DNA from: Methanococcoides methylutens | GTDB taxonomy: Archaea > Halobacteriota > Methanosarcinia > Methanosarcinales > Methanosarcinaceae | Assembly: GCF_000765475.1 (NCBI RefSeq) | Contig: NZ_JRHO01000009.1 | Location: 186,001 to 250,000 of the forward strand | Length of the DNA stretch: 64,000 nucleotides | Direction of reading: 5' to 3' | Shown here: positions 1 through 64,000 of the stretch, piece by piece | Position numbering within the stretch: the first letter of the stretch is position 1 | Layout: every line of letters begins with the position of its first letter | Program-made: the position numbers and the translations under genes | Notes under the pieces: generated by a model | The model's database searches: none | Told to the model about the DNA's origin: nothing | Seen by the model: only the letters and a program-made list of their open reading frames with translations

Positions 1-77
1 GGCTTGGGAACTATTCTCCTGCACCTTTCCGGATACTCGATCTCGCTGTTTTTCCATGAGAAATCATCTTTTTTCAT
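1..77 (-). CDS. N-terminal fragment of an unidentified gene, cut by the window edge
   Basis: Only the first 25 codons are inside the window, reading leftward from an ATG at 77 and continuing past position 1. The start MKKDDFSWKNSEIEYPERC has no stop. A purine-rich GTGGAAGTGA lies just upstream of the ATG and a TATA-like GATATATC (about 105-113) sits about 30 bases upstream, both consistent with a real start. The stretch is also less AT-rich than the DNA that follows. The fragment is too short to assign a family. Confidence 0.45.
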   Translation of the reverse strand, partial: MKKDDFSWKNSEIEYPERCRRIVPK

Positions 78-117
78 TCGAGTCACTTCCACCACATGAC
101 TTGACGATATATCCTCA

Positions 118-647
118 TGTTTAACTATACATTTATTGTTATATATGCATCACGAGTAATAATTAATATATTTAAAGATTCATTCTTTACTGATCTCATT
201 GAGAAATTCTCAACGCTTGCCTCGACATTTCTAATTATGTTGAATCAGCTGCAGGGGATCACCAATTTCCTGGTAATTTTCAATTTTAAGCCCTTGAAAT
301 TATAGAACTGAGAATAGGTGGAAGGCTGAATGGAATATTGGATGAAAGATTGGATGGATGGTCCTAATATGTTAAAATTTGAAGATCATCATTGTTGGAT
401 TTCCTTTTGTTCATACTTCCAATCCGATCATCTATCTTTATAAATGGAAAGTTTCAATTATTTATTACCTTTTTTCTTATTATTTATATTATGTATGTGT
501 CGATTGATGTCGTTTTTAGAAGTTAACAGTGATAAATAAATACGATATCTTTATGTATAGGTCACCTTTTTAATCGATTAGTTAAAGGCCAGTTTGAAAG
601 GCCAGCATTCAAATTGTTCATTTCATGAGATAAAGGAGTTGTTTTGG
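118..647. other. AT-rich intergenic region
   Basis: About 500 bases lie between the leftward gene at the window edge and the hydantoinase-family gene. Short open frames here are AT-rich and have no convincing ribosome binding site or protein-like composition. The left end probably carries the promoter of the leftward gene and the right end that of the rightward gene. No repeat or RNA gene was recognised. Confidence 0.5.
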
Positions 648-2579
648 ATGAAATACAGTCTTGGTATAGACGCAGGTGGAACTTACACAGACGCAGTACT
701 CCTGAGGGATTCGGATGAGGTTATCATTGCTTCTAACAAAGCACTTACAACATATCCTGATCCTCTGGAGGGCATAAGAAATGCGATCGATGGAATCGAT
801 CAGGAATATCTCAAGGACATTAAGGTTGTATCCGTTTCAACCACACTTTCCACGAATAGTATTTTGGAAGGCACGGGTTTTCCTGTAGGTCTGATCCTTG
901 TTGGAAATTATGAGGTAAATAAGGACCTTCCAACTGAACATTTTACTCAGGTAAATGGTGGGCATAACTATAATGGTATAGAGGCATCACCTCTGGATGA
1001 GGATGCTGTAAAGGCCTTTGCAGCAGGTATCAAAGACCGTGTCGCAGCATTTGCGGTTTCGTCCTATTTTAGTATTCGTAATCATGACCATGAACTAAGG
1101 GTAAAAGAGATCGTCAAGGAAACTACGGGGCTTCCTGTTGTATGTGCTCATGAGCTTTCACAGGACCTTGGAGCTTTCGAAAGGGCAGTTACTGCATTCT
1201 TTAATGCCCAGCTTATTCCTATCACTGAGAATTTCATGTCTACTGTGGAACAGTATATTGTTTCCAAAGGAGTGGATGCAAATGTTTTCATGCTCAAATG
1301 TGATGGTTCTGTCATTGGTATCAGAAGTGCCCTTGAAAAGCCGATCGAGTCTATCTTCTCAGGCCCGGCGGGCAGTCTTGTGGGTGCATCTTTCCTGACC
1401 GGCAACGAGACCTGTGCTGTGATCGATGTGGGTGGGACGAGTACTGATATTTCTGTCATAAATGGCGGTGTTCCGGACATGAGTGAGTCAGGTGCTGTCG
1501 TGGGCGGCTGGAAGACAAGGGTCAAGGCCATCAAGATGGAGACCTCTGCAATGGGGGGTGACAGTGATGTATGGGTTAAGGACAATCACGTCAACATCGG
1601 ACCAAGGAGGGTGATCCCACTTTGTCGTGCTGCAGATCTTTATCCTGAATTCCTTGAGCAGCTTAAGACGAACCCCATGCCTTCTAAAGGATTGCTTGGT
1701 ACGAATTTCCAGCCAACCAAGTTCTTCATCAGGACCGGATACGATCCGATCGACATAACCGACATGGAAAAAGAGGTACTTGCCGCAATATCAGAGACCC
1801 CTACATCATTAAGGGAGATCAAGTATCGTCTGAAAAAGTATCCTTCAGCTAAACATATCGATCTTCTGATTCAGAAACGCCTGATACAGACCATTGGTTT
1901 TACACCTACAGATGCATTGCACGTGCTTGGTGATTATGAAGAACACACTGTCGAGGCAGCGCAAATAGGTGCAAAGTATCTTGGTTCCCTGTGCAAAAGG
2001 GATGCTCAGGAGTTTGCTGCTTTTGTAAAACAGGAATTTGCCAAGAACATGGCATCCGATCTCATGTCCTTCTTCCTGGAGGGTGTGCCCAAGAACGAGA
2101 TCCGTAAGATATTCGACATCGAGTCTCCTACAAAGTTCAAGGTAGAGATGCCTGTGGTGCTGATAGGCGGTCCGGTGGTTGCATATCTTGATAATCTCAA
2201 AGAAATACTTGATGCGGATATAGTGGTCCCTGAATTCTCGAATGTTGGTAATGCAGCGGGTGCGCTGGCAGCAAAAGGTATTCGCAGGGTGGATTTCCTT
2301 GTCAGGCCTGTTTCAATGGCAGCTCCAGATTGGGAATTCTATGTTTTCTCTGAGAAAGGACGAATGAATTTCTATGAGTATGAAGAAGCTCTTGAATATG
2401 CCACGACGACAGGAAGGGAAACGATCATCCAGTATATGGCCGATGCAGGTCTGGATCCTGAACATGTAAAGGTTGATGTGGAGAAGGAAGAGATCATCCC
2501 TGACGGTTGGGATCACCCACTTGAAACAAGAATACGCGTTATGGGTGTTGGTGCCAGTCTTGTGGAAGAGGAGTGTTAA
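648..2579 (+). CDS. Hydantoinase/oxoprolinase family protein (HyuA-like ATPase)
   Basis: This is a 643-residue member of the N-methylhydantoinase A / 5-oxoprolinase family, cytoplasmic enzymes with an actin/Hsp70-type ATPase fold that couple ATP hydrolysis to opening of cyclic amides. The N-terminal phosphate-1 loop DAGGTYTDAVL is at residues 8-18, a second loop IDVGGTSTDIS is near 259-269, and the adenosine-type GGPV motif is near 507. The start at 648 is chosen because AAGGAG (633-638) lies 9 bases upstream; an in-frame ATG at 594 has no such site. No HyuB partner is adjacent. Methanosarcinaceae carry such lone HyuA-like proteins, so the substrate is unknown and need not be a hydantoin. Confidence 0.85.
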   Translation: MKYSLGIDAGGTYTDAVLLRDSDEVIIASNKALTTYPDPLEGIRNAIDGIDQEYLKDIKVVSVSTTLSTNSILEGTGFPVGLILVGNYEVNKDLPTEHFTQVNGGHNYNGIEASPLDEDAVKAFAAGIKDRVAAFAVSSYFSIRNHDHELRVKEIVKETTGLPVVCAHELSQDLGAFERAVTAFFNAQLIPITENFMSTVEQYIVSKGVDANVFMLKCDGSVIGIRSALEKPIESIFSGPAGSLVGASFLTGNETCAVIDVGGTSTDISVINGGVPDMSESGAVVGGWKTRVKAIKMETSAMGGDSDVWVKDNHVNIGPRRVIPLCRAADLYPEFLEQLKTNPMPSKGLLGTNFQPTKFFIRTGYDPIDITDMEKEVLAAISETPTSLREIKYRLKKYPSAKHIDLLIQKRLIQTIGFTPTDALHVLGDYEEHTVEAAQIGAKYLGSLCKRDAQEFAAFVKQEFAKNMASDLMSFFLEGVPKNEIRKIFDIESPTKFKVEMPVVLIGGPVVAYLDNLKEILDADIVVPEFSNVGNAAGALAAKGIRRVDFLVRPVSMAAPDWEFYVFSEKGRMNFYEYEEALEYATTTGRETIIQYMADAGLDPEHVKVDVEKEEIIPDGWDHPLETRIRVMGVGASLVEEEC

Positions 2580-2768
2580 TTAATACAACATTTCTCCTTT
2601 TTCTTCCCATTTTTGTCTTTATCTTTTCCTTTTCCTTTTTCTGCTTCTATTTTCTATTTTTCTGTTTCGTCAAATGGTTTAATTCCCACTCTCTTATAAA
2701 AATTGAAATAGCTGTAAGTTCAATCTTTATATGATAATTTCCTCTGTGCAGTGTGGGGTGTATGCTGG

Positions 2769-2915
2769 ATGAAATTGTGTTACAAGAAAAATAAAGGTGA
2801 CAGGGTAACCTGTCCGATAGTGGGCCTGATCTCTATACTGGTATTTGTGATACTGAGTATTTTGATCTATGAATTTGTGATAGTCAGGTTGATCCAGACT
2901 ATCTCTGGTTCCTGA
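2769..2915 (+). CDS. Small single-span membrane protein
   Basis: This is a 48-codon frame. It starts with a basic segment (MKLCYKKNKGDR), followed by a long hydrophobic stretch (about residues 16-40) and a short polar tail. This is the usual plan of a one-helix membrane protein with a positive-inside N terminus. A GGGGTG lies about 12 bases upstream of the ATG. The composition is protein-like, in contrast to the T-rich DNA before it. No family is recognised, and chance remains possible at this length. Confidence 0.4.
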   Translation: MKLCYKKNKGDRVTCPIVGLISILVFVILSILIYEFVIVRLIQTISGS

Positions 2916-2980
2916 GTATTACAAATGGCCTTTGAAGAAGGTATGCTATATCAGCTATATCAAAAAGAGCAGAGCTTAGT

Positions 2981-3163
2981 TCACTCTGTGGTCTCTGCAA
3001 TGTTCATCTTGTTCCTTTCATAATTGACTATTCTGCGAACTACCAGCTTTTTCTTTCCCATCCACATGTTCGGTTCTTCCGGATAGTTCTCTTTTGCATA
3101 GTTGTAGATTTCGTCAGTTGTCATGTTTGAAAGTTTATTTTCCAGTTCCAGGAGATGTTTCAT
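2981..3163 (-). CDS. Small conserved-looking hypothetical protein
   Basis: This 60-residue charged protein begins MKHLLELENKLSNMTTDEIY. It has a helical N-terminal half, a proline-rich middle (YPEEPNMWMGKK) and a basic C-terminal part, with no signal peptide or membrane helix. A purine-rich GAGGGGG precedes the ATG on the leftward strand. It stands alone between the hydantoinase-family gene and the divergently read aldolase. The amino-acid composition looks real, but no function can be assigned. Confidence 0.5.
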   Translation of the reverse strand: MKHLLELENKLSNMTTDEIYNYAKENYPEEPNMWMGKKKLVVRRIVNYERNKMNIAETTE

Positions 3164-3329
3164 TGGCTTAGCCCCCTCATTTTATCTTAATCACATTAGA
3201 TGTTGTGTATTTATCTTTTTTGGTATTTTTATTTCATATTGGGGCGATTTCATTTTGGATAGAAATGATTATGAATTGAAACGTCTATTAAGTATCAAAA
3301 ATAGCTGAAAGAAATTTGAAGGTACCAAT

Positions 3330-4469
3330 ATGACCAATAATAATTTTGAGCCAATACCAAGTTCATTAATGTTTAAGAGCCTGCTTGACAAGGACACTAT
3401 TATAATGACCGCTAACCCGAGGATAGCACTTGTCATGAAAGGCATTATGAGCGCTGCTAAGGACATGGATGCCCCACTTATCTTCGAGCTTGCAAGGTCC
3501 GAGTGTAATCTTGAAGGTGGATATGCCGGATTGAAGCCATCAGACCTTTCAAGGATGGCAAGAGAGGCAGCAAAGGAAGTCGGTTTTGATATGTGGGCTT
3601 TGCATGCTGATCACATCGGTATCAAGAAAGGGGATGATGAAGACATCGAGTCTACAAAGGCCCTTGTAAGCGGACAGATCGATGCAGGATTCACATCATT
3701 TGCAATTGACGCATCTCATCTGTTCAATTTCCAGGGTGGGAACCTGCGCGAAGAGCTTGCTGACAATATCGATGCAACCACAAAGATCGGTCTTCACATC
3801 AAGGAGAACATGGGGGACAAGGGATATGGTCTTGAAGTAGAGGTTGGTGAGATTGGCAGGGAAGATGAGCACGGAAGGGTACTTACCAGTCCGGAAGAGG
3901 CAGTTACATTCATCAAGGCATTGAACGAGAACGGTGTCTTCCCTCACTTTTTGGCAATCGCCAATGGAAGTGCACACGGAAATACCTATGATGCCAGTGG
4001 TAATCTTATTGAACAGGTGTCCATCGACATCGATCAGACAATTGCAGTTGCACAGGCACTGAAGGACAATAACCTGGACGTGAGGATCGCACAGCACGGT
4101 ATTACAGGTACTCCACGTGATCTGATCCACAACAATTTCCCTCACGGCGATATCGTCAAAGGAAATGTGGCAACTTTCTATCAGAACATCGTCTGGGACA
4201 TATTCAAGGTCTACGAACCTGAACTTTATCAGGATATCCGTAACTGGACAATTGAGACCTATAAGGAGAAAGCACCTGGTAAGAACGACACTGAGATATT
4301 TGGCAAGTTCAGCAAGTTTGCAGTCAAGCAGTTCTTTGACAGGATATACTCTGTGTCCGATGACACAAAAGCTGCAATTGACGCAATGTGCTATGCTGAG
4401 ACCCTTCTGTTCATTAAGTCATTCAAAGGCGAGGGTACAGCCCAGATCGTCAGGGACTCACTTAATTAA
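3330..4469 (+). CDS. fba: Class II fructose-bisphosphate aldolase family protein
   Basis: This 379-residue zinc-dependent aldolase-family protein is expected to interconvert fructose 1,6-bisphosphate with dihydroxyacetone phosphate and glyceraldehyde 3-phosphate in gluconeogenesis. The class II zinc region ALHADHIGIKK is near residues 89-99, DASHL near 129, and the second metal/phosphate motif HGITGTP near 255. GAAGGT lies just upstream of the ATG. The gene is monocistronic: its neighbours are unrelated and a hairpin terminator follows directly. Related aldolases act on tagatose bisphosphate or other sugar phosphates, so the exact substrate is inferred. With tpiA and apgM in this window it fits the lower gluconeogenic route. 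Confidence 0.85.
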   Translation: MTNNNFEPIPSSLMFKSLLDKDTIIMTANPRIALVMKGIMSAAKDMDAPLIFELARSECNLEGGYAGLKPSDLSRMAREAAKEVGFDMWALHADHIGIKKGDDEDIESTKALVSGQIDAGFTSFAIDASHLFNFQGGNLREELADNIDATTKIGLHIKENMGDKGYGLEVEVGEIGREDEHGRVLTSPEEAVTFIKALNENGVFPHFLAIANGSAHGNTYDASGNLIEQVSIDIDQTIAVAQALKDNNLDVRIAQHGITGTPRDLIHNNFPHGDIVKGNVATFYQNIVWDIFKVYEPELYQDIRNWTIETYKEKAPGKNDTEIFGKFSKFAVKQFFDRIYSVSDDTKAAIDAMCYAETLLFIKSFKGEGTAQIVRDSLN

Positions 4470-4483
4470 GGTTTTTAATTTCA

Positions 4484-4525
4484 GGGATGTGGCCAGTGAT
4501 ATTTGGTCACATCATCCCTGGCTTT
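4484..4525. terminator. Shared hairpin terminator between convergent genes
   Basis: GATGTGGCCA (4486-4495) pairs with TGGTCACATC (4504-4513) with one G-T wobble and an 8-base loop, and is followed rightward by GGCTTTTTATTTT. It lies between the stop of the aldolase gene and the stop of the leftward YdeI-like gene, whose last codons overlap its right arm. It may therefore serve both directions. Confidence 0.45.
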
Positions 4526-5064
4526 TTATTTTCACGTGCTCTTTCTACAACGCTTTCTATTCTTCTGAGCCTTGTTTCCTCACGTTTAGCATCAAGTACC
4601 CATTCGATGTAGTTTCTTCTGTAACCCGGGGCGAAGGCTGAAAAATTCTTCCATGCCTGCTCATCTGCCTTTAAGGCTGCTTTCATATCTGCCGGAATAT
4701 CAGTTGCTTTTATCCTTGATTGCGCTGGTTTTTCATTGAGTGCATTGCCAAGTTTCTGCAAACCTTTCTCTGTCATTTTGCCCAGTTCTATCATTTTCCG
4801 TGCCCTTTGCTTGTTCGTTTCCGACCATTGACTTCTCTCAGTGCGAGGGGTATATCTCTGGGCATACCTTTCCTCATCGATCCTGCGAATAAGGGTGTCT
4901 ATCCAGCCAAAACAGATCGCTTCCTCAACGGCATCATCATATTGGAGTATGGGCTTGCCGGTGTGCTTCTTGTAGTGAACCAGCCAGATGTCCTTTTCAG
5001 TGGAATTATGCTTTTCAAGCCATTTTCTCCATTCTTCCCGGGTTTCCACATGCAAAGTGTTCAT
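4507..5064 (-). CDS. YdeI/OmpD-associated family protein
   Basis: This 185-residue cytoplasmic protein matches the YdeI/OmpD-associated family. It has the family's N-terminal signature (EEWRKWLEKHNSTEKDIWLV), the central DDAVEEAICFGWIDT motif at about 43-57 and the RYTPRT segment near 70. The C-terminal half holds the typical FSAFAPGYRRNYIEW. The biochemical role is not established; bacterial members have been linked to stress and bacteriocin tolerance. The family is common in bacteria and patchy in archaea, so acquisition by transfer is plausible, although its base composition matches its neighbours. It is convergent with the aldolase gene. Confidence 0.8.
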   Translation of the reverse strand: MNTLHVETREEWRKWLEKHNSTEKDIWLVHYKKHTGKPILQYDDAVEEAICFGWIDTLIRRIDEERYAQRYTPRTERSQWSETNKQRARKMIELGKMTEKGLQKLGNALNEKPAQSRIKATDIPADMKAALKADEQAWKNFSAFAPGYRRNYIEWVLDAKREETRLRRIESVVERARENKKPGMM

Positions 5065-5236
5065 GAGTCTTATTTTTGATAGAAGTCCCTTATATCATTT
5101 GTCGGTTTGTCAGTTCCTTATCAGTCACTGATCAATTCTTCACTCTGATCTTGATCGTTATTTTTCATAAGTTCTTCAGAAAAGCTCCAAAATGTTATAT
5201 TGCTGATGAAGGCATCTGTAATTCGGGAGAACGGAC

Positions 5237-6037
5237 ATGAAACTAAAAAAAATATCTTTTATTGCATTGCTTGTGTTGGCTATGCTCCTCTTGCAGCCAA
5301 TAGCTGTAAGTGCGTTGTCATCAAGTGATGCAAAACAGGCATGGCATGATGCAAAACAGGCAAGTGTCGAAGCCCAGTCTGAGCACAGGGATGCCAAGAT
5401 CGAATGGGCAGCAGACAAGACCGAGGAAAATAACCAGAATGTCATCGATACCGGTAAAGATGCATTGCATGCTGCACTTGATGAAGTTGAAGCATGGCTG
5501 ATATGGAAAGACCTTGAAGTAGCCGAGAATCCTGACATTCCTGTTAATCTGAAGGAGAGCATTCAGGAAGATGTCGATGTCAATCTTGTGAAGATTGATG
5601 AGCTAAGGGCAGATGTCGATGGTGTGGAGAACAGGTTCCAGTTGGGTGCAGTTTTCCTTAAAATGGTCGGAAGCTATTTTGAGCTTGTTTCCGATGTTGC
5701 AAGGAACAGTGGGTTTGTGTGGGTACACACAGCAAACGAGCATGCAGATACCCTTGAGGACTATGAATCAAAACTGCGTGAGGCAGCCGAAGATATGGAT
5801 AATAATGACCTTGTCATTGAAAAGCTGGATCTGGCAAAGGCCGAGATCGAGGATGCAAGGACAAATATAGACAATGCTGAAGAAGAATACGAACAGGTGA
5901 GTGTTCCCGGTCAGCCATTGATCAAGTTCTCAAACGGCAACAACTATCTCCGGATAGCCAGGGGAAATATGATATCAGCACATGGATACCTGAATGAGGC
6001 ATATGGCATGATCGTCAGGGGGGGACTGATAAAATGA
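5237..6037 (+). CDS. Exported coiled-coil protein of unknown function
   Basis: This 266-residue protein has a classical signal peptide (basic MKLKK, hydrophobic core, cleavage near VSALS at about 27). The mature part is helical and rich in Ala, Glu, Asp and Lys with heptad-like spacing, notably at about 28-75 and 170-225. It has no further membrane helix, so it should be secreted or surface-associated. CGGGAG lies 7 bases before the ATG. Its stop overlaps the start of the lipoprotein gene by 4 bases (ATGA), so the two are translationally coupled and probably act together at the cell surface. No catalytic motif is visible. Confidence 0.7.
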   Translation: MKLKKISFIALLVLAMLLLQPIAVSALSSSDAKQAWHDAKQASVEAQSEHRDAKIEWAADKTEENNQNVIDTGKDALHAALDEVEAWLIWKDLEVAENPDIPVNLKESIQEDVDVNLVKIDELRADVDGVENRFQLGAVFLKMVGSYFELVSDVARNSGFVWVHTANEHADTLEDYESKLREAAEDMDNNDLVIEKLDLAKAEIEDARTNIDNAEEEYEQVSVPGQPLIKFSNGNNYLRIARGNMISAHGYLNEAYGMIVRGGLIK

Positions 6038-6348
6038 AACGAATGATATTTGCGATCTTAATTATTGCTACGATGTTGCTTGTTAGTGGTTGTGCTCAAA
6101 ATAGGGATGTCCCTGAAGAAGAAATGGATGATGTCGTTGTAGAGGATACGACAGCTGTCTCAGAGGATATTGATGAAAACGGAGTTGAAAATGTGGCCGA
6201 TGGTCTGGCAGAAACCATCCCTGAGGGCGAGGATACCTCAAACGGGTCTGATAACACTACCTCTATCTCACAGGAAGACCTGGACAGATTAAAAGAAGAA
6301 CTTGAAGGACTCGAGTTCGAAGATATGGGTGGGCTTTCCGAGGAATGA
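6034..6348 (+). CDS. Small acidic lipoprotein
   Basis: This 104-residue protein has a hydrophobic leader ending in the lipobox LVSGC (Cys at about 20), predicting lipid attachment at the outer face of the membrane. The mature part is extremely acidic (runs of Glu, Asp, Ser and Thr), as is common for archaeal extracellular proteins. It overlaps the preceding exported coiled-coil gene by 4 bases and is the second gene of that pair. No enzymatic domain is seen. It may be an anchor or partner of the upstream protein, which is inference. Confidence 0.65.
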   Translation: MKRMIFAILIIATMLLVSGCAQNRDVPEEEMDDVVVEDTTAVSEDIDENGVENVADGLAETIPEGEDTSNGSDNTTSISQEDLDRLKEELEGLEFEDMGGLSEE

Positions 6349-6425
6349 CCACCTTTTCTTTATCTTTATATATCCTCTTTCTCTCTATTTTTAATAGAAA
6401 AAAATTCTGCTTTTCTGGGTTGTTC

Positions 6426-7589
6426 TCACTCGTAACGCAATGCATCGAGTGGTCTCATATTCGATGCTTTCCATGCAGGATACATTCCGCCAATAAGGCT
6501 TGTAGCAACACCGAAAAGGATTCCCTCAAGTATGTAGAGTAATGTTGACAATGAGAACAGGTATGATGTATTCTTTACCACCAGTGAAAGTATTAGATAT
6601 CCTGCTCCGATTGTAAACAAACCTCCGATAAGGCTTGCAGCAATTCCCAGAAGCAGGGCTTCCAGAAGGAACATTGTGAGCACGTCCTTTCGTGAGGCTC
6701 CGACTGCTTTCATCACACCGATCTCTTTGGTGCGTTCCATTGTGGACATGAGCATGACGTTCAATATGCTGACACCTGCTACTATTAGTGAGATCGAACC
6801 TATCCCCATGAGGAAAAGGGAAATGGACTTGAATGCTTCATTTATGCTCTCAAGGATGATATTGGTCGCGAAAACGGTTATTACTTCTTCTTTCCTGTTC
6901 AGAAGATCTTCAATATCTTCTTTTATGTCATCAACCTGGTCAAGTTCTTCTGCCCGGACGACGACAAAATCATATTCATCCCTCTCTTCAGGGTACATCT
7001 TTTCATACATCTGGATCGATGTGAATACTCCTGTATCGGCATTGATGTCGAATCCCATCCCGCGTTCTTTCAGGATACCTACTACCCTGAGCCTTGAATC
7101 TCCTATCTCTATCTTGCCTCCGGTCTTCAGGTCAAGGGTCTCGGCAATGGAGGCACCTATTACACAATCCGTAGAACCGGATTTGAAGAACTGTCCGTCT
7201 TCCACTTCTACCAGTTTTTCCAGATCCTCTTGTTCGATGCTATAGATGGACCCAAAGGTATAGCTGTTCTTATATTCAACCCGGTCTCCTGTTGAATAGG
7301 CAGGGATTATGGCATCTATGCCGTGCACCTTTTTCATTTGGCTGATCTGCTTTTCGGTGACTCCGTCCTCTCCAGGTGCAGGGTATATGAGAAGTTTGTC
7401 TCCAATGTCACCGAATGAATCGGTGACCGACATTTTCAGGCTGTTCCCGAGTATCCCCATGGATGAGATGGCAATGACGCCAATGATTATGCCTATGGCT
7501 GCAAGTACTGTCCGGAAGGTCTGCCGCTTGAGATTTCTCTTTGCAAGTTGCAGGTACATGTTGCTCTGTATATCTTCAATAGATATCAT
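6426..7589 (-). CDS. ABC transporter permease, FtsX/MacB family
   Basis: This 387-residue membrane protein of the MacB/FtsX type has one N-terminal helix (about 23-45) and a long extracytoplasmic MacB-PCD-like domain (about 50-250). Three C-terminal helices follow, with the conserved ERTKEIGVMKAVGASRKDV cytoplasmic loop near 290-305. Such permeases with a cognate ATPase act as mechanotransmission or export systems rather than classic importers. Its start overlaps the ATPase gene by 14 bases. The operon order (Yip1 - COG1361 protein - ATPase - permease) suggests a complex that handles a surface or secreted substrate. Confidence 0.85.
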   Translation of the reverse strand: MISIEDIQSNMYLQLAKRNLKRQTFRTVLAAIGIIIGVIAISSMGILGNSLKMSVTDSFGDIGDKLLIYPAPGEDGVTEKQISQMKKVHGIDAIIPAYSTGDRVEYKNSYTFGSIYSIEQEDLEKLVEVEDGQFFKSGSTDCVIGASIAETLDLKTGGKIEIGDSRLRVVGILKERGMGFDINADTGVFTSIQMYEKMYPEERDEYDFVVVRAEELDQVDDIKEDIEDLLNRKEEVITVFATNIILESINEAFKSISLFLMGIGSISLIVAGVSILNVMLMSTMERTKEIGVMKAVGASRKDVLTMFLLEALLLGIAASLIGGLFTIGAGYLILSLVVKNTSYLFSLSTLLYILEGILFGVATSLIGGMYPAWKASNMRPLDALRYE

Positions 7590-8262
7590 CGGAAACCTCT
7601 CCGTCCATTAGTACGATGGTCTTATTGGAGTATTCAGTAAGTTTATGGTCGTGGGTGACAACGATCAAGGTAGTGCCTTCTTCATTTAGCCGGACCAGCA
7701 ACTCCATTATACTCTTCCCTGTCTTAGAGTCAAGGTTTCCGGTAGGCTCATCAGCAAGAAGTATCGGTGGCTCATTTGCAAGGGCACGGGCAATGGCAAC
7801 TCTCTGTTGCTGTCCTCCAGATAGCTCGTTCGGGCGATGGGATGCATATTCCGGATCGAGCTGTGCCTGTTCCAGTGCATGCATGGCCCGCTTTTTTCGC
7901 AGGGTTGGTGTGATCCTGCTGAATATCATGGGAATCTCAACATTCTCGATCGCAGTCAGGGTTGGGATCAGGTTGAACTGCTGGAAAATGAAGCCTATAT
8001 TGTCCCTGCGGATGGCTGTAAGCCTGTCATCATCAAGTTTGGTTATATTCGTTCCATTGATCTTGACTTTACCTGATGTGGGTGTGTCAAGACAGCCTAC
8101 CATGTTAAGAAGTGTGGATTTTCCTGAACCGGATGATCCCATTATTGTGACAAAATCTCCTTTTTCAATGGATATGTTGACCCCGTTGAGTGCATGTATC
8201 TCACTTGTTCCCAGGGTATAGATCTTCCTGACATTTTGTAACTGGACTATCGGATCGGACAT
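7576..8262 (-). CDS. ABC transporter ATP-binding protein, MacB/LolD type
   Basis: This 228-residue ATPase pairs with the downstream FtsX-like permease. Visible motifs are Walker A (GSSGSGKST, about residue 40), Q-loop (FQQFNLIPTL), signature LSGGQQQRVAIARAL, Walker B ILLADEPTGNLD and the switch His in VTHDH. The start at 8262 (MSDPIVQLQNV) is preferred because the family begins here, GATGGGG lies upstream, and the gap to the previous stop is 10 bases. A longer frame from 8331 would add an unusual Lys/Met-rich leader overlapping the upstream gene. It is the third gene of the leftward operon. Confidence 0.88.
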   Translation of the reverse strand: MSDPIVQLQNVRKIYTLGTSEIHALNGVNISIEKGDFVTIMGSSGSGKSTLLNMVGCLDTPTSGKVKINGTNITKLDDDRLTAIRRDNIGFIFQQFNLIPTLTAIENVEIPMIFSRITPTLRKKRAMHALEQAQLDPEYASHRPNELSGGQQQRVAIARALANEPPILLADEPTGNLDSKTGKSIMELLVRLNEEGTTLIVVTHDHKLTEYSNKTIVLMDGEVSDDIY

Positions 8263-8272
8263 AGGTTCCCCA

Positions 8273-9562
8273 TCATTCTTCGATTTCATCATCATCATCT
8301 TCGTCTTCATCGAATCCGTCTTCGTCCTCATCGTCCGTTTCTTCCTCTTCTGCTACCTCGCGTTTCTTCCAGGTATAGACGATGACTCCGGCAACTGCAA
8401 TGGTTATGATTCCAATGACTCCCCACATCCATAGGGGGGTTTCCTGTTCCCCGCCTTCTGGGGCTGAAGCACTTTCAAGATCAATATAGCCTGTCACAGA
8501 TGAATATACGTTGTCTGTGTCACGGAATTCGATAAGGATGGGTATTTCTTTGACGTCAGAGGTCAGGATGCGTGCAGACAGTTCGAAACTGCTAAAATCA
8601 TCTGCTTCCAGTGTGCCGACGAAGTAGTTCGCATAAGGCTGCATAGGTGTGATATTTTCTGATTCGGCAATAGACACCAGTACGTTCTTTGCATCGGTCG
8701 TACCGAAATTATTGATATCTCCAATAAGTGAATACTTGTTCCCAATCTTTGTCACTTCGATACCGGTGAAGATCAATGATGGCTGGCTTACTACGTTTAT
8801 TTCTGTATCTTCATTTCCGGAAACATGGTAGTTATCGCCATTGAAAAATGAGGCTGTGAACGAGATGTTCTTCGTTCCGCTTGAAGATGCCATGGTGTTG
8901 AGGGTGATGTCAACTGTGGTCTTATCGCTTGCAGGTATGGTCCCCACGAAGACCTCTGCAGGATTAAAAGAAACATTTTCTCCTTCGGCTTTGATTATGA
9001 CATTGTTCACATCATTTGGCCTTGTGTTGATGATATCCAGTTCTATTGTTGATATCTCGTTCATCACTGTTGTTGGCATTGTTGCCATTATAAGCCTTAA
9101 GTTCCTGCCATCGATCTTGACTGGGATGTTGTAGTTGAGATCGTTCATGTCACTGCCACCCACAAGTTCCATGGTAAGGAAGTGGACGCCATTCTCTGCT
9201 GTTTCCTTTGCACGTATGTTGAATGCCAGCTTGATGGTGTCCCGGGGTCCCAGAAGGCCGATATCCGTATGCTCTTTATTGAGGATCTCGATATCGTCGT
9301 TACCGCCAAGTGCTATACTGGCAATGTAGGCGTTCATGTCAAAGGTCTTCTCATCTTCCTGTACATAGATCTCTCCATTTGCCATATTTTCTATGGATAT
9401 GGTGATGGTTCCGGTATCTCCCGGCATCAGGACCGCAGGTTCCATGGAATAGTCTACGACCACGGTTGGGCGTATGTCAGTATCGGCTGCTGCAGGGGCA
9501 GTAAATGCCAGAAGCAGCACCAGTGTTATGCTTATAATGGCCTTTAGTGTCACTTTATGCAC
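8273..9562 (-). CDS. COG1361-type surface protein with NEW3/CARDB-like repeats
   Basis: This 429-residue exported protein has a signal peptide (cleavage near APAAA, about 27), tandem Ig-like repeats of the COG1361 (S-layer-like, NEW3/CARDB) type over about 30-370, and a transmembrane helix near 378-398. The cytoplasmic tail is very acidic (Glu/Asp runs). The topology is an extracellular rod anchored by one helix. Its start overlaps the Yip1 gene stop by 8 bases. In archaea such proteins are often encoded beside MacB-like ABC genes, so it probably works with the ABC pair, perhaps as an extracellular extension. The exact role is unknown. Confidence 0.8.
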   Translation of the reverse strand: MHKVTLKAIISITLVLLLAFTAPAAADTDIRPTVVVDYSMEPAVLMPGDTGTITISIENMANGEIYVQEDEKTFDMNAYIASIALGGNDDIEILNKEHTDIGLLGPRDTIKLAFNIRAKETAENGVHFLTMELVGGSDMNDLNYNIPVKIDGRNLRLIMATMPTTVMNEISTIELDIINTRPNDVNNVIIKAEGENVSFNPAEVFVGTIPASDKTTVDITLNTMASSSGTKNISFTASFFNGDNYHVSGNEDTEINVVSQPSLIFTGIEVTKIGNKYSLIGDINNFGTTDAKNVLVSIAESENITPMQPYANYFVGTLEADDFSSFELSARILTSDVKEIPILIEFRDTDNVYSSVTGYIDLESASAPEGGEQETPLWMWGVIGIITIAVAGVIVYTWKKREVAEEEETDDEDEDGFDEDEDDDDEIEE

Positions 9563-10178
9563 CTATGAATTTACTTGCAGTGTATAATACATAGAGTCCT
9601 ACAGGCACCAGTACGGATATAGCTGCGTTCTTCACGGTCATGTGTCTTGCATGAACAAGTCCGAATATCCAGATGTTAGCACTCCATAATGTGAAAAGGA
9701 TCCCGACTATCATTGACATTTTCATGGTGGGGTCATTGAGCATTGCCTGTTCCATAAGTTCCGGGTTCTGCATGTCAAAGTTCTCTACTGAGAATGATGT
9801 TGCCATTACTATGGTCCCTATGATACTGTTTGCAATGGATGGGATGAATCCGTAGGCAACAACTTCGAGTACTCGCTTGAACGTTCCTTCTCCGCCCAGG
9901 ATGGATGAGATCGCATAGAATACTCCTGAATAAATGACCCACATAATGATCGCCCCTATAAATGCACCGATTCCTCCTGCAATTGCCCCTATGCTTGCAA
10001 ATGCTGCTGCTTCAGGTGGCAATATTTCCATGATCTTTTGCGTCATTATTACGGCGTTTATCGCGCCGAGGACTGCAATGAGAAGTACGATCATAAGCGG
10101 GGTTTTCATTTCCACTTCGGTCTTCATCTTTTCTGCAAAAAAGCCGTTTGGATTTGTAAGAACTTGAGTAAGCGTCAT
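9555..10178 (-). CDS. Yip1-family multi-pass membrane protein
   Basis: This 207-residue protein has about five hydrophobic helices. The N-terminal segment (LTQVLTNPNGFF) and Gly/Ala-rich helices fit the Yip1/YIPF family found in archaea and bacteria. Members are integral membrane proteins of poorly known function. It is the first gene of the leftward operon leading to the COG1361 protein and MacB-like ABC system. A TATA-like GTATATAT (10201-10208) lies about 27 bases before the ATG and no good ribosome binding site is seen, so the mRNA may be leaderless. Confidence 0.75.
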   Translation of the reverse strand: MTLTQVLTNPNGFFAEKMKTEVEMKTPLMIVLLIAVLGAINAVIMTQKIMEILPPEAAAFASIGAIAGGIGAFIGAIIMWVIYSGVFYAISSILGGEGTFKRVLEVVAYGFIPSIANSIIGTIVMATSFSVENFDMQNPELMEQAMLNDPTMKMSMIVGILFTLWSANIWIFGLVHARHMTVKNAAISVLVPVGLYVLYTASKFIGA

Positions 10179-10200
10179 TCTTTTTTATATACGAACCATT

Positions 10201-10208
10201 GTATATAT
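10201..10208 (-). promoter_or_regulatory. Probable TATA box of the yip1-ABC operon
   Basis: GTATATAT is centred about 27 bases upstream of the Yip1 ATG at 10178, which would place transcription initiation at or next to the start codon. The absence of a purine-rich site before the ATG supports a leaderless transcript. Confidence 0.4.
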
Positions 10209-10237
10209 TATTGGTGGCTTCGTTATTTCGACAAGTT

Positions 10238-10561
10238 TCAACTTATATTCTCGAAACACTCTCTGAGCAACCCTGCTGCTTTACTATAATCAAGGTCGGT
10301 TATCTCAATTGTCTTTTTTGTGCTTCTTGCACCTGACCTTATACTGATGCTTGAAGTGTTTATGTTAAAGAAGTCTGCGAGGGTCTCTATAAGCTCATTG
10401 TTGGCCTTACCTTTCTGGGCAGCGGCTGTAAGTTTTATTTCGATGCGCTCCCGCCATTGGTTGTAGCCACCGGGAAAACAGGACTTTTTTGCGCCTGGTG
10501 TCACTTCCAGATCAATGGTAATACTATCCCCTTTATCCTTTAGTGAATTTTCAAAAGACAT
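10238..10561 (-). CDS. DUF167/YggU family protein
   Basis: This 107-residue protein belongs to the small conserved DUF167 (YggU/COG1872) family. The signature is GGYNQWRERIEIKLTAAAQK followed by GKANNELIETLADFF, at about residues 39-75, and the ending SIRSGARSTKKTIEI is also typical. The start at 10561 (MSFENSLK) is chosen because AAAGGT lies 7 bases upstream; a frame reaching 10636 adds a non-family leader. The family is widespread in archaea, bacteria and eukaryotes, with structures known but no firm function. It is monocistronic, with a GC-richer non-coding stretch upstream. Confidence 0.8.
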   Translation of the reverse strand: MSFENSLKDKGDSITIDLEVTPGAKKSCFPGGYNQWRERIEIKLTAAAQKGKANNELIETLADFFNINTSSISIRSGARSTKKTIEITDLDYSKAAGLLRECFENIS

Positions 10562-10619
10562 GTCTGTGACCTTTATTGAATTATATGGGATATGGTATGA
10601 TCGAGAAGATGTCGATAAT

Positions 10620-10830
10620 GCTGTAGCCCGGCCCACTAACTCCGAAAGATCATCCTATTGGGATCCCCGCTGTCCCTTCCGGTTTCCCTCGTGTCAGGCG
10701 TATGTTGCATTATCGTATGTGCCGCATTGAGGTTGTCTGTACATTCACAGAAAGGCTCTGCCATATTCTCGTGCAAGGACCTTACAATGCGCCATGGAGT
10801 ACTATATGGTAGTGTAATATAAAGATGACG
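10620..10830 (-). ncRNA. Candidate structured non-coding RNA
   Basis: This stretch upstream of the DUF167 gene is about 50% G+C, well above the AT-rich spacers around it, yet neither strand holds a plausible protein. On the leftward strand it is preceded by TTTATATTAC (near 10809-10818), a TATA-like element. It contains GGGATCCC (10659-10666) and GGGAAACC, possible hairpin elements. A high-GC island in an AT-rich archaeal spacer is a typical sign of a structured RNA. It lacks the universally conserved blocks of RNase P RNA, SRP RNA and tRNA. It could instead be a long 5' leader of the DUF167 gene. Confidence 0.25.
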
Positions 10831-10853
10831 TATTGTGGTGGCAATAACTCAGT

Positions 10854-11018
10854 ATGGATCTTGTTCCGGGGGTCAGTTGTGCATTGGTGGATGCTATTGA
10901 TCTGTCAGTAGGATTTATGCGTCTGACTTATGATCTTGAAATAGTTTTCGGAAATGTCAAAGAAAAAATGCCGAATTCGAAAGAGTTGGTGGCAATTTTA
11001 AAGAGGGATTTCTTATAA
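10854..11018 (+). CDS. Small hypothetical protein (54 codons)
   Basis: This is a 54-codon frame starting MDLVPGVSCALVDAIDLSVG and ending KELVAILKRDFL, with an in-frame stop just before the ATG. The composition (balanced hydrophobic and charged residues, no low-complexity run) is more protein-like than expected by chance. A TATA-like TAATATAAAG lies about 35 bases upstream. Ribosome-binding complementarity is weak (GTGGTGG about 13 bases before the ATG). No family is recognised, and it may be chance or a remnant. Confidence 0.3.
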   Translation: MDLVPGVSCALVDAIDLSVGFMRLTYDLEIVFGNVKEKMPNSKELVAILKRDFL

Positions 11019-11066
11019 TATATCTCTCTTCTTCTCGTTTTCATCTCTTATCTTAATTAATTGGAA

Positions 11067-11080
11067 GGTAATTCAGTACC
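11067..11080. promoter_or_regulatory. NrpR-type nitrogen operator (GGTA-N6-TACC)
   Basis: GGTAATTCAGTACC is an exact GGTA-N6-TACC palindrome, the form described for NrpR binding in Methanosarcina. It lies directly next to a TATA-like TTATATAC (11089-11096) and about 180 bases upstream of the glutamate dehydrogenase ATG. NrpR represses nitrogen-assimilation genes when nitrogen is sufficient and is relieved by 2-oxoglutarate. The match and the nitrogen-metabolism gene downstream make this a good candidate. Its target could also be the short frame at 10854 or an unseen transcript. Confidence 0.6.
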
Positions 11081-11191
11081 AAAATAATTATATACTTCAT
11101 ATCGGTAATAGCTAGCCTAGTCATCACACTGGTGATAACATCTTTATAACTACCAATGAGATGATCACAATAAAGTGTTAACAAAAAAGGC

Positions 11192-11199
11192 TATATAAT
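11192..11199 (+). promoter_or_regulatory. Proximal TATA box of the glutamate dehydrogenase gene
   Basis: TATATAAT follows a purine-rich BRE-like AAAAAAGGC. Initiation about 25 bases downstream would give a leader of roughly 40 bases containing GCGAGGT, the ribosome binding site 8 bases before the ATG at 11259. Together with the more distant TATA at the NrpR-type operator, it suggests two promoters. Confidence 0.5.
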
Positions 11200-11258
11200 T
11201 TCCATGGCTTTTTTAAAAAATAGAATTATTATCTAAAATTAAATGCGAGGTAAATCAC

Positions 11259-12509
11259 ATGGCAGAACAGAACCCATTTGAAAATGCAAGAAAGCAGTTA
11301 AAGAAATGCGCAGATATACTTGAGCTTGATGAAGGTATCCACGAGATCCTCAGAAACCCAATGAGGGAAATGCACGTATCCCTTCCTGTCCGCATGGACG
11401 ACGGAAGCATCAAGGTCTTCCAGGGATTCAGGGTACAGTACAACGATGCAAAGGGTCCAACCAAAGGTGGTATCCGCTTCCACCCAGAAGAGACCGTTGA
11501 CACAGTCAAGGCACTTGCAGCATGGATGACCTGGAAATGTGCAGTAATGGACATCCCTCTCGGTGGAGGTAAGGGTGGAGTTATCTGCAACCCTAAGGGA
11601 ATGTCCGCTGGTGAACTCGAGCGCCTTTCAAGGAAATTCATTTCAAGCATCTCAATGATCGTAGGTCCTGACAAGGATGTACCTGCACCGGATGTCTACA
11701 CCAACCCACAGATGATGGCATGGATGATGGACGAGTTCTCCAAGTTCTCCGGTAAGAACCAGGCTGGTGTCATCACCGGTAAGCCACTCAGCATTGGTGG
11801 TTCACTCGGTCGTGGCGACGCAACAGCTCGTGGTGGTCTCTACGCAGTCCGTGAAGCAGCAAAAGAGATCGGTCTCGAACTCAAGGACGCAACAGTAGCA
11901 ATCCAGGGATATGGTAACGCAGGTTACTTCGCAGGCACTCTCTGTGAAGAGCTCTTCGGATGTAAGGTCGTTGCTGTCAGTGACAGCAGGGGCGGCGTCG
12001 TGAACATGAATGGTCTCAGCGCACAGGCAGCACAGGACCACAAGATGGAAACCGGTTCAGTTGTCGGCCTCGCAGGAACAGAACCAATCTCCAACGAAGA
12101 CCTCCTTGAGCTTGATGTCGATGTACTTGTCCCAGCAGCTCTTGAGCACGTCATCACACACGAGAACGCAGACAAGATCAAGGCAAAGATCATCGCAGAA
12201 CTTGCAAACGGTCCAACAACACCTGAAGCAGATGAGATCCTCTTCAAGAAAGGTATACACATGATCCCTGACTTCCTCTGTAACGGTGGCGGAGTTACTG
12301 TGTCCTACTTCGAAATGGTCCAGAACTTCTACATGTACCGCTGGAGTGAAGAGCGTGTCCACAACCGTCTCGATGCTAAGATGACAAACGCATACCACGC
12401 AGTCCTCGAGGCATCCAAGGAATACAACATCGAGATGAGAACCGCTGCATACGTTGTCGCTATCAACCGTGTTGTTGAAGCAATGTCAGACCGTGGATGG
12501 TTGTACTAA
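11259..12509 (+). CDS. gdhA: Glutamate dehydrogenase (Glu/Leu/Phe/Val family)
   Basis: This 416-residue hexameric-type dehydrogenase is expected to interconvert glutamate with 2-oxoglutarate and ammonium in the cytoplasm. The substrate-binding region [12 protein letters not shown] (about 68-79) and the catalytic block [11 protein letters not shown] with its Lys (about 98-108) are intact. The C-terminal Rossmann nucleotide-binding motif [11 protein letters not shown] is at about 214-224. GCGAGGT gives a clear ribosome binding site. Codon use is biased toward GC-ending codons, unlike most neighbours, which suggests high expression. A GGTA-N6-TACC operator upstream suggests NrpR control. Cofactor choice (NAD or NADP) cannot be read with certainty. 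Confidence 0.93.
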
Positions 12510-12548
12510 GCATTGCTTAAGAATTCAAAAATACCTTTTGGGTCTTGA

Positions 12549-12576
12549 AGAGATGGGTTTTTTCCCCTCTCTTTTT
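12549..12576 (+). terminator. Hairpin terminator of the glutamate dehydrogenase gene
   Basis: AGAGA-GGG (12549-12557) pairs with CCC-TCTCT (12564-12572) around a T-rich loop and runs into a T tract, about 40 bases after the stop. Confidence 0.5.
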
Positions 12577-12640
12577 GCCCGTATTGCTTTTCTACTCGTC
12601 AAAACAGATATAACTAACTTGGAAGATTAATGGGATTGTT

Positions 12641-13369
12641 ATGAAGATCGCAATACTTGGTGGAACTGGTAATATTGGTAAAGGATTTGCTTTACGCTGG
12701 GGTCCGAAACATGATGTGGTAATAGGCTCCAGAAGTGCAGAAAAAGCCATGGACGTTGCAGCTGAATATACTCAGGTCCTGCGTGATAGGGGTATTGATG
12801 CAACTGTCGAGGGAACGGACAATAAGTCCGCAGCAGAGGGTGCAGATATTATTCTCTTTGCAATACGCTATGAGCAGGTGCCATCTGTCATTGAGTTGAT
12901 AACTCCTGTCCTGAAAGATCAGATCGTAGTTTCTGTGGTGGTTCCTATGGAGAAGGACCGCTGTTACATCCGGCAGGATGATCATAGCAATAGTCCTGTG
13001 ACCATTAATGCTAAGGATTCAGAATACAATGCTGATTATTTCTGTTATACAACTCCTGCTGCAGGCAGTGCCGCCGAGGAAATGGTACGTCTCTTGCCAC
13101 AAAGCATTGAGCTGGTATCAGCTTTCCATAATGTTCCTGCAAAGAAGCTTGCAGATCTTGACCTTGAACTTGATTATGATATCGCGGTCTGTGGAAACTG
13201 CATGCACTCCAAGAAAATAGTCTTCGATCTTGTAAGAGAGATCCCAAATATGCGTCCTCTTGATATTGGTCCTATTGAGACCTCAGGTATGGTGGAGTCA
13301 CTGACACCTCTGGTGATAAACATTGCCATACGCAACAAGATGCATGATGTGGGCATTCGCTTTGTTTAA
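12641..13369 (+). CDS. npdG: F420H2:NADP+ oxidoreductase
   Basis: This 242-residue cytoplasmic enzyme transfers hydride between reduced coenzyme F420 and NADP+, supplying NADPH for biosynthesis. The N-terminal Rossmann loop GGTGNIGKG (7-15) is followed by IGSRSAEKA, where the Ser-Arg after the second strand fits NADP preference. The family pattern VVVPMEKD, VSAFHNVPAKKL and CGNCMHSKK (dinucleotide- and F420-site region) is present, and the C-terminal helix with SLTPLVINIAIRNK is typical. It is slightly longer than the usual 210-230 residues. It is monocistronic between gdhA and glnA, both NAD(P)H- or nitrogen-linked. Confidence 0.9.
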   Translation: MKIAILGGTGNIGKGFALRWGPKHDVVIGSRSAEKAMDVAAEYTQVLRDRGIDATVEGTDNKSAAEGADIILFAIRYEQVPSVIELITPVLKDQIVVSVVVPMEKDRCYIRQDDHSNSPVTINAKDSEYNADYFCYTTPAAGSAAEEMVRLLPQSIELVSAFHNVPAKKLADLDLELDYDIAVCGNCMHSKKIVFDLVREIPNMRPLDIGPIETSGMVESLTPLVINIAIRNKMHDVGIRFV

Positions 13370-13714
13370 ATAGGTCATAACAGGGGTTAGGTGTAAAAGT
13401 TGATGGTTTTTACCAGTGACTATATATCCTACTCCTGTCAATTATAGATTGGCTTCTGATAAGGGAAACTGAAAGATTCCGTCCGTCAAAATAATTGGAT
13501 TTCAAGAAATATCCCCTCAAACAGGGATCTCCAGTTCCCTTCATTTACCTTATCCTTTTACAGACTAATTTTCAAAGGATCTATCCATTTTTATATCAAA
13601 GAAATATCCATTTTTACCAAAAACATGATATATGAAAGGTAGGTTTTAAACAATAATATCATATTATCTTTAAAGCAATTAGGCACAAATCAATCCATTG
13701 ATGTGGGCGATTCA
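13370..13714. other. Intergenic region upstream of glnA with repeated TATCCATTTTTA
   Basis: This stretch of about 345 bases has no coding frame of note. The 12-base word TATCCATTTTTA occurs at 13582-13593 and again at 13605-13616, a 23-base period. TATA-like TTTATATC (within 13590-13597) and GATATATG (about 13627) follow. It presumably holds the glnA promoter. No GGTA-N6-TACC operator is present, unlike upstream of gdhA. Confidence 0.4.
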
Positions 13715-15043
13715 ATGAATATTAATACCAAAGAAGATGTACTCAAGGCCATTGAGGCAAACAATGTTAAGTTTATCAGGTTGCAGTTCACGGACATTCA
13801 GGGTGTCGTGAAAGACGTTGAGATCCCGGTGACACAGGTAGAAAAAGCTCTTGGTTCGGGAATCTCCTTTGACGGCTCTTCTGTTGAAGGCTTTGTCCGT
13901 ATCAATGAATCGGATATGGTCCTGAAACCCGATGTCTCCTCATTTGCAATACTTCCATGGAACCAGTCTAAGGGCGTTGTTGCAAGGATGGTGTGTGATG
14001 TCTATCTGCCTGATGGAACTCCCTTTGCAGGAGATCCCAGATATGTCCTCAAGAAAGTTATGAAAGAAGCTGAGGATATGGGCTTTACACTTAACGTAGG
14101 TCCTGAGCTTGAGTTCTTCCTCTTCGAGAAGGAGAATGGCAAAGCAACCACAATACCTCATGATTTCGGCAGGTACTTTGAGTTTGCACCTGCTGATCTT
14201 GCAGAGGATGTACGCCGTGATATCGTACTGACGCTCCTGGATCTTGGATTTGATATCGAGGCATCTCACCACGAGGTCGCTTTCGGTCAGCATGAGATCG
14301 ATTTCAAGTATGGCGGTGCACTTTCCACTGCTGATGATGTAATGACCTTCAAGTATGTTACCCGTACTATTGCAAAGCTCAATGGATTACATGCAACCTT
14401 CATGCCAAAGCCTATCTTTGGTGAGAACGGTTCCGGTATGCACGTGAACATTTCCCTTTCAAAGAACGGGGAAAATGCGTTCTACGATCCTGAGGGTGAC
14501 ATGCAGATCAGCGACGAAGCACGCTACTTTATTGGCGGTCTGCTTAAACACGTAAAGGCTATTACAGCTATTTCCAATCCACTTGTAAACTCTTACAAAC
14601 GTCTCGTACCTGGTTACGAGGCACCGGTATACATTGCATGGTCAGGCGCCAACAGAAGCTCTCTCATCCGTATCCCGGCTGCAAGAGGCAAGGGTACTCG
14701 TGTGGAGCTCAGGAGTCCTGACCCATCATGTAACCCATACATAACCTTCGCTGCTATCCTCGCAGCAGGCCTGGACGGTATCAGGAACAAGATCGATCCG
14801 GGAGAGAACAGGGAAGAGAACATCTTCGAACTTTCCGACAAGGGTCTTCAGGATCTTGGCATAGAGACGCTCCCACCAACCATCAAGGACGCTGCAAACT
14901 ACCTTGCTGAGGACGATCTGCTGCGTGAGGCTCTTGGTGAGCACGTCCACGAGAACGTCTTAAGGCTTGCAAGGGCTGACTGGGATGCATATCGTATTCA
15001 GGTACACGACTGGGAGGTCGAAAGGTATCTTAACACTATATGA
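13715..15043 (+). CDS. glnA: Glutamine synthetase, type I
   Basis: This 442-residue ATP-dependent enzyme forms glutamine from glutamate and ammonium as a dodecamer. Visible signatures are ISFDGSSVEGF (about 51-61), metal/ammonium-site GPELEFFLFE (about 129-138), the ATP-site region GSGMHVNISLSKNG and the glutamate-site segment NSYKRLVPGYEAP. The arginine-rich RGKGTRVELRSPDPSCNPY follows. No adenylylation-site tyrosine context is evident, matching the archaeal/GSI-alpha class. ATG 13715 is preferred over the in-frame GTG at 13703, because family members begin near MNINTKEDV. A hairpin terminator overlaps the stop. It is likely nitrogen-regulated, possibly through GlnK binding as in Methanosarcina. 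Confidence 0.93.
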   Translation: MNINTKEDVLKAIEANNVKFIRLQFTDIQGVVKDVEIPVTQVEKALGSGISFDGSSVEGFVRINESDMVLKPDVSSFAILPWNQSKGVVARMVCDVYLPDGTPFAGDPRYVLKKVMKEAEDMGFTLNVGPELEFFLFEKENGKATTIPHDFGRYFEFAPADLAEDVRRDIVLTLLDLGFDIEASHHEVAFGQHEIDFKYGGALSTADDVMTFKYVTRTIAKLNGLHATFMPKPIFGENGSGMHVNISLSKNGENAFYDPEGDMQISDEARYFIGGLLKHVKAITAISNPLVNSYKRLVPGYEAPVYIAWSGANRSSLIRIPAARGKGTRVELRSPDPSCNPYITFAAILAAGLDGIRNKIDPGENREENIFELSDKGLQDLGIETLPPTIKDAANYLAEDDLLREALGEHVHENVLRLARADWDAYRIQVHDWEVERYLNTI

Positions 15044-15072
15044 GAGTACTTAAACTCTCATTTTCTCTTCTT
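15041..15072 (+). terminator. Hairpin terminator of glnA
   Basis: TGAGAGT (15041-15047) and ACTCTCA (15054-15060) form a perfect 7-base stem with a 6-base loop, followed by a T-rich run. The left arm includes the glnA stop codon. Confidence 0.6.
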
Positions 15073-15209
15073 TTTTATGTGTTCATTTCTTTTGCTATCG
15101 CTTTTTCAATTTATGATCTGGATCTCTATTGCAGTATAATGGGTAATTGATATCTATTACACTCCTGCGGGCAGGAAAATTTAAGAGCCTTTAATGTTTA
15201 GTTCCTCTC

Positions 15210-15776
15210 ATGACAGATGTGATGCTGATCTGGGATAATCCGTTGCTTTTTGAAAAACTGTTTGAAGAAAATGGCCTGAAATGCCAGCGTGTTCTTTCTA
15301 CGTCTATAGGCACTCCTTTTCTTCCTGCATGTAAATGTGTCATCGTCCCAACAGGGTTTGCCAATTCAGCATATACAAAGATACTTCCGGGAATTGAAAG
15401 GAACAGCAAGGCATTTGAGAAGTTCGTAAGTGCCGGTGGTTCACTTGTTGTCTTTGGAGCACTTGTCACAAAATATGATCACAGCTGGTTACCGATGCAG
15501 CTTACGTACATAGAAAAACACGGGGAAACACATCTTCACAGGGTGGGTGAGCATGAGGCACAGTGGATAGTCGAGAACCCTGGTCAGATGGTGGAGTGTG
15601 ACGGTTACTTCTCTGAAACAGACGGTGATATCATCTTAAGAAATGACGATGATCAGGCTGTAATGGTAGTAAAAAAAGTTGGGGGTGGAATGATAATTGC
15701 CACGTCAGTTCATGAGTTCCCTTCCCCGGGTTTTCTTGGTTGCGTTATGGAGAATGCAAGACGATCAAAGATCTGA
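15210..15776 (+). CDS. Conserved hypothetical protein, amidotransferase-like fold
   Basis: This 188-residue cytoplasmic protein has alternating beta-strands and helices. The segment CKCVIVPTGFANSAYTKILP followed by FEKFVSAGGSLVVFGALVT (about 45-90) resembles the central sheet of the class I glutamine amidotransferase/ThuA-like fold, but no catalytic Cys-His-Glu set is apparent. The C-terminal GGGMIIATSVHEFPSPGF also fits that fold. It appears to be a methanogen-restricted family of unknown role. Its stop abuts the stop of the convergent gene on the other strand with no spacer. Confidence 0.6.
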   Translation: MTDVMLIWDNPLLFEKLFEENGLKCQRVLSTSIGTPFLPACKCVIVPTGFANSAYTKILPGIERNSKAFEKFVSAGGSLVVFGALVTKYDHSWLPMQLTYIEKHGETHLHRVGEHEAQWIVENPGQMVECDGYFSETDGDIILRNDDDQAVMVVKKVGGGMIIATSVHEFPSPGFLGCVMENARRSKI

Positions 15777-16055
15777 TCATTTCATTTTATTGCGTATCTT
15801 TTCGATCTCGTCCTGTGCATCCGGAATTCTCAGGATGAAAAGACCGCTGCAGGGTTTTATGAACTGGAATATTAGATCATTTCCTTTGATTCCTATGGGA
15901 ATGGAATCTCCGCCGCGGAGAAGCACTCCTCGTATCTTGTAACCACCTTTAACGTGATAGACCTCATCACATTCCTTTTTGACAAAGTCCTCACATTGCT
16001 GCGGTGTTGCTCCTTTCAGGAGTATTTCATAGGGTATGTCGTTGATGCATGCCAT
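15777..16055 (-). CDS. Conserved hypothetical protein downstream of purM
   Basis: This 92-residue protein beginning MACINDIPYEILLKGATPQQ has no signal or membrane segment. It is an alpha/beta protein with two cysteines near the N-terminal half (PQQCEDFVKKEC). It starts 1 base after the purM stop, so it is the last gene of the lysC-purM operon and likely co-translated with purM. No function is recognised; a role connected to purine synthesis is possible only by context. Confidence 0.6.
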   Translation of the reverse strand: MACINDIPYEILLKGATPQQCEDFVKKECDEVYHVKGGYKIRGVLLRGGDSIPIGIKGNDLIFQFIKPCSGLFILRIPDAQDEIEKIRNKMK

Positions 16056-16056
16056 G

Positions 16057-17058
16057 TTATACTATCTCGAGGTCACCAACACGAATTCCGCTTTCGACGA
16101 TCTTTCCGACAATCTTTCCTCCTGTCATTTCTGCAGCCTTTTTAGCGTCAGCTTCCGGAAGAACTATCAAAAATCCCATTCCCATATTGAAAGTACGGTA
16201 CATCTCAAGATCGTCCACATTTCCTTCTTCTTGAAGGAACTTGAAGATGTCATTTGGCTCGATAGGATCTGTAAAATCAAATCCAAGATCGGTAACTCTT
16301 TTGAGCTTCAGTAGTCCGCTTCCGGTAATATGTGCAAGTCCGTGGACGTCACATTCTTTTATTACATCGAGTACTTCCATGTAAATGCGGGTTGGTATCA
16401 GTAGTTCGTCACCAATGGTGGTCTCAGAGTTGTACGGGAAGTTGTCGTGATATGAGTGTTTTGACTGGTCGACTATATTCCTTACAAGGGTGTAGCCATT
16501 ACTGTGAACACCGCTACTTGGAATTCCTACAAGGACATCGCCAAGCTGCACTTTTTCACCGGTTATGATCTCATTCTTCTTTACCATTCCAAGGCAGGTT
16601 CCTGCAAGGTCGAAGCCATTTATGATTTCCGGAAGGGTTGCTGTTTCCCCGCCGACGATGGTCATCTTTGATATTTCTGCACCCCGGGTAAGTCCTTCAC
16701 CGATCTGGCGTGCGAATTCATCAGTATGCTCTTCAAGTGCAAGGTAATCCACAAAACTGATCGGTTCTGCACCGATGGCCAGAAGGTCGTTTACGTTCAT
16801 GGCGATACAGTCGATACCAACTGTGTTCCAGCGCTTCATTTCATTTGCAATGAGCACCTTTGAACCGACGCCGTCAGTTGCCATTGCCAATGCATACTCT
16901 CCGAACTCGATGAGTCCTGCATAGTGGCCAATATCAGTGAGCGGAGCGCCAAGGCCCTCGCGTCTGTATGTCATTCCACTTGTCAGTGCTTTGATAGTGG
17001 ATTCCTCTTTCTCGATATCCACTCCGGAATCTGCGTATGTAAGATGTTTATCACTCAA
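16057..17058 (-). CDS. purM: Phosphoribosylformylglycinamidine cyclo-ligase (AIR synthase)
   Basis: This 333-residue cytoplasmic enzyme closes the imidazole ring of aminoimidazole ribonucleotide from FGAM with ATP in purine synthesis. The family N terminus LTYADSGVDIEKEE, MATDGVGSKVLIANE (about 58-72), the GIDCIAMNVNDLLAIGAEP motif (about 79-97) and VGGETATLPEI are all present. So are GIPSSGVHSNGYTLVR and HITGSGLLKLKR, the latter with a conservative change from the usual ITGGG. Length is normal. It sits 16 bases after the aspartokinase gene and immediately before a small unknown gene, in one leftward operon. Confidence 0.93.
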   Translation of the reverse strand: MSDKHLTYADSGVDIEKEESTIKALTSGMTYRREGLGAPLTDIGHYAGLIEFGEYALAMATDGVGSKVLIANEMKRWNTVGIDCIAMNVNDLLAIGAEPISFVDYLALEEHTDEFARQIGEGLTRGAEISKMTIVGGETATLPEIINGFDLAGTCLGMVKKNEIITGEKVQLGDVLVGIPSSGVHSNGYTLVRNIVDQSKHSYHDNFPYNSETTIGDELLIPTRIYMEVLDVIKECDVHGLAHITGSGLLKLKRVTDLGFDFTDPIEPNDIFKFLQEEGNVDDLEMYRTFNMGMGFLIVLPEADAKKAAEMTGGKIVGKIVESGIRVGDLEIV

Positions 17059-17074
17059 CTTTGAAGGCCTCCTT

Positions 17075-18487
17075 TTATTGTCCGGATGTTTTCTTTGATC
17101 CGAGGTCGAATTCCTTATGCAGTACTCTTACTGCCTCCTCTGCATCCTTTTCACTGATGGCGAAGGAGATGTTGTGCTGGGATGAACCCTGGCTAATCAT
17201 TATTACGTTGATCTTGCCCTTTCCAAGGGCTCCGAATACTTTTCCTGCGACGCCTGGTATACCGTCCATTCCGGCACCCACCACAGCGACCACACAGACA
17301 TCTTTGTCGTAGGCCACTTCCCTGACAATATCTTTGTTGAACTCGGATTTCAATGCTTTTACAGCACTCTTGAGGTGGGCATCATCAACAACAAGGGACA
17401 TGTTGGCTTCGGATGAGCTCTGGCTGATCATAATTATATTGACACCGGCCTTTGCAAGTGCGGAAAAGATCCTTGCTGCTGTACCGATAGCTCCTACCAT
17501 CCCGGCTCCTGATATGTTGACGGCAGCCACATTCCTGATCAGTGTTACTGCTTTTACCACATCTTCCTTTCGGGTCTGGTCTGCAACGACAAGTGTTCCT
17601 GGATATTTTATATCAAAGGTATTCTTAACACGAACCGGTATGCCATGTTTTATTGCAGGCTCTATAGCACGTGGATGAAGTACCTTGGCGCCGAAATATG
17701 ACATTTCCATTGCTTCGATGTAAGATATCTGGGGAATAGATGATGCTTCGGGAACTATCTTCGGGTCAGTTGTCATAATGCCGTGTACTTCTTTCCAGAG
17801 CCAGATCTCATCTGCCTGAATGGCAGCACCTACAATGGATGCCGTAAAGTCAGAACCACCGCGTCCAAGGGTTGTGATGATGCCTTTCTTATCTTCTGCA
17901 ATGAAACCGGTTATCACGGGGATAGAGGTTTCCACCCGGGTCGATATATTGTTCTCCACCTGCTCATAGCTTTTCTCAAGTGGCTGGGCATTTCCGTAAT
18001 CACTTGTTGTGACAATGCCTGCTTCTCCGCCGGTAAATGGCATTGAGTCCGTTCCAAGTGAGCGTATTGCTCCACTTATGATCGGCACTGCCAGACGTTC
18101 TCCGTATGATGAGATGTAATCAATGGAACGTGGTGTCAGCTCACCGAGATAACAGATTCCGATAAGTGCTTTTTCAAGTTCATCTATACGGCTGTCGATG
18201 GTTTCGATAACATCATCAGCGATCCTCTCATCATCAATTGCATGACCAATAGCATCATAGTGCTTTTTGGCAAGTTCCGTCATGAACTCCTTTATCTGGG
18301 CTACCTTCCCTTTTTGTGATGCTTCAGCTGCGTTGGTGAGCAGTCCGTCAGTAACGCCTCCGAGGGCAGAAGTTATGGCAACTACCTGATCTCCGGCATC
18401 TCTGTAACTGATCAAAAGCTGTGCAACATGACGTATCTTCTTCCCATCAGCAATGGATGTACCGCCAAATTTCATTACATATCTCAT
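17075..18487 (-). CDS. lysC: Aspartate kinase with two C-terminal ACT domains
   Basis: This 470-residue enzyme phosphorylates aspartate, the first step toward lysine, threonine and methionine. The kinase motif KFGGTSIADG (6-15), TTLGRGGSDFTAS (about 210-222) and the linker to tandem ACT regions (IISGAGMVGAIG-like and VVAVVGAGMDG blocks, each followed by a VIMISQ strand) are visible. The doubled ACT region suggests feedback control by an amino acid. The start at 18487 is chosen because GTGATC, complementary to the 16S end, lies 5 bases upstream; a longer frame to 18538 adds a non-family leader. First gene of the lysC-purM operon. Confidence 0.9.
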   Translation of the reverse strand: MRYVMKFGGTSIADGKKIRHVAQLLISYRDAGDQVVAITSALGGVTDGLLTNAAEASQKGKVAQIKEFMTELAKKHYDAIGHAIDDERIADDVIETIDSRIDELEKALIGICYLGELTPRSIDYISSYGERLAVPIISGAIRSLGTDSMPFTGGEAGIVTTSDYGNAQPLEKSYEQVENNISTRVETSIPVITGFIAEDKKGIITTLGRGGSDFTASIVGAAIQADEIWLWKEVHGIMTTDPKIVPEASSIPQISYIEAMEMSYFGAKVLHPRAIEPAIKHGIPVRVKNTFDIKYPGTLVVADQTRKEDVVKAVTLIRNVAAVNISGAGMVGAIGTAARIFSALAKAGVNIIMISQSSSEANMSLVVDDAHLKSAVKALKSEFNKDIVREVAYDKDVCVVAVVGAGMDGIPGVAGKVFGALGKGKINVIMISQGSSQHNISFAISEKDAEEAVRVLHKEFDLGSKKTSGQ

Positions 18488-18616
18488 AGTCTGATCACGT
18501 TCTGTATTAGGCTTGATTTGGAATGTGGCTATAAACACGGCAGTGTAATATAAAGATTATGAACGATGAACCAATGTATCTATTTTCTCTCTGTGAAAAT
18601 GAAAAGAAAGAGTTGA

Positions 18617-19822
18617 TCAGCTAAACTCTCTCTTGAAGAAGAATGCGGTAAGTGCAAGAAGGAAGGCGACTACAATATATGTGAATGCAGTGGACTTTGT
18701 TACGTCTTCAACTGAGTCGGAAAATTCGCTGCTGGTATTCTCGGTATTCTGGATGATATCATCAACCTGGTCCGGTACGGAGATTTCCTCTTCGGACACA
18801 TTATCCTCGGTCGAACTCTCTCCGTCAACTGTGAATGAGGTTTCTTTTGAAGAGATGCTGCCATCCGTTGAAACGGTTTCAATCATCACTTCATGAGTTC
18901 CCTTATCCAGCTCTTCGGTGATTGTCTGGTAGGTTCCTGCATCCACATCATTGCGGACGTCTATGCTGTCCTCATCAAGAGATATCGTTACTTTGGCTGC
19001 ATCATTTCCAAGTTCGTAGGAAATGATAGCTTTTTCACCCTCTCTGACAACGTTTCCTGATAATCCCTGGATGCTGATCTCAACATTACTCTCAACTTCC
19101 ACATCTTCCCTTTGTGAGATCTCTTTCAGGAATAGTATGTGTGATTCACTGCTTTCAAAAAAGTCATAAACATTTGCAATGAAGATCGTACGGATTTCTC
19201 CGTCTACGTTCTTGTAGTAGCTGAAAATATCCCCTGGTTCCATTTCCTTTACTTCTTTTACCACATGATCGTTCTTTTTCAGTGTTACTGTAATGGTCTC
19301 TTCATCCACATCAAGGTCTGATGCTGAGAGTGTGTAGCCTTCTTCCAGGTCCATCTCCTCGCCTATGTTCACTGAATCCGATTGGTCATATATCAGGAAA
19401 TCCTTTATGTCCCTTGTAGGGTCCCTGAATTGCTCTATTCTTATTTTTGTAGCTGTATCCGTTCCACTGGTGACGAGTTCTTTTGGAGTGACCCGGAAGA
19501 TAAGGTATTCTTCATCCTCATCGTCATTATCCTCTGCTTCAATGGTCAGTATGTATTCAAAAGGATCGTTTTCCTTTCCAGATCCTTCTCCATCTTCGAC
19601 AATTTTTCCATTGTGGCGTATTTCTACCCAGACATCCCCGTTGTCCTCATTTATATCAACTATCTCAAGGGTATATCCCTGGGCCAATGATAGTTTTGTG
19701 TCTCGTTCCGCCACACTATCTGAATAATGTATTATCGGTTCGCTCGGATCAAGGGATGCTGCCGGTGTTGCTGCAAAGAGCATGACAAATATTGCTAGAA
19801 GTACAAAATATATATATTTCAT
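18617..19822 (-). CDS. Surface protein with Methanosarcina-type S-layer duplication domain
   Basis: This 401-residue exported protein has a signal peptide (about 1-24). Two repeats follow with the pattern L-x-x-GYTL-x-hydrophobic-DI/DLD (LAQGYTLEIVDINEDNGDVW near 46 and EEGYTLSASDLDVDEETITV near 160), typical of the S-layer family duplication domain of Methanosarcinaceae. An Ig-like segment (about 240-335), a Ser/Glu-rich stalk and a C-terminal membrane helix ending KREFS follow. A GGTGAGGT ribosome binding site precedes the ATG. It is shorter than the major S-layer protein (about 650-700 residues), so it is probably an accessory envelope protein. It is transcribed divergently from the phosphoglycerate mutase gene. 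Confidence 0.75.
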   Translation of the reverse strand: MKYIYFVLLAIFVMLFAATPAASLDPSEPIIHYSDSVAERDTKLSLAQGYTLEIVDINEDNGDVWVEIRHNGKIVEDGEGSGKENDPFEYILTIEAEDNDDEDEEYLIFRVTPKELVTSGTDTATKIRIEQFRDPTRDIKDFLIYDQSDSVNIGEEMDLEEGYTLSASDLDVDEETITVTLKKNDHVVKEVKEMEPGDIFSYYKNVDGEIRTIFIANVYDFFESSESHILFLKEISQREDVEVESNVEISIQGLSGNVVREGEKAIISYELGNDAAKVTISLDEDSIDVRNDVDAGTYQTITEELDKGTHEVMIETVSTDGSISSKETSFTVDGESSTEDNVSEEEISVPDQVDDIIQNTENTSSEFSDSVEDVTKSTAFTYIVVAFLLALTAFFFKREFS

Positions 19823-19939
19823 TAAACCTCACCATTCACGAAGCACATTTAAACATTGTTGAAATGAGCATATTGTCTTTATAGTTTTGTCGATACCTTC
19901 ATTTGAAGGTTCGTGTTTATTACAAAAAGAGGTGTATCA

Positions 19940-21145
19940 TTGAAATATATTATTCTCATCGGCGACGGAATGGCAGATTTTTCCATGGATGAGCTGGGCG
20001 GTAAGACGGTTCTTCAGAGTTCCAGTACTCCTAACATGGACTACATGACCAAAAATGGTCTTGCCGGACTTGCTATCAATGTTCCTGAAGGCTTGCCTCC
20101 GGGAAGTGATGTTGCGAATATGTCAGTTATGGGTTATGATCCTGATGTCTATTATTCAGGTCGTGCTCCGCTTGAGGCTGCCAGTATGGGTATTCCACTG
20201 GAGAAGAACGATGTTGCGTTCAGGTGCAACCTTATCACAATAAATGATGATCATATTGCAGATCACAGTGCAGGCCACATAACAAGCGAAGAAGCCCGGG
20301 AGCTTATGGAAACCATTGATGGTGAGCTTGGGACCGATGAGCTGAGGTTCTATCCGGGTATAAGTTACAGGCATTTGCTTGTTGCGTCCAATGATCTTGG
20401 TGCTAAGGCAGACTGTACTCCACCTCATGATGTGATAGGCGGGGAACGGATGGTCCATATGCCAAAAGGAGATGGCAGTGATGTCCTGTGCAGGCTGATC
20501 GAAGAGTCGATATCAATACTTGAGAATCATCCTGTCAATGAAAAGAGAAGAAAGGAAGGCAAGAATCCTGCAAATGCCATCTGGTTCTGGGGTCAGGGTT
20601 ATGCACCCTCCTTCCGGACATTTGATGAGCTCTACGGTCTCACAGGTTCCGTTATCTCGGCTGTGGACCTGATAAAGGGTCTTGGCATATATGCCGGTCT
20701 TGACATTATCGATGTTCCGGGTGCAACCGGGTATCTTGACACCAATTATGTTGGTAAGGCGGAATATGCCATGGAATCCCTGAAGGATAGGGATATTGTT
20801 GTGGTGCATGTTGAAGCTCCTGATGAAGCAGGCCACATGGGAGATCTGGGTGCCAAGATACAGGCGATCGAGGATTTCGATGAGAAGGTCGTAGGCACCG
20901 TTCTGCGTGCTGCAAAAGAGGGTGATGATGATTACATGATAGTCGTACTTCCGGACCATCCGACACCTCTCGTCCTCAGGACCCATACATCCGATCCTGT
21001 CCCGTTCCTCATTTATTCAACTCTGGAGAACGAGGCCGACAGTGTGGAAACATTTGATGAGGATTCCATGAAAGAAGGTTCTCTTGGCATTGTTCGAGGG
21101 TGCGATATTGTTCAGATGCTTATCGATAAGGCAAAGCAGGCATAA
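19940..21145 (+). CDS. apgM: 2,3-bisphosphoglycerate-independent phosphoglycerate mutase, archaeal type
   Basis: This 401-residue metal-dependent mutase interconverts 3- and 2-phosphoglycerate in gluconeogenesis. It belongs to the alkaline-phosphatase superfamily: the N-terminal metal motif [23 protein letters not shown] with the phosphoserine position, [21 protein letters not shown] and VLPDHPTP are seen in order. The start is taken as TTG at 19940, because AGAGGTG (19928-19934) is ideally placed and the family begins with [12 protein letters not shown]. An upstream ATG would lack a site. A hairpin terminator follows the stop. Confidence 0.92.
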
Positions 21146-21168
21146 GCTTCCTGCTTATTATTTTTTTA
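21134..21168 (+). terminator. Hairpin terminator of apgM
   Basis: AAGCAGG (21134-21140) pairs with CCTGCTT (21150-21156) around a 9-base loop holding the stop codon, followed by a run of eight T residues. Confidence 0.6.
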
Positions 21169-21235
21169 TATCCGTTACCTTTTTATGCGTATTTGTCATA
21201 TATTCTGTTGCTTAAATTTTTAGGAGTGGAAATGA

Positions 21236-21697
21236 ATGAAATTTGGTTTAACACGTAGGGGTCCCTCTGGATTATCCCGCTGGGATCCATTTGAAGAGAT
21301 AAGGCAGACACAGGAACATCTCAACCAGTTATTCAGGGAGGTTTCTCCTTTCGGAGGTTGGCCTGAGGGAAGATCAATTGCTCCTCTGATGGATATCAGG
21401 GAAGAAGGTGACAATGTCATCGTTACTACTGATCTGCCAGGTGTTGACAAGAAAGACATCGATGTGAGTGTGAGAGACAACATTATTGAGATCAGCGCAG
21501 AGTGCAAAAAGGAAAGTGAATCTGAGGAAGAAGGTTACACTCAGAGGGAACGTACCTATAGTCGGTTCTCAAGATCTGCTGTCCTTCCATCGAACGTTAC
21601 TGATGAAGATGCGAAGGCAAAACTTGAGAATGGTGTGCTGACGATCACACTTCCAAAGGCAAAGATCGAAGAAAAGCCGAAGATCATGATCGAGTGA
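21236..21697 (+). CDS. Small heat shock protein, Hsp20 family
   Basis: This 153-residue ATP-independent chaperone of the alpha-crystallin family binds unfolding proteins. The N-terminal arm contains SRWDPFEEIRQTQEHLNQLF. The alpha-crystallin domain begins near residue 45 (APLMDIREEGDNVIVTTDLP) and includes GVDKKDIDVSVRDNIIEISA, and the conserved A-x-L-x-NGVL motif (AKLENGVLTITLPK) lies near 128-141. The C-terminal IEEKPKIMIE carries an I-x-I-like tail. AGGAGTGG precedes the ATG. It is monocistronic. Confidence 0.92.
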   Translation: MKFGLTRRGPSGLSRWDPFEEIRQTQEHLNQLFREVSPFGGWPEGRSIAPLMDIREEGDNVIVTTDLPGVDKKDIDVSVRDNIIEISAECKKESESEEEGYTQRERTYSRFSRSAVLPSNVTDEDAKAKLENGVLTITLPKAKIEEKPKIMIE

Positions 21698-21864
21698 TCG
21701 ATCATTCTTCTTTTTTAATCCCGAACATTGGTTTGTTTGCGGCATCAGTCAGAGTTTTTCGTCATATTTTGCTCGGTCGGGGTAACTCTCATCATCGCCG
21801 CGAGTCTGTCTATATGGATAGTATTATTTATTTTTGATGCCATTTCACCTTCTGAGGTATCATA

Positions 21865-22632
21865 TTGAGGATGGAACTGTTTGCCATAGATGGTTTGCCG
21901 CTTATCAAAAAGGGAGATGACCTTGCGGCTATGATATGTGAACGTGCGGAACTTGAGGACCATGATTCTGTGGTGATCGCTTCTACTATTGTAGCAAAGG
22001 CCGAAGGGGCAATGGTGCAGAAAAGTGATGTGGTGCCATCCCAGCGTGCAATAAATATTGCAAAGAGACTAGGCAAGGATCCTGTTCTTGTGCAGCTGGT
22101 TCTCGACAGAAGCTCTGATGTGATAATTGAATTCCCTTTGTTACTTGTGGAGAACCTCAATGGGCATGTGAGTATCAATGCCGGTATTGATGATTCCAAT
22201 GTGGATACGGATTATCTTCTGGAACTTCCACACGATCCAGATGCTTCTGCGAAGGGTATAGGCAAGAGAATAGCCGATCTTTGTGGCAGGGATGTGAGCG
22301 TGATAATTACAGATACCAACGGAAGGGCTTTTAAGATAGGGCAGACCGGTGTTGCAGTTGGTGTCTATCACATGCATCCTATCAGGAACTGGCAGGGGGA
22401 GAAGGACCTCTTTGGAAAAGAGCTTGAGATCACTGAGGAAGCGGTTGCGGATGAGCTCGCAGGGGCTGCAAACCTGCTGATGGGCGAGGCTGCAGGGGGG
22501 ATCCCTGTGGTGATAGTGCGTGGTTTTGAATATCATACGAAGGACGATGTGAGTGTAAAAGAGATGTACCGTCCTGATAATGAGGATATAATAAGAAAAG
22601 GATTAAGGTGCCTTCGTCAGTCCTCTGACTGA
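21865..22632 (+). CDS. cofE: Coenzyme F420-0:L-glutamate ligase
   Basis: This 255-residue enzyme adds gamma-linked glutamates to F420-0 using GTP, making the coenzyme F420 used by NpdG and methanogenesis. Family motifs are visible: [17 protein letters not shown], the AKAEGAMV segment, [34 protein letters not shown] (about 148-167), and [13 protein letters not shown] at the C terminus. The first codon is taken as TTG at 21865, because GAGGT (21854-21858) is spaced 6 bases from it; ATG at 21871 is the alternative. Its 3' end overlaps the convergent dCMP deaminase gene by 16 bases. Confidence 0.92.
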
Positions 22633-23072
22633 AGGTTCACCATTTCGACACCGGCAGCAGCGAAGAACTCCGGGGTGTCGGTATCAGGGTATTTTGTGCT
22701 GAAGACTACCCTTTTTATGTTGGAATTTATTATCATTTTTGCGCACAGTATGCAGGGCTGGTGTGTACAGTATACAGTTGCTCCTCCTATCCCTACCCCA
22801 TGAAGTGCTGCCTGTATGATGGCATTTTGCTCTGCGTGCACTGCCCGGCATTTCTCATGCCTGGTGCCGGATGCAATATTGTTCTGCTGCCTGATACAAC
22901 CGATCTCAAGGCAGTGTTCCATGTTGCTGGGAGCACCGTTGTAACCGGTCGAAAGTATCCTTTTATCACGGACAATGACAGCTCCTACCTTGTTTCTCAG
23001 ACAGGTGGAACGCTTTGAGACCACCTCTGCGATCTCCAGAAAATATTCATCAATTGATGGTCTTTCAGTCAT
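22617..23072 (-). CDS. Deoxycytidylate deaminase family protein
   Basis: This 151-residue zinc-dependent deaminase is expected to convert dCMP to dUMP for thymidylate supply. Zinc and catalytic residues are intact: H79-A80-E81 followed by QNAI, then the PCILC motif (Cys107 and Cys110). The N-terminal [20 protein letters not shown] segment and [16 protein letters not shown] are family hallmarks and include the second cysteine/histidine cluster seen in ComEB-like enzymes. It is the only gene on this strand locally, and its last codons overlap cofE tail to tail. Confidence 0.9.
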
Positions 23073-23178
23073 GTATGAAAAGAAAACAGCAAGTAGTATA
23101 TATAAGTTGTAGTGTATGAATTGGACATAAACCAGATATTGATATTTGATATCTTTTCTGATAACGGAGCATCAAAAA

Positions 23179-24081
23179 ATGGGATCAATCCTAACCGAAT
23201 ATCTTGATTCATTCATAAGGGGGCGTGATGACAAACAGCTTGTCACCATTCCTCTCGTAGTTCTGGCACTCGCACTTTTGGTGTCGGTTGTAGTATTTTC
23301 AAGCACAGGTGCACCTGTAAAGCTCGGACTTGAGTTTGAGGGTGGTACCATGATAGCTTTCGAGACGCAGGAAACCGCAGATGTTCTCGAGCAGGCATAT
23401 TCCGATTATTCATTGGATGATGCCCGTAAAGCAGGAGACCGTGCTATTTTGCAGTTTGGTCCCATGGACAGTGAAGATCAGAAAGAGCTCGAAAAGGATA
23501 TAACTTCAAAGTATTCGAACGTTGAGATCAAGCAGATCGGTGCACTATACGGAAAAGAGCTTCAGTCCCAGGCATTGAAAGCAATTGGTCTTTCATTCCT
23601 CGGAATGGCGATAGTCGTGTTCCTTATCTTCAGGACCGCTGTCCCATCTATCGCAGTAGTGCTTTCTGCAGTCTCTGATATTGCTATAGCTGTCGGTTTC
23701 ATGAACGTGGTCGGAATTGAACTTTCTCTTGGTACCGTGGCAGCTTTGTTGATGCTTATCGGTTACTCGGTGGACAGTGATATACTGCTGACAACACGTG
23801 TGCTGAAGAGAAGAGGTACCGTTAATGAGAACATCGGAAGGGCAATGCATACCGGTCTTACCATGACCACCACAACACTTGCAGCTCTTGTGGTGATGTA
23901 TATCGTATCCACATTCTCATACCTTGTGACATCGTCAGCTTCCCAGGTCAATCTGCTTTCCGATATATCCATTGTACTGATATTCGGTCTGGTTGCCGAT
24001 ATCATGAACACATGGCTGCTTAACACAGGTATACTGAGGTGGCATGTCAACCGCAGCAACCCAAGGGGGCGAAGGGCATGA
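23179..24081 (+). CDS. secF: Protein translocase subunit SecF
   Basis: This 300-residue RND-like membrane protein assists Sec-dependent export with SecD. It has a first helix (about 22-44), the extracytoplasmic region beginning LGLEFEGGTMIAFET (the SecF Gly-rich signature) and five C-terminal helices with LSAVSDIAIAVGFMNVVGIE and LLMLIGYSVDSDILLTTRVL. Archaeal order secF-secD is kept and the stop overlaps the secD start (ATGA). The start at 23179 is chosen for ACGGAG 8 bases upstream; the longer frame to 23146 has no site. Confidence 0.92.
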   Translation: MGSILTEYLDSFIRGRDDKQLVTIPLVVLALALLVSVVVFSSTGAPVKLGLEFEGGTMIAFETQETADVLEQAYSDYSLDDARKAGDRAILQFGPMDSEDQKELEKDITSKYSNVEIKQIGALYGKELQSQALKAIGLSFLGMAIVVFLIFRTAVPSIAVVLSAVSDIAIAVGFMNVVGIELSLGTVAALLMLIGYSVDSDILLTTRVLKRRGTVNENIGRAMHTGLTMTTTTLAALVVMYIVSTFSYLVTSSASQVNLLSDISIVLIFGLVADIMNTWLLNTGILRWHVNRSNPRGRRA

Positions 24082-25772
24082 GGGAAGAAGAAGTAAAGAA
24101 AGGCCTGAAAAGCGATATTCGCGTATGGTTACTGATAGCAGCGGTACTGTTCTCAGTTGTCATGATACATCCATGGTACTCCTCTGATGAGGGTGCAACT
24201 ACAGATCTCAATTACGGACTTGACCTTGAAGGCGGTTCATGGCTCCAGATCAGATTGCAGGGTGCTGTGGCCCAGTTAGATGCTGATATTTCACAGACAG
24301 TGCCTGCCATTATTGAACCTGTTATCGGTTCATCCATTGATGTGAAAAGTGTTACAGGACATACAGGAAGTGGTTATTCTTCCGTTGGCAGTACTGTTGT
24401 ATTTACAACTGATGTATATGTTTCAGATCTCCAGATGGACCTTGCAGGTATCGGTGAATCCGATGTCAGTTATTCGGGGAACACTTCCGAGATCATTCTT
24501 TATACTAGCAAGCAGATGCTTATCACCCAGTATCTTTCCGATTCACTTGATGCTGAGGTTATTCCTCTCTCTCTTGGTGACTCTGTTGAGTACGAGATCC
24601 GTAAAGAGATCTCACAGGAGGGTCTTCAGGTCCTGATGGATGCAGTAGGCGGTTCCATTCTGACAGAAGCAGATGGCACTTCGATATACCGTGAAGGTGT
24701 AAGGACCGAGACCCGTGACCTGACCCGTGATATTCTCAGTGACAAGCTGAACTCACTTGGTCTTAAGGACATACCTGTACGTACCGTGGGTGAGGATTAC
24801 ATCCTTATTGATTTTGCAGGGACCGATCTTACAACCGCAAAGGAGATCGTTGAAAAACCCGGTAAGTTCGAGATCCGGGTACAGACACAGGACAATGGGA
24901 CTGCCCATGTACTATATGGTGATGCGATCGAGAAGGTCGGTGTTGTGACCTTCCACGACGGCCAGTGGCATACTCCTTTCACTCTTAATGAAGAAGGTGC
25001 CCTTGCCCTGCAGAAGATCGCCATTGAGACTGGTGCGACCACCGATCCGAACTCACACTGGCTCTACATGTATCTTGATGACAATGAGATATATGGTGCC
25101 CCGTTAAGTTATTCAGCAGCTACAAGGCTCACAGAGGTCCCGATCTATTCCTGGGAAGCTTCAAGCGGTCCTGATGAGGAAAGCAAGTCAGAGGCAGAGG
25201 AGCTCCAGATACACCTGCGTGCAGGTGCGTTACCTGTGAACGTGGTCCTCATGGGTTCCGGACAGGTGGATGCGGCTTTGGGTGCCCAGTTCAAGAAACA
25301 GGCTTTATTTGCCGGGCTTTTTGCACTTCTTGCAGTGGCTCTGGTCGTGTTTAGAAGATATGGCAAGAAAGAGATCCTGCTTCCAATGGTGGGAACCTCC
25401 ATCTGTGAACTTATCATGATCCTTGGAGTCGCAGCAACGATCAACTGGCAACTTGACCTCCCTGCTATCGCGGGTATTATTGCTGCGATAGGTACCGGTA
25501 TCGATCACCTTGTGATCATTACCGATGAGGTGCTCTACGAAGGCAAACTCCCTTCCACAAAAGTATATCTTGAAAGGATCACAAAAGCATTCGCTATAAT
25601 CTTTGCAGCAGCTGCGACAACTACCATTGCAATGTCACCATTGGTCGTCATGGGATTTGGTGCACTCAAAGGATTTGCCATTACCACCATCATCGGTGTG
25701 CTAATAGGTGTGCTTATCGCAAGGCCGGTATATGGTAAGGTCATAAAGGTAGTTCTCGATGAAGCAGAGTGA
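24078..25772 (+). CDS. secD: Protein translocase subunit SecD
   Basis: This 564-residue partner of SecF has an N-terminal helix (about 18-36) and the motif LNYGLDLEGGSWLQI. A large extracytoplasmic domain follows (about 60-400), then a membrane domain of five helices with the family's IAGIIAAIGTGIDHLVIITDE and TTIAMSPLVVMGFG. Archaea lack SecA, so the pair's energy source and exact step are uncertain. Translation is coupled to secF by a 4-base ATGA overlap, which fixes the start at 24078. The replication factor gene follows 24 bases later and could be co-transcribed. Confidence 0.92.
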   Translation: MREEEVKKGLKSDIRVWLLIAAVLFSVVMIHPWYSSDEGATTDLNYGLDLEGGSWLQIRLQGAVAQLDADISQTVPAIIEPVIGSSIDVKSVTGHTGSGYSSVGSTVVFTTDVYVSDLQMDLAGIGESDVSYSGNTSEIILYTSKQMLITQYLSDSLDAEVIPLSLGDSVEYEIRKEISQEGLQVLMDAVGGSILTEADGTSIYREGVRTETRDLTRDILSDKLNSLGLKDIPVRTVGEDYILIDFAGTDLTTAKEIVEKPGKFEIRVQTQDNGTAHVLYGDAIEKVGVVTFHDGQWHTPFTLNEEGALALQKIAIETGATTDPNSHWLYMYLDDNEIYGAPLSYSAATRLTEVPIYSWEASSGPDEESKSEAEELQIHLRAGALPVNVVLMGSGQVDAALGAQFKKQALFAGLFALLAVALVVFRRYGKKEILLPMVGTSICELIMILGVAATINWQLDLPAIAGIIAAIGTGIDHLVIITDEVLYEGKLPSTKVYLERITKAFAIIFAAAATTTIAMSPLVVMGFGALKGFAITTIIGVLIGVLIARPVYGKVIKVVLDEAE

Positions 25773-25796
25773 TCTGTTGCTTAAGAGGTGTTAATG

Positions 25797-26822
25797 ATGA
25801 AGGACATGTGGACTGTTAAATACCGACCAGAGATGCTTAAGGATGTTCTGGGCAATGAGAATTCCCTCAATGCCCTTGACCAGCTTGTCCGTTCAGGCAA
25901 TCTGCCCCATCTGGTGTTTCACGGTCCGGTAAACTCTGGCAAGTCTTCAACTGCCTTTGCTCTGGCACGTGAACTGTACGGGGATAGCTACGAGAACAAT
26001 TTCACATACTTCAATGCTTCCGATTTCTTTGATCAGGGAAAGCGCTATCTTGTTCGTGATAAGCGCTTCACTCATATCATAGGGACGGATGACCCGAAGA
26101 AGATCTACTCCAGTGTCATTTCCATCTTCAAGACCGTGATCAATGAATTTGCAGGGATGGGTTCAATTGATGCGGATTTCAAGATAATCTTCATCGACAG
26201 TGTTGAGTCTCTGGATACCAGTGCACAGCATGCCTTGCGTCGTATAATGGAAAAGTATACTCGCACATGCAGGTTCATCCTGTCCACTACTCAGCCTTCA
26301 AAGCTGATATCCCCTCTGCGGTCAAGAGGGCTGGAGCTATTCTTTACTTATGTTCCCGATGAGGTGCTAAGGTCGTATATAATTTCAATTACGGAACAAG
26401 AGGAAATTTCCATTTCTGAGGATGGTCTTGATGCCCTTATGTACTATGCAGGTGGCAATGTCTCAAAGGCTTTGCTGACACTTCAGTTTGCTAATATGAG
26501 CAAGCCAGATGCAGAGATCACAGGTGAGTTACTATACGAGGAATCTCTCTGCGAGGTTTCTGACAACGTGACAGAACTTCATTCTGCAGCTATTGATCAT
26601 GAGTTCGTGAAAGCGAGGAAACTGATCGACACTCTTCTCATTGAGGAAGGTTTTACCGGGGACGAGGTCCTGCAGCAGTTACATTCTGTGGTGGTAAAAT
26701 CGGACCGTGCTGAATACGAGATCGCAAAAGCGGTCCGCAGGATCGCAGATGCAGATGCAATGATCATCGACAGCGCGAACGCAAGGATCCATCTGGAATC
26801 ACTTGTTACGGAACTCTACTGA
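25797..26822 (+). CDS. Replication factor C small-subunit paralogue with altered Walker B
   Basis: This 341-residue AAA+ protein of the clamp-loader family begins with MWTVKYRPEMLKDVLGNE. Walker A is GPVNSGKSS (about 42-50), with the lysine kept but the usual GPPGTGKT changed. Walker B reads IIFIDSVESL where the family has DEAD/DEAE, so the catalytic Glu is absent. The SRC motif reads RSRG, keeping the arginine finger. Methanosarcinales and haloarchaea carry a second small RFC subunit of this kind that assembles with a canonical subunit and the large one, so it is probably a low-activity structural clamp-loader subunit. The start is between 25794 and 25797, with AAGAGGTG just upstream. Confidence 0.8.
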   Translation: MKDMWTVKYRPEMLKDVLGNENSLNALDQLVRSGNLPHLVFHGPVNSGKSSTAFALARELYGDSYENNFTYFNASDFFDQGKRYLVRDKRFTHIIGTDDPKKIYSSVISIFKTVINEFAGMGSIDADFKIIFIDSVESLDTSAQHALRRIMEKYTRTCRFILSTTQPSKLISPLRSRGLELFFTYVPDEVLRSYIISITEQEEISISEDGLDALMYYAGGNVSKALLTLQFANMSKPDAEITGELLYEESLCEVSDNVTELHSAAIDHEFVKARKLIDTLLIEEGFTGDEVLQQLHSVVVKSDRAEYEIAKAVRRIADADAMIIDSANARIHLESLVTELY

Positions 26823-26836
26823 ATCGGGTATTTATC

Positions 26837-28483
26837 ATGACATCTCAAGAGGATGGAAATTTCAGGGCTGCATGCCGAAAGTTGCTGGATATGGTACTTG
26901 AGGGTAAGGTATCTGGTAATCTGGAACTAAATGAGGCAAAAAAAGCTGTCAGCAAGGAGTTCAGGCTCTCCACCCTTCCAAAGAACCCGGACCTGATAAT
27001 GGTGGGGACTGAAGAGGAACAAAAAAAGGTACGTGATTCCCTTCGCCGCAAACCGGTCCGTACCATCTCAGGTGTTGCGGTGATCGCTGCCATGACCTCT
27101 CCCTGTGCCTGTCCTCACGGTGTTTGTGTGCCATGTCCGGGAGGCCCTAATTCTACATTCAATTCTCCTCAGAGCTATATGGGTAGGGAACCGGCTACAA
27201 TGCGGGCCATGCAGCATGAGTATGATCCCTATCGGATCGTTTCAGGTCGTCTGTCCCAGCTAAAGCAGATCGGGCATGAGGTCGATAAAGCAGAGCTTAT
27301 CGTCATGGGCGGGACATTTTCAGCCCGGGCTATTGATTATCAGGAATGGTTCACAAAGCGTTGCCTTGAGGCGATGAACGATTTTTCCGGGACTGAGTGG
27401 CGTGATGATGTGCAACTTATCGGAAAGACCCAGCCGTATGTGACGGTAGAGGCTGTCCAAAAGGCCAATGAGATTGCAGCTATCAGGAACACGGGTATTA
27501 CTTTTGAGACTCGTCCTGACTGGACGGATTTAGGGCACGTAGACCGTATGCTGGCACTGGGTGCCACAAAGGTCGAGATCGGTGTCCAGAGTGTATATGA
27601 TTTTGTGCTTGAGAGGATGAGGAGGGGGCACACGGTGCAGGAGACTGTGGAGTCCAACCGGGTCCTCCGGGATAGTGCGCTTAAGGTCGGTTTCCATATG
27701 ATGCCCCATCTTCCGGGAATGGATTCTGCAAGGGATCTTCGGGGCTTTAAGAAACTTTTTACGGACAGCAGGTTCATGCCTGATTACCTGAAGATATACC
27801 CCACTCTTGTCACAGAGGGCACACAGCTCCACGAGATGTGGCTAAAGGGTGAATATGAAGCTTTGGACGATGAGGCTGCTACGGAGCTTCTTGCAGACAT
27901 CAAGGCCATACTGCCAAAATGGGTGAGGATGCAGCGCATACAGAGGGATATCCCTTCTCCTCAGATCATTGCAGGCGTGAGAAAGAGCAACATCCGTCAG
28001 CTTGCAAAGGAGCGGCTGGAAGCGAGGGGTGGTAGGTGCCGGTGTATCCGATGCAGAGAGGTCGGTCACAATGTCCTCAAGGGCAATGAACCAGATCCGG
28101 AAAGCATTGAGCTCATAGTAGAGAGCTACGACTCCTGTGGCGGGAAAGAGCATTTCATCTCATTTGAAGATATGACGAACGATATCCTGATAGGTTTCCT
28201 GAGGTTGCGTTTCCCGAACTCTCCTCACAGGGATGAGCTACAGGATGCTGCCCTTGTGAGGGAGTTGCATGTTTATGGCTCCATGGTACCTGTGGGCAGG
28301 GATGCGAGCAGGACTGACTGGCAGCATCGCGGATATGGTGCGGAACTTCTTGAGAATGCAGAGAAAATGGCTTTGGAGGCAGGCTATTCGAAGATCTCTA
28401 TTATCAGCGGGATCGGTGTAAGGGAGTACTATCGCAAGTTCGGATATCATCGTGATGGTGTTTATATGTCAAAGGAAATTTGA
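26837..28483 (+). CDS. elp3: tRNA uridine(34) carboxymethyl-modifying enzyme Elp3
   Basis: This 548-residue radical-SAM/acetyltransferase fusion makes the cm5U34 side chain in tRNA anticodons; archaeal Elp3 acts without the other Elongator subunits. The cluster-binding motif CPHGVCVPCPGG is near 93-104, preceded by CAC. The radical-SAM barrel includes VMGGTFSAR and IGVQSVYDFVLERMRRGHT. A zinc-like set (CRCIRCREVG) lies near 397-406, and the C-terminal GNAT domain has WQHRGYGAELLENAEKMA as its acetyl-CoA loop (about 495-512). Length is typical. It begins 14 bases after the RFC paralogue. Confidence 0.93.
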   Translation: MTSQEDGNFRAACRKLLDMVLEGKVSGNLELNEAKKAVSKEFRLSTLPKNPDLIMVGTEEEQKKVRDSLRRKPVRTISGVAVIAAMTSPCACPHGVCVPCPGGPNSTFNSPQSYMGREPATMRAMQHEYDPYRIVSGRLSQLKQIGHEVDKAELIVMGGTFSARAIDYQEWFTKRCLEAMNDFSGTEWRDDVQLIGKTQPYVTVEAVQKANEIAAIRNTGITFETRPDWTDLGHVDRMLALGATKVEIGVQSVYDFVLERMRRGHTVQETVESNRVLRDSALKVGFHMMPHLPGMDSARDLRGFKKLFTDSRFMPDYLKIYPTLVTEGTQLHEMWLKGEYEALDDEAATELLADIKAILPKWVRMQRIQRDIPSPQIIAGVRKSNIRQLAKERLEARGGRCRCIRCREVGHNVLKGNEPDPESIELIVESYDSCGGKEHFISFEDMTNDILIGFLRLRFPNSPHRDELQDAALVRELHVYGSMVPVGRDASRTDWQHRGYGAELLENAEKMALEAGYSKISIISGIGVREYYRKFGYHRDGVYMSKEI

Positions 28484-28632
28484 TCTTTGTCCGGCAGATC
28501 TGTAAGAAAGTCAAAAATATTGTATTTCTGTAACTCTTCAATACATTTATAATATAGTTTGGTATATTCCACTATAAGCCTATCATTCTGATAGGGCCAA
28601 GAATGTTGTAATAATTACTCGGTGATGTCAAA

Positions 28633-28980
28633 ATGGCCATTGATGATTCCAACGAAGAGATCGTGAAACTTTTGAAGGAGATCAGTGGGAAGCTGGATCG
28701 TATCCTTATGCAGGGTACATCTGTGAAAGAGTCGGATGACGGTATCTTTGATGTACTGGATGTAATGACACTGCTCACACTTCCTGATCATCTGCGTGCG
28801 ACAGCAACAGCTCTCTTTGAACTGGGGTCGGCAACCGCTGAAGACCTTGCAGAGAAAACCCATAAGGAACGTGCTGTAGAGAGCAATTACCTGAATCAGC
28901 TTGTGAGGATGGGACACGTTGTTAAAAATCGTTCAGGCAGAAAAGTTTACTTTAGTATAGGGGAAGGTCTGGGCAAATAA
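28633..28980 (+). CDS. Winged-helix DNA-binding protein
   Basis: This 115-residue protein has an N-terminal amphipathic helix (EEIVKLLKEISGKLDRIL) likely used for dimerisation. A winged-helix domain of the MarR/TrmB-like type covers about 45-110, with recognition segment SATAEDLAEKTHKERAVESNY and wing MGHVVKNRSGRKVYFSIG. It is a probable transcription regulator. It stands alone with its own upstream TATA-like elements, just before a MinD-like ATPase gene on the same strand. The target is unknown and autoregulation is possible. Confidence 0.7.
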   Translation: MAIDDSNEEIVKLLKEISGKLDRILMQGTSVKESDDGIFDVLDVMTLLTLPDHLRATATALFELGSATAEDLAEKTHKERAVESNYLNQLVRMGHVVKNRSGRKVYFSIGEGLGK

Positions 28981-29173
28981 TTGTTCTTATGTTGTCCGGA
29001 GATCTATGCACTCATATGTAATGTATATTAATGTGCAATACTGCTCAATAATCATTTCATATCAATACAAATCAAGTATGTTTGATTTAAACGCAAAATT
29101 TCTATGAAATACTATTATATAGAAGTTTATCGTCATATCTCATAAGAATAATATGTGCTCATAGGGGATATAA

Positions 29174-29935
29174 ATGGGAAAAAGTATCGCGGTACATTCA
29201 TCAAAAGGCGGTTCAGGTAAAACCTCTTTTTCTATCAACCTTGCATTTGCATATGCATCCACAGGGAAGAGCGTATGTCTCCTTGATGCCGATCTTAAGG
29301 CTCCAAGTGTTTTTAATTATATGTTTCCTGATTCTAACTGCTGGCTGAACGATGTCCTTGATGGTAAATGTGGCATCATGGATGCGATCGTTGAGGTCGT
29401 TGATGACTCAGTAGCACCTGGCAAGTTATCTGTGGGCTATTGCAATCCTGACATCGATGCAGTTCGTGAGATCTCGGGCAAGGATCGTAAATGGCAGTCA
29501 AAGGCCCTGAAGATCATCATGGGCATAAAGAATGATCTGTTCTCTTCCGGAATAGATGTGCTTATCATCGATACAGGTCCCGGTGTGGATTTCACATCGG
29601 TTAATGCAATAGCTGCAGCGGATTATGTAATAATGGTGACTAGGCCTGAAAGGTCTCACCAGAAATATATGGAGCAGATAATTGATGGTATTTATATCCC
29701 GCTTGACAAAGATTACGGTGTCATTATGAATAAGTGCCATGAAAAGGATCCGATCTCAATATCCGGTATGACCAATTCGGAGGTTCCTTTACTGGCATCA
29801 ATACCCTGCCTTTGTGATATTGCCCTGAGGGGCGATTCAGAAGTATTGGTGGTCACAGATCCGGAAAATCTTTTTTCAAAAGCTGTTTTCACAGTTGTTA
29901 AGAACATCGAAGAGTGCTTTTCCATAAGTGATTAA
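29174..29935 (+). CDS. MinD/ParA-like ATPase
   Basis: This 253-residue P-loop ATPase of the SIMIBI class carries the deviant Walker A KGGSGKTS at residues 11-18 with the signature lysine. CLLDADLKAPSVF (switch I region) and the switch II / Walker B segment LIIDTGPGVDF (about 134-144) follow. VIMVTRPERSHQKYMEQI is as in MinD-like proteins. No membrane-targeting amphipathic C terminus is obvious. Archaeal members take part in positioning, cofactor or complex assembly, and the role here is unknown. It follows the winged-helix gene after 193 bases and is convergent with an ECF-S-like gene (1-base gap between stops). Confidence 0.8.
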   Translation: MGKSIAVHSSKGGSGKTSFSINLAFAYASTGKSVCLLDADLKAPSVFNYMFPDSNCWLNDVLDGKCGIMDAIVEVVDDSVAPGKLSVGYCNPDIDAVREISGKDRKWQSKALKIIMGIKNDLFSSGIDVLIIDTGPGVDFTSVNAIAAADYVIMVTRPERSHQKYMEQIIDGIYIPLDKDYGVIMNKCHEKDPISISGMTNSEVPLLASIPCLCDIALRGDSEVLVVTDPENLFSKAVFTVVKNIEECFSISD

Positions 29936-29936
29936 C

Positions 29937-30737
29937 TCATTTTTTGTCTTTTTCAAGCATATCCTTCACTTCATTCACATAGTTCAGGATGTCATCCTTT
30001 TTTGCATCTTGAATATTTTCATGGAATGTGTCCGATTCCATGAGCGTGTTCTGAAGTGATATTATCAGCAGATACATTATCGAAGCTGCTGCCAATGCAA
30101 GTGTCATCCTTTCGATAGGATAGATAGTGATGACCGATACAAACATCTGAGGTGGCAGGTCAAAGAGTATTGCTGCACTTATGCTGCCTGCAAGATGGTC
30201 TGCCAGGATTGCCATAAGTGCTGCAAGAAGCAGGAATATGAATTTGAACAGGTTCTCTTTCCTGTCCTTTAATTTGTAGTTGAATACGAGGAAGGCTCCA
30301 AGGGTGATAACGTGGAACCACGGGTAGTAGTATACGGTCCTTCCGAGGGGTGTGATGTACCAAAGCAGTATAAGAACCCCGAAAATTGCCATTGCAGCCT
30401 TTTCTCTCTTTGTGATACAAAGACCGGCCACCGCCGAGGACATTGCCACAAAGAAAGGGGTAAGTAGGTGGAATGTGTCTGGGCTACCTCCTCCTCTTAC
30501 TAAGGTATGGCCCATAATAGCGGTAAAGGATGCGATCACTCCCCAAAAGGGGCCAAGTAGCATTCCATTCAATGCACCAAAAGATACTACCGAACTTATC
30601 CTTGCTCCCTCTATGCCGATGAGGTTCTCAAAATCGGGAAACCAGCTTGCAAAGTATGTTATTACTATGGCAGAAAGAACATACAATGCTGTGAGGTTCC
30701 TTTTTTTGATAAGCTGGTTGTATATATCAATGATCAC
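29937..30737 (-). CDS. Multi-pass membrane protein resembling ECF transporter substrate-binding (S) subunits
   Basis: This 266-residue protein has about six to seven hydrophobic helices. The segment GARISSVVSFGALNGMLLGP followed by FWGVIASFTAIMGHTLVR resembles the conserved helix pair of ECF-type S components, which bind vitamins or metals and share an energising ATPase module. A charged cytoplasmic tail (about 235-266) rich in Lys, Asp and Glu follows. No ATPase or T component is nearby, so it would need a shared module elsewhere. The substrate cannot be read from the sequence. It is monocistronic and convergent with the MinD-like gene. Confidence 0.55.
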   Translation of the reverse strand: MIIDIYNQLIKKRNLTALYVLSAIVITYFASWFPDFENLIGIEGARISSVVSFGALNGMLLGPFWGVIASFTAIMGHTLVRGGGSPDTFHLLTPFFVAMSSAVAGLCITKREKAAMAIFGVLILLWYITPLGRTVYYYPWFHVITLGAFLVFNYKLKDRKENLFKFIFLLLAALMAILADHLAGSISAAILFDLPPQMFVSVITIYPIERMTLALAAASIMYLLIISLQNTLMESDTFHENIQDAKKDDILNYVNEVKDMLEKDKK

Positions 30738-30823
30738 AATATTCTATTGTTCTCATTATTATATAATACTTTAAGGCAACATCTGCCTTTTTTAGAATTT
30801 GCAACAGTTCATCTCATCAGAAC

Positions 30824-30834
30824 TGATATATATA
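30824..30834 (+). promoter_or_regulatory. TATA box of the fae-hps gene
   Basis: TGATATATATA lies about 33 bases before the ATG at 30863. Initiation about 25 bases downstream gives a very short leader, consistent with the lack of a strong ribosome binding site. The next gene, tpiA, is behind a hairpin. Confidence 0.5.
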
Positions 30835-30862
30835 GTCATGGCAATTTAGCGGATTGATAACT

Positions 30863-32053
30863 ATGATGTTTATTGGAGAAGCACTAATTGGCGAGGCACC
30901 AGAACTCGCACACGTCGATCTTATGATCGGGGACAAGGAGGGACCTGTCGGACAGGCGTTCGCAACAGGCATGACCCAGCTTTCAGCAGGTCACACTCCT
31001 CTTCTTTCCGTCATCCGCCCGAACTTACCCACAAAGCCATCTACACTGATCGTTCCAAAAGTGACAGTGAAGAACATGGACCAGGCCTCACAGATATTTG
31101 GTCCTGCTCAGGCAGCTGTTGCTAAGGCTATTGCTGATGCAGTGGAAGAAGGCATTGTCCCGAAAGACCAGGCTGAAGACCTTGTGATCATCGCAAGCGT
31201 ATTCATCCATCCACAGGCTGTTGACTACAACCGTATCTTCAGGTACAACTACGGTGCTACAAAACTTGCTCTTAAGCGCGCACTGGACAATTTCCCATCC
31301 ATCGACACTGTGCTCGAAGAGAAGGACAAGTCCTCACACGCAATTATGGGATTCAAGGTATCAAGGCTTTGGGATGCTCCATACCTGCAGGTTGCACTTG
31401 ACAATCCAAACATCGATGCTATCCGCAATGTCGTCAAGCAGCTTCCAAAGAGCGACCACCTTATCCTGGAAGCAGGTACACCTCTTATCAAACGCTATGG
31501 TGTGGACGTAATCACCAAGCTGCGTGAGATCAAACCTGACGCATTCATCGTTGCTGACCTTAAGACACTTGATACAGGTAACCTTGAGGCACGTATGGTC
31601 GCAGATGCAACCGCAGATGCTATTGTGGTTTCCGCACTTGCACCTATTGCAACACTTAACAAAGCTATCGCAGAAGCACACAAGACCGGTATCTCTGCTG
31701 TCATGGACACACTGAACCAGCCAGACCCTGTAGCTGTACTTGAACAGCTTGACGAGCTTCCTGATGTTGTCGAACTTCACCGTGCGATCGATATCGAAGA
31801 GACTGCTCACGCATGGGGCAGTATCGAGGGTATCAAGGCAATCGGTGAGAAGCGCAACAAGAAGATCCTTGTAGCAGTTGCAGGCGGTGTACGCGTTGAC
31901 ACTATCTCCGCTGCACTTGGCGCAGGGGCTGACATACTCGTTGTTGGAAGGGCTATCACCAACTCCAAGGACATCAAGCAGGCAGCTGACCAGTTCATTG
32001 AAGGCCTGAACAAGCCTGAGATCGACCAGTTCAGAGTAATGACCGATTTCTAA
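30863..32053 (+). CDS. fae-hps: Bifunctional formaldehyde-activating enzyme / 3-hexulose-6-phosphate synthase
   Basis: This 396-residue fusion is characteristic of methanogens. The Fae domain (about 1-160), with catalytic His17 in EAPELAHVDLMIG, condenses formaldehyde with tetrahydromethanopterin. The Hps domain (about 170-390), with the orotidine-decarboxylase-like ADLKTLDTG metal/catalytic loop and VVGRAITNS phosphate loop, interconverts hexulose 6-phosphate with ribulose 5-phosphate plus formaldehyde. In archaea lacking the pentose phosphate pathway the reverse direction supplies ribulose 5-phosphate, and Fae captures the released formaldehyde. Codon use is biased as in gdhA, suggesting high expression. 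A hairpin follows, then tpiA. Confidence 0.95.
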   Translation: MMFIGEALIGEAPELAHVDLMIGDKEGPVGQAFATGMTQLSAGHTPLLSVIRPNLPTKPSTLIVPKVTVKNMDQASQIFGPAQAAVAKAIADAVEEGIVPKDQAEDLVIIASVFIHPQAVDYNRIFRYNYGATKLALKRALDNFPSIDTVLEEKDKSSHAIMGFKVSRLWDAPYLQVALDNPNIDAIRNVVKQLPKSDHLILEAGTPLIKRYGVDVITKLREIKPDAFIVADLKTLDTGNLEARMVADATADAIVVSALAPIATLNKAIAEAHKTGISAVMDTLNQPDPVAVLEQLDELPDVVELHRAIDIEETAHAWGSIEGIKAIGEKRNKKILVAVAGGVRVDTISAALGAGADILVVGRAITNSKDIKQAADQFIEGLNKPEIDQFRVMTDF

Positions 32054-32054
32054 G

Positions 32055-32084
32055 CGTGCGTTTCTTCGCACGTTCCCTTTTTTA
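32055..32084 (+). terminator. Hairpin between fae-hps and tpiA
   Basis: CGTGCG (32055-32060) and CGCACG (32067-32072) form a perfect 6-base stem followed by CCCTTTTTT. It lies in the 44-base gap between the two genes, so it either ends the fae-hps transcript or lowers read-through into tpiA. Confidence 0.5.
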
Positions 32085-32097
32085 TGGTGGGGTATGA

Positions 32098-32763
32098 ATG
32101 AAACCATTGATCGTATTGAATCTGAAGACCTATCTTGAAGGTACCGGAGAAGGTGCTGTCAGGATCGCTGAGGCATGCAGGGCTGTAGGCGAGGAAAGTG
32201 GCATCGAGATCGCAGTGGCACCTCAGCTTTGTGATGTCTACAGAGTTGCATCACAGGTGGATGTGCCGGTGTACTCACAGCATATTGATGGTGTTGGTGC
32301 CGGAAGTTTCACAGGTCATGTTTTTGCAAGATGCGTCAGGGACGCCGGTGCAGTCGGTACACTTATCAATCACTCCGAGCGCCGCCTGAACCTTGCGGAC
32401 ATTGAAGCATCCATTACCGCTGCAAAAGATATTGGTCTTCGCACGATAGTGTGTACCAATAACATTGCTACGACAGCAGCAGCAGCAGCACTGGGGCCTG
32501 ACTTCGTTGCAGTGGAACCACCGGAACTTATCGGTTCAGGTATTCCTGTTTCAAAAGCAGATCCTGAGGTCGTAAGAGGTTCAGTTACTGCCGTTGAGGG
32601 TATCGATGCTGATGTGAAGGTGCTCTGCGGTGCAGGTATCTCAAAAGGAGAAGACCTTAAGGCTGCAATGGAACTCGGTTCTGTTGGAGTTCTCCTGGCA
32701 TCCGGTATCGTAAAGGCTAAAGACCCAAAGGCTGCGCTTGAGGATCTTGTAAGCCTGATCTGA
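32098..32763 (+). CDS. tpiA: Triosephosphate isomerase, archaeal type
   Basis: This 221-residue TIM-barrel enzyme interconverts dihydroxyacetone phosphate and glyceraldehyde 3-phosphate. It has the short archaeal length. Catalytic elements are LNLKTY (Lys near 10), INHSERR with the catalytic His (about 91-96), VAVEPPELIGSG with the catalytic Glu (about 142) and the phosphate-binding CGAGISKGED and GVLLASGIVKA. TGGGG precedes the ATG. It sits 44 bases after fae-hps, separated by a hairpin, so it may be expressed partly by read-through. It works in series with the class II aldolase and phosphoglycerate mutase also in this window. Confidence 0.94.
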   Translation: MKPLIVLNLKTYLEGTGEGAVRIAEACRAVGEESGIEIAVAPQLCDVYRVASQVDVPVYSQHIDGVGAGSFTGHVFARCVRDAGAVGTLINHSERRLNLADIEASITAAKDIGLRTIVCTNNIATTAAAAALGPDFVAVEPPELIGSGIPVSKADPEVVRGSVTAVEGIDADVKVLCGAGISKGEDLKAAMELGSVGVLLASGIVKAKDPKAALEDLVSLI

Positions 32764-32797
32764 TACCTTAATAGAATTATTGTAAAAAGAAGTAAGT

Positions 32798-32821
32798 GAT
32801 GCCTTATGGCATCTCTTTTTT
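32798..32821 (+). terminator. Hairpin terminator of tpiA
   Basis: GATGCC (32798-32803) and GGCATC (32808-32813) form a perfect 6-base stem with a TTAT loop, followed by a T run. Confidence 0.65.
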
Positions 32822-32833
32822 TAAATTTATTAT

Positions 32834-33154
32834 TTATCCTTCTAGGAAATACCATCCGATCAATAACAACAGTGATGAGAATCCTACTTTAATTCCCATG
32901 GTAAGTTCCAGGTGAAGGTTGCGTGCAACCATGTTGGATATTCCGATAGGTGGTGGTGATAGCAGGAGTGCTGCCAGGAACAATGAGATGCCTGATATGT
33001 AATTATTATCCACAATAATAAGGTAAAGTCCTGAAATACCCAGGTATATACCGAAAATGGAGATTATCAGAAGTCCCATTTTGTAGAATCGAAGGTATTT
33101 TTCGATACCTCCGGGAAGCATGTTGGCAGTTTGCAAATTTTCAGTCTTTTTCAA
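32834..33154 (-). CDS. Small membrane protein of unknown function
   Basis: This 106-residue protein has three hydrophobic helices (about 27-49, 55-66 extended by a PPPIG turn, and 85-103), with a polar N terminus. The start is a TTG at 33154, supported by GGTGATC directly upstream on the leftward strand. An internal ATG at residue 12 is the alternative. It is transcribed leftward behind the aromatic operon's last gene, but the two are separated by its own start region. No family is recognised. Confidence 0.6.
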   Translation of the reverse strand: MKKTENLQTANMLPGGIEKYLRFYKMGLLIISIFGIYLGISGLYLIIVDNNYISGISLFLAALLLSPPPIGISNMVARNLHLELTMGIKVGFSSLLLLIGWYFLEG

Positions 33155-33210
33155 AAGATCACCGCGATCAGTTTAAATGGAATATTAAATTTGTTCTCAT
33201 TGCATAAATA

Positions 33211-34536
33211 TCAGATGGGGTTCTGACCCCTTATTCCGCAACCAAGGCCGACAAAGAGTTCTTCGATGTCTTTCTGCACCTCTGCAGCAGGCAGGTCTCC
33301 AAGTATGTTGATGCGGTATGTGACACTGAGCCTGTCATCGGATATGCCTGAGTATGTGTCAATGATGCTGACAGAAACTATCCTCTCATCACAATCGATG
33401 ACCTTCTCGATGGTCTGTGGATCTGCTCCGACAGGTATCAGGACCGAGATGTCCCGGGCATGATGTGTGAGGTTATCGATCTTCCACTTTTTCAGTTCTG
33501 CATCGTTAAGCAACCGGATATTCTCTGTTCTAAGTGATACGGTCCTGTCTCCCTTTGATAGCGTTACTGTCCGGGGTGTGACTTTTTCGATGATGCCAAC
33601 ATGAGTAACTCCGGAGTAGTTATGCAAAAGTCCTCTTTCTTTTCCGACGGAGGCTATCATTTCCTCGAACTCGGCTATCTTTGCATTGATCAGTTTGTCC
33701 GATCTGTGCAGTGCAGACGCAGTGTCCTTGAAATGGGCAGCTGCCTCTGTCATCTTTTTGCAGAAGGCTTCGGTGTCCTCTTGTCGGACGATGTTCGAGA
33801 GTACATTGCATTCGTTGATGAATGCCTCATGAACTTTGAGCACCTGGTCGTTCTTCATCTGGATATGGGCGTACAGGTATGGGTTTTGTCCCAGTATCCT
33901 GCCAACGAAATCCACCATTATCTCATATACAGGGCTCATGAACCGGCGTGACTTGTTCACGTCGAAATCAAGGCTCTTGAACGTTGTCCCGATGGTTATG
34001 TATGCAAAATGTGTCAGACCCTGGACCACGGAGACGAACTGGTCATGCTCCTGCGGGTCAATGATCTCAATATGTGCACCGTTTTGTTCGAAGAGGTCGT
34101 GCACTATTGGGAACCATTTGTCACAACGTCCTTTTGTGGGGCTCATTATGACTATCTGTCCCTGTAGTGTCGGAATGGAAGGTCCGAACATTGGGTGTGT
34201 TCCCAGGATCTCCACGCTTTCAGGAGCGTATTTCCTCATTGCATTGACGGGCTCCGCCTTGATGGATGTAAGGTCCATTATCAGGCTTCCCGGCTTCATT
34301 TTAGGAGCGGTCTCTTTGATGACTCTTGTAGTGATGTCTATTGGTACGGTAATGATAACGATATCAGCTTCCCGGATCTCCCTGTCAAGGTCGGTGGCGA
34401 ATTCCACTCCCATCTGTTCTGCGATCTCGGTCTTGCCACTGCTTCCCCATACGATAACCTCATAACCGTGATTTAGGAAGAACTTCGTAAACCACTGCCC
34501 CATTCCTCCGGTACCGCCGATTATGAGCATCTTCAT
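33211..34536 (-). CDS. tyrA: Prephenate dehydrogenase with C-terminal extension
   Basis: This 441-residue protein should oxidise prephenate to 4-hydroxyphenylpyruvate for tyrosine. The N-terminal Rossmann motif is IIGGTGGMGQWFTKFF (about 5-20). The catalytic region HPMFGP (about 115-120) and the helical dimerisation domain with the VQGLTHF motif (about 175) are intact. The C-terminal part (about 290-441) looks like a regulatory ACT-like domain (RDISVLIPVGADPQTIEKVI), as in archaeal TyrA fusions, suggesting tyrosine control. It overlaps aroE by 4 bases and ends the leftward aromatic operon. Confidence 0.88.
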   Translation of the reverse strand: MKMLIIGGTGGMGQWFTKFFLNHGYEVIVWGSSGKTEIAEQMGVEFATDLDREIREADIVIITVPIDITTRVIKETAPKMKPGSLIMDLTSIKAEPVNAMRKYAPESVEILGTHPMFGPSIPTLQGQIVIMSPTKGRCDKWFPIVHDLFEQNGAHIEIIDPQEHDQFVSVVQGLTHFAYITIGTTFKSLDFDVNKSRRFMSPVYEIMVDFVGRILGQNPYLYAHIQMKNDQVLKVHEAFINECNVLSNIVRQEDTEAFCKKMTEAAAHFKDTASALHRSDKLINAKIAEFEEMIASVGKERGLLHNYSGVTHVGIIEKVTPRTVTLSKGDRTVSLRTENIRLLNDAELKKWKIDNLTHHARDISVLIPVGADPQTIEKVIDCDERIVSVSIIDTYSGISDDRLSVTYRINILGDLPAAEVQKDIEELFVGLGCGIRGQNPI

Positions 34537-35345
34537 AATTTAAGGGCCTCCATTACAGCCTTTTTCATAATGTCTACGGGAGGTTTCACGCCGGTCCATA
34601 TGCGGAATGCTTCTGCACCCTGGTAGACCAGCATCATGATGCCTGTGACTGGATTTGCTCCGGCAGCCTCGGCTTCCCTGAGCAATTTTGTCTTCAATGG
34701 ATTGTAAACGACGTCAAAAACGGTGAGGCCGGAATGCATCTGGTCAGCGGTGACGATGGTGTCGCCTATGCAGGGGTCCATTCCAACTGTTGTTGTATTG
34801 ATGAGTATATCTGTATCTTCCAGGCACCTGCCCAGTACGTCCAGCCCGAAGCCGTTGACATTTCCGATCTCTGCTGCAAGGGTCATTGCCCTTTCGGGGG
34901 TTCTGTTGGCAATGTTAACCTTTGCGCCTGCTTCTGTGAACGTGAAGGCTATTGCCCTGGCAGCGCCTCCGGCACCGAGGATCAGTACGTTCTTGTCCTG
35001 AATGTCGACCCCGGCATCTTCCAGTGTCTTCTGCGCACCGAGGCCATCTGTGTTGTAACCTTTGATTCCGTCCTTAAAATCGATGGTATTGACAGCTCCT
35101 ATCCTTGCAGCCAGGTCATCGGTCTCAATAATCCCGATGGCAGTCTCTTTTAACGGGACGGTGAGGTTCAATCCTCCAAATCCCATGGCCTGTGCGCCTT
35201 TTAAGGCATCACCAAGATCCTGCTGCTTTACTTTGAATGCATGGAATGTGCAGTCCATTCCAAGAGCTTCGAAGGCTGCATTGTGCATTATGGGTGAGAG
35301 GGAATGGGCTATCGGATCTCCCATAACTCCGAATACCTGTTTCAT
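34533..35345 (-). CDS. aroE: Shikimate dehydrogenase
   Basis: This 270-residue NADP-dependent enzyme reduces 3-dehydroshikimate to shikimate. Substrate-site motif GDPIAHSLSPIMHN (9-22), the catalytic Lys in NLTVPLKE (about 61-67), and the nucleotide loop LILGAGGAARAIAFT (about 121-135) followed by NRTPERA (NADP-specifying Arg) are all present. So are the C-terminal DVVYNPLKTKLL and YQGAEAFRIWTG. It overlaps both neighbours (aroD and tyrA) by 4 bases, so translation is coupled through the operon. Confidence 0.95.
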   Translation of the reverse strand: MKQVFGVMGDPIAHSLSPIMHNAAFEALGMDCTFHAFKVKQQDLGDALKGAQAMGFGGLNLTVPLKETAIGIIETDDLAARIGAVNTIDFKDGIKGYNTDGLGAQKTLEDAGVDIQDKNVLILGAGGAARAIAFTFTEAGAKVNIANRTPERAMTLAAEIGNVNGFGLDVLGRCLEDTDILINTTTVGMDPCIGDTIVTADQMHSGLTVFDVVYNPLKTKLLREAEAAGANPVTGIMMLVYQGAEAFRIWTGVKPPVDIMKKAVMEALKL

Positions 35346-36043
35346 TGAAGCATCTCCAGTGCTATTTTAAGTTCCTGTACTTTCAACTGTCCGGGTGCTA
35401 CAGCGCTTGATACGCTCGCATAGGTAAGTTTGGAACCATAAAATGGTCCTACGATCCGGGTGTGCTTTCCAAGCTGTCCCATTGCGATGGTGCAGACGTT
35501 ATCCTCACTTAATGTGACCTCGAGCAGGTCAAGGACGTCCTGCATGCTGTTTGGCATCACTGCGAGCTTTGCGATATCGGCTCCTGCCTGTTTTGAACGT
35601 TCAAGGATATTCCTGATAGTTGTTTTGTCAGGTGTGCTCTCAAAATCGTGGGAGGATATGATGACAGTTTTGCCTTCTTCCTTTGCCTTTTTTACAAGCT
35701 TGTCCCGAAGATGTTGGTCTGCACTGAGCTCTACATCAATTGCATCTGTTAATACAAGTATCTCTTCAAGCAAGTTTAACCTGTCTTCTTCTGAGCCTTC
35801 CCAGTTTCCTCCTTCAGTTTGTAACCGATTGGTTGCAATACATGGAAGTTCTGTGTCAGATCGAAGCTTTTTGAGAATATCTGCTGCATTTTCGGGGGTG
35901 TTTATCCCGAGCAGGTCAAGCCGTATCTCAAGGATGTCAGCACCCATGTCTGCAGCAGCTTTTGCCTGTGTCAGAGGGTCCTCGTTGATAGCTGCAACAA
36001 TGGCTGCCCTCTTATCCAGATCGAAATTACCTATGCTGACCAT
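35342..36043 (-). CDS. aroD: 3-Dehydroquinate dehydratase, type I
   Basis: This 233-residue class I (Schiff-base) dehydratase converts 3-dehydroquinate to 3-dehydroshikimate. It has EIRLDLLGI (about 40-48), catalytic His in IISSHDFESTP (about 130-140) and the Schiff-base Lys in DIAKLAVMPNS (about 156-166). IAMGQLGKHTRIVGPFYGS carries the active-site Arg and Ser. It lies 3 bases after the dehydroquinate synthase II gene and overlaps aroE by 4. Confidence 0.94.
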   Translation of the reverse strand: MVSIGNFDLDKRAAIVAAINEDPLTQAKAAADMGADILEIRLDLLGINTPENAADILKKLRSDTELPCIATNRLQTEGGNWEGSEEDRLNLLEEILVLTDAIDVELSADQHLRDKLVKKAKEEGKTVIISSHDFESTPDKTTIRNILERSKQAGADIAKLAVMPNSMQDVLDLLEVTLSEDNVCTIAMGQLGKHTRIVGPFYGSKLTYASVSSAVAPGQLKVQELKIALEMLQ

Positions 36044-36046
36044 GTC

Positions 36047-37189
36047 TCATTTCTCGATGATGGTCTCTTCAACCTTCATGCCGAAGTGGCGTGCTCCTCC
36101 CTCGTAGTTTACCATTACTTCATCTCCGGGCTTAAGCTCGGCAATGGAGATAGGTTCACCGTTTGTGTCTACGAGTTTGATGGTTTCGGCATTCTGGAGT
36201 ATGTTCTTAATTATGTTGCCATCTACCTCTGCTTCAACAAGCATAAGCGGGCGTCTTTCGATCTTGACCCTGCCGACGATGCCTGCACGCTGGTTGCCCT
36301 TTGCATCAACGATAGTGACATCATCACCGGATTTGAGTTCTGAGAGGTATCTGGTCTTGTCGCCGACCTTCACGTATGCATGCACTGCTCCTGCGTTTAC
36401 CCTGAAAGGCCTGGATGCCACGTACGGGCTTTCCTCGGATTCGGAGTGGACAAGGAACATACCGCTTGCCTGGGAACCTACGAGCATTCCCTCACCGCGT
36501 GTCATCATGTTGCATGTATCGACACAAACGCGGTCACCCATTCCAACAGGTTCGACCTTTGTGACTTTTGCAGCGACGAGTTCCAGTGCTTCCACACCTG
36601 AGCTCTCGGCTACTGTAACAGTGGCCTTGATGGCATTGGGATCTTCACTGTCAAGCAGGACACCTTCTGAACCATGCTCCATGGTCTCAAGGGCGAGCTT
36701 TGCTTCATCAGCATCCCGGACACCGGCAATGATCTGCACATTGCTGTCCTGGAGGCCTGCGATAAGGTTCTCAAGAGGAATAACCTTCCAGTCGGTACCG
36801 ACGATGATTAGGAAATCGCATTCCTTCCCGATCTGTGCTGCAAATTCCTCGTATGCCTTGTTCTGTATGACTACATATGCGCCTACGGTGAGGCCTTTTT
36901 CCTTTAAGCGGATGGCTGTGCTCATGTCAAGGGATCCGATGGGGTCAGGGGACAGAGGTCTTGTACCATCGCCTTCTCCTCCTTTTCCGACGACCACAAC
37001 GTCAGCGCCTGACTTATCGTCATTAGCAAAAGCAGCAACCTTTATGTCGCCAAGTTCTCTCACTTTTTCGACTTCACCAGCGTTTACCAGAACGTAGTTA
37101 GCACCGGATTCCAGTCCGGTGGTTATCCTGTCCTTGTGATCTTCCCAGTCACCTTTATCGGCTTTGATCCAAATTGTTTTGTCTTTCAT
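36047..37189 (-). CDS. aroB': 3-Dehydroquinate synthase II (archaeal AroB')
   Basis: This 380-residue enzyme makes 3-dehydroquinate from ADH (2-amino-3,7-dideoxy-D-threo-hept-6-ulosonate) by NAD-dependent oxidative deamination, in the archaeal route that avoids DAHP. Family features are KTIWIKADKGDWEDHKDRIT at the N terminus, VLLDSEDPNAIKATV, GMGDRVCVDTCNMMTRGEGM (about 214-233) and AGAVHAYVKVGDKTRYLSEL. ATG 37189 is chosen because it fits the family start and clears the preceding gene by 22 bases; a longer frame to 37243 would overlap it. Second gene of the aromatic operon. Confidence 0.93.
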   Translation of the reverse strand: MKDKTIWIKADKGDWEDHKDRITTGLESGANYVLVNAGEVEKVRELGDIKVAAFANDDKSGADVVVVGKGGEGDGTRPLSPDPIGSLDMSTAIRLKEKGLTVGAYVVIQNKAYEEFAAQIGKECDFLIIVGTDWKVIPLENLIAGLQDSNVQIIAGVRDADEAKLALETMEHGSEGVLLDSEDPNAIKATVTVAESSGVEALELVAAKVTKVEPVGMGDRVCVDTCNMMTRGEGMLVGSQASGMFLVHSESEESPYVASRPFRVNAGAVHAYVKVGDKTRYLSELKSGDDVTIVDAKGNQRAGIVGRVKIERRPLMLVEAEVDGNIIKNILQNAETIKLVDTNGEPISIAELKPGDEVMVNYEGGARHFGMKVEETIIEK

Positions 37190-37211
37190 ATGTATACGCC
37201 ATTTGCCGTCA

Positions 37212-38009
37212 TCATTTAAGTGTTTGTAGTGCTTCCTCGACACTGCGGCCTTTGTGGACGATCTGTGTGATGGCCTGTGTCATCTTTATAGGGTCAGGGT
37301 GCTGGAATACATTCCTGCCGATAGCAACTCCTCTTGCTCCTGATTCCATGGCGCCGTTGATCATTTCCAGGAACTGCTCGTCGGTCTCTGTCTTTGGTCC
37401 ACCTGCGATCACAACAGGTACCGGACATCCCTTTACAACATCCTTGAAGCTGTCAACATCTCCGGTGTAGACAGTCTTGATAATATCTGCACCAAGTTCT
37501 GCGCCGACCCTGGCAGCGTGTGCGACCATTTCCGGATCGTGTGGGTCTGTGACCTTCTTGCCTCTTGGGTACATCATGGAAAGGAGTGGGATTCCCCATT
37601 TATCACACTGTTCTGCGACGTATCCGAGCTTCTTGAGCTGGTCTGATTCTGTTTCTGAACCGACGTTCACATGGATGGATACTGCATCTGCGCCCATTTT
37701 CATGGCTTCCTCGACCTTGCATACAAGCACCTTGTCGTTGGGGTCAGGTCCGAGGGATGTTGATGCGCTCATGTGGACAATAAGTCCGACGTCATGACCG
37801 TATCCGCGATGGCCGTGGTAGATCATTCCTTTCTGCATAAGAACTGCATCTGCACCGCCTTCAGCGACCTTGTTGATGGAGTCTGCAATGTCTATTACTC
37901 CCCTAATGGGTCCGTCAGAGATCCCATGGTCCATTGGTATGATGACCATATTTCTGCTTTCCCTGTGCATGATCCTTTCAATTCGAATCCTTTTACCTAT
38001 TTCAGCCAT
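37212..38009 (-). CDS. aroA': 2-Amino-3,7-dideoxy-D-threo-hept-6-ulosonate synthase (AroA')
   Basis: This 265-residue class I aldolase of the DhnA/FbaB family performs the first committed step of archaeal aromatic amino acid synthesis, joining aspartate semialdehyde with a 6-deoxy-ketohexose phosphate. It has [17 protein letters not shown] (about 22-38), [30 protein letters not shown], the Schiff-base Lys in [12 protein letters not shown] (about 171-182) and the phosphate loops [11 protein letters not shown] and [13 protein letters not shown]. The operon context with AroB', aroD, aroE and tyrA separates it from the related fructose-bisphosphate aldolase. First gene of the leftward operon. Confidence 0.93.
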
Positions 38010-38180
38010 TTTATCACTCTCTTATTGTCGTTATTTGTCAAATCGTGTTAGTATGTGACATAGTAGCACAAACAACTATTTAAACCTTGTTATTTTCTCC
38101 CTTTCTTAAAATCTGGAATAGTCTTATATATAGATTCATCATTACTGGCAATATCGACTCAACCCGGTGTGATTTTCATC

Positions 38181-38750
38181 ATGAGAGAGTTAAAGATCCT
38201 TGTTATCAATAATTATGGCCAGTTCTGTCACCTTATTCACAGAACCGTACGCGATCTCGACATGGAGACGAAGATCGTAGCGAACACGACCTCTGTGGAA
38301 GATATCCTTGAGGAAGAGCCGGACGGCATCATCTTAAGCGGTGGTCCTTCAATGGACCGTGTCGGTCTTTGTCAGGAATATGTTGAGAGTATCGACAGAC
38401 CTATCCTGGGCATCTGCCTGGGACACCAGCTTATAGCCAGGACCTTCGGTGGCCAGACCGGTTCAGGTGAGTACGGCGGCTATGCGGAGATCGATGTAGA
38501 AGTCCTGGAAGAGGACGACATCCTTAAAGGGCTTGGCCCGAGAACATCCGTATGGGCTTCCCATGCTGATGAGGTCACTGTCCTTCCTGAAGGGTTCCTG
38601 CACCTTGCACGCTCGGACGTGTGTGAGATCGAGGCAATGCGCCACCCTGAAAGGCCGATCTACGGAGTGCAATGGCATCCTGAAGTTGCTCACACCGATA
38701 AAGGCGAAGAGCTTTTCATGAACTTCTTTGAGGTTTGTGAGAACTATTGA
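38181..38750 (+). CDS. guaAA: GMP synthase glutamine amidotransferase subunit
   Basis: This 189-residue glutaminase subunit of the split archaeal GMP synthase delivers ammonia to the GuaAB synthetase subunit for XMP amination. The class I triad is visible: nucleophile Cys in LGICLGHQL (about 78), His and Glu in [14 protein letters not shown] (about 165). SGGPSMDR and [11 protein letters not shown] are family segments. The start is ATG 38181, with GGTGTGAT upstream; ATT/ATG codons at 38169 lie before that site. A TATA-like TTATATATAG at about 38124-38133 gives a promoter. The GuaAB gene is not in this window. Confidence 0.92.
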
Positions 38751-38812
38751 ATTCTGAACTCTTGCCTTATCGCAAAGCAGGGGCTAAATCTCTCTTTCCT
38801 TTCAATTCTTTT

Positions 38813-39649
38813 TTACATTTCAGCATTCCTGAATGTATTCTGGAGTAGCAAAGCATCCTCCTCCAGATTCGGACTCTCGCATATCACAAGCCCCTTCACA
38901 TTAAATTCCCGGAATGCTGCCATAAGGTCAGTATAATTGTAATCTGATTCCCGGAGTACCAAGTGGTTCTTTTCTCCCTTATCCCCGTACGCGATGCCGG
39001 AAATGTGGCAGTGCATGTCCTCAAGCCCTTCTCTGCCAAGGTATTCCTCCACCTTCCCGAGCACGTCCCGGAACTCCTCAAACGTATTGAACTCTCCACT
39101 GCTTCGTGCGTGCAGATGTGAGAAATCGATACAGGGCATGACTCCCTCGATGGCTGAAGCCATCATCAGTGTTTCCTCCAGATCGCCGAACTGTGTCGGT
39201 TTGCCGGTGGTCTCCGGGCGAAGCACAGCGTCGATGCCCTCGTCCTTAAGCCGTGATGCTAACTTTCCAAGCAGCCCGTTGACCCTTTCCATTACCACTT
39301 CACTGTCTTGCTTGTGGTAGTAGGCAGGATGGAATACAATGGATGATGCGCCGCAGAGTGCACCGATGCGGGCTGATTGGTAGATGCGCTCGATACTGGC
39401 ATCGATCTTCTCCTCCTCCGCGGAGTTGAGATTGATATAATAGGGTGCGTGGACGCTGAGTGCCACACTCTCTTCTTCAGCCGTTGCCCTTACCCTTTCT
39501 GCCATACTTTCCTTCATACGCACCCCGCGCACGAATTCCAGTTCCATGCACCCCAAGCCAAGCTCACGGATGCGCTGAATTCCTTCGACGCTGCCCCTCT
39601 TCTTTGTACTGATCGGGGTACCTGCCGTTCCGAAGAGCAGCTCTTTCAT
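38813..39649 (-). CDS. Endonuclease IV-like TIM-barrel protein
   Basis: This 278-residue protein of the AP endonuclease family 2 / xylose isomerase-like barrel has metal-ligand motifs VHAPYYINLNS (about 62-72), FHPAYYH (about 106-112), RPETTGKPTQFGDLE with the catalytic Glu (about 143-157), CIDFSHLHARS (about 172-182) and CHISG (about 217). It fits deoxyribonuclease IV-type enzymes that cut DNA at abasic sites, as known for the family. Its ATG overlaps the stop of the upstream small gene by 4 bases, so the two are coupled. Confidence 0.85.
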   Translation of the reverse strand: MKELLFGTAGTPISTKKRGSVEGIQRIRELGLGCMELEFVRGVRMKESMAERVRATAEEESVALSVHAPYYINLNSAEEEKIDASIERIYQSARIGALCGASSIVFHPAYYHKQDSEVVMERVNGLLGKLASRLKDEGIDAVLRPETTGKPTQFGDLEETLMMASAIEGVMPCIDFSHLHARSSGEFNTFEEFRDVLGKVEEYLGREGLEDMHCHISGIAYGDKGEKNHLVLRESDYNYTDLMAAFREFNVKGLVICESPNLEEDALLLQNTFRNAEM

Positions 39650-39978
39650 AAGATCCCCAGTTTGATTCGAAGCTCCTTTTCCCGCTCCTCAGAGACCTTC
39701 TCTCTCACCATGTCAAAGAATGAATCCACATCATCTTCATCAAGGGATCGGATGTCTTCCTTGCCCTCCATTGCAAGCCCTGCAAGGTATTCCGCTTCCT
39801 CAGGGTCCAGCCTCTCCAACCTCTCCCTGAAGTCATCAGCATCCTCTGCGATCTTGTGAGATATCGGTCGGAGTATGAACGGATATGGGTGTCCCATTTC
39901 GGACATATGCGTCCCGCCGTTTTCCGGTGCAAGCTTGTTGAAGATCTTCTTATCCATTTCTGAAAATTCTCGTCCCAT
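39646..39978 (-). CDS. Conserved hypothetical protein coupled to the endonuclease IV-like gene
   Basis: This 110-residue, strongly acidic, helix-rich cytoplasmic protein starts MGREFSEMDKKIFNKL and has the central segment MGHPYPFILRPISHKIAEDA. Its stop (TGA) overlaps the start of the endonuclease IV-like gene (ATGA). It appears to be a methanogen-restricted family. The tight coupling suggests a partner or regulator in DNA repair, which is inference from context only. Confidence 0.65.
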   Translation of the reverse strand: MGREFSEMDKKIFNKLAPENGGTHMSEMGHPYPFILRPISHKIAEDADDFRERLERLDPEEAEYLAGLAMEGKEDIRSLDEDDVDSFFDMVREKVSEEREKELRIKLGIL

Positions 39979-40348
39979 GATGTTTGATTATGTGGGGGGT
40001 GGTATAAAATTATGTCTTCTTAGGGCGTGTATTTGTGGATGCATGGATGCAATATCTAAAAGTTCACAAAAAAGATATTAAGTTAATTGCTGTGTATACG
40101 AACTTTATTACTTGGAGATTTGCTTCCGCTTTTTTTGTATTTCTGCTTATGTGCATATGCATACTTCTAACAGGATCTGTTTATTCATAATTGATAGTTT
40201 GATGCTGTCTATTTTTGTATTTTTACTAACCGTTCAGTTCTGTTAACTTACTCGTTTATATAATATCATTTATTAATATTTACTTTGGGAGGTAGTGGGT
40301 TATGTGCATCTTTGCACTTAATACTAAAATTGAATATGGGGTGTGCCA
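39979..40348. other. AT-rich intergenic region before the surface-polysaccharide island
   Basis: About 370 bases with no protein-like frame. It contains long A/T stretches and several TATA-like words (for example TTTATATAATATC near 40255-40267) suited to the promoter of the GT2 gene, ending in GGGGTG before its ATG. No repeats or RNA genes were seen. Confidence 0.5.
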
Positions 40349-41890
40349 ATGAATGTTGTGGCAGCCATTCCTGCATACAATGAAGAGGTTAACATCAAGC
40401 ACCTCATTAAAAGAACGAAGCTCTATGTGGATAAGATCATTCTTGTTGATGACGGGAGTAGCGATGCGACAGCCTATATTGCTAAGAACATGGGTGTGCA
40501 GGTGATCAGGCACGGTGATAATCTTGGCAAGTCTGCGGCATTGGCAACAGCTTTTGAAGAAGCGAAAAAACTAAACCCCTCTGTGCTTGTGACTATCTAT
40601 GCGAATGGTTTTCACAATCCTGATGATATCCCTTCAATATTGAATCCTGTGCTTTCTGGGGATGCGGATGTTGTGAATGGTGCTTATGTCACTTCATCGG
40701 GCATTGGCTTTGACACTGCTTTCGAGTATGCGAAGGCTACAGACAAGAACAAGTTTTTCATGAGCAGTGGTTTCCGTGCGTATTCTTCAAAAACACTCGA
40801 TGTTTTCAATTTCACAAAGGGTGATGATGCTATTGAGGTGGAGTTAATAGATGATGCTGTCAAGTCCGGTTTTAAAGTGCGTGAGGTGCCCATCAAGATA
40901 ATCGATCCGGTCAAGAGAGAACTGCTGGCGAGCAAACGCATAGGTGTGGTAGTTCCTGCGTATAATGAGGAGAAGCTTTTAAAAGCTACTGTTGATGGCA
41001 TTCCCCATTACGTCGACCGGATCTATGTGATAAATGATGCGAGCACTGATAATACTGCAAAGGTCATTGAGGCATTGAATGACCCCAGGATATTCGTTAT
41101 AACCCACGAGATCAACAAAGGTGTGGGTGCTGCAATTGTCAATGGCTACAAGCAGGCACTGAAAGAAGAGGTGGATGTCGTTGCGGTAATGGCAGGGGAT
41201 AACCAGATGAATCCTGCCCAGCTTCCAAAGCTGCTTATACCCATTATCGAGGGTAGGGCTGATTATACTAAAGGCAACCGCCTGTTCAGTGAGGAGTACC
41301 GCGGGGGCATGAGCGGATTGCGCCTGTTTGGCAACTCGATTTTAACTTTCATCACAAAGATCGGAAGCGGATACTGGAATATCATGGATCCTCAGAATGG
41401 CTATACTGCCATCTCAAAGGAAGCACTGGCAGAGATCGGTTTGGATGAGATCTACACGTACTACGGCTACTGTAACCATATTCTTGTAAGGTTGAATGCA
41501 TTTGGTTTCCGGACCCTTGATGTGGTCATGCCTGCCAGATACGGAAAAGAGAAGTCGACGATCAAGTACGGTCCGTACATCGGCAAGGTGTCGCTCATGC
41601 TGTTCAAGAAGTTCCTCTGGAGGTTGAAGATGAAGTACATGATACTCAACTTCCATCCACTCGTCTTGTTCTACATACTCTCCATGTTCCTCCTTCCTGT
41701 AGGTGTGCTGCTCGGTATGGCAATACTCATAGCCTGGCTAATGCAGTGGTCAGTATCTTCAAATCTTCCAATACTTGATGCTTTTATACTTGTTTCAGGT
41801 ACTCAGTTCCTGCTTTTCGCAATGCTTTTCGATATGCAGGAGTCAGATAAAGATATGAGAGGCGAGAACCGGTTGTATGGCGATTATTGA
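40349..41890 (+). CDS. Tandem family 2 glycosyltransferase with C-terminal membrane helices
   Basis: This 513-residue protein has two GT-A (family GT2, dolichyl-phosphate-sugar synthase-like) domains in tandem. Domain 1 (about 1-190) has AIPAYNEE and VDDGSSDAT but reads YANGFHNPDDI (84-94) where the metal-binding DxD is expected, so both acidic residues are gone. Domain 2 (about 197-420) has VVPAYNEE, INDASTDNT and MAGDNQMNPAQL, keeping one Asp, plus a GYTAISKEAL acceptor-side region. Two membrane helices lie near 430-500. It probably transfers a sugar to a lipid carrier or glycan at the inner membrane face using domain 2, with domain 1 non-catalytic. GGGGTG supports ATG 40349. Confidence 0.8.
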   Translation: MNVVAAIPAYNEEVNIKHLIKRTKLYVDKIILVDDGSSDATAYIAKNMGVQVIRHGDNLGKSAALATAFEEAKKLNPSVLVTIYANGFHNPDDIPSILNPVLSGDADVVNGAYVTSSGIGFDTAFEYAKATDKNKFFMSSGFRAYSSKTLDVFNFTKGDDAIEVELIDDAVKSGFKVREVPIKIIDPVKRELLASKRIGVVVPAYNEEKLLKATVDGIPHYVDRIYVINDASTDNTAKVIEALNDPRIFVITHEINKGVGAAIVNGYKQALKEEVDVVAVMAGDNQMNPAQLPKLLIPIIEGRADYTKGNRLFSEEYRGGMSGLRLFGNSILTFITKIGSGYWNIMDPQNGYTAISKEALAEIGLDEIYTYYGYCNHILVRLNAFGFRTLDVVMPARYGKEKSTIKYGPYIGKVSLMLFKKFLWRLKMKYMILNFHPLVLFYILSMFLLPVGVLLGMAILIAWLMQWSVSSNLPILDAFILVSGTQFLLFAMLFDMQESDKDMRGENRLYGDY

Positions 41891-41924
41891 CAATGAATTC
41901 AGCTGTAGGGCTAAATTGATTCGT

Positions 41925-42431
41925 TCAGTTCCTGTGCTTGTACACAATGAACAGGACAATTAACAGGCCAATAACTTCAGAAATCAGGCCAAAAGAAAAG
42001 TCAGGACTGTAAACATGTTTCACGATGTTCATGAAATATTCCAGAAAGCTCCCATAAGAGTTTCCCTGAGCAAATTCCCACCCAAAGACCGGCCAGAAGA
42101 ATGTCTGTGGAGTCATCCACATCCGGTCTTCCAGCAGATGCAGGAAACTGGCTCCGGCCACAAGCAGGATTCGGGAATCTCCTCGCTGCCTGAAATAAAC
42201 ATATCCGGCAATCAGGATTACAATAACAAAAACAAGAGTGTGTGCAAAAATCCTTCCACTTGCAAAAATATCTTCAAAAAAGATCCTGCCTACGGGCTTG
42301 TCTATAAGGTCCGGTAGCAGGGCTCCCAATGCAATGAAGCGGTAATTAAGATGACGTTTGAGAGAAGGAATAGCAAGGCTTGCAAGGAAGAATACGGCGA
42401 GAGTTATTCCAATATGGCCAAGGATAAACAT
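41925..42431 (-). CDS. Membrane-bound metal-dependent hydrolase-like protein (DUF457/YdjM type)
   Basis: This 168-residue protein with about four to five helices matches the YdjM/DUF457 family: N-terminal FILGHIGITLAV (His near 6), GALLPDLIDKPVGR (about 37-50, with the Asp pair), FAHTLVFV (about 63) and FLHLLEDRMW (about 97). These His/Asp residues are the proposed metal ligands. Members have been suggested to be membrane hydrolases, without firm substrates. It is divergent from the deacetylase gene, sharing a 72-base promoter region. Confidence 0.75.
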   Translation of the reverse strand: MFILGHIGITLAVFFLASLAIPSLKRHLNYRFIALGALLPDLIDKPVGRIFFEDIFASGRIFAHTLVFVIVILIAGYVYFRQRGDSRILLVAGASFLHLLEDRMWMTPQTFFWPVFGWEFAQGNSYGSFLEYFMNIVKHVYSPDFSFGLISEVIGLLIVLFIVYKHRN

Positions 42432-42503
42432 TGTGATTTTAGTAGGATTTATACATTTAAAAAACTTTACTTTAATAAAAGACTGTTGTGGGGGTAATTT
42501 CTG
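42432..42503. promoter_or_regulatory. Divergent promoter region between the DUF457 gene and the deacetylase gene
   Basis: The 72-base spacer contains TTTATACATTTAAA and CTTTAATAAA, TATA-like in both orientations, and a GGGGGTAAT ribosome binding site 7 bases before the rightward ATG at 42504. It is the likely start of the rightward polysaccharide transcript. Confidence 0.4.
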
Positions 42504-44189
42504 ATGCTTAATATCGATGATTGCGATTTTACGATCAACAAGTTTCGGCTTCTCTGTGAGGCAATAGTTTCAACGTATCCAACGATTACAATGGCAGAAT
42601 ACATGAGTAATAAGCATCCTGCTAGGTTTATACTGATGCGTCATGATGTTGACCGGATGCCGGGAAATGCACTGAAAACTGCACTTATCGAGCATGAATT
42701 TGGCATCAAGGCAACATACTATTTCAGATCGATCAAAAGTGTTTTCAAGCCTAGGATAATGAAACAGATACAGGATATGGGTCATGAGATCGGTTATCAC
42801 TATGAGACATTAAGTGAGGCAAATGGCGACCCGGCTAAAGGAATTGAAATATTCCAATCCCATCTTGACGATTTCAGAAATATCGCCGATGTTAGAACCA
42901 TTTGCATGCATGGAAGTCCTTTGTCAAGATATGATAATCGTGATCTATGGAAATTCTATAATTTTGAGGATTTTGGAATTCTCGGTGAAGCATATTTGTC
43001 GATTGAAGATGACCTTAATTATTTTACAGATACAGGAAGGACCTGGCTTTTTGGCAGTGGTATAAGAGACTATATTCCCGGAAAAAAAGAACATCTTATC
43101 GCCAATACAACCGATGACCTTATTGAATTAATAAAAATGAATAAATTCGATAATTTTTACATTGTTGCACATCCGGAAAGATGGTCTTCAGGTGTTATTG
43201 AATGGAGTCTATATTATTCAATGGATATATTATTTAATATTGGGAAAAAAGTTTTGATGGGATTTGGTGATGCGGATCTTCACATGGATGAGAGGAACAA
43301 TCGTAGTATATCAATTACAGTAGACATTGAAGACTGGTATCATATCCCTTCTGTTTGCGGATCTGATTTTTCTGTTTACAAAAATGTAGATGATTTCTTT
43401 GAAAGGTGGGGGAAAAGGTACGATTATTTAAGTGAACCAACAAAAAAAATACTGGATCTTCTTGATGAATTTAATGTAACCGCCACATTTTTTGTTGTTG
43501 CAGATGTTGCAGAACATTACCCTGGTTTAATTGAATCAATTTCCGAAAGGGGTCATGAGATTGGATGCCATGGAGCTCATCATTCATGCAAGATCAATCC
43601 TAAGACAAAAGAACCTCTGATGACCATTAAGGAATTTGAGGATGAAACATTGGAGGCAAAGCAAACACTTGAAAAAGTATCTGGTAAAAAAGTAATTGGA
43701 TACCGTGCACCAAATGCCGTAGTTACAGGGGAAATGCTTGATTCACTTGAAAGAATTGGATTCAAGTACGATTCGTCAGTCTCTGTAAATTCCCTTTATA
43801 ATAAAACAGATTCTTCTTTGAGGGGTGTCTCGTCTGTACCTTACCATCCAGCTCCATGTAGTCTAGAGCCTGGTGGAAACAGAACTTTCGTTGAATTCCC
43901 ATGGTCTTATTATGATATAGGGGCAAAGATTCCAACATCAGGCGGTCCTATGCTAAGGTTTTTGGGTAGCCAGGTCATCCTGAAAGGACTAAAACAGAGT
44001 TTGAATAGAGGACATACAATATTTTATTTCCACCCGATCGATATTTCTAATGAAAAATTCCCAGATGTAGGGAGGGGAAGACCATTCTATTGGGCAGTAA
44101 AAGGGGATATTGTTGAAAAAAGGATTCGCCACGTGTTGAAAAATTTAGAACATATTGATAAAATTCCCCTGAAAGACTTAGTGAGGTAA
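42504..44189 (+). CDS. Double polysaccharide deacetylase-like protein, XrtA/PEP-CTERM-locus type C-terminal half
   Basis: This 561-residue protein contains two NodB-like modules. The N-terminal one (about 40-265) has RHDVDRMPG (46-54) and GHEIGYHYETL (93-103) with a C-terminal VAHPERW. The C-terminal one (about 270-555) has VDIEDWYHIP (273-282), GHEIGCHGAHH (about 350-360), YRAPNA (about 398) and FPWSYYDIG with IFYFHPIDI, matching the layout of polysaccharide deacetylases of bacterial XrtA/PEP-CTERM loci including their DUF3473 tail. It likely removes N-acetyl groups from a glycan. No signal peptide is visible, so the location is uncertain. Translation of the next FemAB-like gene starts 4 bases later. 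Confidence 0.8.
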   Translation: MLNIDDCDFTINKFRLLCEAIVSTYPTITMAEYMSNKHPARFILMRHDVDRMPGNALKTALIEHEFGIKATYYFRSIKSVFKPRIMKQIQDMGHEIGYHYETLSEANGDPAKGIEIFQSHLDDFRNIADVRTICMHGSPLSRYDNRDLWKFYNFEDFGILGEAYLSIEDDLNYFTDTGRTWLFGSGIRDYIPGKKEHLIANTTDDLIELIKMNKFDNFYIVAHPERWSSGVIEWSLYYSMDILFNIGKKVLMGFGDADLHMDERNNRSISITVDIEDWYHIPSVCGSDFSVYKNVDDFFERWGKRYDYLSEPTKKILDLLDEFNVTATFFVVADVAEHYPGLIESISERGHEIGCHGAHHSCKINPKTKEPLMTIKEFEDETLEAKQTLEKVSGKKVIGYRAPNAVVTGEMLDSLERIGFKYDSSVSVNSLYNKTDSSLRGVSSVPYHPAPCSLEPGGNRTFVEFPWSYYDIGAKIPTSGGPMLRFLGSQVILKGLKQSLNRGHTIFYFHPIDISNEKFPDVGRGRPFYWAVKGDIVEKRIRHVLKNLEHIDKIPLKDLVR

Positions 44190-44193
44190 TTGT

Positions 44194-45225
44194 ATGGATT
44201 TTGAGATAAAACAATTGAAACTAAAAGATGAAATGAGGTGGGATGATTTTGTCATGAAAAATGGCAGCACTACTTTTTATCATCAAACTGGATGGAAAAA
44301 CGCCATCCAAGATACCTATAATCATAAACCATATTATTTATTTGCTGAAAATGAAGTGGGGGAAATAGCTGGTATTTTTCCACTGTTCTATACAAACAAT
44401 CTATTTTTTGGGAAACGCTTTGTATCTGTTGCATTTGCTCCTTATGGCGGAGTTTGTGCTGATAATGAAATTATTGAGAAAAGATTAATTGATGAAGCAA
44501 TTGATTTAGGGAACAAGTTGAATGTGGATTATTGCGAATTTCGATGCTTGGATGAAAACAATACTCATGAAAATATGAGTTGTTCAAAAAACTGTTCTAC
44601 TTTTATTTTAGACATTTCAAAAGGACATGAATGCATCTGGAATAATATGAACAGAAATGTCAGAAATAGAATAAGAAAAGGGCTAAAAAGCAATTTAAAT
44701 TATGAAATGGATTCCAGCTTGAATTCATTATCCACATTCTATGATTTGTATGCCAGAAGTATGAAGCGTTTGGGTACGCCGCCTCATGATATCAATCTTT
44801 TTAGAAATATTCATAAGCAATTTCCTGACAACGTCTTTATTTCAAAAGCAGATCTAGGTGATATTCCAGTATCTTCTTTTTATTTAATAACGTTTAAAAA
44901 TACATTGATTACTGCATGGGGTGCATCTTTGTCTGCATATTTTAAACTTGCACCTAATGATTTCATGTACTGGAATTGCGTTAAGTATGCATCTGAAAAC
45001 AATTTTCGATGTGTTGATTTTGGTAGAAGTCTGAATAATTCCGGTAATGAGGTATTTAAAACCCGATGGGGTTGTGATGTCATTCCATTGAGCTGTTATT
45101 GTTATCCTCCATCAAAGATGATTTCACCACAAGACAAATATGGAAAATTGTCAAAATTTTGGACTAAATTACCCTTACCTCTGGTAAATAAAATTGGTCC
45201 GAAGGTTAGGGGTGTTGTGCCATGA
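44194..45225 (+). CDS. FemAB-like GNAT acyltransferase (first copy)
   Basis: This 343-residue protein shows the FemAB/lipid II aminoacyltransferase-like double-GNAT layout. The first half has FYHQTGWKNAI and a hydrophobic core YYLFAENEVGEIAGIFPLFY, with a FAPYGG turn. The middle carries a basic helix NRNVRNRIRKGLKSN (about 152-166). The second half has YWNCVKYASENNFRCVDFGR and FKTRWGC. This pattern matches the FemAB subfamily tied to XrtA/PEP-CTERM exopolysaccharide loci, found beside deacetylases. Known relatives add amino acids to cell-wall precursors from aminoacyl-tRNA; the donor and acceptor here are unknown. It starts 4 bases after the deacetylase stop. Confidence 0.78.
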   Translation: MDFEIKQLKLKDEMRWDDFVMKNGSTTFYHQTGWKNAIQDTYNHKPYYLFAENEVGEIAGIFPLFYTNNLFFGKRFVSVAFAPYGGVCADNEIIEKRLIDEAIDLGNKLNVDYCEFRCLDENNTHENMSCSKNCSTFILDISKGHECIWNNMNRNVRNRIRKGLKSNLNYEMDSSLNSLSTFYDLYARSMKRLGTPPHDINLFRNIHKQFPDNVFISKADLGDIPVSSFYLITFKNTLITAWGASLSAYFKLAPNDFMYWNCVKYASENNFRCVDFGRSLNNSGNEVFKTRWGCDVIPLSCYCYPPSKMISPQDKYGKLSKFWTKLPLPLVNKIGPKVRGVVP

Positions 45226-45355
45226 TTCATGATCTATGGAAGCTCCTTTGTTTGCAATTAATTGTAAAATCTGAATATTTCAATATCAAAAATTTGGATT
45301 AGTTGTATACTTTTCCTGTTTTTAATATCGAAAAAAGATCAATAGGAGTTATACT

Positions 45356-46540
45356 ATGATACCAGTTTCCCAGGCACCTATTTATATTCGGGAGATTTTG
45401 AAGACAGTATTTGCTTATTCTACAAATTATTCAACTGAATCCAGAGATTTTCAAGATCAAATTTCCAATTATTTGGGGTGCAGGCATATAAATCTCACAA
45501 GTTCTGGATTTTCTGGTTTATACTCTATATTAAGGTCTTCCGATTTGAAAAAGGGTGATGAGGTAATTGTTCCTGCATATACGTGTGAAGATGTTCCAAG
45601 ACTTGTTATTGAGATGGGTTACAAGGTTAAATTTGTTGATATTGAGCCTTGCACTTGTAATATGGACCCAATCGATCTCCATGATAAAATTTCAAAAGAC
45701 ACAAAGGTTGTGATTGCAGCCCATATGTTTGGTTATCCGTGTTCCATAGTTGATATTACAGAAACTTCCCATGATTATGGTGCTATTGTAGTTGAAGATT
45801 CCTGTCAATCAATGGGTGCCGAATACAATGGTAAGAAAGTAGGTACTTTTGGGGATGTCGGGTTATTCAGTCTGAATATGGGTAAACCCATCTCTACTAT
45901 TCATGGTGGAATAATTTGTACTAATAATAAGGATTTTTCTGAAAAGATATCGGCAATTATTGCTACTTTTAATGACTGTAGCATAATGCAACAAATGAAT
46001 ACTTTTGCACATCTTATCGGATACTCATTTTGTAATAATCGCAATTTTTATTCACTAATTTATAAGTTGATTGGAGAAAAACATCCTAATTCGTATTTTG
46101 AGATTCAGGACTTAATGTATAAATTCACAGAATTTCAATCAATTTTGGGCATACAACAATTATCTAAGTTAGATACCTTTAACAATATAAGAATCAAAAA
46201 TGCGAACTACTTAATGGATAATTTGAAGCCGTATGGGTTGTTTTTTCCAAAAATATCTAAGCAAACAAAACCTATTTTTTTACGTTTGCCAATTTATTTT
46301 GAAAATGTAAACCGGGCAAATAGAAATAAAATTATAACCATGTTTAAGCATTCGGGGATAGAAATCACTCCTTATTTATTAAGGGAGTCGCTTCCATTTT
46401 TATTTGCTGAAGGCTCTACAGACTATCCAAGGGCTGATAGAATGACAAGCAATACGTTAACAATTCCAACTCATCCTGGATTGACGAATGATAATCTTGA
46501 TCAGATAATAGATTTATTGAATAATCGGGTTGACATATGA
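45356..46540 (+). CDS. DegT/DnrJ/EryC1/StrS family aminotransferase
   Basis: This 394-residue PLP enzyme is expected to put an amino group on a nucleotide-linked ketosugar. It has the N-terminal LTSSGFSGLYSIL region (cofactor phosphate), DEVIVPAYTCEDVPR (about 66-80), VVEDSCQSMGAEYNGKKVGT with the PLP-nitrogen Asp (about 147-166) and FSLNMGKPIS with the candidate Schiff-base Lys (about 180), followed by GGIICT. The usual SF-x-x-x-K context is slightly altered. It is an aminosugar-forming step that fits the deacetylase and FemAB genes around it. It has its own AGGAG ribosome binding site and 130 bases of upstream AT-rich DNA. Confidence 0.85.
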   Translation: MIPVSQAPIYIREILKTVFAYSTNYSTESRDFQDQISNYLGCRHINLTSSGFSGLYSILRSSDLKKGDEVIVPAYTCEDVPRLVIEMGYKVKFVDIEPCTCNMDPIDLHDKISKDTKVVIAAHMFGYPCSIVDITETSHDYGAIVVEDSCQSMGAEYNGKKVGTFGDVGLFSLNMGKPISTIHGGIICTNNKDFSEKISAIIATFNDCSIMQQMNTFAHLIGYSFCNNRNFYSLIYKLIGEKHPNSYFEIQDLMYKFTEFQSILGIQQLSKLDTFNNIRIKNANYLMDNLKPYGLFFPKISKQTKPIFLRLPIYFENVNRANRNKIITMFKHSGIEITPYLLRESLPFLFAEGSTDYPRADRMTSNTLTIPTHPGLTNDNLDQIIDLLNNRVDI

Positions 46541-46605
46541 AATGTTCTTCAAAATTTAGGAGCATCTCTTTAAAGAACTAACTAATAATTAATGGGGGTT
46601 AATAT

Positions 46606-47643
46606 ATGAGAATTTTAGTTCAAATCGGCCATCCTGCACATGTACATTTTTTCAAAAATTTCATGTGGGAAGCTCAAAAAAGTGGTCATGAAATATATAT
46701 AAGTGCAATCGATAAAGAAGTTACTCTGGATCTTTTAAGAAAATATAATTTTAGTTATGAGGTTTCTGAGAAAAAGAGAACTAATTTCTTTGGAAATGTA
46801 ATTCAGTTAGTAAAAGGGGATTTGAAAACATACAAAATGCAAAGGCAACATAATGTAGATCTTATTATTGGAATCCCCAATGAATTTGGAGCACATGTTT
46901 CTAAAATAACAAAAGCAAAATCAATTGGTTTTACAGATACGGAGCATGCAAAATTATCAAATTTAATTACTTTTCCGTTTATAGATGTAATTTGTACTCC
47001 ATCCTGTTACAAAAAAAATATTGGAAAGAAACAAATTCGATATAATGGTTATCATGAACTTGCATACTTGCATCCCAATTATTTCACTCCAAATCCAGAA
47101 GTTTTGGATGAGCTTGGATTGAACAAAGATCAACCATTTATAATTTTGCGTTTTGTCTCCTGGAATGCGAGTCATGATGTTGGACAACATGGTATAAATA
47201 ACAAAATTAAATTTGTAAGGGAGCTTGAAAAATATTGTAAAGTATTAATTACTTCAGAAGGTGAGTTGGATGATGGGTTGGAGAAGTATCGCATAGAAAC
47301 ATCACCTGAGAAGTTACATGATTTGTTGTATTATGCAAGTCTGTATGTTGGAGATGGGGCAACAACGGCAGTTGAAAGTGCAATTCTTGGCACTCCTTCG
47401 ATCTATGTTTCATCGCTTGTTGGTACAATGGGTAATTTTATAGAGCTCGAAAATAATTATGGTTTAATATTTAATTATAATGATCCTGATAAAGCTCTGG
47501 ATAAAGCGGTTGATCTTATTCAAAAACCAAATCTAAAAGAAGATTGGAAACTGAAAAGAGAGCAATTATTGAAAGATAAAATTGATGTAACTGCATTTAT
47601 GCTGGAATTAATAGAAAGTTATCCAAACTTCTCACAAGTTTAA
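46606..47643 (+). CDS. DUF354 family glycosyltransferase-like protein (first copy)
   Basis: This 345-residue cytoplasmic protein of the DUF354 family shares the GT-B / UDP-GlcNAc 2-epimerase-like fold. It begins with MRILVQIGHPAHVHFFKNF. The nucleotide-binding C-terminal half includes LHDLLYYASLYVGDGATTAVES (written here as LHDLLYYAS then VGDGATTAVES), GTPSIYVSSLVGTMGNFIEL and a central ILRFVSWNASHDVGQHG. Function is unproven; the fold suggests a nucleotide-sugar-using enzyme. It is closely similar to the second copy at 48894. A GGGGGTT ribosome binding site precedes the ATG. Confidence 0.82.
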   Translation: MRILVQIGHPAHVHFFKNFMWEAQKSGHEIYISAIDKEVTLDLLRKYNFSYEVSEKKRTNFFGNVIQLVKGDLKTYKMQRQHNVDLIIGIPNEFGAHVSKITKAKSIGFTDTEHAKLSNLITFPFIDVICTPSCYKKNIGKKQIRYNGYHELAYLHPNYFTPNPEVLDELGLNKDQPFIILRFVSWNASHDVGQHGINNKIKFVRELEKYCKVLITSEGELDDGLEKYRIETSPEKLHDLLYYASLYVGDGATTAVESAILGTPSIYVSSLVGTMGNFIELENNYGLIFNYNDPDKALDKAVDLIQKPNLKEDWKLKREQLLKDKIDVTAFMLELIESYPNFSQV

Positions 47644-47833
47644 TTCAAAAATTAGGTAAATTGTATGATTCTATATGTAATGTTGAAAATGTAAAAGATT
47701 TAATCCATTAACTACAAAAGAAGATGAATGTAATGAAATCAGTATCTACTGTATGTCCTCATATCTAGTCGCATGAACCTCAAATGTTATTCATTGGATT
47801 TATTCACAATCACCGAATCTCTTATTTAATTCG

Positions 47834-48889
47834 GTGAAAATTGTTTTAACTGGGGGTAGGAAAATAACAACAATAGTAACGAATGTTGGGAAAGAAGAAT
47901 GGGAATATTTTTTGGATAATTCTAATGCTGCTACCATATATCACACTCCTCAATGGAAAACATTTTTGGAAAAAACGTTCAATTATGAGTCAAATTATCT
48001 ATTTGCAAAAGATGAAAATGACAATATCACTGGATTATTGCCTTTATTCTATGTTAAAAGCAAATTGACTGGTAATCGACTATGTTGTGTTCCTTTTTCT
48101 CATAGGTGTGGTATCCTTGGTGAAATTAATATTGTAAAATCTTTAATTGATGAAGCGATGAATTATTTTGAAAGCACAAATGCTCATTATTTTGAAATAA
48201 GGGATAGTGTTAGTTCTCCTCTTTTTGAGACGCAAAATTATTATTCAACTTATGTTTTAGATGTCTCTGATAATGTAGAAAACTTGTGGAAAAATTTATC
48301 TAGTAATGCTAGAAGGGCAACTAGAAAATCTGAGAAACTTGGTCTAATTGCTCATCAAACTGATGATCCTCATGCACTAAAATATTTCTACAAGCTAAAC
48401 TCTATGACTAAAAAGGAGCTTGGAGTCCCCTGCCATCCGTGGAAATTTTTCAAAAATATGTTTGATATTTTGGGCAATAATGTATCTCTCTATGTTGTGG
48501 AATATAATGATGAAATAATTGCAGGTGGAATTAGGGAATATTATAAGGATACAATCATTGCAGGATATGCTGCATCTCACCCTGAATATAAACACATGAA
48601 CCCCTATAATCTATTGAATTGGAAATCTATACAAGACGCATCAAATAATGGATATCAATACTATGATCTGGGGAGGGTCTCATATCAAAATGAAGGGTTG
48701 ATGTTTTTTAAGTCTAGATGGGGGACAATTGAAAAAAAGCTCTACTATTCTTACTTTCCAAAAAATCCAAAATCTTTAACTGATAACAGAAGTGGTTTTC
48801 TTTACAATATTGGAACAAAAGGAATTAAAAAAATGCCGATGTCGTTATATGAACAGTTTAGTAACAACATTTTTTCAAAATTCGGGTGA
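47834..48889 (+). CDS. FemAB-like GNAT acyltransferase (second copy)
   Basis: This 351-residue paralogue of the protein at 44194 has the same landmarks: TIYHTPQWKTFLEKTF, YLFAKDENDNITGLLPLFY, the basic segment LSSNARRATRKSEKLG (about 155-170), and LLNWKSIQDASNNGYQYYDL with FFKSRWGT near the C terminus. The identity is modest, so the duplication is not recent. The start is uncertain: GTG at 47834 is the only in-frame conventional start near the beginning, while GGGGGTAGG (47852-47860) lies inside that frame. The conserved part begins near residue 16. The second DUF354 gene starts 4 bases after the stop. Confidence 0.75.
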   Translation: MKIVLTGGRKITTIVTNVGKEEWEYFLDNSNAATIYHTPQWKTFLEKTFNYESNYLFAKDENDNITGLLPLFYVKSKLTGNRLCCVPFSHRCGILGEINIVKSLIDEAMNYFESTNAHYFEIRDSVSSPLFETQNYYSTYVLDVSDNVENLWKNLSSNARRATRKSEKLGLIAHQTDDPHALKYFYKLNSMTKKELGVPCHPWKFFKNMFDILGNNVSLYVVEYNDEIIAGGIREYYKDTIIAGYAASHPEYKHMNPYNLLNWKSIQDASNNGYQYYDLGRVSYQNEGLMFFKSRWGTIEKKLYYSYFPKNPKSLTDNRSGFLYNIGTKGIKKMPMSLYEQFSNNIFSKFG

Positions 48890-48893
48890 TTTT

Positions 48894-49934
48894 ATGAAAA
48901 TTATTGTAGAAATGGGTCATCCTGGCCACGTCCATCATTTCAAAAATATGATCTGGGATCTAGAAAAAAAGGGTCATAAGGTACAGATTTGTACGATGGA
49001 TAAAGAGGTTACCTTGGATCTGTTAGATAAATATGGTTTTACTTATGAAGTTCTAGGTAAAAACAAATCTAGCGGAATTATACGTAAATTTCCTCTCCTT
49101 ATTGGTGCGGAATTGAAAATGTACTTGATTTCCAAGAGGTTCAATCCAGATTTATTTATATGCAGGGGTTCTCCGATTTCGGCTCATATAAGTAGCATTT
49201 TCAGGAAACCATGCATTTCTTTCAATGATACTGAACATTCTTCATTAGTGGATTCCATAGTTTTCCCATTTTTAGATGTTGTACTGACTCCATCTTGCTT
49301 TATAAAAAATTTGGGCGGTAAGCAAATTCGTTACAACGGGTATCATGAACTTGCTTATTTGCACCCTTATAATTTTGGTCCCAACCCAGAAGTTCTCAAT
49401 GAGCTAAACCTCCGAGAAGGAGATACATTTATTGTCCTCAGATTTGTCTCTTGGAATGCAACTCACGATGTAGGCCAGCACGGTGTTCAAAATAAAGGTC
49501 AATTTGTCAAAGAACTTGAAAAATATGGTCGTGTTCTGATTACTTCTGAAGAAGATATTGGTTTGGAATTTGAAAAGTATAAGATTAATGTGTCTCCTGA
49601 TAAGTTGCATGATCTGCTATATTATGCTACCCTATGTGTTGGTGATGGTGGCACAACTGCAGTCGAAAGTGCAATTCTAGGAACTCCCTCGATTTATGTT
49701 TCATCTCTTGTTGGGACAATGGGTAATCTAATTGAACTCGAAGACAAATATGGATTATTATTAAATTTTAATGATTCTGATGAAGCTTTGGGTAAAGCAG
49801 TTGAGCTAATTCAAAAGCCAAATCTTAAAGAAGATTGGAAATTTAAAAGGAATCATTTGTTGAGAGAAAAAATAGATGTAAATGCATTCATGGTCGGTTT
49901 TGTAGAAAATTACTCTAATTATTTACATTTATGA
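48894..49934 (+). CDS. DUF354 family glycosyltransferase-like protein (second copy)
   Basis: This 346-residue close paralogue of the protein at 46606 shares MGHPGHVHHFKNM, MDKEVTLDLLDKYGF, FNDTEHSSL, QIRYNGYHELAYLHP, LRFVSWNATHDVGQHG and the C-terminal GTPSIYVSSLVGTMGN. GGGTGAT (48882-48888, spanning the FemAB stop) is the ribosome binding site for ATG 48894, so the two genes are translationally coupled. A longer in-frame extension into the FemAB gene is rejected for that reason. It probably acts on a related sugar intermediate, or is a variant for a second glycan. Confidence 0.82.
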   Translation: MKIIVEMGHPGHVHHFKNMIWDLEKKGHKVQICTMDKEVTLDLLDKYGFTYEVLGKNKSSGIIRKFPLLIGAELKMYLISKRFNPDLFICRGSPISAHISSIFRKPCISFNDTEHSSLVDSIVFPFLDVVLTPSCFIKNLGGKQIRYNGYHELAYLHPYNFGPNPEVLNELNLREGDTFIVLRFVSWNATHDVGQHGVQNKGQFVKELEKYGRVLITSEEDIGLEFEKYKINVSPDKLHDLLYYATLCVGDGGTTAVESAILGTPSIYVSSLVGTMGNLIELEDKYGLLLNFNDSDEALGKAVELIQKPNLKEDWKFKRNHLLREKIDVNAFMVGFVENYSNYLHL

Positions 49935-50309
49935 ATTCAAATGCTATATCAATTGATTCATTATTTGTAACATCCATTTTGTATGGCTATTATCATACCA
50001 TATTTTTTTACTTATTGATTACTTTTACTTAAGAACAAGTACTCTTTTTTTGAAAATCGAAAATAAAAAAATGGATATTAATTTATAATATAGAAATCAT
50101 ACTTATATTCATAAGCTTAAAAGAAGTAAACTTATCTGGATCCTGACTTCATCATTTTTTAGTTCTTGTCATTTCTATGTGAACATTTAGGCAAAAGCAT
50201 ATATGATTATTGTTCATAAAGTAATTTGGTAACTATGCAACATATGATAAGTTCATAAAGGAATTTGGTAACTATGCAACATATGATAAGTTCATAAAGG
50301 AATTTGAAA
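49935..50309. other. AT-rich intergenic region with tandem repeats
   Basis: About 375 bases between the DUF354 gene and the first beta-helix gene. The left part is plain AT-rich DNA. A TATA-like GCATATATGA (about 50198-50207) is followed by the 39-base tandem repeats that form the leader of the next gene. Confidence 0.5.
50212..50306 (+). repeat. 39-base tandem repeat in the leader of the beta-helix gene (2.4 copies)
   Basis: Two full units, 50212-50250 and 50251-50289, differ at a single base (AAAGT versus AAAGG), and a third partial unit runs from 50290 to 50306. Each full unit contains an ATG (50235 and 50274) opening an eight-codon frame that encodes MQHMISS and ends in TAA. The AAAGGA that ends the repeat acts as the ribosome binding site of the true ATG at 50310. 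The repeat length is a multiple of three, so all the ATGs are in one frame. Confidence 0.8.
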
Positions 50310-51566
50310 ATGCTCACACATAAAAGCGTAATTTATATGTTGGTATTTTTCTTAGTAATACTAGCTATAATCACTATTAATGAAGAGACCATTAATAGTG
50401 ATCCTGTCGCCGATATTCATATATCTAAAATTAATGATATTGTGACAACAACTTATTGGAATGGAAATGTCATCTATAATGGTACAGATGATGTCGCAGC
50501 CATCGAAGCAGCTATTAATGAACTAAGTGATGGCGGTGTCATATTCTTTCAAAAAGGTGTTTATGATATAGATAGGACAGTTATTTTAAGATCGAATCTA
50601 TCATTAATTGGGGATGAGGGAGTCGTATTTAATTGCTTTAATGGTGTGGCATTTTCGGTTTCAACCCTTGGATATTCTTCATCAACACTGCCACTGTCAA
50701 TTGATGCAGATTCAGCGGATACAAGCATTAAATTATCAAGTACAACAGGTATAGATGTTGAAGACTATATAAAAATAGCAGATGATGTTCCTTCTATTCA
50801 TCAGGGGCAGTATTATAAAAACGGAGAAATTGTCAAAATAATTGCTATTGATGGTAATACTCTCACAATAGATAGGCCTTTGTACAATGGTTATTCCACA
50901 GCAAACAATGCAATTATTAGAAAAATCATAATGTTTGAAAACATTAATTTTGAAAATATTGATTTTGTTGGTTATGGCATTGAGACAAATTCTATTTGTA
51001 TTAGCTTATATGCTACTAAAAACTTTAAGATTTCTTCCTGCGAAATATCAAACTTTGGAACCCAGGCCATAAGGCTTTGGGATTGTTTGGATGTTGCTAT
51101 AGAAAATAACGTTTTTAAAAATAACTTCAGAACAGGTATGGGATACAGTGTCAACCTGGTGAATGCATGTGATGGTATTACAATAATAAACAATTCGTTT
51201 TTAGAAAACGGACGACATTACATTGCTGCTGGTGCTGGTACAGGAGCCAGAATCTCCGACGGCATGTGTAGAAATGTTGATGTGATCAATAATAATTTTG
51301 AAGACTCTACGCAGGAAGCTATTAACACACACGCAACTACACAGGCCATGTTCAGAGTTGTTGATAATGAATTTTCTAACTGTGGTAAAGGCATTGAATT
51401 CACTAACAGTGATAGCGTTATTTCAAACAATTCTTTTACGAACTGCGGTATTGGAATTCATATCCGCGGCACAGGAAGTCACCTCATAGAAGTAAATTAT
51501 TTTCAGGCAAATGATGTTGATTATGAAATAAGTGTTAGCTCTGAAATTAGTGGAGATTTGCATTGA
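50310..51566 (+). CDS. Exported right-handed beta-helix protein (short paralogue)
   Basis: This 418-residue protein has an N-terminal hydrophobic signal or anchor segment (about 8-24). A pectate-lyase-superfamily region begins at ISKINDIVTTTYWNGNVIYN, with DDVAAIEAAINELSDGGVIF typical of Pectate_lyase_3-like N termini. Parallel beta-helix turns rich in N-x-F (for example NNVFKNNF, NNSFLENG, NNEF-like) continue to the end. It lacks the C-terminal PKD, CBM and dockerin domains of its neighbour at 55875, with which it shares most of its sequence. It is probably a surface glycan-binding or -cleaving protein, e.g. lyase or epimerase; catalytic residues cannot be assigned. Confidence 0.78.
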   Translation: MLTHKSVIYMLVFFLVILAIITINEETINSDPVADIHISKINDIVTTTYWNGNVIYNGTDDVAAIEAAINELSDGGVIFFQKGVYDIDRTVILRSNLSLIGDEGVVFNCFNGVAFSVSTLGYSSSTLPLSIDADSADTSIKLSSTTGIDVEDYIKIADDVPSIHQGQYYKNGEIVKIIAIDGNTLTIDRPLYNGYSTANNAIIRKIIMFENINFENIDFVGYGIETNSICISLYATKNFKISSCEISNFGTQAIRLWDCLDVAIENNVFKNNFRTGMGYSVNLVNACDGITIINNSFLENGRHYIAAGAGTGARISDGMCRNVDVINNNFEDSTQEAINTHATTQAMFRVVDNEFSNCGKGIEFTNSDSVISNNSFTNCGIGIHIRGTGSHLIEVNYFQANDVDYEISVSSEISGDLH

Positions 51567-51794
51567 TTGCCCTGAAACGTTTTATTCGTTGTTCTATATA
51601 TTAAGTGTGCGAACATAACTGGCCTTATATATAGTATGCTGCACAATAGTAACTGGGGAATGGTATTTAAGAGTCAAAATGCTGCCTGTCTCAATAAATG
51701 ATGTTAATTATTCTGGACCTTCTTGCATAATTAAAATTAGGAAGGAGTATGTGGGTATTATTGTTGACAATCATATACGTTTTAGGGTAATTCT

Positions 51795-53066
51795 ATGTTC
51801 AGTTTAAAACTAAGCAAGACCATGATGGATGTCCAATGGGCTTTTGTTAGTCTTGCAACGGCTTCCTTTGCACACCTTTTGCTTCGCATGGTACTTGGCA
51901 GAGAACTGGGTCCATCAGGGCTTGGAGTGTATACTCTGGTTTTTACTGTATACATGTTTGGTATGCAGTTTGCAGCATTTGGAATTGGTTCAGCGTTGAC
52001 AAAGTATGTTGCCGAATTCAACGAGGACCTCTCAAAAAGAAATAAATTTATTTCATCCGGTATCGTTGGATCTTTAATATACGGGTCTTTAATGGGATTG
52101 TTGCTGTATCTTTTATCAGACACCATTGGTATAGGTTTTTTCCACAATCCCGATATTGTAGGTCTATTGAGAATTACTGCACTTTGCTTGCCTTTTATAG
52201 CCTTACAAAAAGCCGTTGTAGGTACTCTTAATGGTTTGAGAAGCATGAAATTATATGCTTTTGTAAACATTATTCAAAATGTTTCGGTGATGGTTGTTTC
52301 TATTGTTTTTGTGATACCACTGAACATGGCTGTTAAAGGTGCTGTAATTGGGTTTGTTTTGCCAACAATTGTAGTGGGTCTATTATCATTGATTATTGTC
52401 AGGACCTATTTTACAGCTGGATCAACAATCTTGGGAAAAGCCCTAAAAGAATTATCATGGTTTGGATTCTACATTGTTCTTGCAAACTCTGTAGGACTTC
52501 TTAACACAGAGATCGATAGTTTGCTGATAGGACATTATCTTAATGAGGTGGAAGTAGGTTATTATGCAGTTGCGGTAATCCTGGTTCAAGGGTTAAGTCT
52601 GATCCCAATGTCTGTTCATAGGATCACATATGCTGCAAGTGCAAATTACTATGTAAAGAATGATTATGAGAATTTATCCAATCTACTAAAAAATAGTTTT
52701 TTGAAAGTATTTTTAGTTACCATGCTTATATCTGCTGTATTGGTTTTGTTTGGTCAGTTCATAATCAGACTTTTGTTTGGAGAAGATTTTTTATTCGCCT
52801 ACAAACCTCTGTTGGTTCTATTAATTGGTTACTCTCTATATTATCCTATTCATTCTATTACCAGTGTTCTTTCAGGAATGGGTAAGGTGACTTTGGTATT
52901 TAGGATAGCTTTACTATGTGGTTTGACTAATATCCTCCTCAATATTCTCCTAATCCCTGAATTTGGTATATTGGGAGCTGCAATTGCCACTTCAATTGGA
53001 TTGATATTTGCAGCATTAGTTAGGGCACATTTTATATACAAATATACTAAAAGTATGTATGGTTGA
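51795..53066 (+). CDS. Oligosaccharide flippase (Wzx/MOP superfamily)
   Basis: This 423-residue protein has about twelve hydrophobic helices and no soluble domain, consistent with the polysaccharide-transporter branch of the MATE/MOP superfamily. The N-terminal LLRMVLGRELGPSGLGVYTL matches the conserved loop of this family, and the middle helices contain LNTEIDSLLIGHYLNEVEVG, a family hallmark. It would flip lipid-linked glycan units across the membrane. TAGGGTAAT is the ribosome binding site. TTATATATAG at about 51624-51633 is a likely promoter element, so it may start a second transcript. Confidence 0.85.
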   Translation: MFSLKLSKTMMDVQWAFVSLATASFAHLLLRMVLGRELGPSGLGVYTLVFTVYMFGMQFAAFGIGSALTKYVAEFNEDLSKRNKFISSGIVGSLIYGSLMGLLLYLLSDTIGIGFFHNPDIVGLLRITALCLPFIALQKAVVGTLNGLRSMKLYAFVNIIQNVSVMVVSIVFVIPLNMAVKGAVIGFVLPTIVVGLLSLIIVRTYFTAGSTILGKALKELSWFGFYIVLANSVGLLNTEIDSLLIGHYLNEVEVGYYAVAVILVQGLSLIPMSVHRITYAASANYYVKNDYENLSNLLKNSFLKVFLVTMLISAVLVLFGQFIIRLLFGEDFLFAYKPLLVLLIGYSLYYPIHSITSVLSGMGKVTLVFRIALLCGLTNILLNILLIPEFGILGAAIATSIGLIFAALVRAHFIYKYTKSMYG

Positions 53067-53124
53067 AATCATTGAGTAATGGGGACAATGTTTTAATTTA
53101 ATTCATGTAGGGGCTCTAGATTAT

Positions 53125-55020
53125 ATGTTAAACTCGATTGGAAGATTTAATGATAAATTTATGTTCACACATAGATTATTCCTTTACATATTGCCTTTTG
53201 TAGGGGTTACTGGAGTGGTAATTCCATTATTGTTTGGACAAAGTAATCTTTCACTTTTGGGTTCCTATCTTGCTATACCTTTGATATTAGCTCCTTTTAT
53301 CTACGTTAAACAAAGTAAAAATGAAAACAACTTCACTTCATTAGATCCGAAAACTTTTAATTTATTCTTGAGTGCTTATTTCATTTGTCTTTTTATTTCA
53401 ATAATTCTATTCTATACATTTGATGTGAGGCCACTTGTGTATTACTTTGTTATTTCTGTCATGGCCAGTTTAATTTTATTGGAAATTGTTCTGTTTGATA
53501 TCTCTGAAAAAAAAGGAATTGTAATCATAATTCAGATGGTCATCTTAAGTTTGGACCTAATTTGGGGGGTGACCCTTAATTATAATTTTTTTATCGGGCG
53601 AACAGATCCAATGGGGCATGCATGGTTAATTCAAAATGCAATAGACAATGCTTATATAACTGATATATTTGCTGTTTATAAACCATTTCCTTTGTGGCAT
53701 ATTTTATGTGCATTTGTCCAAAATATCCTGGGGACGTCCTTATCGACTCAGAAGATTATGTTCTTCACTAATGGAATTATCTATTCATTTGTACCCATTA
53801 TATCGTTCCTAATATGCCAAAAGATCTTTGATAATAAAAAAATCGCATTATTAGCAGCATTATTTGTCTTACTTAATCCTGATGTCATACTTTATGGAAT
53901 GACATCAATTCCAAGAAGTGTTTCATCTTTCTTAGAGATTGTTCTAATATTCGTCTTGCTGTATTCTAATGATTCAAAAAAGAAATTAATAGCTATCATC
54001 TTAACTTTCTCGTTTATTATATATCATACTGCTTCAGTACCATATGTATTCCTTATATTGTTAGGTATCTATACTCTTTCCAGAATATATACCCAGGAAA
54101 ATGATAAACTACCTTTTTCATATAACTTTATAATTTTGTATTTTGGAATGACATTATTTTATTGGATGTATTATGCACAGGGTTTATTTGAGGCATTAAT
54201 AGGGAACATTGTAAGGCCAGCCCCAACAGGAATTTCAACAGCATCTGTATTTTTTACTCCGTTAAGTGAATTATTTAACTATCTCCAATATACGCCACTA
54301 TTACTTTTTGTAATAATTGGATTTTTTGCAACTCTCCAATCAAAGAGGATCTGTACTTTAGGAAAAGTTTTCTGTTTCTTAGGCCTCTTGTCGGTATCAG
54401 TTAGTTTTCCTGGTCCAAGTTTGCTTTTCAACAGGCTTGCCGACAATCTTAATTTTGCAAGATTTGGACAATATAGCTTTTTGTTTATTGGATTAACTGG
54501 TGCAATAGGTTTTTATGAAATATTTAACAAGTCAAAAAAATATGGGAAGGTTATTCTGTTAATCCTTTTTATATCGATGGCATTTTTGTCAGTATCTAAT
54601 GACTTTGTAGCTTCAGATAATCCTTTAGTCAAAAGGCCATTTTATACATTCTATTTAACAGATGAAGAAGAGACCTCTTTTGTATACATTGCTTCCGTTA
54701 CTGAAGGATATGTGATGTCTGACTATGTGACCACTCGTTATCTTTCCTTTTCCAAATATGAAGATAAAGCTCATATTTTGGAGGTGGACAATAAAAGTAT
54801 GAACATTTTAAGGAATGATTCTGATGATGTATTTTTAATTAGAAAACTGGAATTGGAAAAAAGGCCTTTGAGATTATATTCTTTATCGGGTGATGACTTT
54901 ATATTAATGCCGTCATGGGGAAATGATTTAGAGTATTATTATCAGGATACTACTTTATGGAATGAGCTTCCAAAATATAACAAAATATATGATTCAAATA
55001 GTGTTATAGGATTTAACTGA
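53125..55020 (+). CDS. Large polytopic membrane protein, GT-C glycosyltransferase-like
   Basis: This 631-residue protein has roughly twelve to thirteen membrane helices over about 1-485 and a C-terminal soluble domain. The first large loop contains FIGRTDPMGHAWLIQNAIDN (about 157-176), whose Asp in an external loop after an early helix resembles the catalytic acidic site of GT-C enzymes using polyprenyl-phosphate sugars. An alternative is a polysaccharide polymerase (Wzy-like). It follows the flippase by 58 bases with GTAGGGG upstream. The gene is strongly AT-rich, more so than the housekeeping genes. No closer family was recognised. Confidence 0.6.
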   Translation: MLNSIGRFNDKFMFTHRLFLYILPFVGVTGVVIPLLFGQSNLSLLGSYLAIPLILAPFIYVKQSKNENNFTSLDPKTFNLFLSAYFICLFISIILFYTFDVRPLVYYFVISVMASLILLEIVLFDISEKKGIVIIIQMVILSLDLIWGVTLNYNFFIGRTDPMGHAWLIQNAIDNAYITDIFAVYKPFPLWHILCAFVQNILGTSLSTQKIMFFTNGIIYSFVPIISFLICQKIFDNKKIALLAALFVLLNPDVILYGMTSIPRSVSSFLEIVLIFVLLYSNDSKKKLIAIILTFSFIIYHTASVPYVFLILLGIYTLSRIYTQENDKLPFSYNFIILYFGMTLFYWMYYAQGLFEALIGNIVRPAPTGISTASVFFTPLSELFNYLQYTPLLLFVIIGFFATLQSKRICTLGKVFCFLGLLSVSVSFPGPSLLFNRLADNLNFARFGQYSFLFIGLTGAIGFYEIFNKSKKYGKVILLILFISMAFLSVSNDFVASDNPLVKRPFYTFYLTDEEETSFVYIASVTEGYVMSDYVTTRYLSFSKYEDKAHILEVDNKSMNILRNDSDDVFLIRKLELEKRPLRLYSLSGDDFILMPSWGNDLEYYYQDTTLWNELPKYNKIYDSNSVIGFN

Positions 55021-55087
55021 TCTGCTTTATATGAAAATTTAATTGCTTTTTGTTGTTAGATTTTTTAGCTCTCTTTAAGATCGTGTG

Positions 55088-55104
55088 GGTAAACTCAGTT
55101 TACC
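55088..55104. repeat. Perfect palindrome at the transposase remnant end
   Basis: GGTAAACTCAGTTTACC is an 8-base inverted repeat around a single C, overlapping the stop codon of the ISL3 remnant. It may be a terminal or terminator feature of the former insertion sequence. Confidence 0.4.
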
Positions 55105-55505
55105 TGCCATCAAGAAATATCATTGTAGTCCTACACTTCTCAGTCTTTAATCCATATGATCTCTTAAAAGCATTCTTGTTCTTGTTGTTCAATCCTTCAA
55201 CAACACCATTATGGATATTGTTTAATTGATTCAATTATCCCATGAGAATTCATTTTTATCATCTTAGCTAATGTGGTAATTTCCTTGATGTTGCTATGTA
55301 TTCTCCAATAATGCCATTTATCGAAATACTTCCTTGCTACTTCTACATTTTTGATTTCCCACAGATGGTGAAGTCCAAGTTTGAATCTGTAAGCTTTCGC
55401 TGTTTTAGTATCCAATTTTGTAATCGATTGTATCCTAAATCCTTAATCAGCATCATTAATGATATTTATTAAAACCTTTTTCTGTATCTCACAATAATTC
55501 ATTTT
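55100..55505 (-). pseudogene. ISL3-family transposase remnant (C-terminal part)
   Basis: Read leftward, the segment AYRFKLGLHHLWEIKNVEVA, continuing with RKYFDKWHYWRIHSNIKEIT, is typical of the C-terminal region of ISL3 transposases. The frame is broken: an in-frame TAA lies just before the DTKTAKAYRFK block, and another stop follows SIKQYP. The reading then resumes in a shifted frame as GVVEGLNNKNKNAFKRSYGL, the family's catalytic-Glu segment, ending at 55100. The N-terminal two thirds and a left terminus are missing. It marks past transposition inside the polysaccharide island. Confidence 0.7.
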
Positions 55506-55874
55506 CAACCTCTTATCGAATATAGTCGTACTAATGTAAAAATTGGCTTGAAGATATGGTATTTTCATTAAATAAGGGTCGAATGATGTGAACTTGGATT
55601 GAATATCTGAGTAAATCCGAATTAAATGTATTATTTTATATTTTTATAAAATCAATGGATATTAATCGAATCCTTTATTTACAATGGGGGTAAACTATGA
55701 CCAAATTCAATGACCTAATGTTGTCATTTTCATGTTCATGGATTTTATATACGTGGACATATAAATAAAAAAATATACGATTAATTATTCGGAAAATAAA
55801 GAAAACGCTATCATTCGTATGATTAATTCAAGTATGATATGACAAAACTATGTGCCCATAGAGGGGATTCAAAA
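55506..55874. other. AT-rich spacer before the large beta-helix gene
   Basis: About 370 bases without a convincing gene. A 23-codon frame at 55697-55768 follows GGGGGT but its sequence (MTKFNDLMLSFSCSW) is too short to support. TATA-like words occur near 55640-55656 and 55746-55775. The right end carries GAGGGGATTC, the ribosome binding site of the next gene. Confidence 0.45.
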
Positions 55875-58800
55875 ATGCTATTGCGTAAAAGAATGATTAG
55901 TGTAGTACTATTTACATTAATGATATTAAGTATAGGGATTGCTACTGCAGAAGCTGGTTCATTTGATATTCAGATATCTAAAACCAATGAAATTGTAACT
56001 GTTTCAAATGCTTATGGAACGGTTATTTATAGTGGTACAGATGACGCCGATGCAATCGAGGCAGCGATCAAAGAACTAAATAATGGCGGAATTATACTCT
56101 TTAAAAAGGGTGTTTACGATATAGATCGTACCCTTCTTTTAAAATCTAATCTTTCATTGATTGGAGAGGAAGGAGTTGTGTTTGACTGCTTCAATGGTCT
56201 TGCATTCACTGTCTCAACAGGTGGATATTCTTCACTGACATCGACATTATCAAGTAACGTAGCTTCGGCGGATACAATCATTAAATTATCAAGCACAACA
56301 GGTCTCAATGTTGGAGACTATATTAAAATCTCAGATGATGTTCTCTCCGTACATCAGGACCAATATTATAAAAATGGAGAAATTATAAAAATAATTTCAA
56401 TTGATGGTAATACTATCACTATTGATAGGCCCTTGTACGATGGTTATGCAACAGCAAACAATGCCATGATAAGGAAGATCTCAATGCTTGAAAACATCAA
56501 TATTGAAAATATTGATTTTGTAGGCTATGGTATTGAGACGAATTCAGTTGGTATCAGCTTATATGCCACAAGAAATTTTCACATATCAGATTGTGAAGTA
56601 TCAAATTTTGGAACACAGGCTATAAGGCTGTGGGATTGCTTAGATGCTGTTGTAGAGGACAATGTCTTCAAAAATAACTTCAAAACTGGTATGGGGTATA
56701 GTGTTAATCTTGTAAATGCATGCGATAATATCATGATAAGGAACAATTCATTCCTGGAAAATGGAAGGCATTACATTGCTGCAGGTGCTGGCACAAGTGG
56801 TTCAGCCTCATATGGTATGGTTAGGAACGTTGATGTGATTAACAATATTTTTAGAGATGCCACTCAGGAAGCCGTAAATACACACGCTACCACAAGAGCC
56901 GTTGTCACGGTTATTGGTAACGAGATCACTAATTGTGGAAAGGGTTTAGAATTTTCTAACAGTGATAGTATCGTAAGGGACAATACTATTACGGATTGTC
57001 TCTTTGGAGTCCACACGCTTGGTACTGGTACTCACCTTTTTGAGAATAACTATTTCCAGAGAAATACTGTTGCGATTGATTCCGGTGCTAGTTCTGTTAT
57101 TAGGGGCAATACGTTTGATAATGGAGGTTATATCAGACCTCGATTTGACACTGTAATTGATAATAACAGGTTTGTGAATTATTCAGGATTAAGCATATAT
57201 CTATCTTCTGCCGGAGAAAAAATGGTGATTACCAACAATATCTTTGAAGGAAGTGTGAGTAGCTTAATAAAATTAGTATATTGTACTGATATTTATCTGG
57301 CGAACAATGACTTGAATGGCTATGTTGAACTTGGAAAAAGTGATAATGTAAGAATAGCTAATAACCATATCTCTTCTTCAAGTTACGGCATACGTGTGTG
57401 GGATGCAGAAGGAACCTATACTATTTCATCTAATGAACTTGTAAGTGGGTCAAAAGGAGTCTCACTTGAGAATTTAGATGGCAGTCCTACAGCAAAACAA
57501 ATTCTCATTTCACACAATGCCATTGATGCACCGGTGGAAGTGTATAATGGTGGCTATCCAAATGTCGTTATTGAAGAAGGCTCAATCACTTCTCCTGTAG
57601 GTCCAATCACTTCTCCTGAAGACCCAATCACTTCTCCTGAAGGCCCAATCACTTCTAATGCTCCTCTTTCCAATGCAGGTATTGACCAAGTGATTACCTC
57701 TGGTGAGATCGTTACCCTTGACGGTTCTGCATCAACAGACGATGTTGGCATTGCATCTTACGTATGGGACTTCGATTCTTCTGATGGTCTCCAGCAGGAT
57801 GCTACTGGTGCTGTTGTACAGCACTCATATAGTTTAGCTGGGGTATATACGGCAACATTGACGGTGACAGATGGTGATGGTGAGATTGACTCGGACACTG
57901 TTCTTGTAACAGTGGAAGAACTTCCATTGGACACCAGCAACATAAAAATGGATGTCGTGCGTGGTACAGCTACGATTGATGGTGATCTGACTGACTGGCA
58001 ATATATCTCTGGAGTTACAATACAAGGCGATTCCGGCAGAAGTTCTGAAGAAGACAATACTGCAACAGTGAAAGCAATGTATGATGACTCATATCTTTAC
58101 GTTGTATATGATGTGACAGATACCAACCTCCAGTCAGATGGTCTGGCTGAGATGGATGGTCTTCATTTAGATGATAGTGTTGAGATCTATCTTGACACTT
58201 TGCACAACGCTGGGACTTCAATGCAGGCAGATGATTATCAATTCATCATAAACCTGAATGGTGTCGTTTTGGATGATGTGGGTACTGGTGGTGGAAAGGA
58301 TTACAGTTACTCAAGCAATATTCTCTCCAGTGTGAATTTGCAGGGTACCAAGAACGATGCCATTACGGATACTGGCTACATCATCGAGGTTGCAATTCCA
58401 TGGAGTGACGTCGGTGGAAAACCTTCCATCGATGTTATTGGTCTGTTCCTTGCAGTAAATGACCAGGATAATACCGATGCTGTATATCTCCTTAATTGGT
58501 GCGATCTGACCACCTCCTACGCTGTCCCTGATTTCTGGGGTAATGCAATCATTGCAGCTGCAAGCAACACAGCACCTGTTATGAACTCCATTAATGACAT
58601 TTCTGTGAATGAAGGAAGCACTCTAAGCTTTATTGTCAGTGCCTCAGATGCTGAAGCTGACTCTCTCGCCTACTCAGTAAGCGGTCTTCCGGATGGTGCA
58701 TCATTTGATGCTATCACAGGTGAATTCAGCTGGACCCCTTCCGAGTATCAGGTAGGTAGCTATGGTCTTGTCTTTGAAGTTAGTGATGGTGACCTCACTG

Positions 58801-59303
58801 ATTCAGAATCCGTGACGATTAATGTTAATGCGGTAAACAATGATCCTCTGGTCAATAATCTTCCGGTTATTACGTCATTCTCTCCTGCTAATGATGCAGT
58901 TTTTGAGGATGGGGATGTTATCAACATCGAAGTAACCGCTTCCGATGCAGATGGGGATGAATTGTCCTATCTCCTGAAGATTAACGGTGCTACTGTCGGC
59001 ACAACTTCCAGTTATGTATGGAATACTGATGGTGTTAAATCTGGAACTTATACTATCGAAGCTATTGTTAGCGATGGAAATGCTCAAGTAACTTCCCAAA
59101 ACGTCGTCACTATCATCAAAATCCTCCCTCCCTGGGATGTGAATAAGGATGGTGTGGTGAACATTCTGGATGTTACTATAGTATCTCAGAACCTTGGCAA
59201 TGACAAGCCGCATCCAAGCTGGGATGTGAATAATGATGGTGTAGTGAACATTCAGGATCTTACCATTGTAGCACATTACTTCGGTGAAATAATTCCACAG
59301 TGA
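55875..59303 (+). CDS. Large exported beta-helix protein with PKD, CBM9-like, Ig-like and dockerin domains
   Basis: This 1142-residue surface protein has a signal peptide (about 1-27, ending TAEAG). A pectate-lyase-like right-handed beta-helix (about 30-570) is nearly the same as the neighbour at 50310 for its first 380 residues. A Pro/Ser linker of three ITSPxxP repeats (about 572-595) precedes a PKD domain (about 597-678, YVWDFDSSDG). Then come a CBM9-like sugar-binding domain (about 692-895, GDLTDWQ and DDSVEIYLD), a He_PIG-type Ig domain (about 898-987) and a second Ig-like domain (about 995-1082). The C-terminal type I dockerin carries two calcium loops, DVNKDGVVNILD and DVNNDGVVNIQD. 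It probably binds or modifies an extracellular polysaccharide. ATG 55875 follows GAGGGGATT. Confidence 0.88.
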   Translation: MLLRKRMISVVLFTLMILSIGIATAEAGSFDIQISKTNEIVTVSNAYGTVIYSGTDDADAIEAAIKELNNGGIILFKKGVYDIDRTLLLKSNLSLIGEEGVVFDCFNGLAFTVSTGGYSSLTSTLSSNVASADTIIKLSSTTGLNVGDYIKISDDVLSVHQDQYYKNGEIIKIISIDGNTITIDRPLYDGYATANNAMIRKISMLENINIENIDFVGYGIETNSVGISLYATRNFHISDCEVSNFGTQAIRLWDCLDAVVEDNVFKNNFKTGMGYSVNLVNACDNIMIRNNSFLENGRHYIAAGAGTSGSASYGMVRNVDVINNIFRDATQEAVNTHATTRAVVTVIGNEITNCGKGLEFSNSDSIVRDNTITDCLFGVHTLGTGTHLFENNYFQRNTVAIDSGASSVIRGNTFDNGGYIRPRFDTVIDNNRFVNYSGLSIYLSSAGEKMVITNNIFEGSVSSLIKLVYCTDIYLANNDLNGYVELGKSDNVRIANNHISSSSYGIRVWDAEGTYTISSNELVSGSKGVSLENLDGSPTAKQILISHNAIDAPVEVYNGGYPNVVIEEGSITSPVGPITSPEDPITSPEGPITSNAPLSNAGIDQVITSGEIVTLDGSASTDDVGIASYVWDFDSSDGLQQDATGAVVQHSYSLAGVYTATLTVTDGDGEIDSDTVLVTVEELPLDTSNIKMDVVRGTATIDGDLTDWQYISGVTIQGDSGRSSEEDNTATVKAMYDDSYLYVVYDVTDTNLQSDGLAEMDGLHLDDSVEIYLDTLHNAGTSMQADDYQFIINLNGVVLDDVGTGGGKDYSYSSNILSSVNLQGTKNDAITDTGYIIEVAIPWSDVGGKPSIDVIGLFLAVNDQDNTDAVYLLNWCDLTTSYAVPDFWGNAIIAAASNTAPVMNSINDISVNEGSTLSFIVSASDAEADSLAYSVSGLPDGASFDAITGEFSWTPSEYQVGSYGLVFEVSDGDLTDSESVTINVNAVNNDPLVNNLPVITSFSPANDAVFEDGDVINIEVTASDADGDELSYLLKINGATVGTTSSYVWNTDGVKSGTYTIEAIVSDGNAQVTSQNVVTIIKILPPWDVNKDGVVNILDVTIVSQNLGNDKPHPSWDVNNDGVVNIQDLTIVAHYFGEIIPQ
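57588..57650 (+). repeat. Three 21-base coding repeats (linker)
   Basis: ACTTCTCCTGNAGGNCCAATC-type units at 57588-57608, 57609-57629 and 57630-57650 encode TSPVGPI, TSPEDPI and TSPEGPI, a flexible linker between the beta-helix and PKD domain. Such perfect short repeats can change copy number by slippage. Confidence 0.85.
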
Positions 59304-59330
59304 GATGCATAACATGCATCTCTTTTTTCT
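59302..59330 (+). terminator. Strong hairpin terminator after the dockerin gene
   Basis: GAGATGCAT (59302-59310) and ATGCATCTC (59314-59322) form a perfect 9-base stem with a 3-base loop, directly followed by TTTTTT. The left arm overlaps the stop codon. Confidence 0.7.
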
Positions 59331-59554
59331 TCTTTTATAATATCTGCATCAAAAGCTGAGATTTTGCCACACATCTTCTTTTTATTTTATTATACGTAAT
59401 TATTTACATATGATAAAGTCTTAGCTTGTAATCCAATTGTAACAGTCATACTTGGGTTTGATAGATTTGAGATGCTGGGTGCCTCAATTTATTACACTAA
59501 ACTCCATATATGTGAAAAAAAATCATTGGTAGGCGATAATATTATGGCACTTTA

Positions 59555-60082
59555 TTACTTTGAATCTTCTTCGATATTCAATTTTTTGATAACTCGAACC
59601 GGAAAACCCAATGCAACAGAATTTGGAGAAATATCACGACTAACTACAGATCCGGTTCCTATTATGGAATTATCTCCAATTGTAACTCCCTGAGTGATTA
59701 TACATCCTGGATTAATACAAACACCGCGTCCGATTTTTATGGGTGCCGTTGTTCTTGGATACGCATTTCTTGTAGTTAAACTCCCTCTTGAGTGGGCAGA
59801 TAATATACTCCGATCACCAATTTCAGCATATTCCTCTATTGTAATTAATTCGGGATGAAGTCTATCAAAAACCACATTATAGCCGACGTATACATTATTT
59901 GCAATATTTACGCCCCGCATTCTATGCAATTTCGATCTCCAAGAGGGGACGGGACAACTTGATGCAAGTTGTTCTAAAAACCAATTTTTAAGATATTTAA
60001 TACCAAACAAAATTTTATTACTATGGTAATATCCAGCTACTTCCCCATAAGTTACTTGATCTCTGTTTGATATCATTGTCAT
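59555..60082 (-). CDS. Hexapeptide-repeat acetyltransferase (WcaF/LbH family)
   Basis: This 175-residue left-handed beta-helix acyltransferase has an N-terminal helical part (about 1-55). Imperfect hexapeptide repeats include ITIEEYAEIGDRSILSAH and IKIGRGVCINPGCIITQG, then VTIGDNSIIGTGSVVSRDIS, ending with the VALGFPVRVIKK loop near 165. Likely substrates are hydroxyl or amino groups of a sugar, using acetyl-CoA. It lies on the opposite strand at the right end of the polysaccharide island, convergent with the dockerin gene, and shares the AT-rich composition. It probably decorates the same glycan. Confidence 0.82.
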   Translation of the reverse strand: MTMISNRDQVTYGEVAGYYHSNKILFGIKYLKNWFLEQLASSCPVPSWRSKLHRMRGVNIANNVYVGYNVVFDRLHPELITIEEYAEIGDRSILSAHSRGSLTTRNAYPRTTAPIKIGRGVCINPGCIITQGVTIGDNSIIGTGSVVSRDISPNSVALGFPVRVIKKLNIEEDSK

Positions 60083-60441
60083 TACCAGTTTAAAATATGT
60101 TGTTCATGTTACTTAACGTGAGTGAATCTTTTCGGAAGCTGGAATGGAAATGCATCAGATTGTAATTATTTGTTGATATACTAATCTAAAGTAGGAGGTG
60201 AGATGGGATGCAGTTGCAATACTGATAAAAAAATCACTATTCATCCGTCATCGTTTTGCTTAATTTAAAGTTAATTTGTTAAGTACCTAATTGTTTTAGG
60301 GGTACACTTATTTAAGCCAATTGGTTTTTTGGATGTATGTGCATAGTACGTTGCAACTTTTTAGAGCACTATTTTAAGTCCATTTTCCTGACCTTAATCA
60401 GAGAAATGCATTATTATGATGCTAAAATCGTATCATTCAAA
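60083..60441. other. Spacer with one short frame behind a consensus ribosome binding site
   Basis: About 360 bases between the acetyltransferase and coaD. AGGAGGTGA (60193-60201), a full match to the anti-Shine-Dalgarno complement, is followed by ATG at 60203 opening a 21-codon frame (MGCSCNTDKKITIHPSSFCL...) ending at 60268. It could be a truncated gene or a tiny peptide. Nothing else is recognised. Confidence 0.4.
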
Positions 60442-60912
60442 TTAATGCTGTAATCCTTTCAAATGCCCATGTACATCAATCTCCCCATGTACGATTCTTG
60501 TAGAAGAAATAGGAATATCATCATCGGCCATGACGTACTCTATTCTGACGATCTTGATCTCGGGCTTGCCGGATTTCTTTCTCAGTTCGTTGATCTTCAG
60601 GGCTACGGGGTAGGTTTCGGGTGAGACCACTATCGCATCGTAGTCGTCTTCCAGGGTGGTTCCGTAGGGGGTGGTGAGCATCCGGATATGATAGCGTTCT
60701 TCCGGGATGCCGAGTTCTTTAATGAAATCGGTGAGCTTCTTCTCGCGGGTGGGGTAGTCGGGGATGTCGCGGTTCTTTTCTCCGGCCATGCCGTTTGATG
60801 TCAGGCCGATGTCCAGAATGTCGTCTCCGGCTGTCTCGAAGGCTTTTCTTATCAGTTTCCTGTGTCCGTCGTGGAGTTGCTCGAAGGTTCCTCCTACCGC
60901 TGTTCTGCCCAT
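60442..60912 (-). CDS. coaD: Phosphopantetheine adenylyltransferase, archaeal type
   Basis: This 156-residue nucleotidyltransferase transfers AMP to 4'-phosphopantetheine to form dephospho-CoA. The HxGH motif reads HDGH (14-17) within VGGTFEQLHDGHRKLIRKAF, and the second signature ISSTRI (about 136-141) replaces the class I KMSKS-like element, as in archaeal enzymes. AIVVSPETYPVALKINELR is also typical. Length is normal for the archaeal form. Its codon use and GC content return to the housekeeping pattern, marking the right border of the AT-rich island. Confidence 0.92.
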   Translation of the reverse strand: MGRTAVGGTFEQLHDGHRKLIRKAFETAGDDILDIGLTSNGMAGEKNRDIPDYPTREKKLTDFIKELGIPEERYHIRMLTTPYGTTLEDDYDAIVVSPETYPVALKINELRKKSGKPEIKIVRIEYVMADDDIPISSTRIVHGEIDVHGHLKGLQH

Positions 60913-61439
60913 TGTTGTCTGAAAAGGGGTTTGTGTAACATAAGTGTTTGTGTCAGGTGTTGTTTATGCTGGTTTTGTCGGTTGGATCTCAAATAACAGG
61001 TACAGGATAGAACAAATACACGTTCTAATAACCAGTAAAATCATCCCGCCGCAGGCGGCACATTCCTGAAAAAACGTTGACCAGTTGTTAATATGTCTTT
61101 ATTATATCCACTTGAAGAATTGTCATCAGCAAGGATCTACAAACCCTTCTCATCATTTTTTGATCCTCCCGTTTGCAGATATTCTTTATGTTAATGTCCG
61201 GTCCTCTTTTCAGGTCGTGCCTGCGGTATCTGCAAAAGGTGTGCCTGTTTGTTAATCGAGCTTTGATCACTGATTGCTGATTACTAATGATCACTTATTT
61301 TGTTAAAATTAGAATTAAGACGTTGCTCCCCCCTGAATACTTTCACACCGCTTAGCTCATCCTTAAATACTCCGAGGAGATAAAGAAGAACGAATGTGCA
61401 CGCTACGAGAAAAACTGTGCACCATAAGGAGCTATCAAA
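60913..61439. other. Intergenic region upstream of radA with two inverted repeats
   Basis: About 530 bases without a supported gene. It contains a GC-rich hairpin CCGCC-gca-GGCGG (61046-61058) and a long-range perfect 10-base inverted repeat TTTGCAGATA (61172-61181) / TATCTGCAAA (61227-61236) enclosing a moderately GC-rich 45-base loop. The TTAAATA near 61362-61368 is a TATA candidate for radA. Two transcripts or a structured RNA could be hidden here. Confidence 0.4.
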
Positions 61440-62417
61440 ATGAGTGAAGTTTTATTGGAAGATCTTGATAATGTGGGGCCGGCTACGGCGCAGAAACTTA
61501 AGGACGCCGGTTTTACTACAGTGGAGGCCATCGCTGTGGCATCCCCTGCAGAACTTGCCAACAGTGCTGAGATCGGGGAGTCCACTGCGGCCAAGATCAT
61601 CAACGCTGCCAGACAGGCTGCGGATATCGGGGGCTTTGAAACCGGGGACCTTGTGCTTGAGCGCAGGAAACTCGTGGGCAAGCTCACCACCGGGTGTGAG
61701 GAGTTCGACGAAATGATGGGCGGTGGCATTGAGAGCCAGTCCATCACAGAGATGTACGGCGAGTTCGGCTGTGGTAAGACTCAGGTCGCCCATCAGCTGG
61801 CTGTTAACGTCCAGCTGCCTCCTGAGCAGGGTGGTTTGGGTGGTTCTGTTGTGATCATCGATACCGAGAACACCTTCAGGCCTGAGAGAATTACACAGAT
61901 GGTCAATGGGCTTTCCGAGAAACACGGCGTGGAGTATGATCCTGAGGAGTTCCTTAAGAACATCCACGTGGCACGTGCTTACAATTCCAATCACCAGATA
62001 CTTCTTGTGGACTCAGCTTCTGAGCTTGCAAATGAGCTTAAGGATTCCGAGATGCCTGTGCGCCTGTTGATCGTGGACTCTCTCACGGCCCACTTCAGGG
62101 CGGAGTATATCGGCAGGGGTACGCTTGCCGACAGGCAGCAGAAGCTTAACAAGCACCTTCATGGCATTCAGCGCTTTGGTGACCTGTTCAACTCCTGCGT
62201 GGTTGTTACCAACCAGGTCATGTCCAAGCCGGATGCATTCTTTGGGGACCCCACCAAACCTATCGGCGGTCACATCCTGGGCCACACAGCCACCTTCAGG
62301 CTGTACATCAGGAAGTCCAAGGGAGACAAGAGGATCGTCAAACTGGTGGACTCACCCAACCTTCCGGACGGGGAGGCCATCATGTCCATCACCACGGATG
62401 GACTTGGTGATGCTTGA
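61440..62417 (+). CDS. radA: DNA repair and recombination recombinase RadA
   Basis: This 325-residue archaeal RecA/Rad51 homologue forms filaments on single-stranded DNA for strand exchange. The N-terminal helix-hairpin-helix domain (about 1-60) contains [17 protein letters not shown]. Walker A is GEFGCGKTQ (about 106-114), Walker [16 protein letters not shown] (about 208-222), and the L2 and C-terminal region includes [20 protein letters not shown]. Length and domain order are canonical. The ribosome binding site AAGGAG lies 8 bases before the ATG, and a TATA candidate TTAAATA lies about 75 bases upstream. Confidence 0.95.
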
Positions 62418-62517
62418 GATGAACTGATATTGAAGCTGGAACTTAAGTTGAATTTAATCTCATCTTAAGACAACCCTCAAGAATAAGTTTAAGATACCTT
62501 CCGTCATATTTGAATAC

Positions 62518-63201
62518 ATGGTCTTCAAAGCCCTTGTAGTTGATATTGACGGAACTATAACCAATCACGACAGGACACTGGACCTTCGGGTCGCAAAGAA
62601 ATTCCGTGAGCTCAGGGTTCCTGTCATCCTGTCCACAGGTAATCCTCTTTGTTACGTCCACGCTGTAGCCCGGCTCATCGGCATCAGCGGTATGGTCATT
62701 GCAGAGAACGGTGGTGTTGTATCCACCGGTTTTGATAGTTCCTCCATCATAGCCGATGGCATGGAAGAATGTGAAGAGGCGTATGAACTGCTCTCTCGGT
62801 ATTTTGATCTTGTAAAGCTCGATGCCACATATCGCAAGACCGAGGTCGTACTGCGCAGGGGCATGGATGTCTCACAGCTTCGCGAGATCGTTGAGGACAA
62901 CGGCATGGGTGTGGAGATAATCGATACCGGCTATGCCGTTCATATCAAGAACAGTAATATGAACAAGGGTACAGGGCTTCACACAGTGGCCGAACTGATG
63001 GGTATTCAAGCCTCTGATTTCCTGGCAATAGGGGATTCCTGCAACGATGCTGAGATGATGCGTGAGGCAGGCCTTGGCATAGCTGTTGGCAATGCTGATG
63101 ATGAGGCCAGGCAGGCCGCATCCATGATAACGAAAGCCTCATTTGGTGAGGGTACGCTGGAGGCGATCGAATATGCTCTTTCCAATGGCCTGCTTGAATA
63201 A
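62518..63201 (+). CDS. Phosphoglycolate phosphatase, archaeal HAD type
   Basis: This 227-residue HAD-superfamily (Cof-like, type IIB cap) phosphatase is expected to hydrolyse 2-phosphoglycolate. Motif I is VVDIDGTIT with nucleophile Asp9, motif II STGNP (about 40-44), the motif III Lys region NMNKGTGLHTV (about 146-156), and motif IV GDSCNDAEMM (about 171-180). The archaeal ENGGVV element is present. A TATA-like TTTAAGATA about 25-30 bases before the ATG and no ribosome binding site suggest a leaderless mRNA. Confidence 0.9.
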   Translation: MVFKALVVDIDGTITNHDRTLDLRVAKKFRELRVPVILSTGNPLCYVHAVARLIGISGMVIAENGGVVSTGFDSSSIIADGMEECEEAYELLSRYFDLVKLDATYRKTEVVLRRGMDVSQLREIVEDNGMGVEIIDTGYAVHIKNSNMNKGTGLHTVAELMGIQASDFLAIGDSCNDAEMMREAGLGIAVGNADDEARQAASMITKASFGEGTLEAIEYALSNGLLE

Positions 63202-63220
63202 AAGAAAAAAGTAAAGGACC

Positions 63221-63490
63221 TTACTGACGATCGTATGGGAGTCCCTTTGCCAGGACCTTGTCCACTACGATATAGTCCTTTATCGCGCTAACGGACTCAA
63301 AAGGTACAATAATGTACTGACCGTCCTTCTGGTACTTGGAAGTGTCAAGACCGATATCAGGCTTAACGATAAGGTCTTCCAGTTCTCCGGTCTTTCCATC
63401 CATTACGATGTTGTTCAATATGCCAAGCTCGGTTCCGTCAGTAGCCATTACCTGTTTGTTGGACAGGTTCTTTGCAAACACTTTTGCCAT
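63221..63490 (-). CDS. PRC-barrel domain protein
   Basis: This 89-residue protein made of a single PRC-barrel domain has AKNLSNKQVMATDGTELGIL at the N terminus, NNIVMDGKTGELEDLIVKPD in the middle and VPFESVSAIKDYIVVDKVL near the end. The family occurs alone in many methanogens and is related to the RNA-processing protein RimM and photosynthetic reaction-centre subunit H. Archaeal stand-alone members have recently been linked to cell division, but a role here is inference. It is convergent with the phosphoglycolate phosphatase gene and leftward like the VAT gene. Confidence 0.85.
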   Translation of the reverse strand: MAKVFAKNLSNKQVMATDGTELGILNNIVMDGKTGELEDLIVKPDIGLDTSKYQKDGQYIIVPFESVSAIKDYIVVDKVLAKGLPYDRQ

Positions 63491-63521
63491 CTTTCGTCTC
63501 CCTAAGTAATTAACAGATTAT

Positions 63522-64000
63522 TTACATATATCCCATATAAGAACTTGTTTCTTGTTTATGGGTGCTTCCCTTTAGCTTTTCCTGCATCTTGCCGTAGAAT
63601 TCAGCCATATCCTCGGTGATAGTAGGTTTGACCTTGCCCATTGCTGAAAGGAAATGACTCTTTTTCACAGACTCCGTTTCGAAGTTCTCACGCAGTGCAA
63701 GCATCACAGCTTCCCTGCATACGGCCTCGATATCAGCTCCCACATATCCTTCGGTCATTGCGGCAAGCTCTGTTATGCTGACCTCGCTGTCCAGTGGTAT
63801 ATTACGTGTGTGTATGTTGAATATGTTCTCCCTTCCTTCCATTGTGGAGTTGCCCACAAGGACGAGCCTGTCGAACCTTCCTGAGCGCATAAGTGCAGGG
63901 TCTATCATGTCCGGCCTGTTAGTGGCTGCAATTACCACTACCTCTTTCAGTGCTTCCAGTCCGTCCAGTTCGGTCAACAGTTGGTTCACGACCTGCTGTG
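63522..64000 (-). CDS. AAA ATPase of the Cdc48/VAT family, C-terminal part (runs off the window)
   Basis: The leftward frame enters from the right edge with no start inside the window. It shows the second AAA module of Cdc48/VAT: VVNQLLTELDGLEALKEVVV, IAATNRPDMIDPALMRSGRF (sensor 1 and arginine fingers), and YVGADIEAVCREAVMLALRE (sensor 2 region), followed by a C-terminal helix and short tail ending SSYMGYM. Such proteins unfold substrates for the proteasome or disassemble complexes. The N-terminal domain, D1 and Walker A of D2 lie beyond the window. A GTG within the frame at 63989 is an internal valine, not a start. Confidence 0.9.
   Translation of the reverse strand, partial: QQVVNQLLTELDGLEALKEVVVIAATNRPDMIDPALMRSGRFDRLVLVGNSTMEGRENIFNIHTRNIPLDSEVSITELAAMTEGYVGADIEAVCREAVMLALRENFETESVKKSHFLSAMGKVKPTITEDMAEFYGKMQEKLKGSTHKQETSSYMGYM

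Follow-up and report, generated by a model that had tools for sequence, protein, structure and literature searches.

A single gene of the window, by which we mean the whole 64,000-nucleotide stretch of Methanococcoides methylutens DNA that was analysed, encodes two polysaccharide deacetylase-like modules in one protein, and we consider it reasonably probable that this gene arose by fusion, probably a single time, from two dissimilar CE4-superfamily amidohydrolases that act in the cytosol, and that it belongs to a Methanosarcinaceae surface-glycan cluster. The fused gene is a new domain architecture of a known kind, one half of which belongs to an unnamed subfamily with an altered metal site, and not a new kind of system; the literature library searched contained no paper on tandem NodB domains or DUF3473. 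The gene and its parts are as follows.

42504..44189, + strand: fused gene, 561 aa, RHDVD-family CE4-like module plus DUF3473-type polysaccharide deacetylase, ATG to TAA
42504..43259, + strand: N-module, residues 1-252, RHDVD-family CE4-like barrel, solo in most relatives (AF2 model, Foldseek, relatives, invariant residues)
42639..42656, + strand: N-module motif 1, R46-H-D48-V-D50-R with the Asp pair (RHDVDR, residues 46-51); H47 and D48 in 99 of 99 rows, D50 in 98 of 99
42780..42806, + strand: N-module motif 2, GHEIG-Y-H99-Y-E101 (GHEIGYHYE, residues 93-101); the canonical second His (+4) is L/M/V/F
42906..42914, + strand: N-module motif-3 position, M135-H136-G137; H136 in 99 of 99 rows, right after strand 132-134, candidate replacement ligand
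43029..43031, + strand: N-module D176, motif-4 position; 98 of 99 rows, right after strand 172-175
43170..43184, + strand: N-module motif 5, H223-P-E-R226-W227 (alignment of 99 rows)
43260..43304, + strand: linker of about 15 aa; residues 251-265 have pLDDT < 50
43305..44186, + strand: C-module, residues 268-561, NodB deacetylase of TIGR03006/XrtA type (PF01522, TIGR03006, PDB 3rxz)
43320..43343, + strand: C-module motif 1, V-D274-I-E-D277-W-Y-H (VDIEDWYH, residues 273-280; from the alignment)
43551..43583, + strand: C-module motif 2, GHEIGC-H356-G-A-H-H360, HxxxH (GHEIGCHGAHH, residues 350-360); H356 and H360 invariant in 9 rows
43854..44150, + strand: DUF3473 tail, residues 451-549 (39.1 bits)

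The same fusion, 561-583 aa in length, is present in at least 10 other genomes. In five pairs dN/dS was 0.10-0.14 for the N-half and 0.03-0.16 for the C-half, and both halves are under purifying selection. A fusion produced by a frameshift or an assembly artefact is ruled out, since the same architecture is repeated across many independent genomes with low dN/dS.

The C-half is, judged from its sequence, a canonical polysaccharide deacetylase of the XrtA/TIGR03006 kind with a DUF3473 tail, and its activity is predicted. It scores 82 bits against PF01522 (curated cut-off 23.1), being the only PF01522 match in the genome (2.5 Mb, 15 contigs), and 39.1 bits against DUF3473 (cut-off 29.6); the N-half has no DUF3473 match, and the tail is thus found only in the second half, as the sequence-only reading had it. 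The D-x-x-D (VDIED), HxxxH (HGAHH), RAP and FHP motifs are all present, and the metal triad is complete, made up of the motif-1 Asp (D274/D277) with H356 and H360. Among PDB sequences the C-half matches 3rxz (E 2e-11), and the solved structures nearest to it are polysaccharide and peptidoglycan deacetylases. As a gene of its own, about 307 aa long, the C-family is found in other Methanosarcinaceae and in more distant archaea. The domain order, the motifs and the DUF3473 tail are those of the XrtA-system deacetylase (TIGR03006, PF01522 plus DUF3473), which goes with a TIGR03019 FemAB, and here too a FemAB-type gene lies directly downstream of the deacetylase gene; the fused protein differs in carrying an extra N-terminal CE4-like module. 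With 128 bits against an equivalog cut-off of 276.2, the C-half is not itself a TIGR03006 equivalog. Membership of an exosortase/PEP-CTERM system was considered and ruled out, as exosortase PF09721 was not found in the genome and its single archaeosortase is about 170 kb from the glycan cluster. In two relatives (L160, G153:C1:3252083; L161, G232:C1:873980) a solo N-type gene has a second archaeosortase gene about 1 kb away, an arrangement that recalls bacterial exosortase-exopolysaccharide clusters.

The N-half (residues 1-252) gave no significant match in Pfam, NCBIfam or PDB sequence searches; its 14.1 bits against PF01522 are below the cut-off of 23.1, which, with that of DUF3473, is exceeded by the C-half. 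Among aligned N-family members, 17 of 22 match PF01522 at E <= 1 (best E 1.3e-4). The AF2 model of this half, built from 22 relatives (pLDDT 87.4, pTM 0.88), predicts a NodB-type distorted barrel, CE4-like, and its best Foldseek PDB matches are CE4 NodB domains (prob 0.97-1.00), with modest TM values of about 0.35-0.55. When the N and C profiles are compared, they match with Prob 93 over the region of strand 2 and motif 2, and a low-confidence extension of the match covers about 220 columns at 20% identity. With PF01522 on the C-half and a CE4-like barrel model for the N-half, the proposal of two deacetylase-type modules in one protein is supported.

The fold of the CE4/NodB enzymes (PDB 3rxz, 3qbu, PdaA, Bc1974) is common to both halves. 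The C-half has the full motif set; the N-half shares the Asp pair, GHEIG-x-H and the motif-5 His, but is without the second motif-2 His and the motif-3 Arg-Pro, having an invariant H-Y-E and M-H-G instead. Across 99 N-relatives R46, H47, D48, H99, Y100, E101, H136, W149, D189, H223, P224 and W227 are invariant, D50, E162, D176 and R226 have one exception each, and the second His of HxxxH is found in none (0/99), the +4 residue being L, M, V or F. Because this His is absent, the classical His-His-Asp triad of the N-half cannot be complete. The sequence-only reading had given each half its own Asp pair and His motif with the ligands for a metal; this is correct for the C-half, whereas in the N-half the Asp pair and one His stand and the second His does not. 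E101 and H136 are natural candidates to fill the site, and the alternative metal ligands may be sought among H99, E101, H136 and H223. It may be, and we put this forward tentatively, that the N-half represents a widespread unnamed CE4 branch, both bacterial and archaeal, whose metal site differs (H-x-E and a motif-3 His in place of HxxxH) and whose chemistry possibly differs too. Such chemistry, if real, would remove a different N-acyl group or have a lipid-linked or nucleotide sugar as its substrate, and the fusion to a canonical deacetylase would be among the few direct clues to the function of the N-family. A further PDA-like protein of 351 aa (THDIDD, HGGYY, LWHN), seemingly also without the second motif-2 His, is encoded at L040:13514-14569.

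Lacking the canonical second metal His, the N-half could also be a CE4 pseudoenzyme without catalytic activity that binds sugar or holds the C-half in place, and its top Foldseek match, 7bkf, together with two others of the top six, is the CE4 pseudoenzyme BA3943 or one of its mutants. That top match is weak (TM about 0.4), however, and unlike BA3943 the N-half retains invariant polar residues at active-site positions: about 16 polar and aromatic residues at CE4 catalytic-motif sites vary hardly or not at all in bacteria and archaea, in solo and fused copies. The low N-half dN/dS (0.10-0.14) and the fact that the N-module mostly occurs alone, with no C-half to support, also speak against a dead enzyme, which we regard as unlikely. 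Rather less likely still is a metal-independent hydrolase of the kind of PuuE allantoinase, which has the NodB fold without a metal and shows that loss of metal dependence is possible (PMC10967932). The HxxxH pair is indeed not kept in the N-half, but this half has no sequence or structural preference for PuuE, and the PuuE matches that were found stem from the C-half or from the full-length model, which has a set of best matches similar to that of the C-half. The sequence-only reading had allowed for either two different substrates or a processive double removal. It is very improbable that the modules take two acetyl groups off the same chain in one processive cycle; covalent linkage would fix their proximity, but the full-length model (pTM 0.48) gives neither a confident orientation of the two domains nor a confident interface between them, and this part of the proposal is without support. 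Two different substrates are the better reading, because each module exists elsewhere as a separate gene and close relatives have lost one half or the other.

The same fold twice in a row might suggest an internal duplication within one gene, but the halves are up to 69% and 71% identical to stand-alone genes of their own families and only about 20-24% identical to each other over the alignable part. An internal duplication is therefore rejected, and we give it almost no credence, since each half comes from a CE4-superfamily family of its own, and both families are found as independent genes; that the halves are diverged, and joined by an old fusion rather than by a fresh duplication, was correctly proposed. 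On the C tree the 12 fused copies form one clade with G290 and L064 (96/82), and these two unfused exceptions (G290 at L153, 10527-10649) both keep N remnants. On the N tree a single 20-row clade (99/92) contains the 12 fused copies, and three of its unfused rows (L034, L054 and L055) still carry 36 residues of C; solo N copies of the same genus (L036-L038) may be later losses or unfused sisters. Either tree requires three changes of the fused or unfused label, as would follow from one gain and two losses, more gains being formally possible. As the fused copies form one clade per tree and unfused members keep fragments of the lost half, a single fusion followed by losses is the simplest history, and most likely the fusion arose once in Methanosarcinaceae and was then broken several times. 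The downstream solo N genes of fused loci form a separate clade beside the fused N, so that N was probably duplicated and one of the copies joined to C. An origin by simple deletion or read-through between neighbours is not favoured, because C usually precedes N in unfused clusters, the opposite of the order in the fusion. At L151 (G175:C112), L150 and L152 several short fragments, taken mostly from the beginning of N and the beginning of C, recur along one contig, as in a pseudogene array or a recombination reservoir.

The fused gene lies among the following genes.

40343-41890: two-domain family-2 glycosyltransferase, upstream of the fused gene
41925-42431, opposite strand: small gene between the glycosyltransferase and the fused gene
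44194..45225, + strand: FemAB-like acyltransferase (FemAB1) of TIGR03019 type, 4 bases after the fused gene (244.8 bits, just below the cut-off of 260)
45356..46540, + strand: DegT-family sugar aminotransferase
46606..47643, + strand: DUF354 protein (a)
47834..48889, + strand: second FemAB-like acyltransferase, of the type found after solo N genes in several relatives
48792..49934, + strand: DUF354 protein (b)
51795..53066, + strand: Wzx-type flippase, which would fit the export of a lipid-linked glycan

A beta-helix protein is encoded between the second DUF354 gene and the flippase, and the two PF13480 and two DUF354 genes of the genome are all in this cluster. The glycosyltransferase is a tandem fusion of two family-2 domains, its N part like PpgS/dolichyl-phosphate hexose transferase and its C part like AglJ; shorter relatives of about 316 aa are found in L046 and L069. 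A FemAB1-type gene directly follows a C-family gene in the window and in L033, L064, L150, L153 and L155, a conserved order that marks the FemAB-like gene 4 bases downstream as the putative partner of the C-module. The order nodB-femA is also that of a bacterial exopolysaccharide/biofilm cluster in Rubrivivax (PMC3684757), and the deacetylase-FemAB pair of bacterial exopolysaccharide clusters is thus conserved in archaeal glycan clusters. No FemAB gene was detected near the fused gene in L039, L040, L041 and L060, and since these loci have the fusion, de-acylation followed by re-acylation is not universal. A strict coupling of two deacetylases to two FemAB proteins, suggested by the two of each in the window, is broken in L039-L041 and L036-L038.

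Neither a signal peptide nor a hydrophobic span is evident in the fused protein, whose mean hydropathy over 19 residues reaches at most 1.14. Both halves are therefore expected to act in the cytosol, probably on sugars linked to a nucleotide or a lipid, ahead of glycan export by the Wzx-type flippase. The C-half would be a metal-dependent N-deacetylase that takes the acetyl group off an N-acetylated sugar and exposes the amine, which FemAB1, to judge from the conserved pairing, would probably re-acylate with an amino acid. The N-half would be another amidohydrolase, alike in its barrel and Asp pair but with a changed metal site, in which the one motif-2 His, probably with E101 and/or H136, takes the place of the HxxxH pair, and it would act on a different N-acyl sugar or at a different step. 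NodB-fold enzymes that act on non-polymer amides include ArnD deformylase and PuuE allantoinase, neither of which has a specific sequence match to the N-half. ArnD is a precedent for a lipid-linked substrate. Most likely, then, both halves are predicted cytosolic amidases that act on glycan intermediates with different substrates. The fusion would mainly fix the ratio of the halves and co-localise them, and it appears dispensable, as each half also occurs on its own and has been lost without the other.

The fusion is a Rosetta stone in that it ties the unannotated RHDVD family, with hundreds of loci labelled hypothetical, to a canonical polysaccharide deacetylase; being fused to such an enzyme in the same cluster, the family gains a testable function and residues to mutate. 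By sequence comparison the N-half belongs to a separate, mostly stand-alone archaeal and bacterial family that is missed by Pfam and NCBIfam. Of 295 genomes sampled from the phylum, 65 contain a member of this family, as do at least 580 stretches in the collection of bacterial and archaeal genomes, and members on haloarchaeal and Spirosoma plasmids are annotated as hypothetical protein. The best 78 of these 580 or more loci come from Methanosarcinaceae, Methanomicrobiales, Halobacteria, Altiarchaeota, Bacteroidales, Chloroflexi, Legionella and others; among these 78 a DUF354 gene lies within about 5 kb in 48, a FemAB gene is present in 28 (directly downstream in 21), and a C-type deacetylase, fused or separate, in 17. 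N and C are separate genes of the same cluster in L064, L085, L094, L050 and L092. The L064 contig is labelled as a Desulfobacteraceae MAG and its cluster is almost identical to archaeal ones, which points to a binning error or lateral transfer. In a genome of the same genus (G032), a second, solo N-type gene (L032:8620-9396) has one in-frame TAG (IE*ELGI) and is otherwise intact, paralogues having Lys, Glu or His at this position; as PylS is present in both G032 and the genome of the window, the TAG may encode pyrrolysine or have arisen by a recent nonsense mutation.
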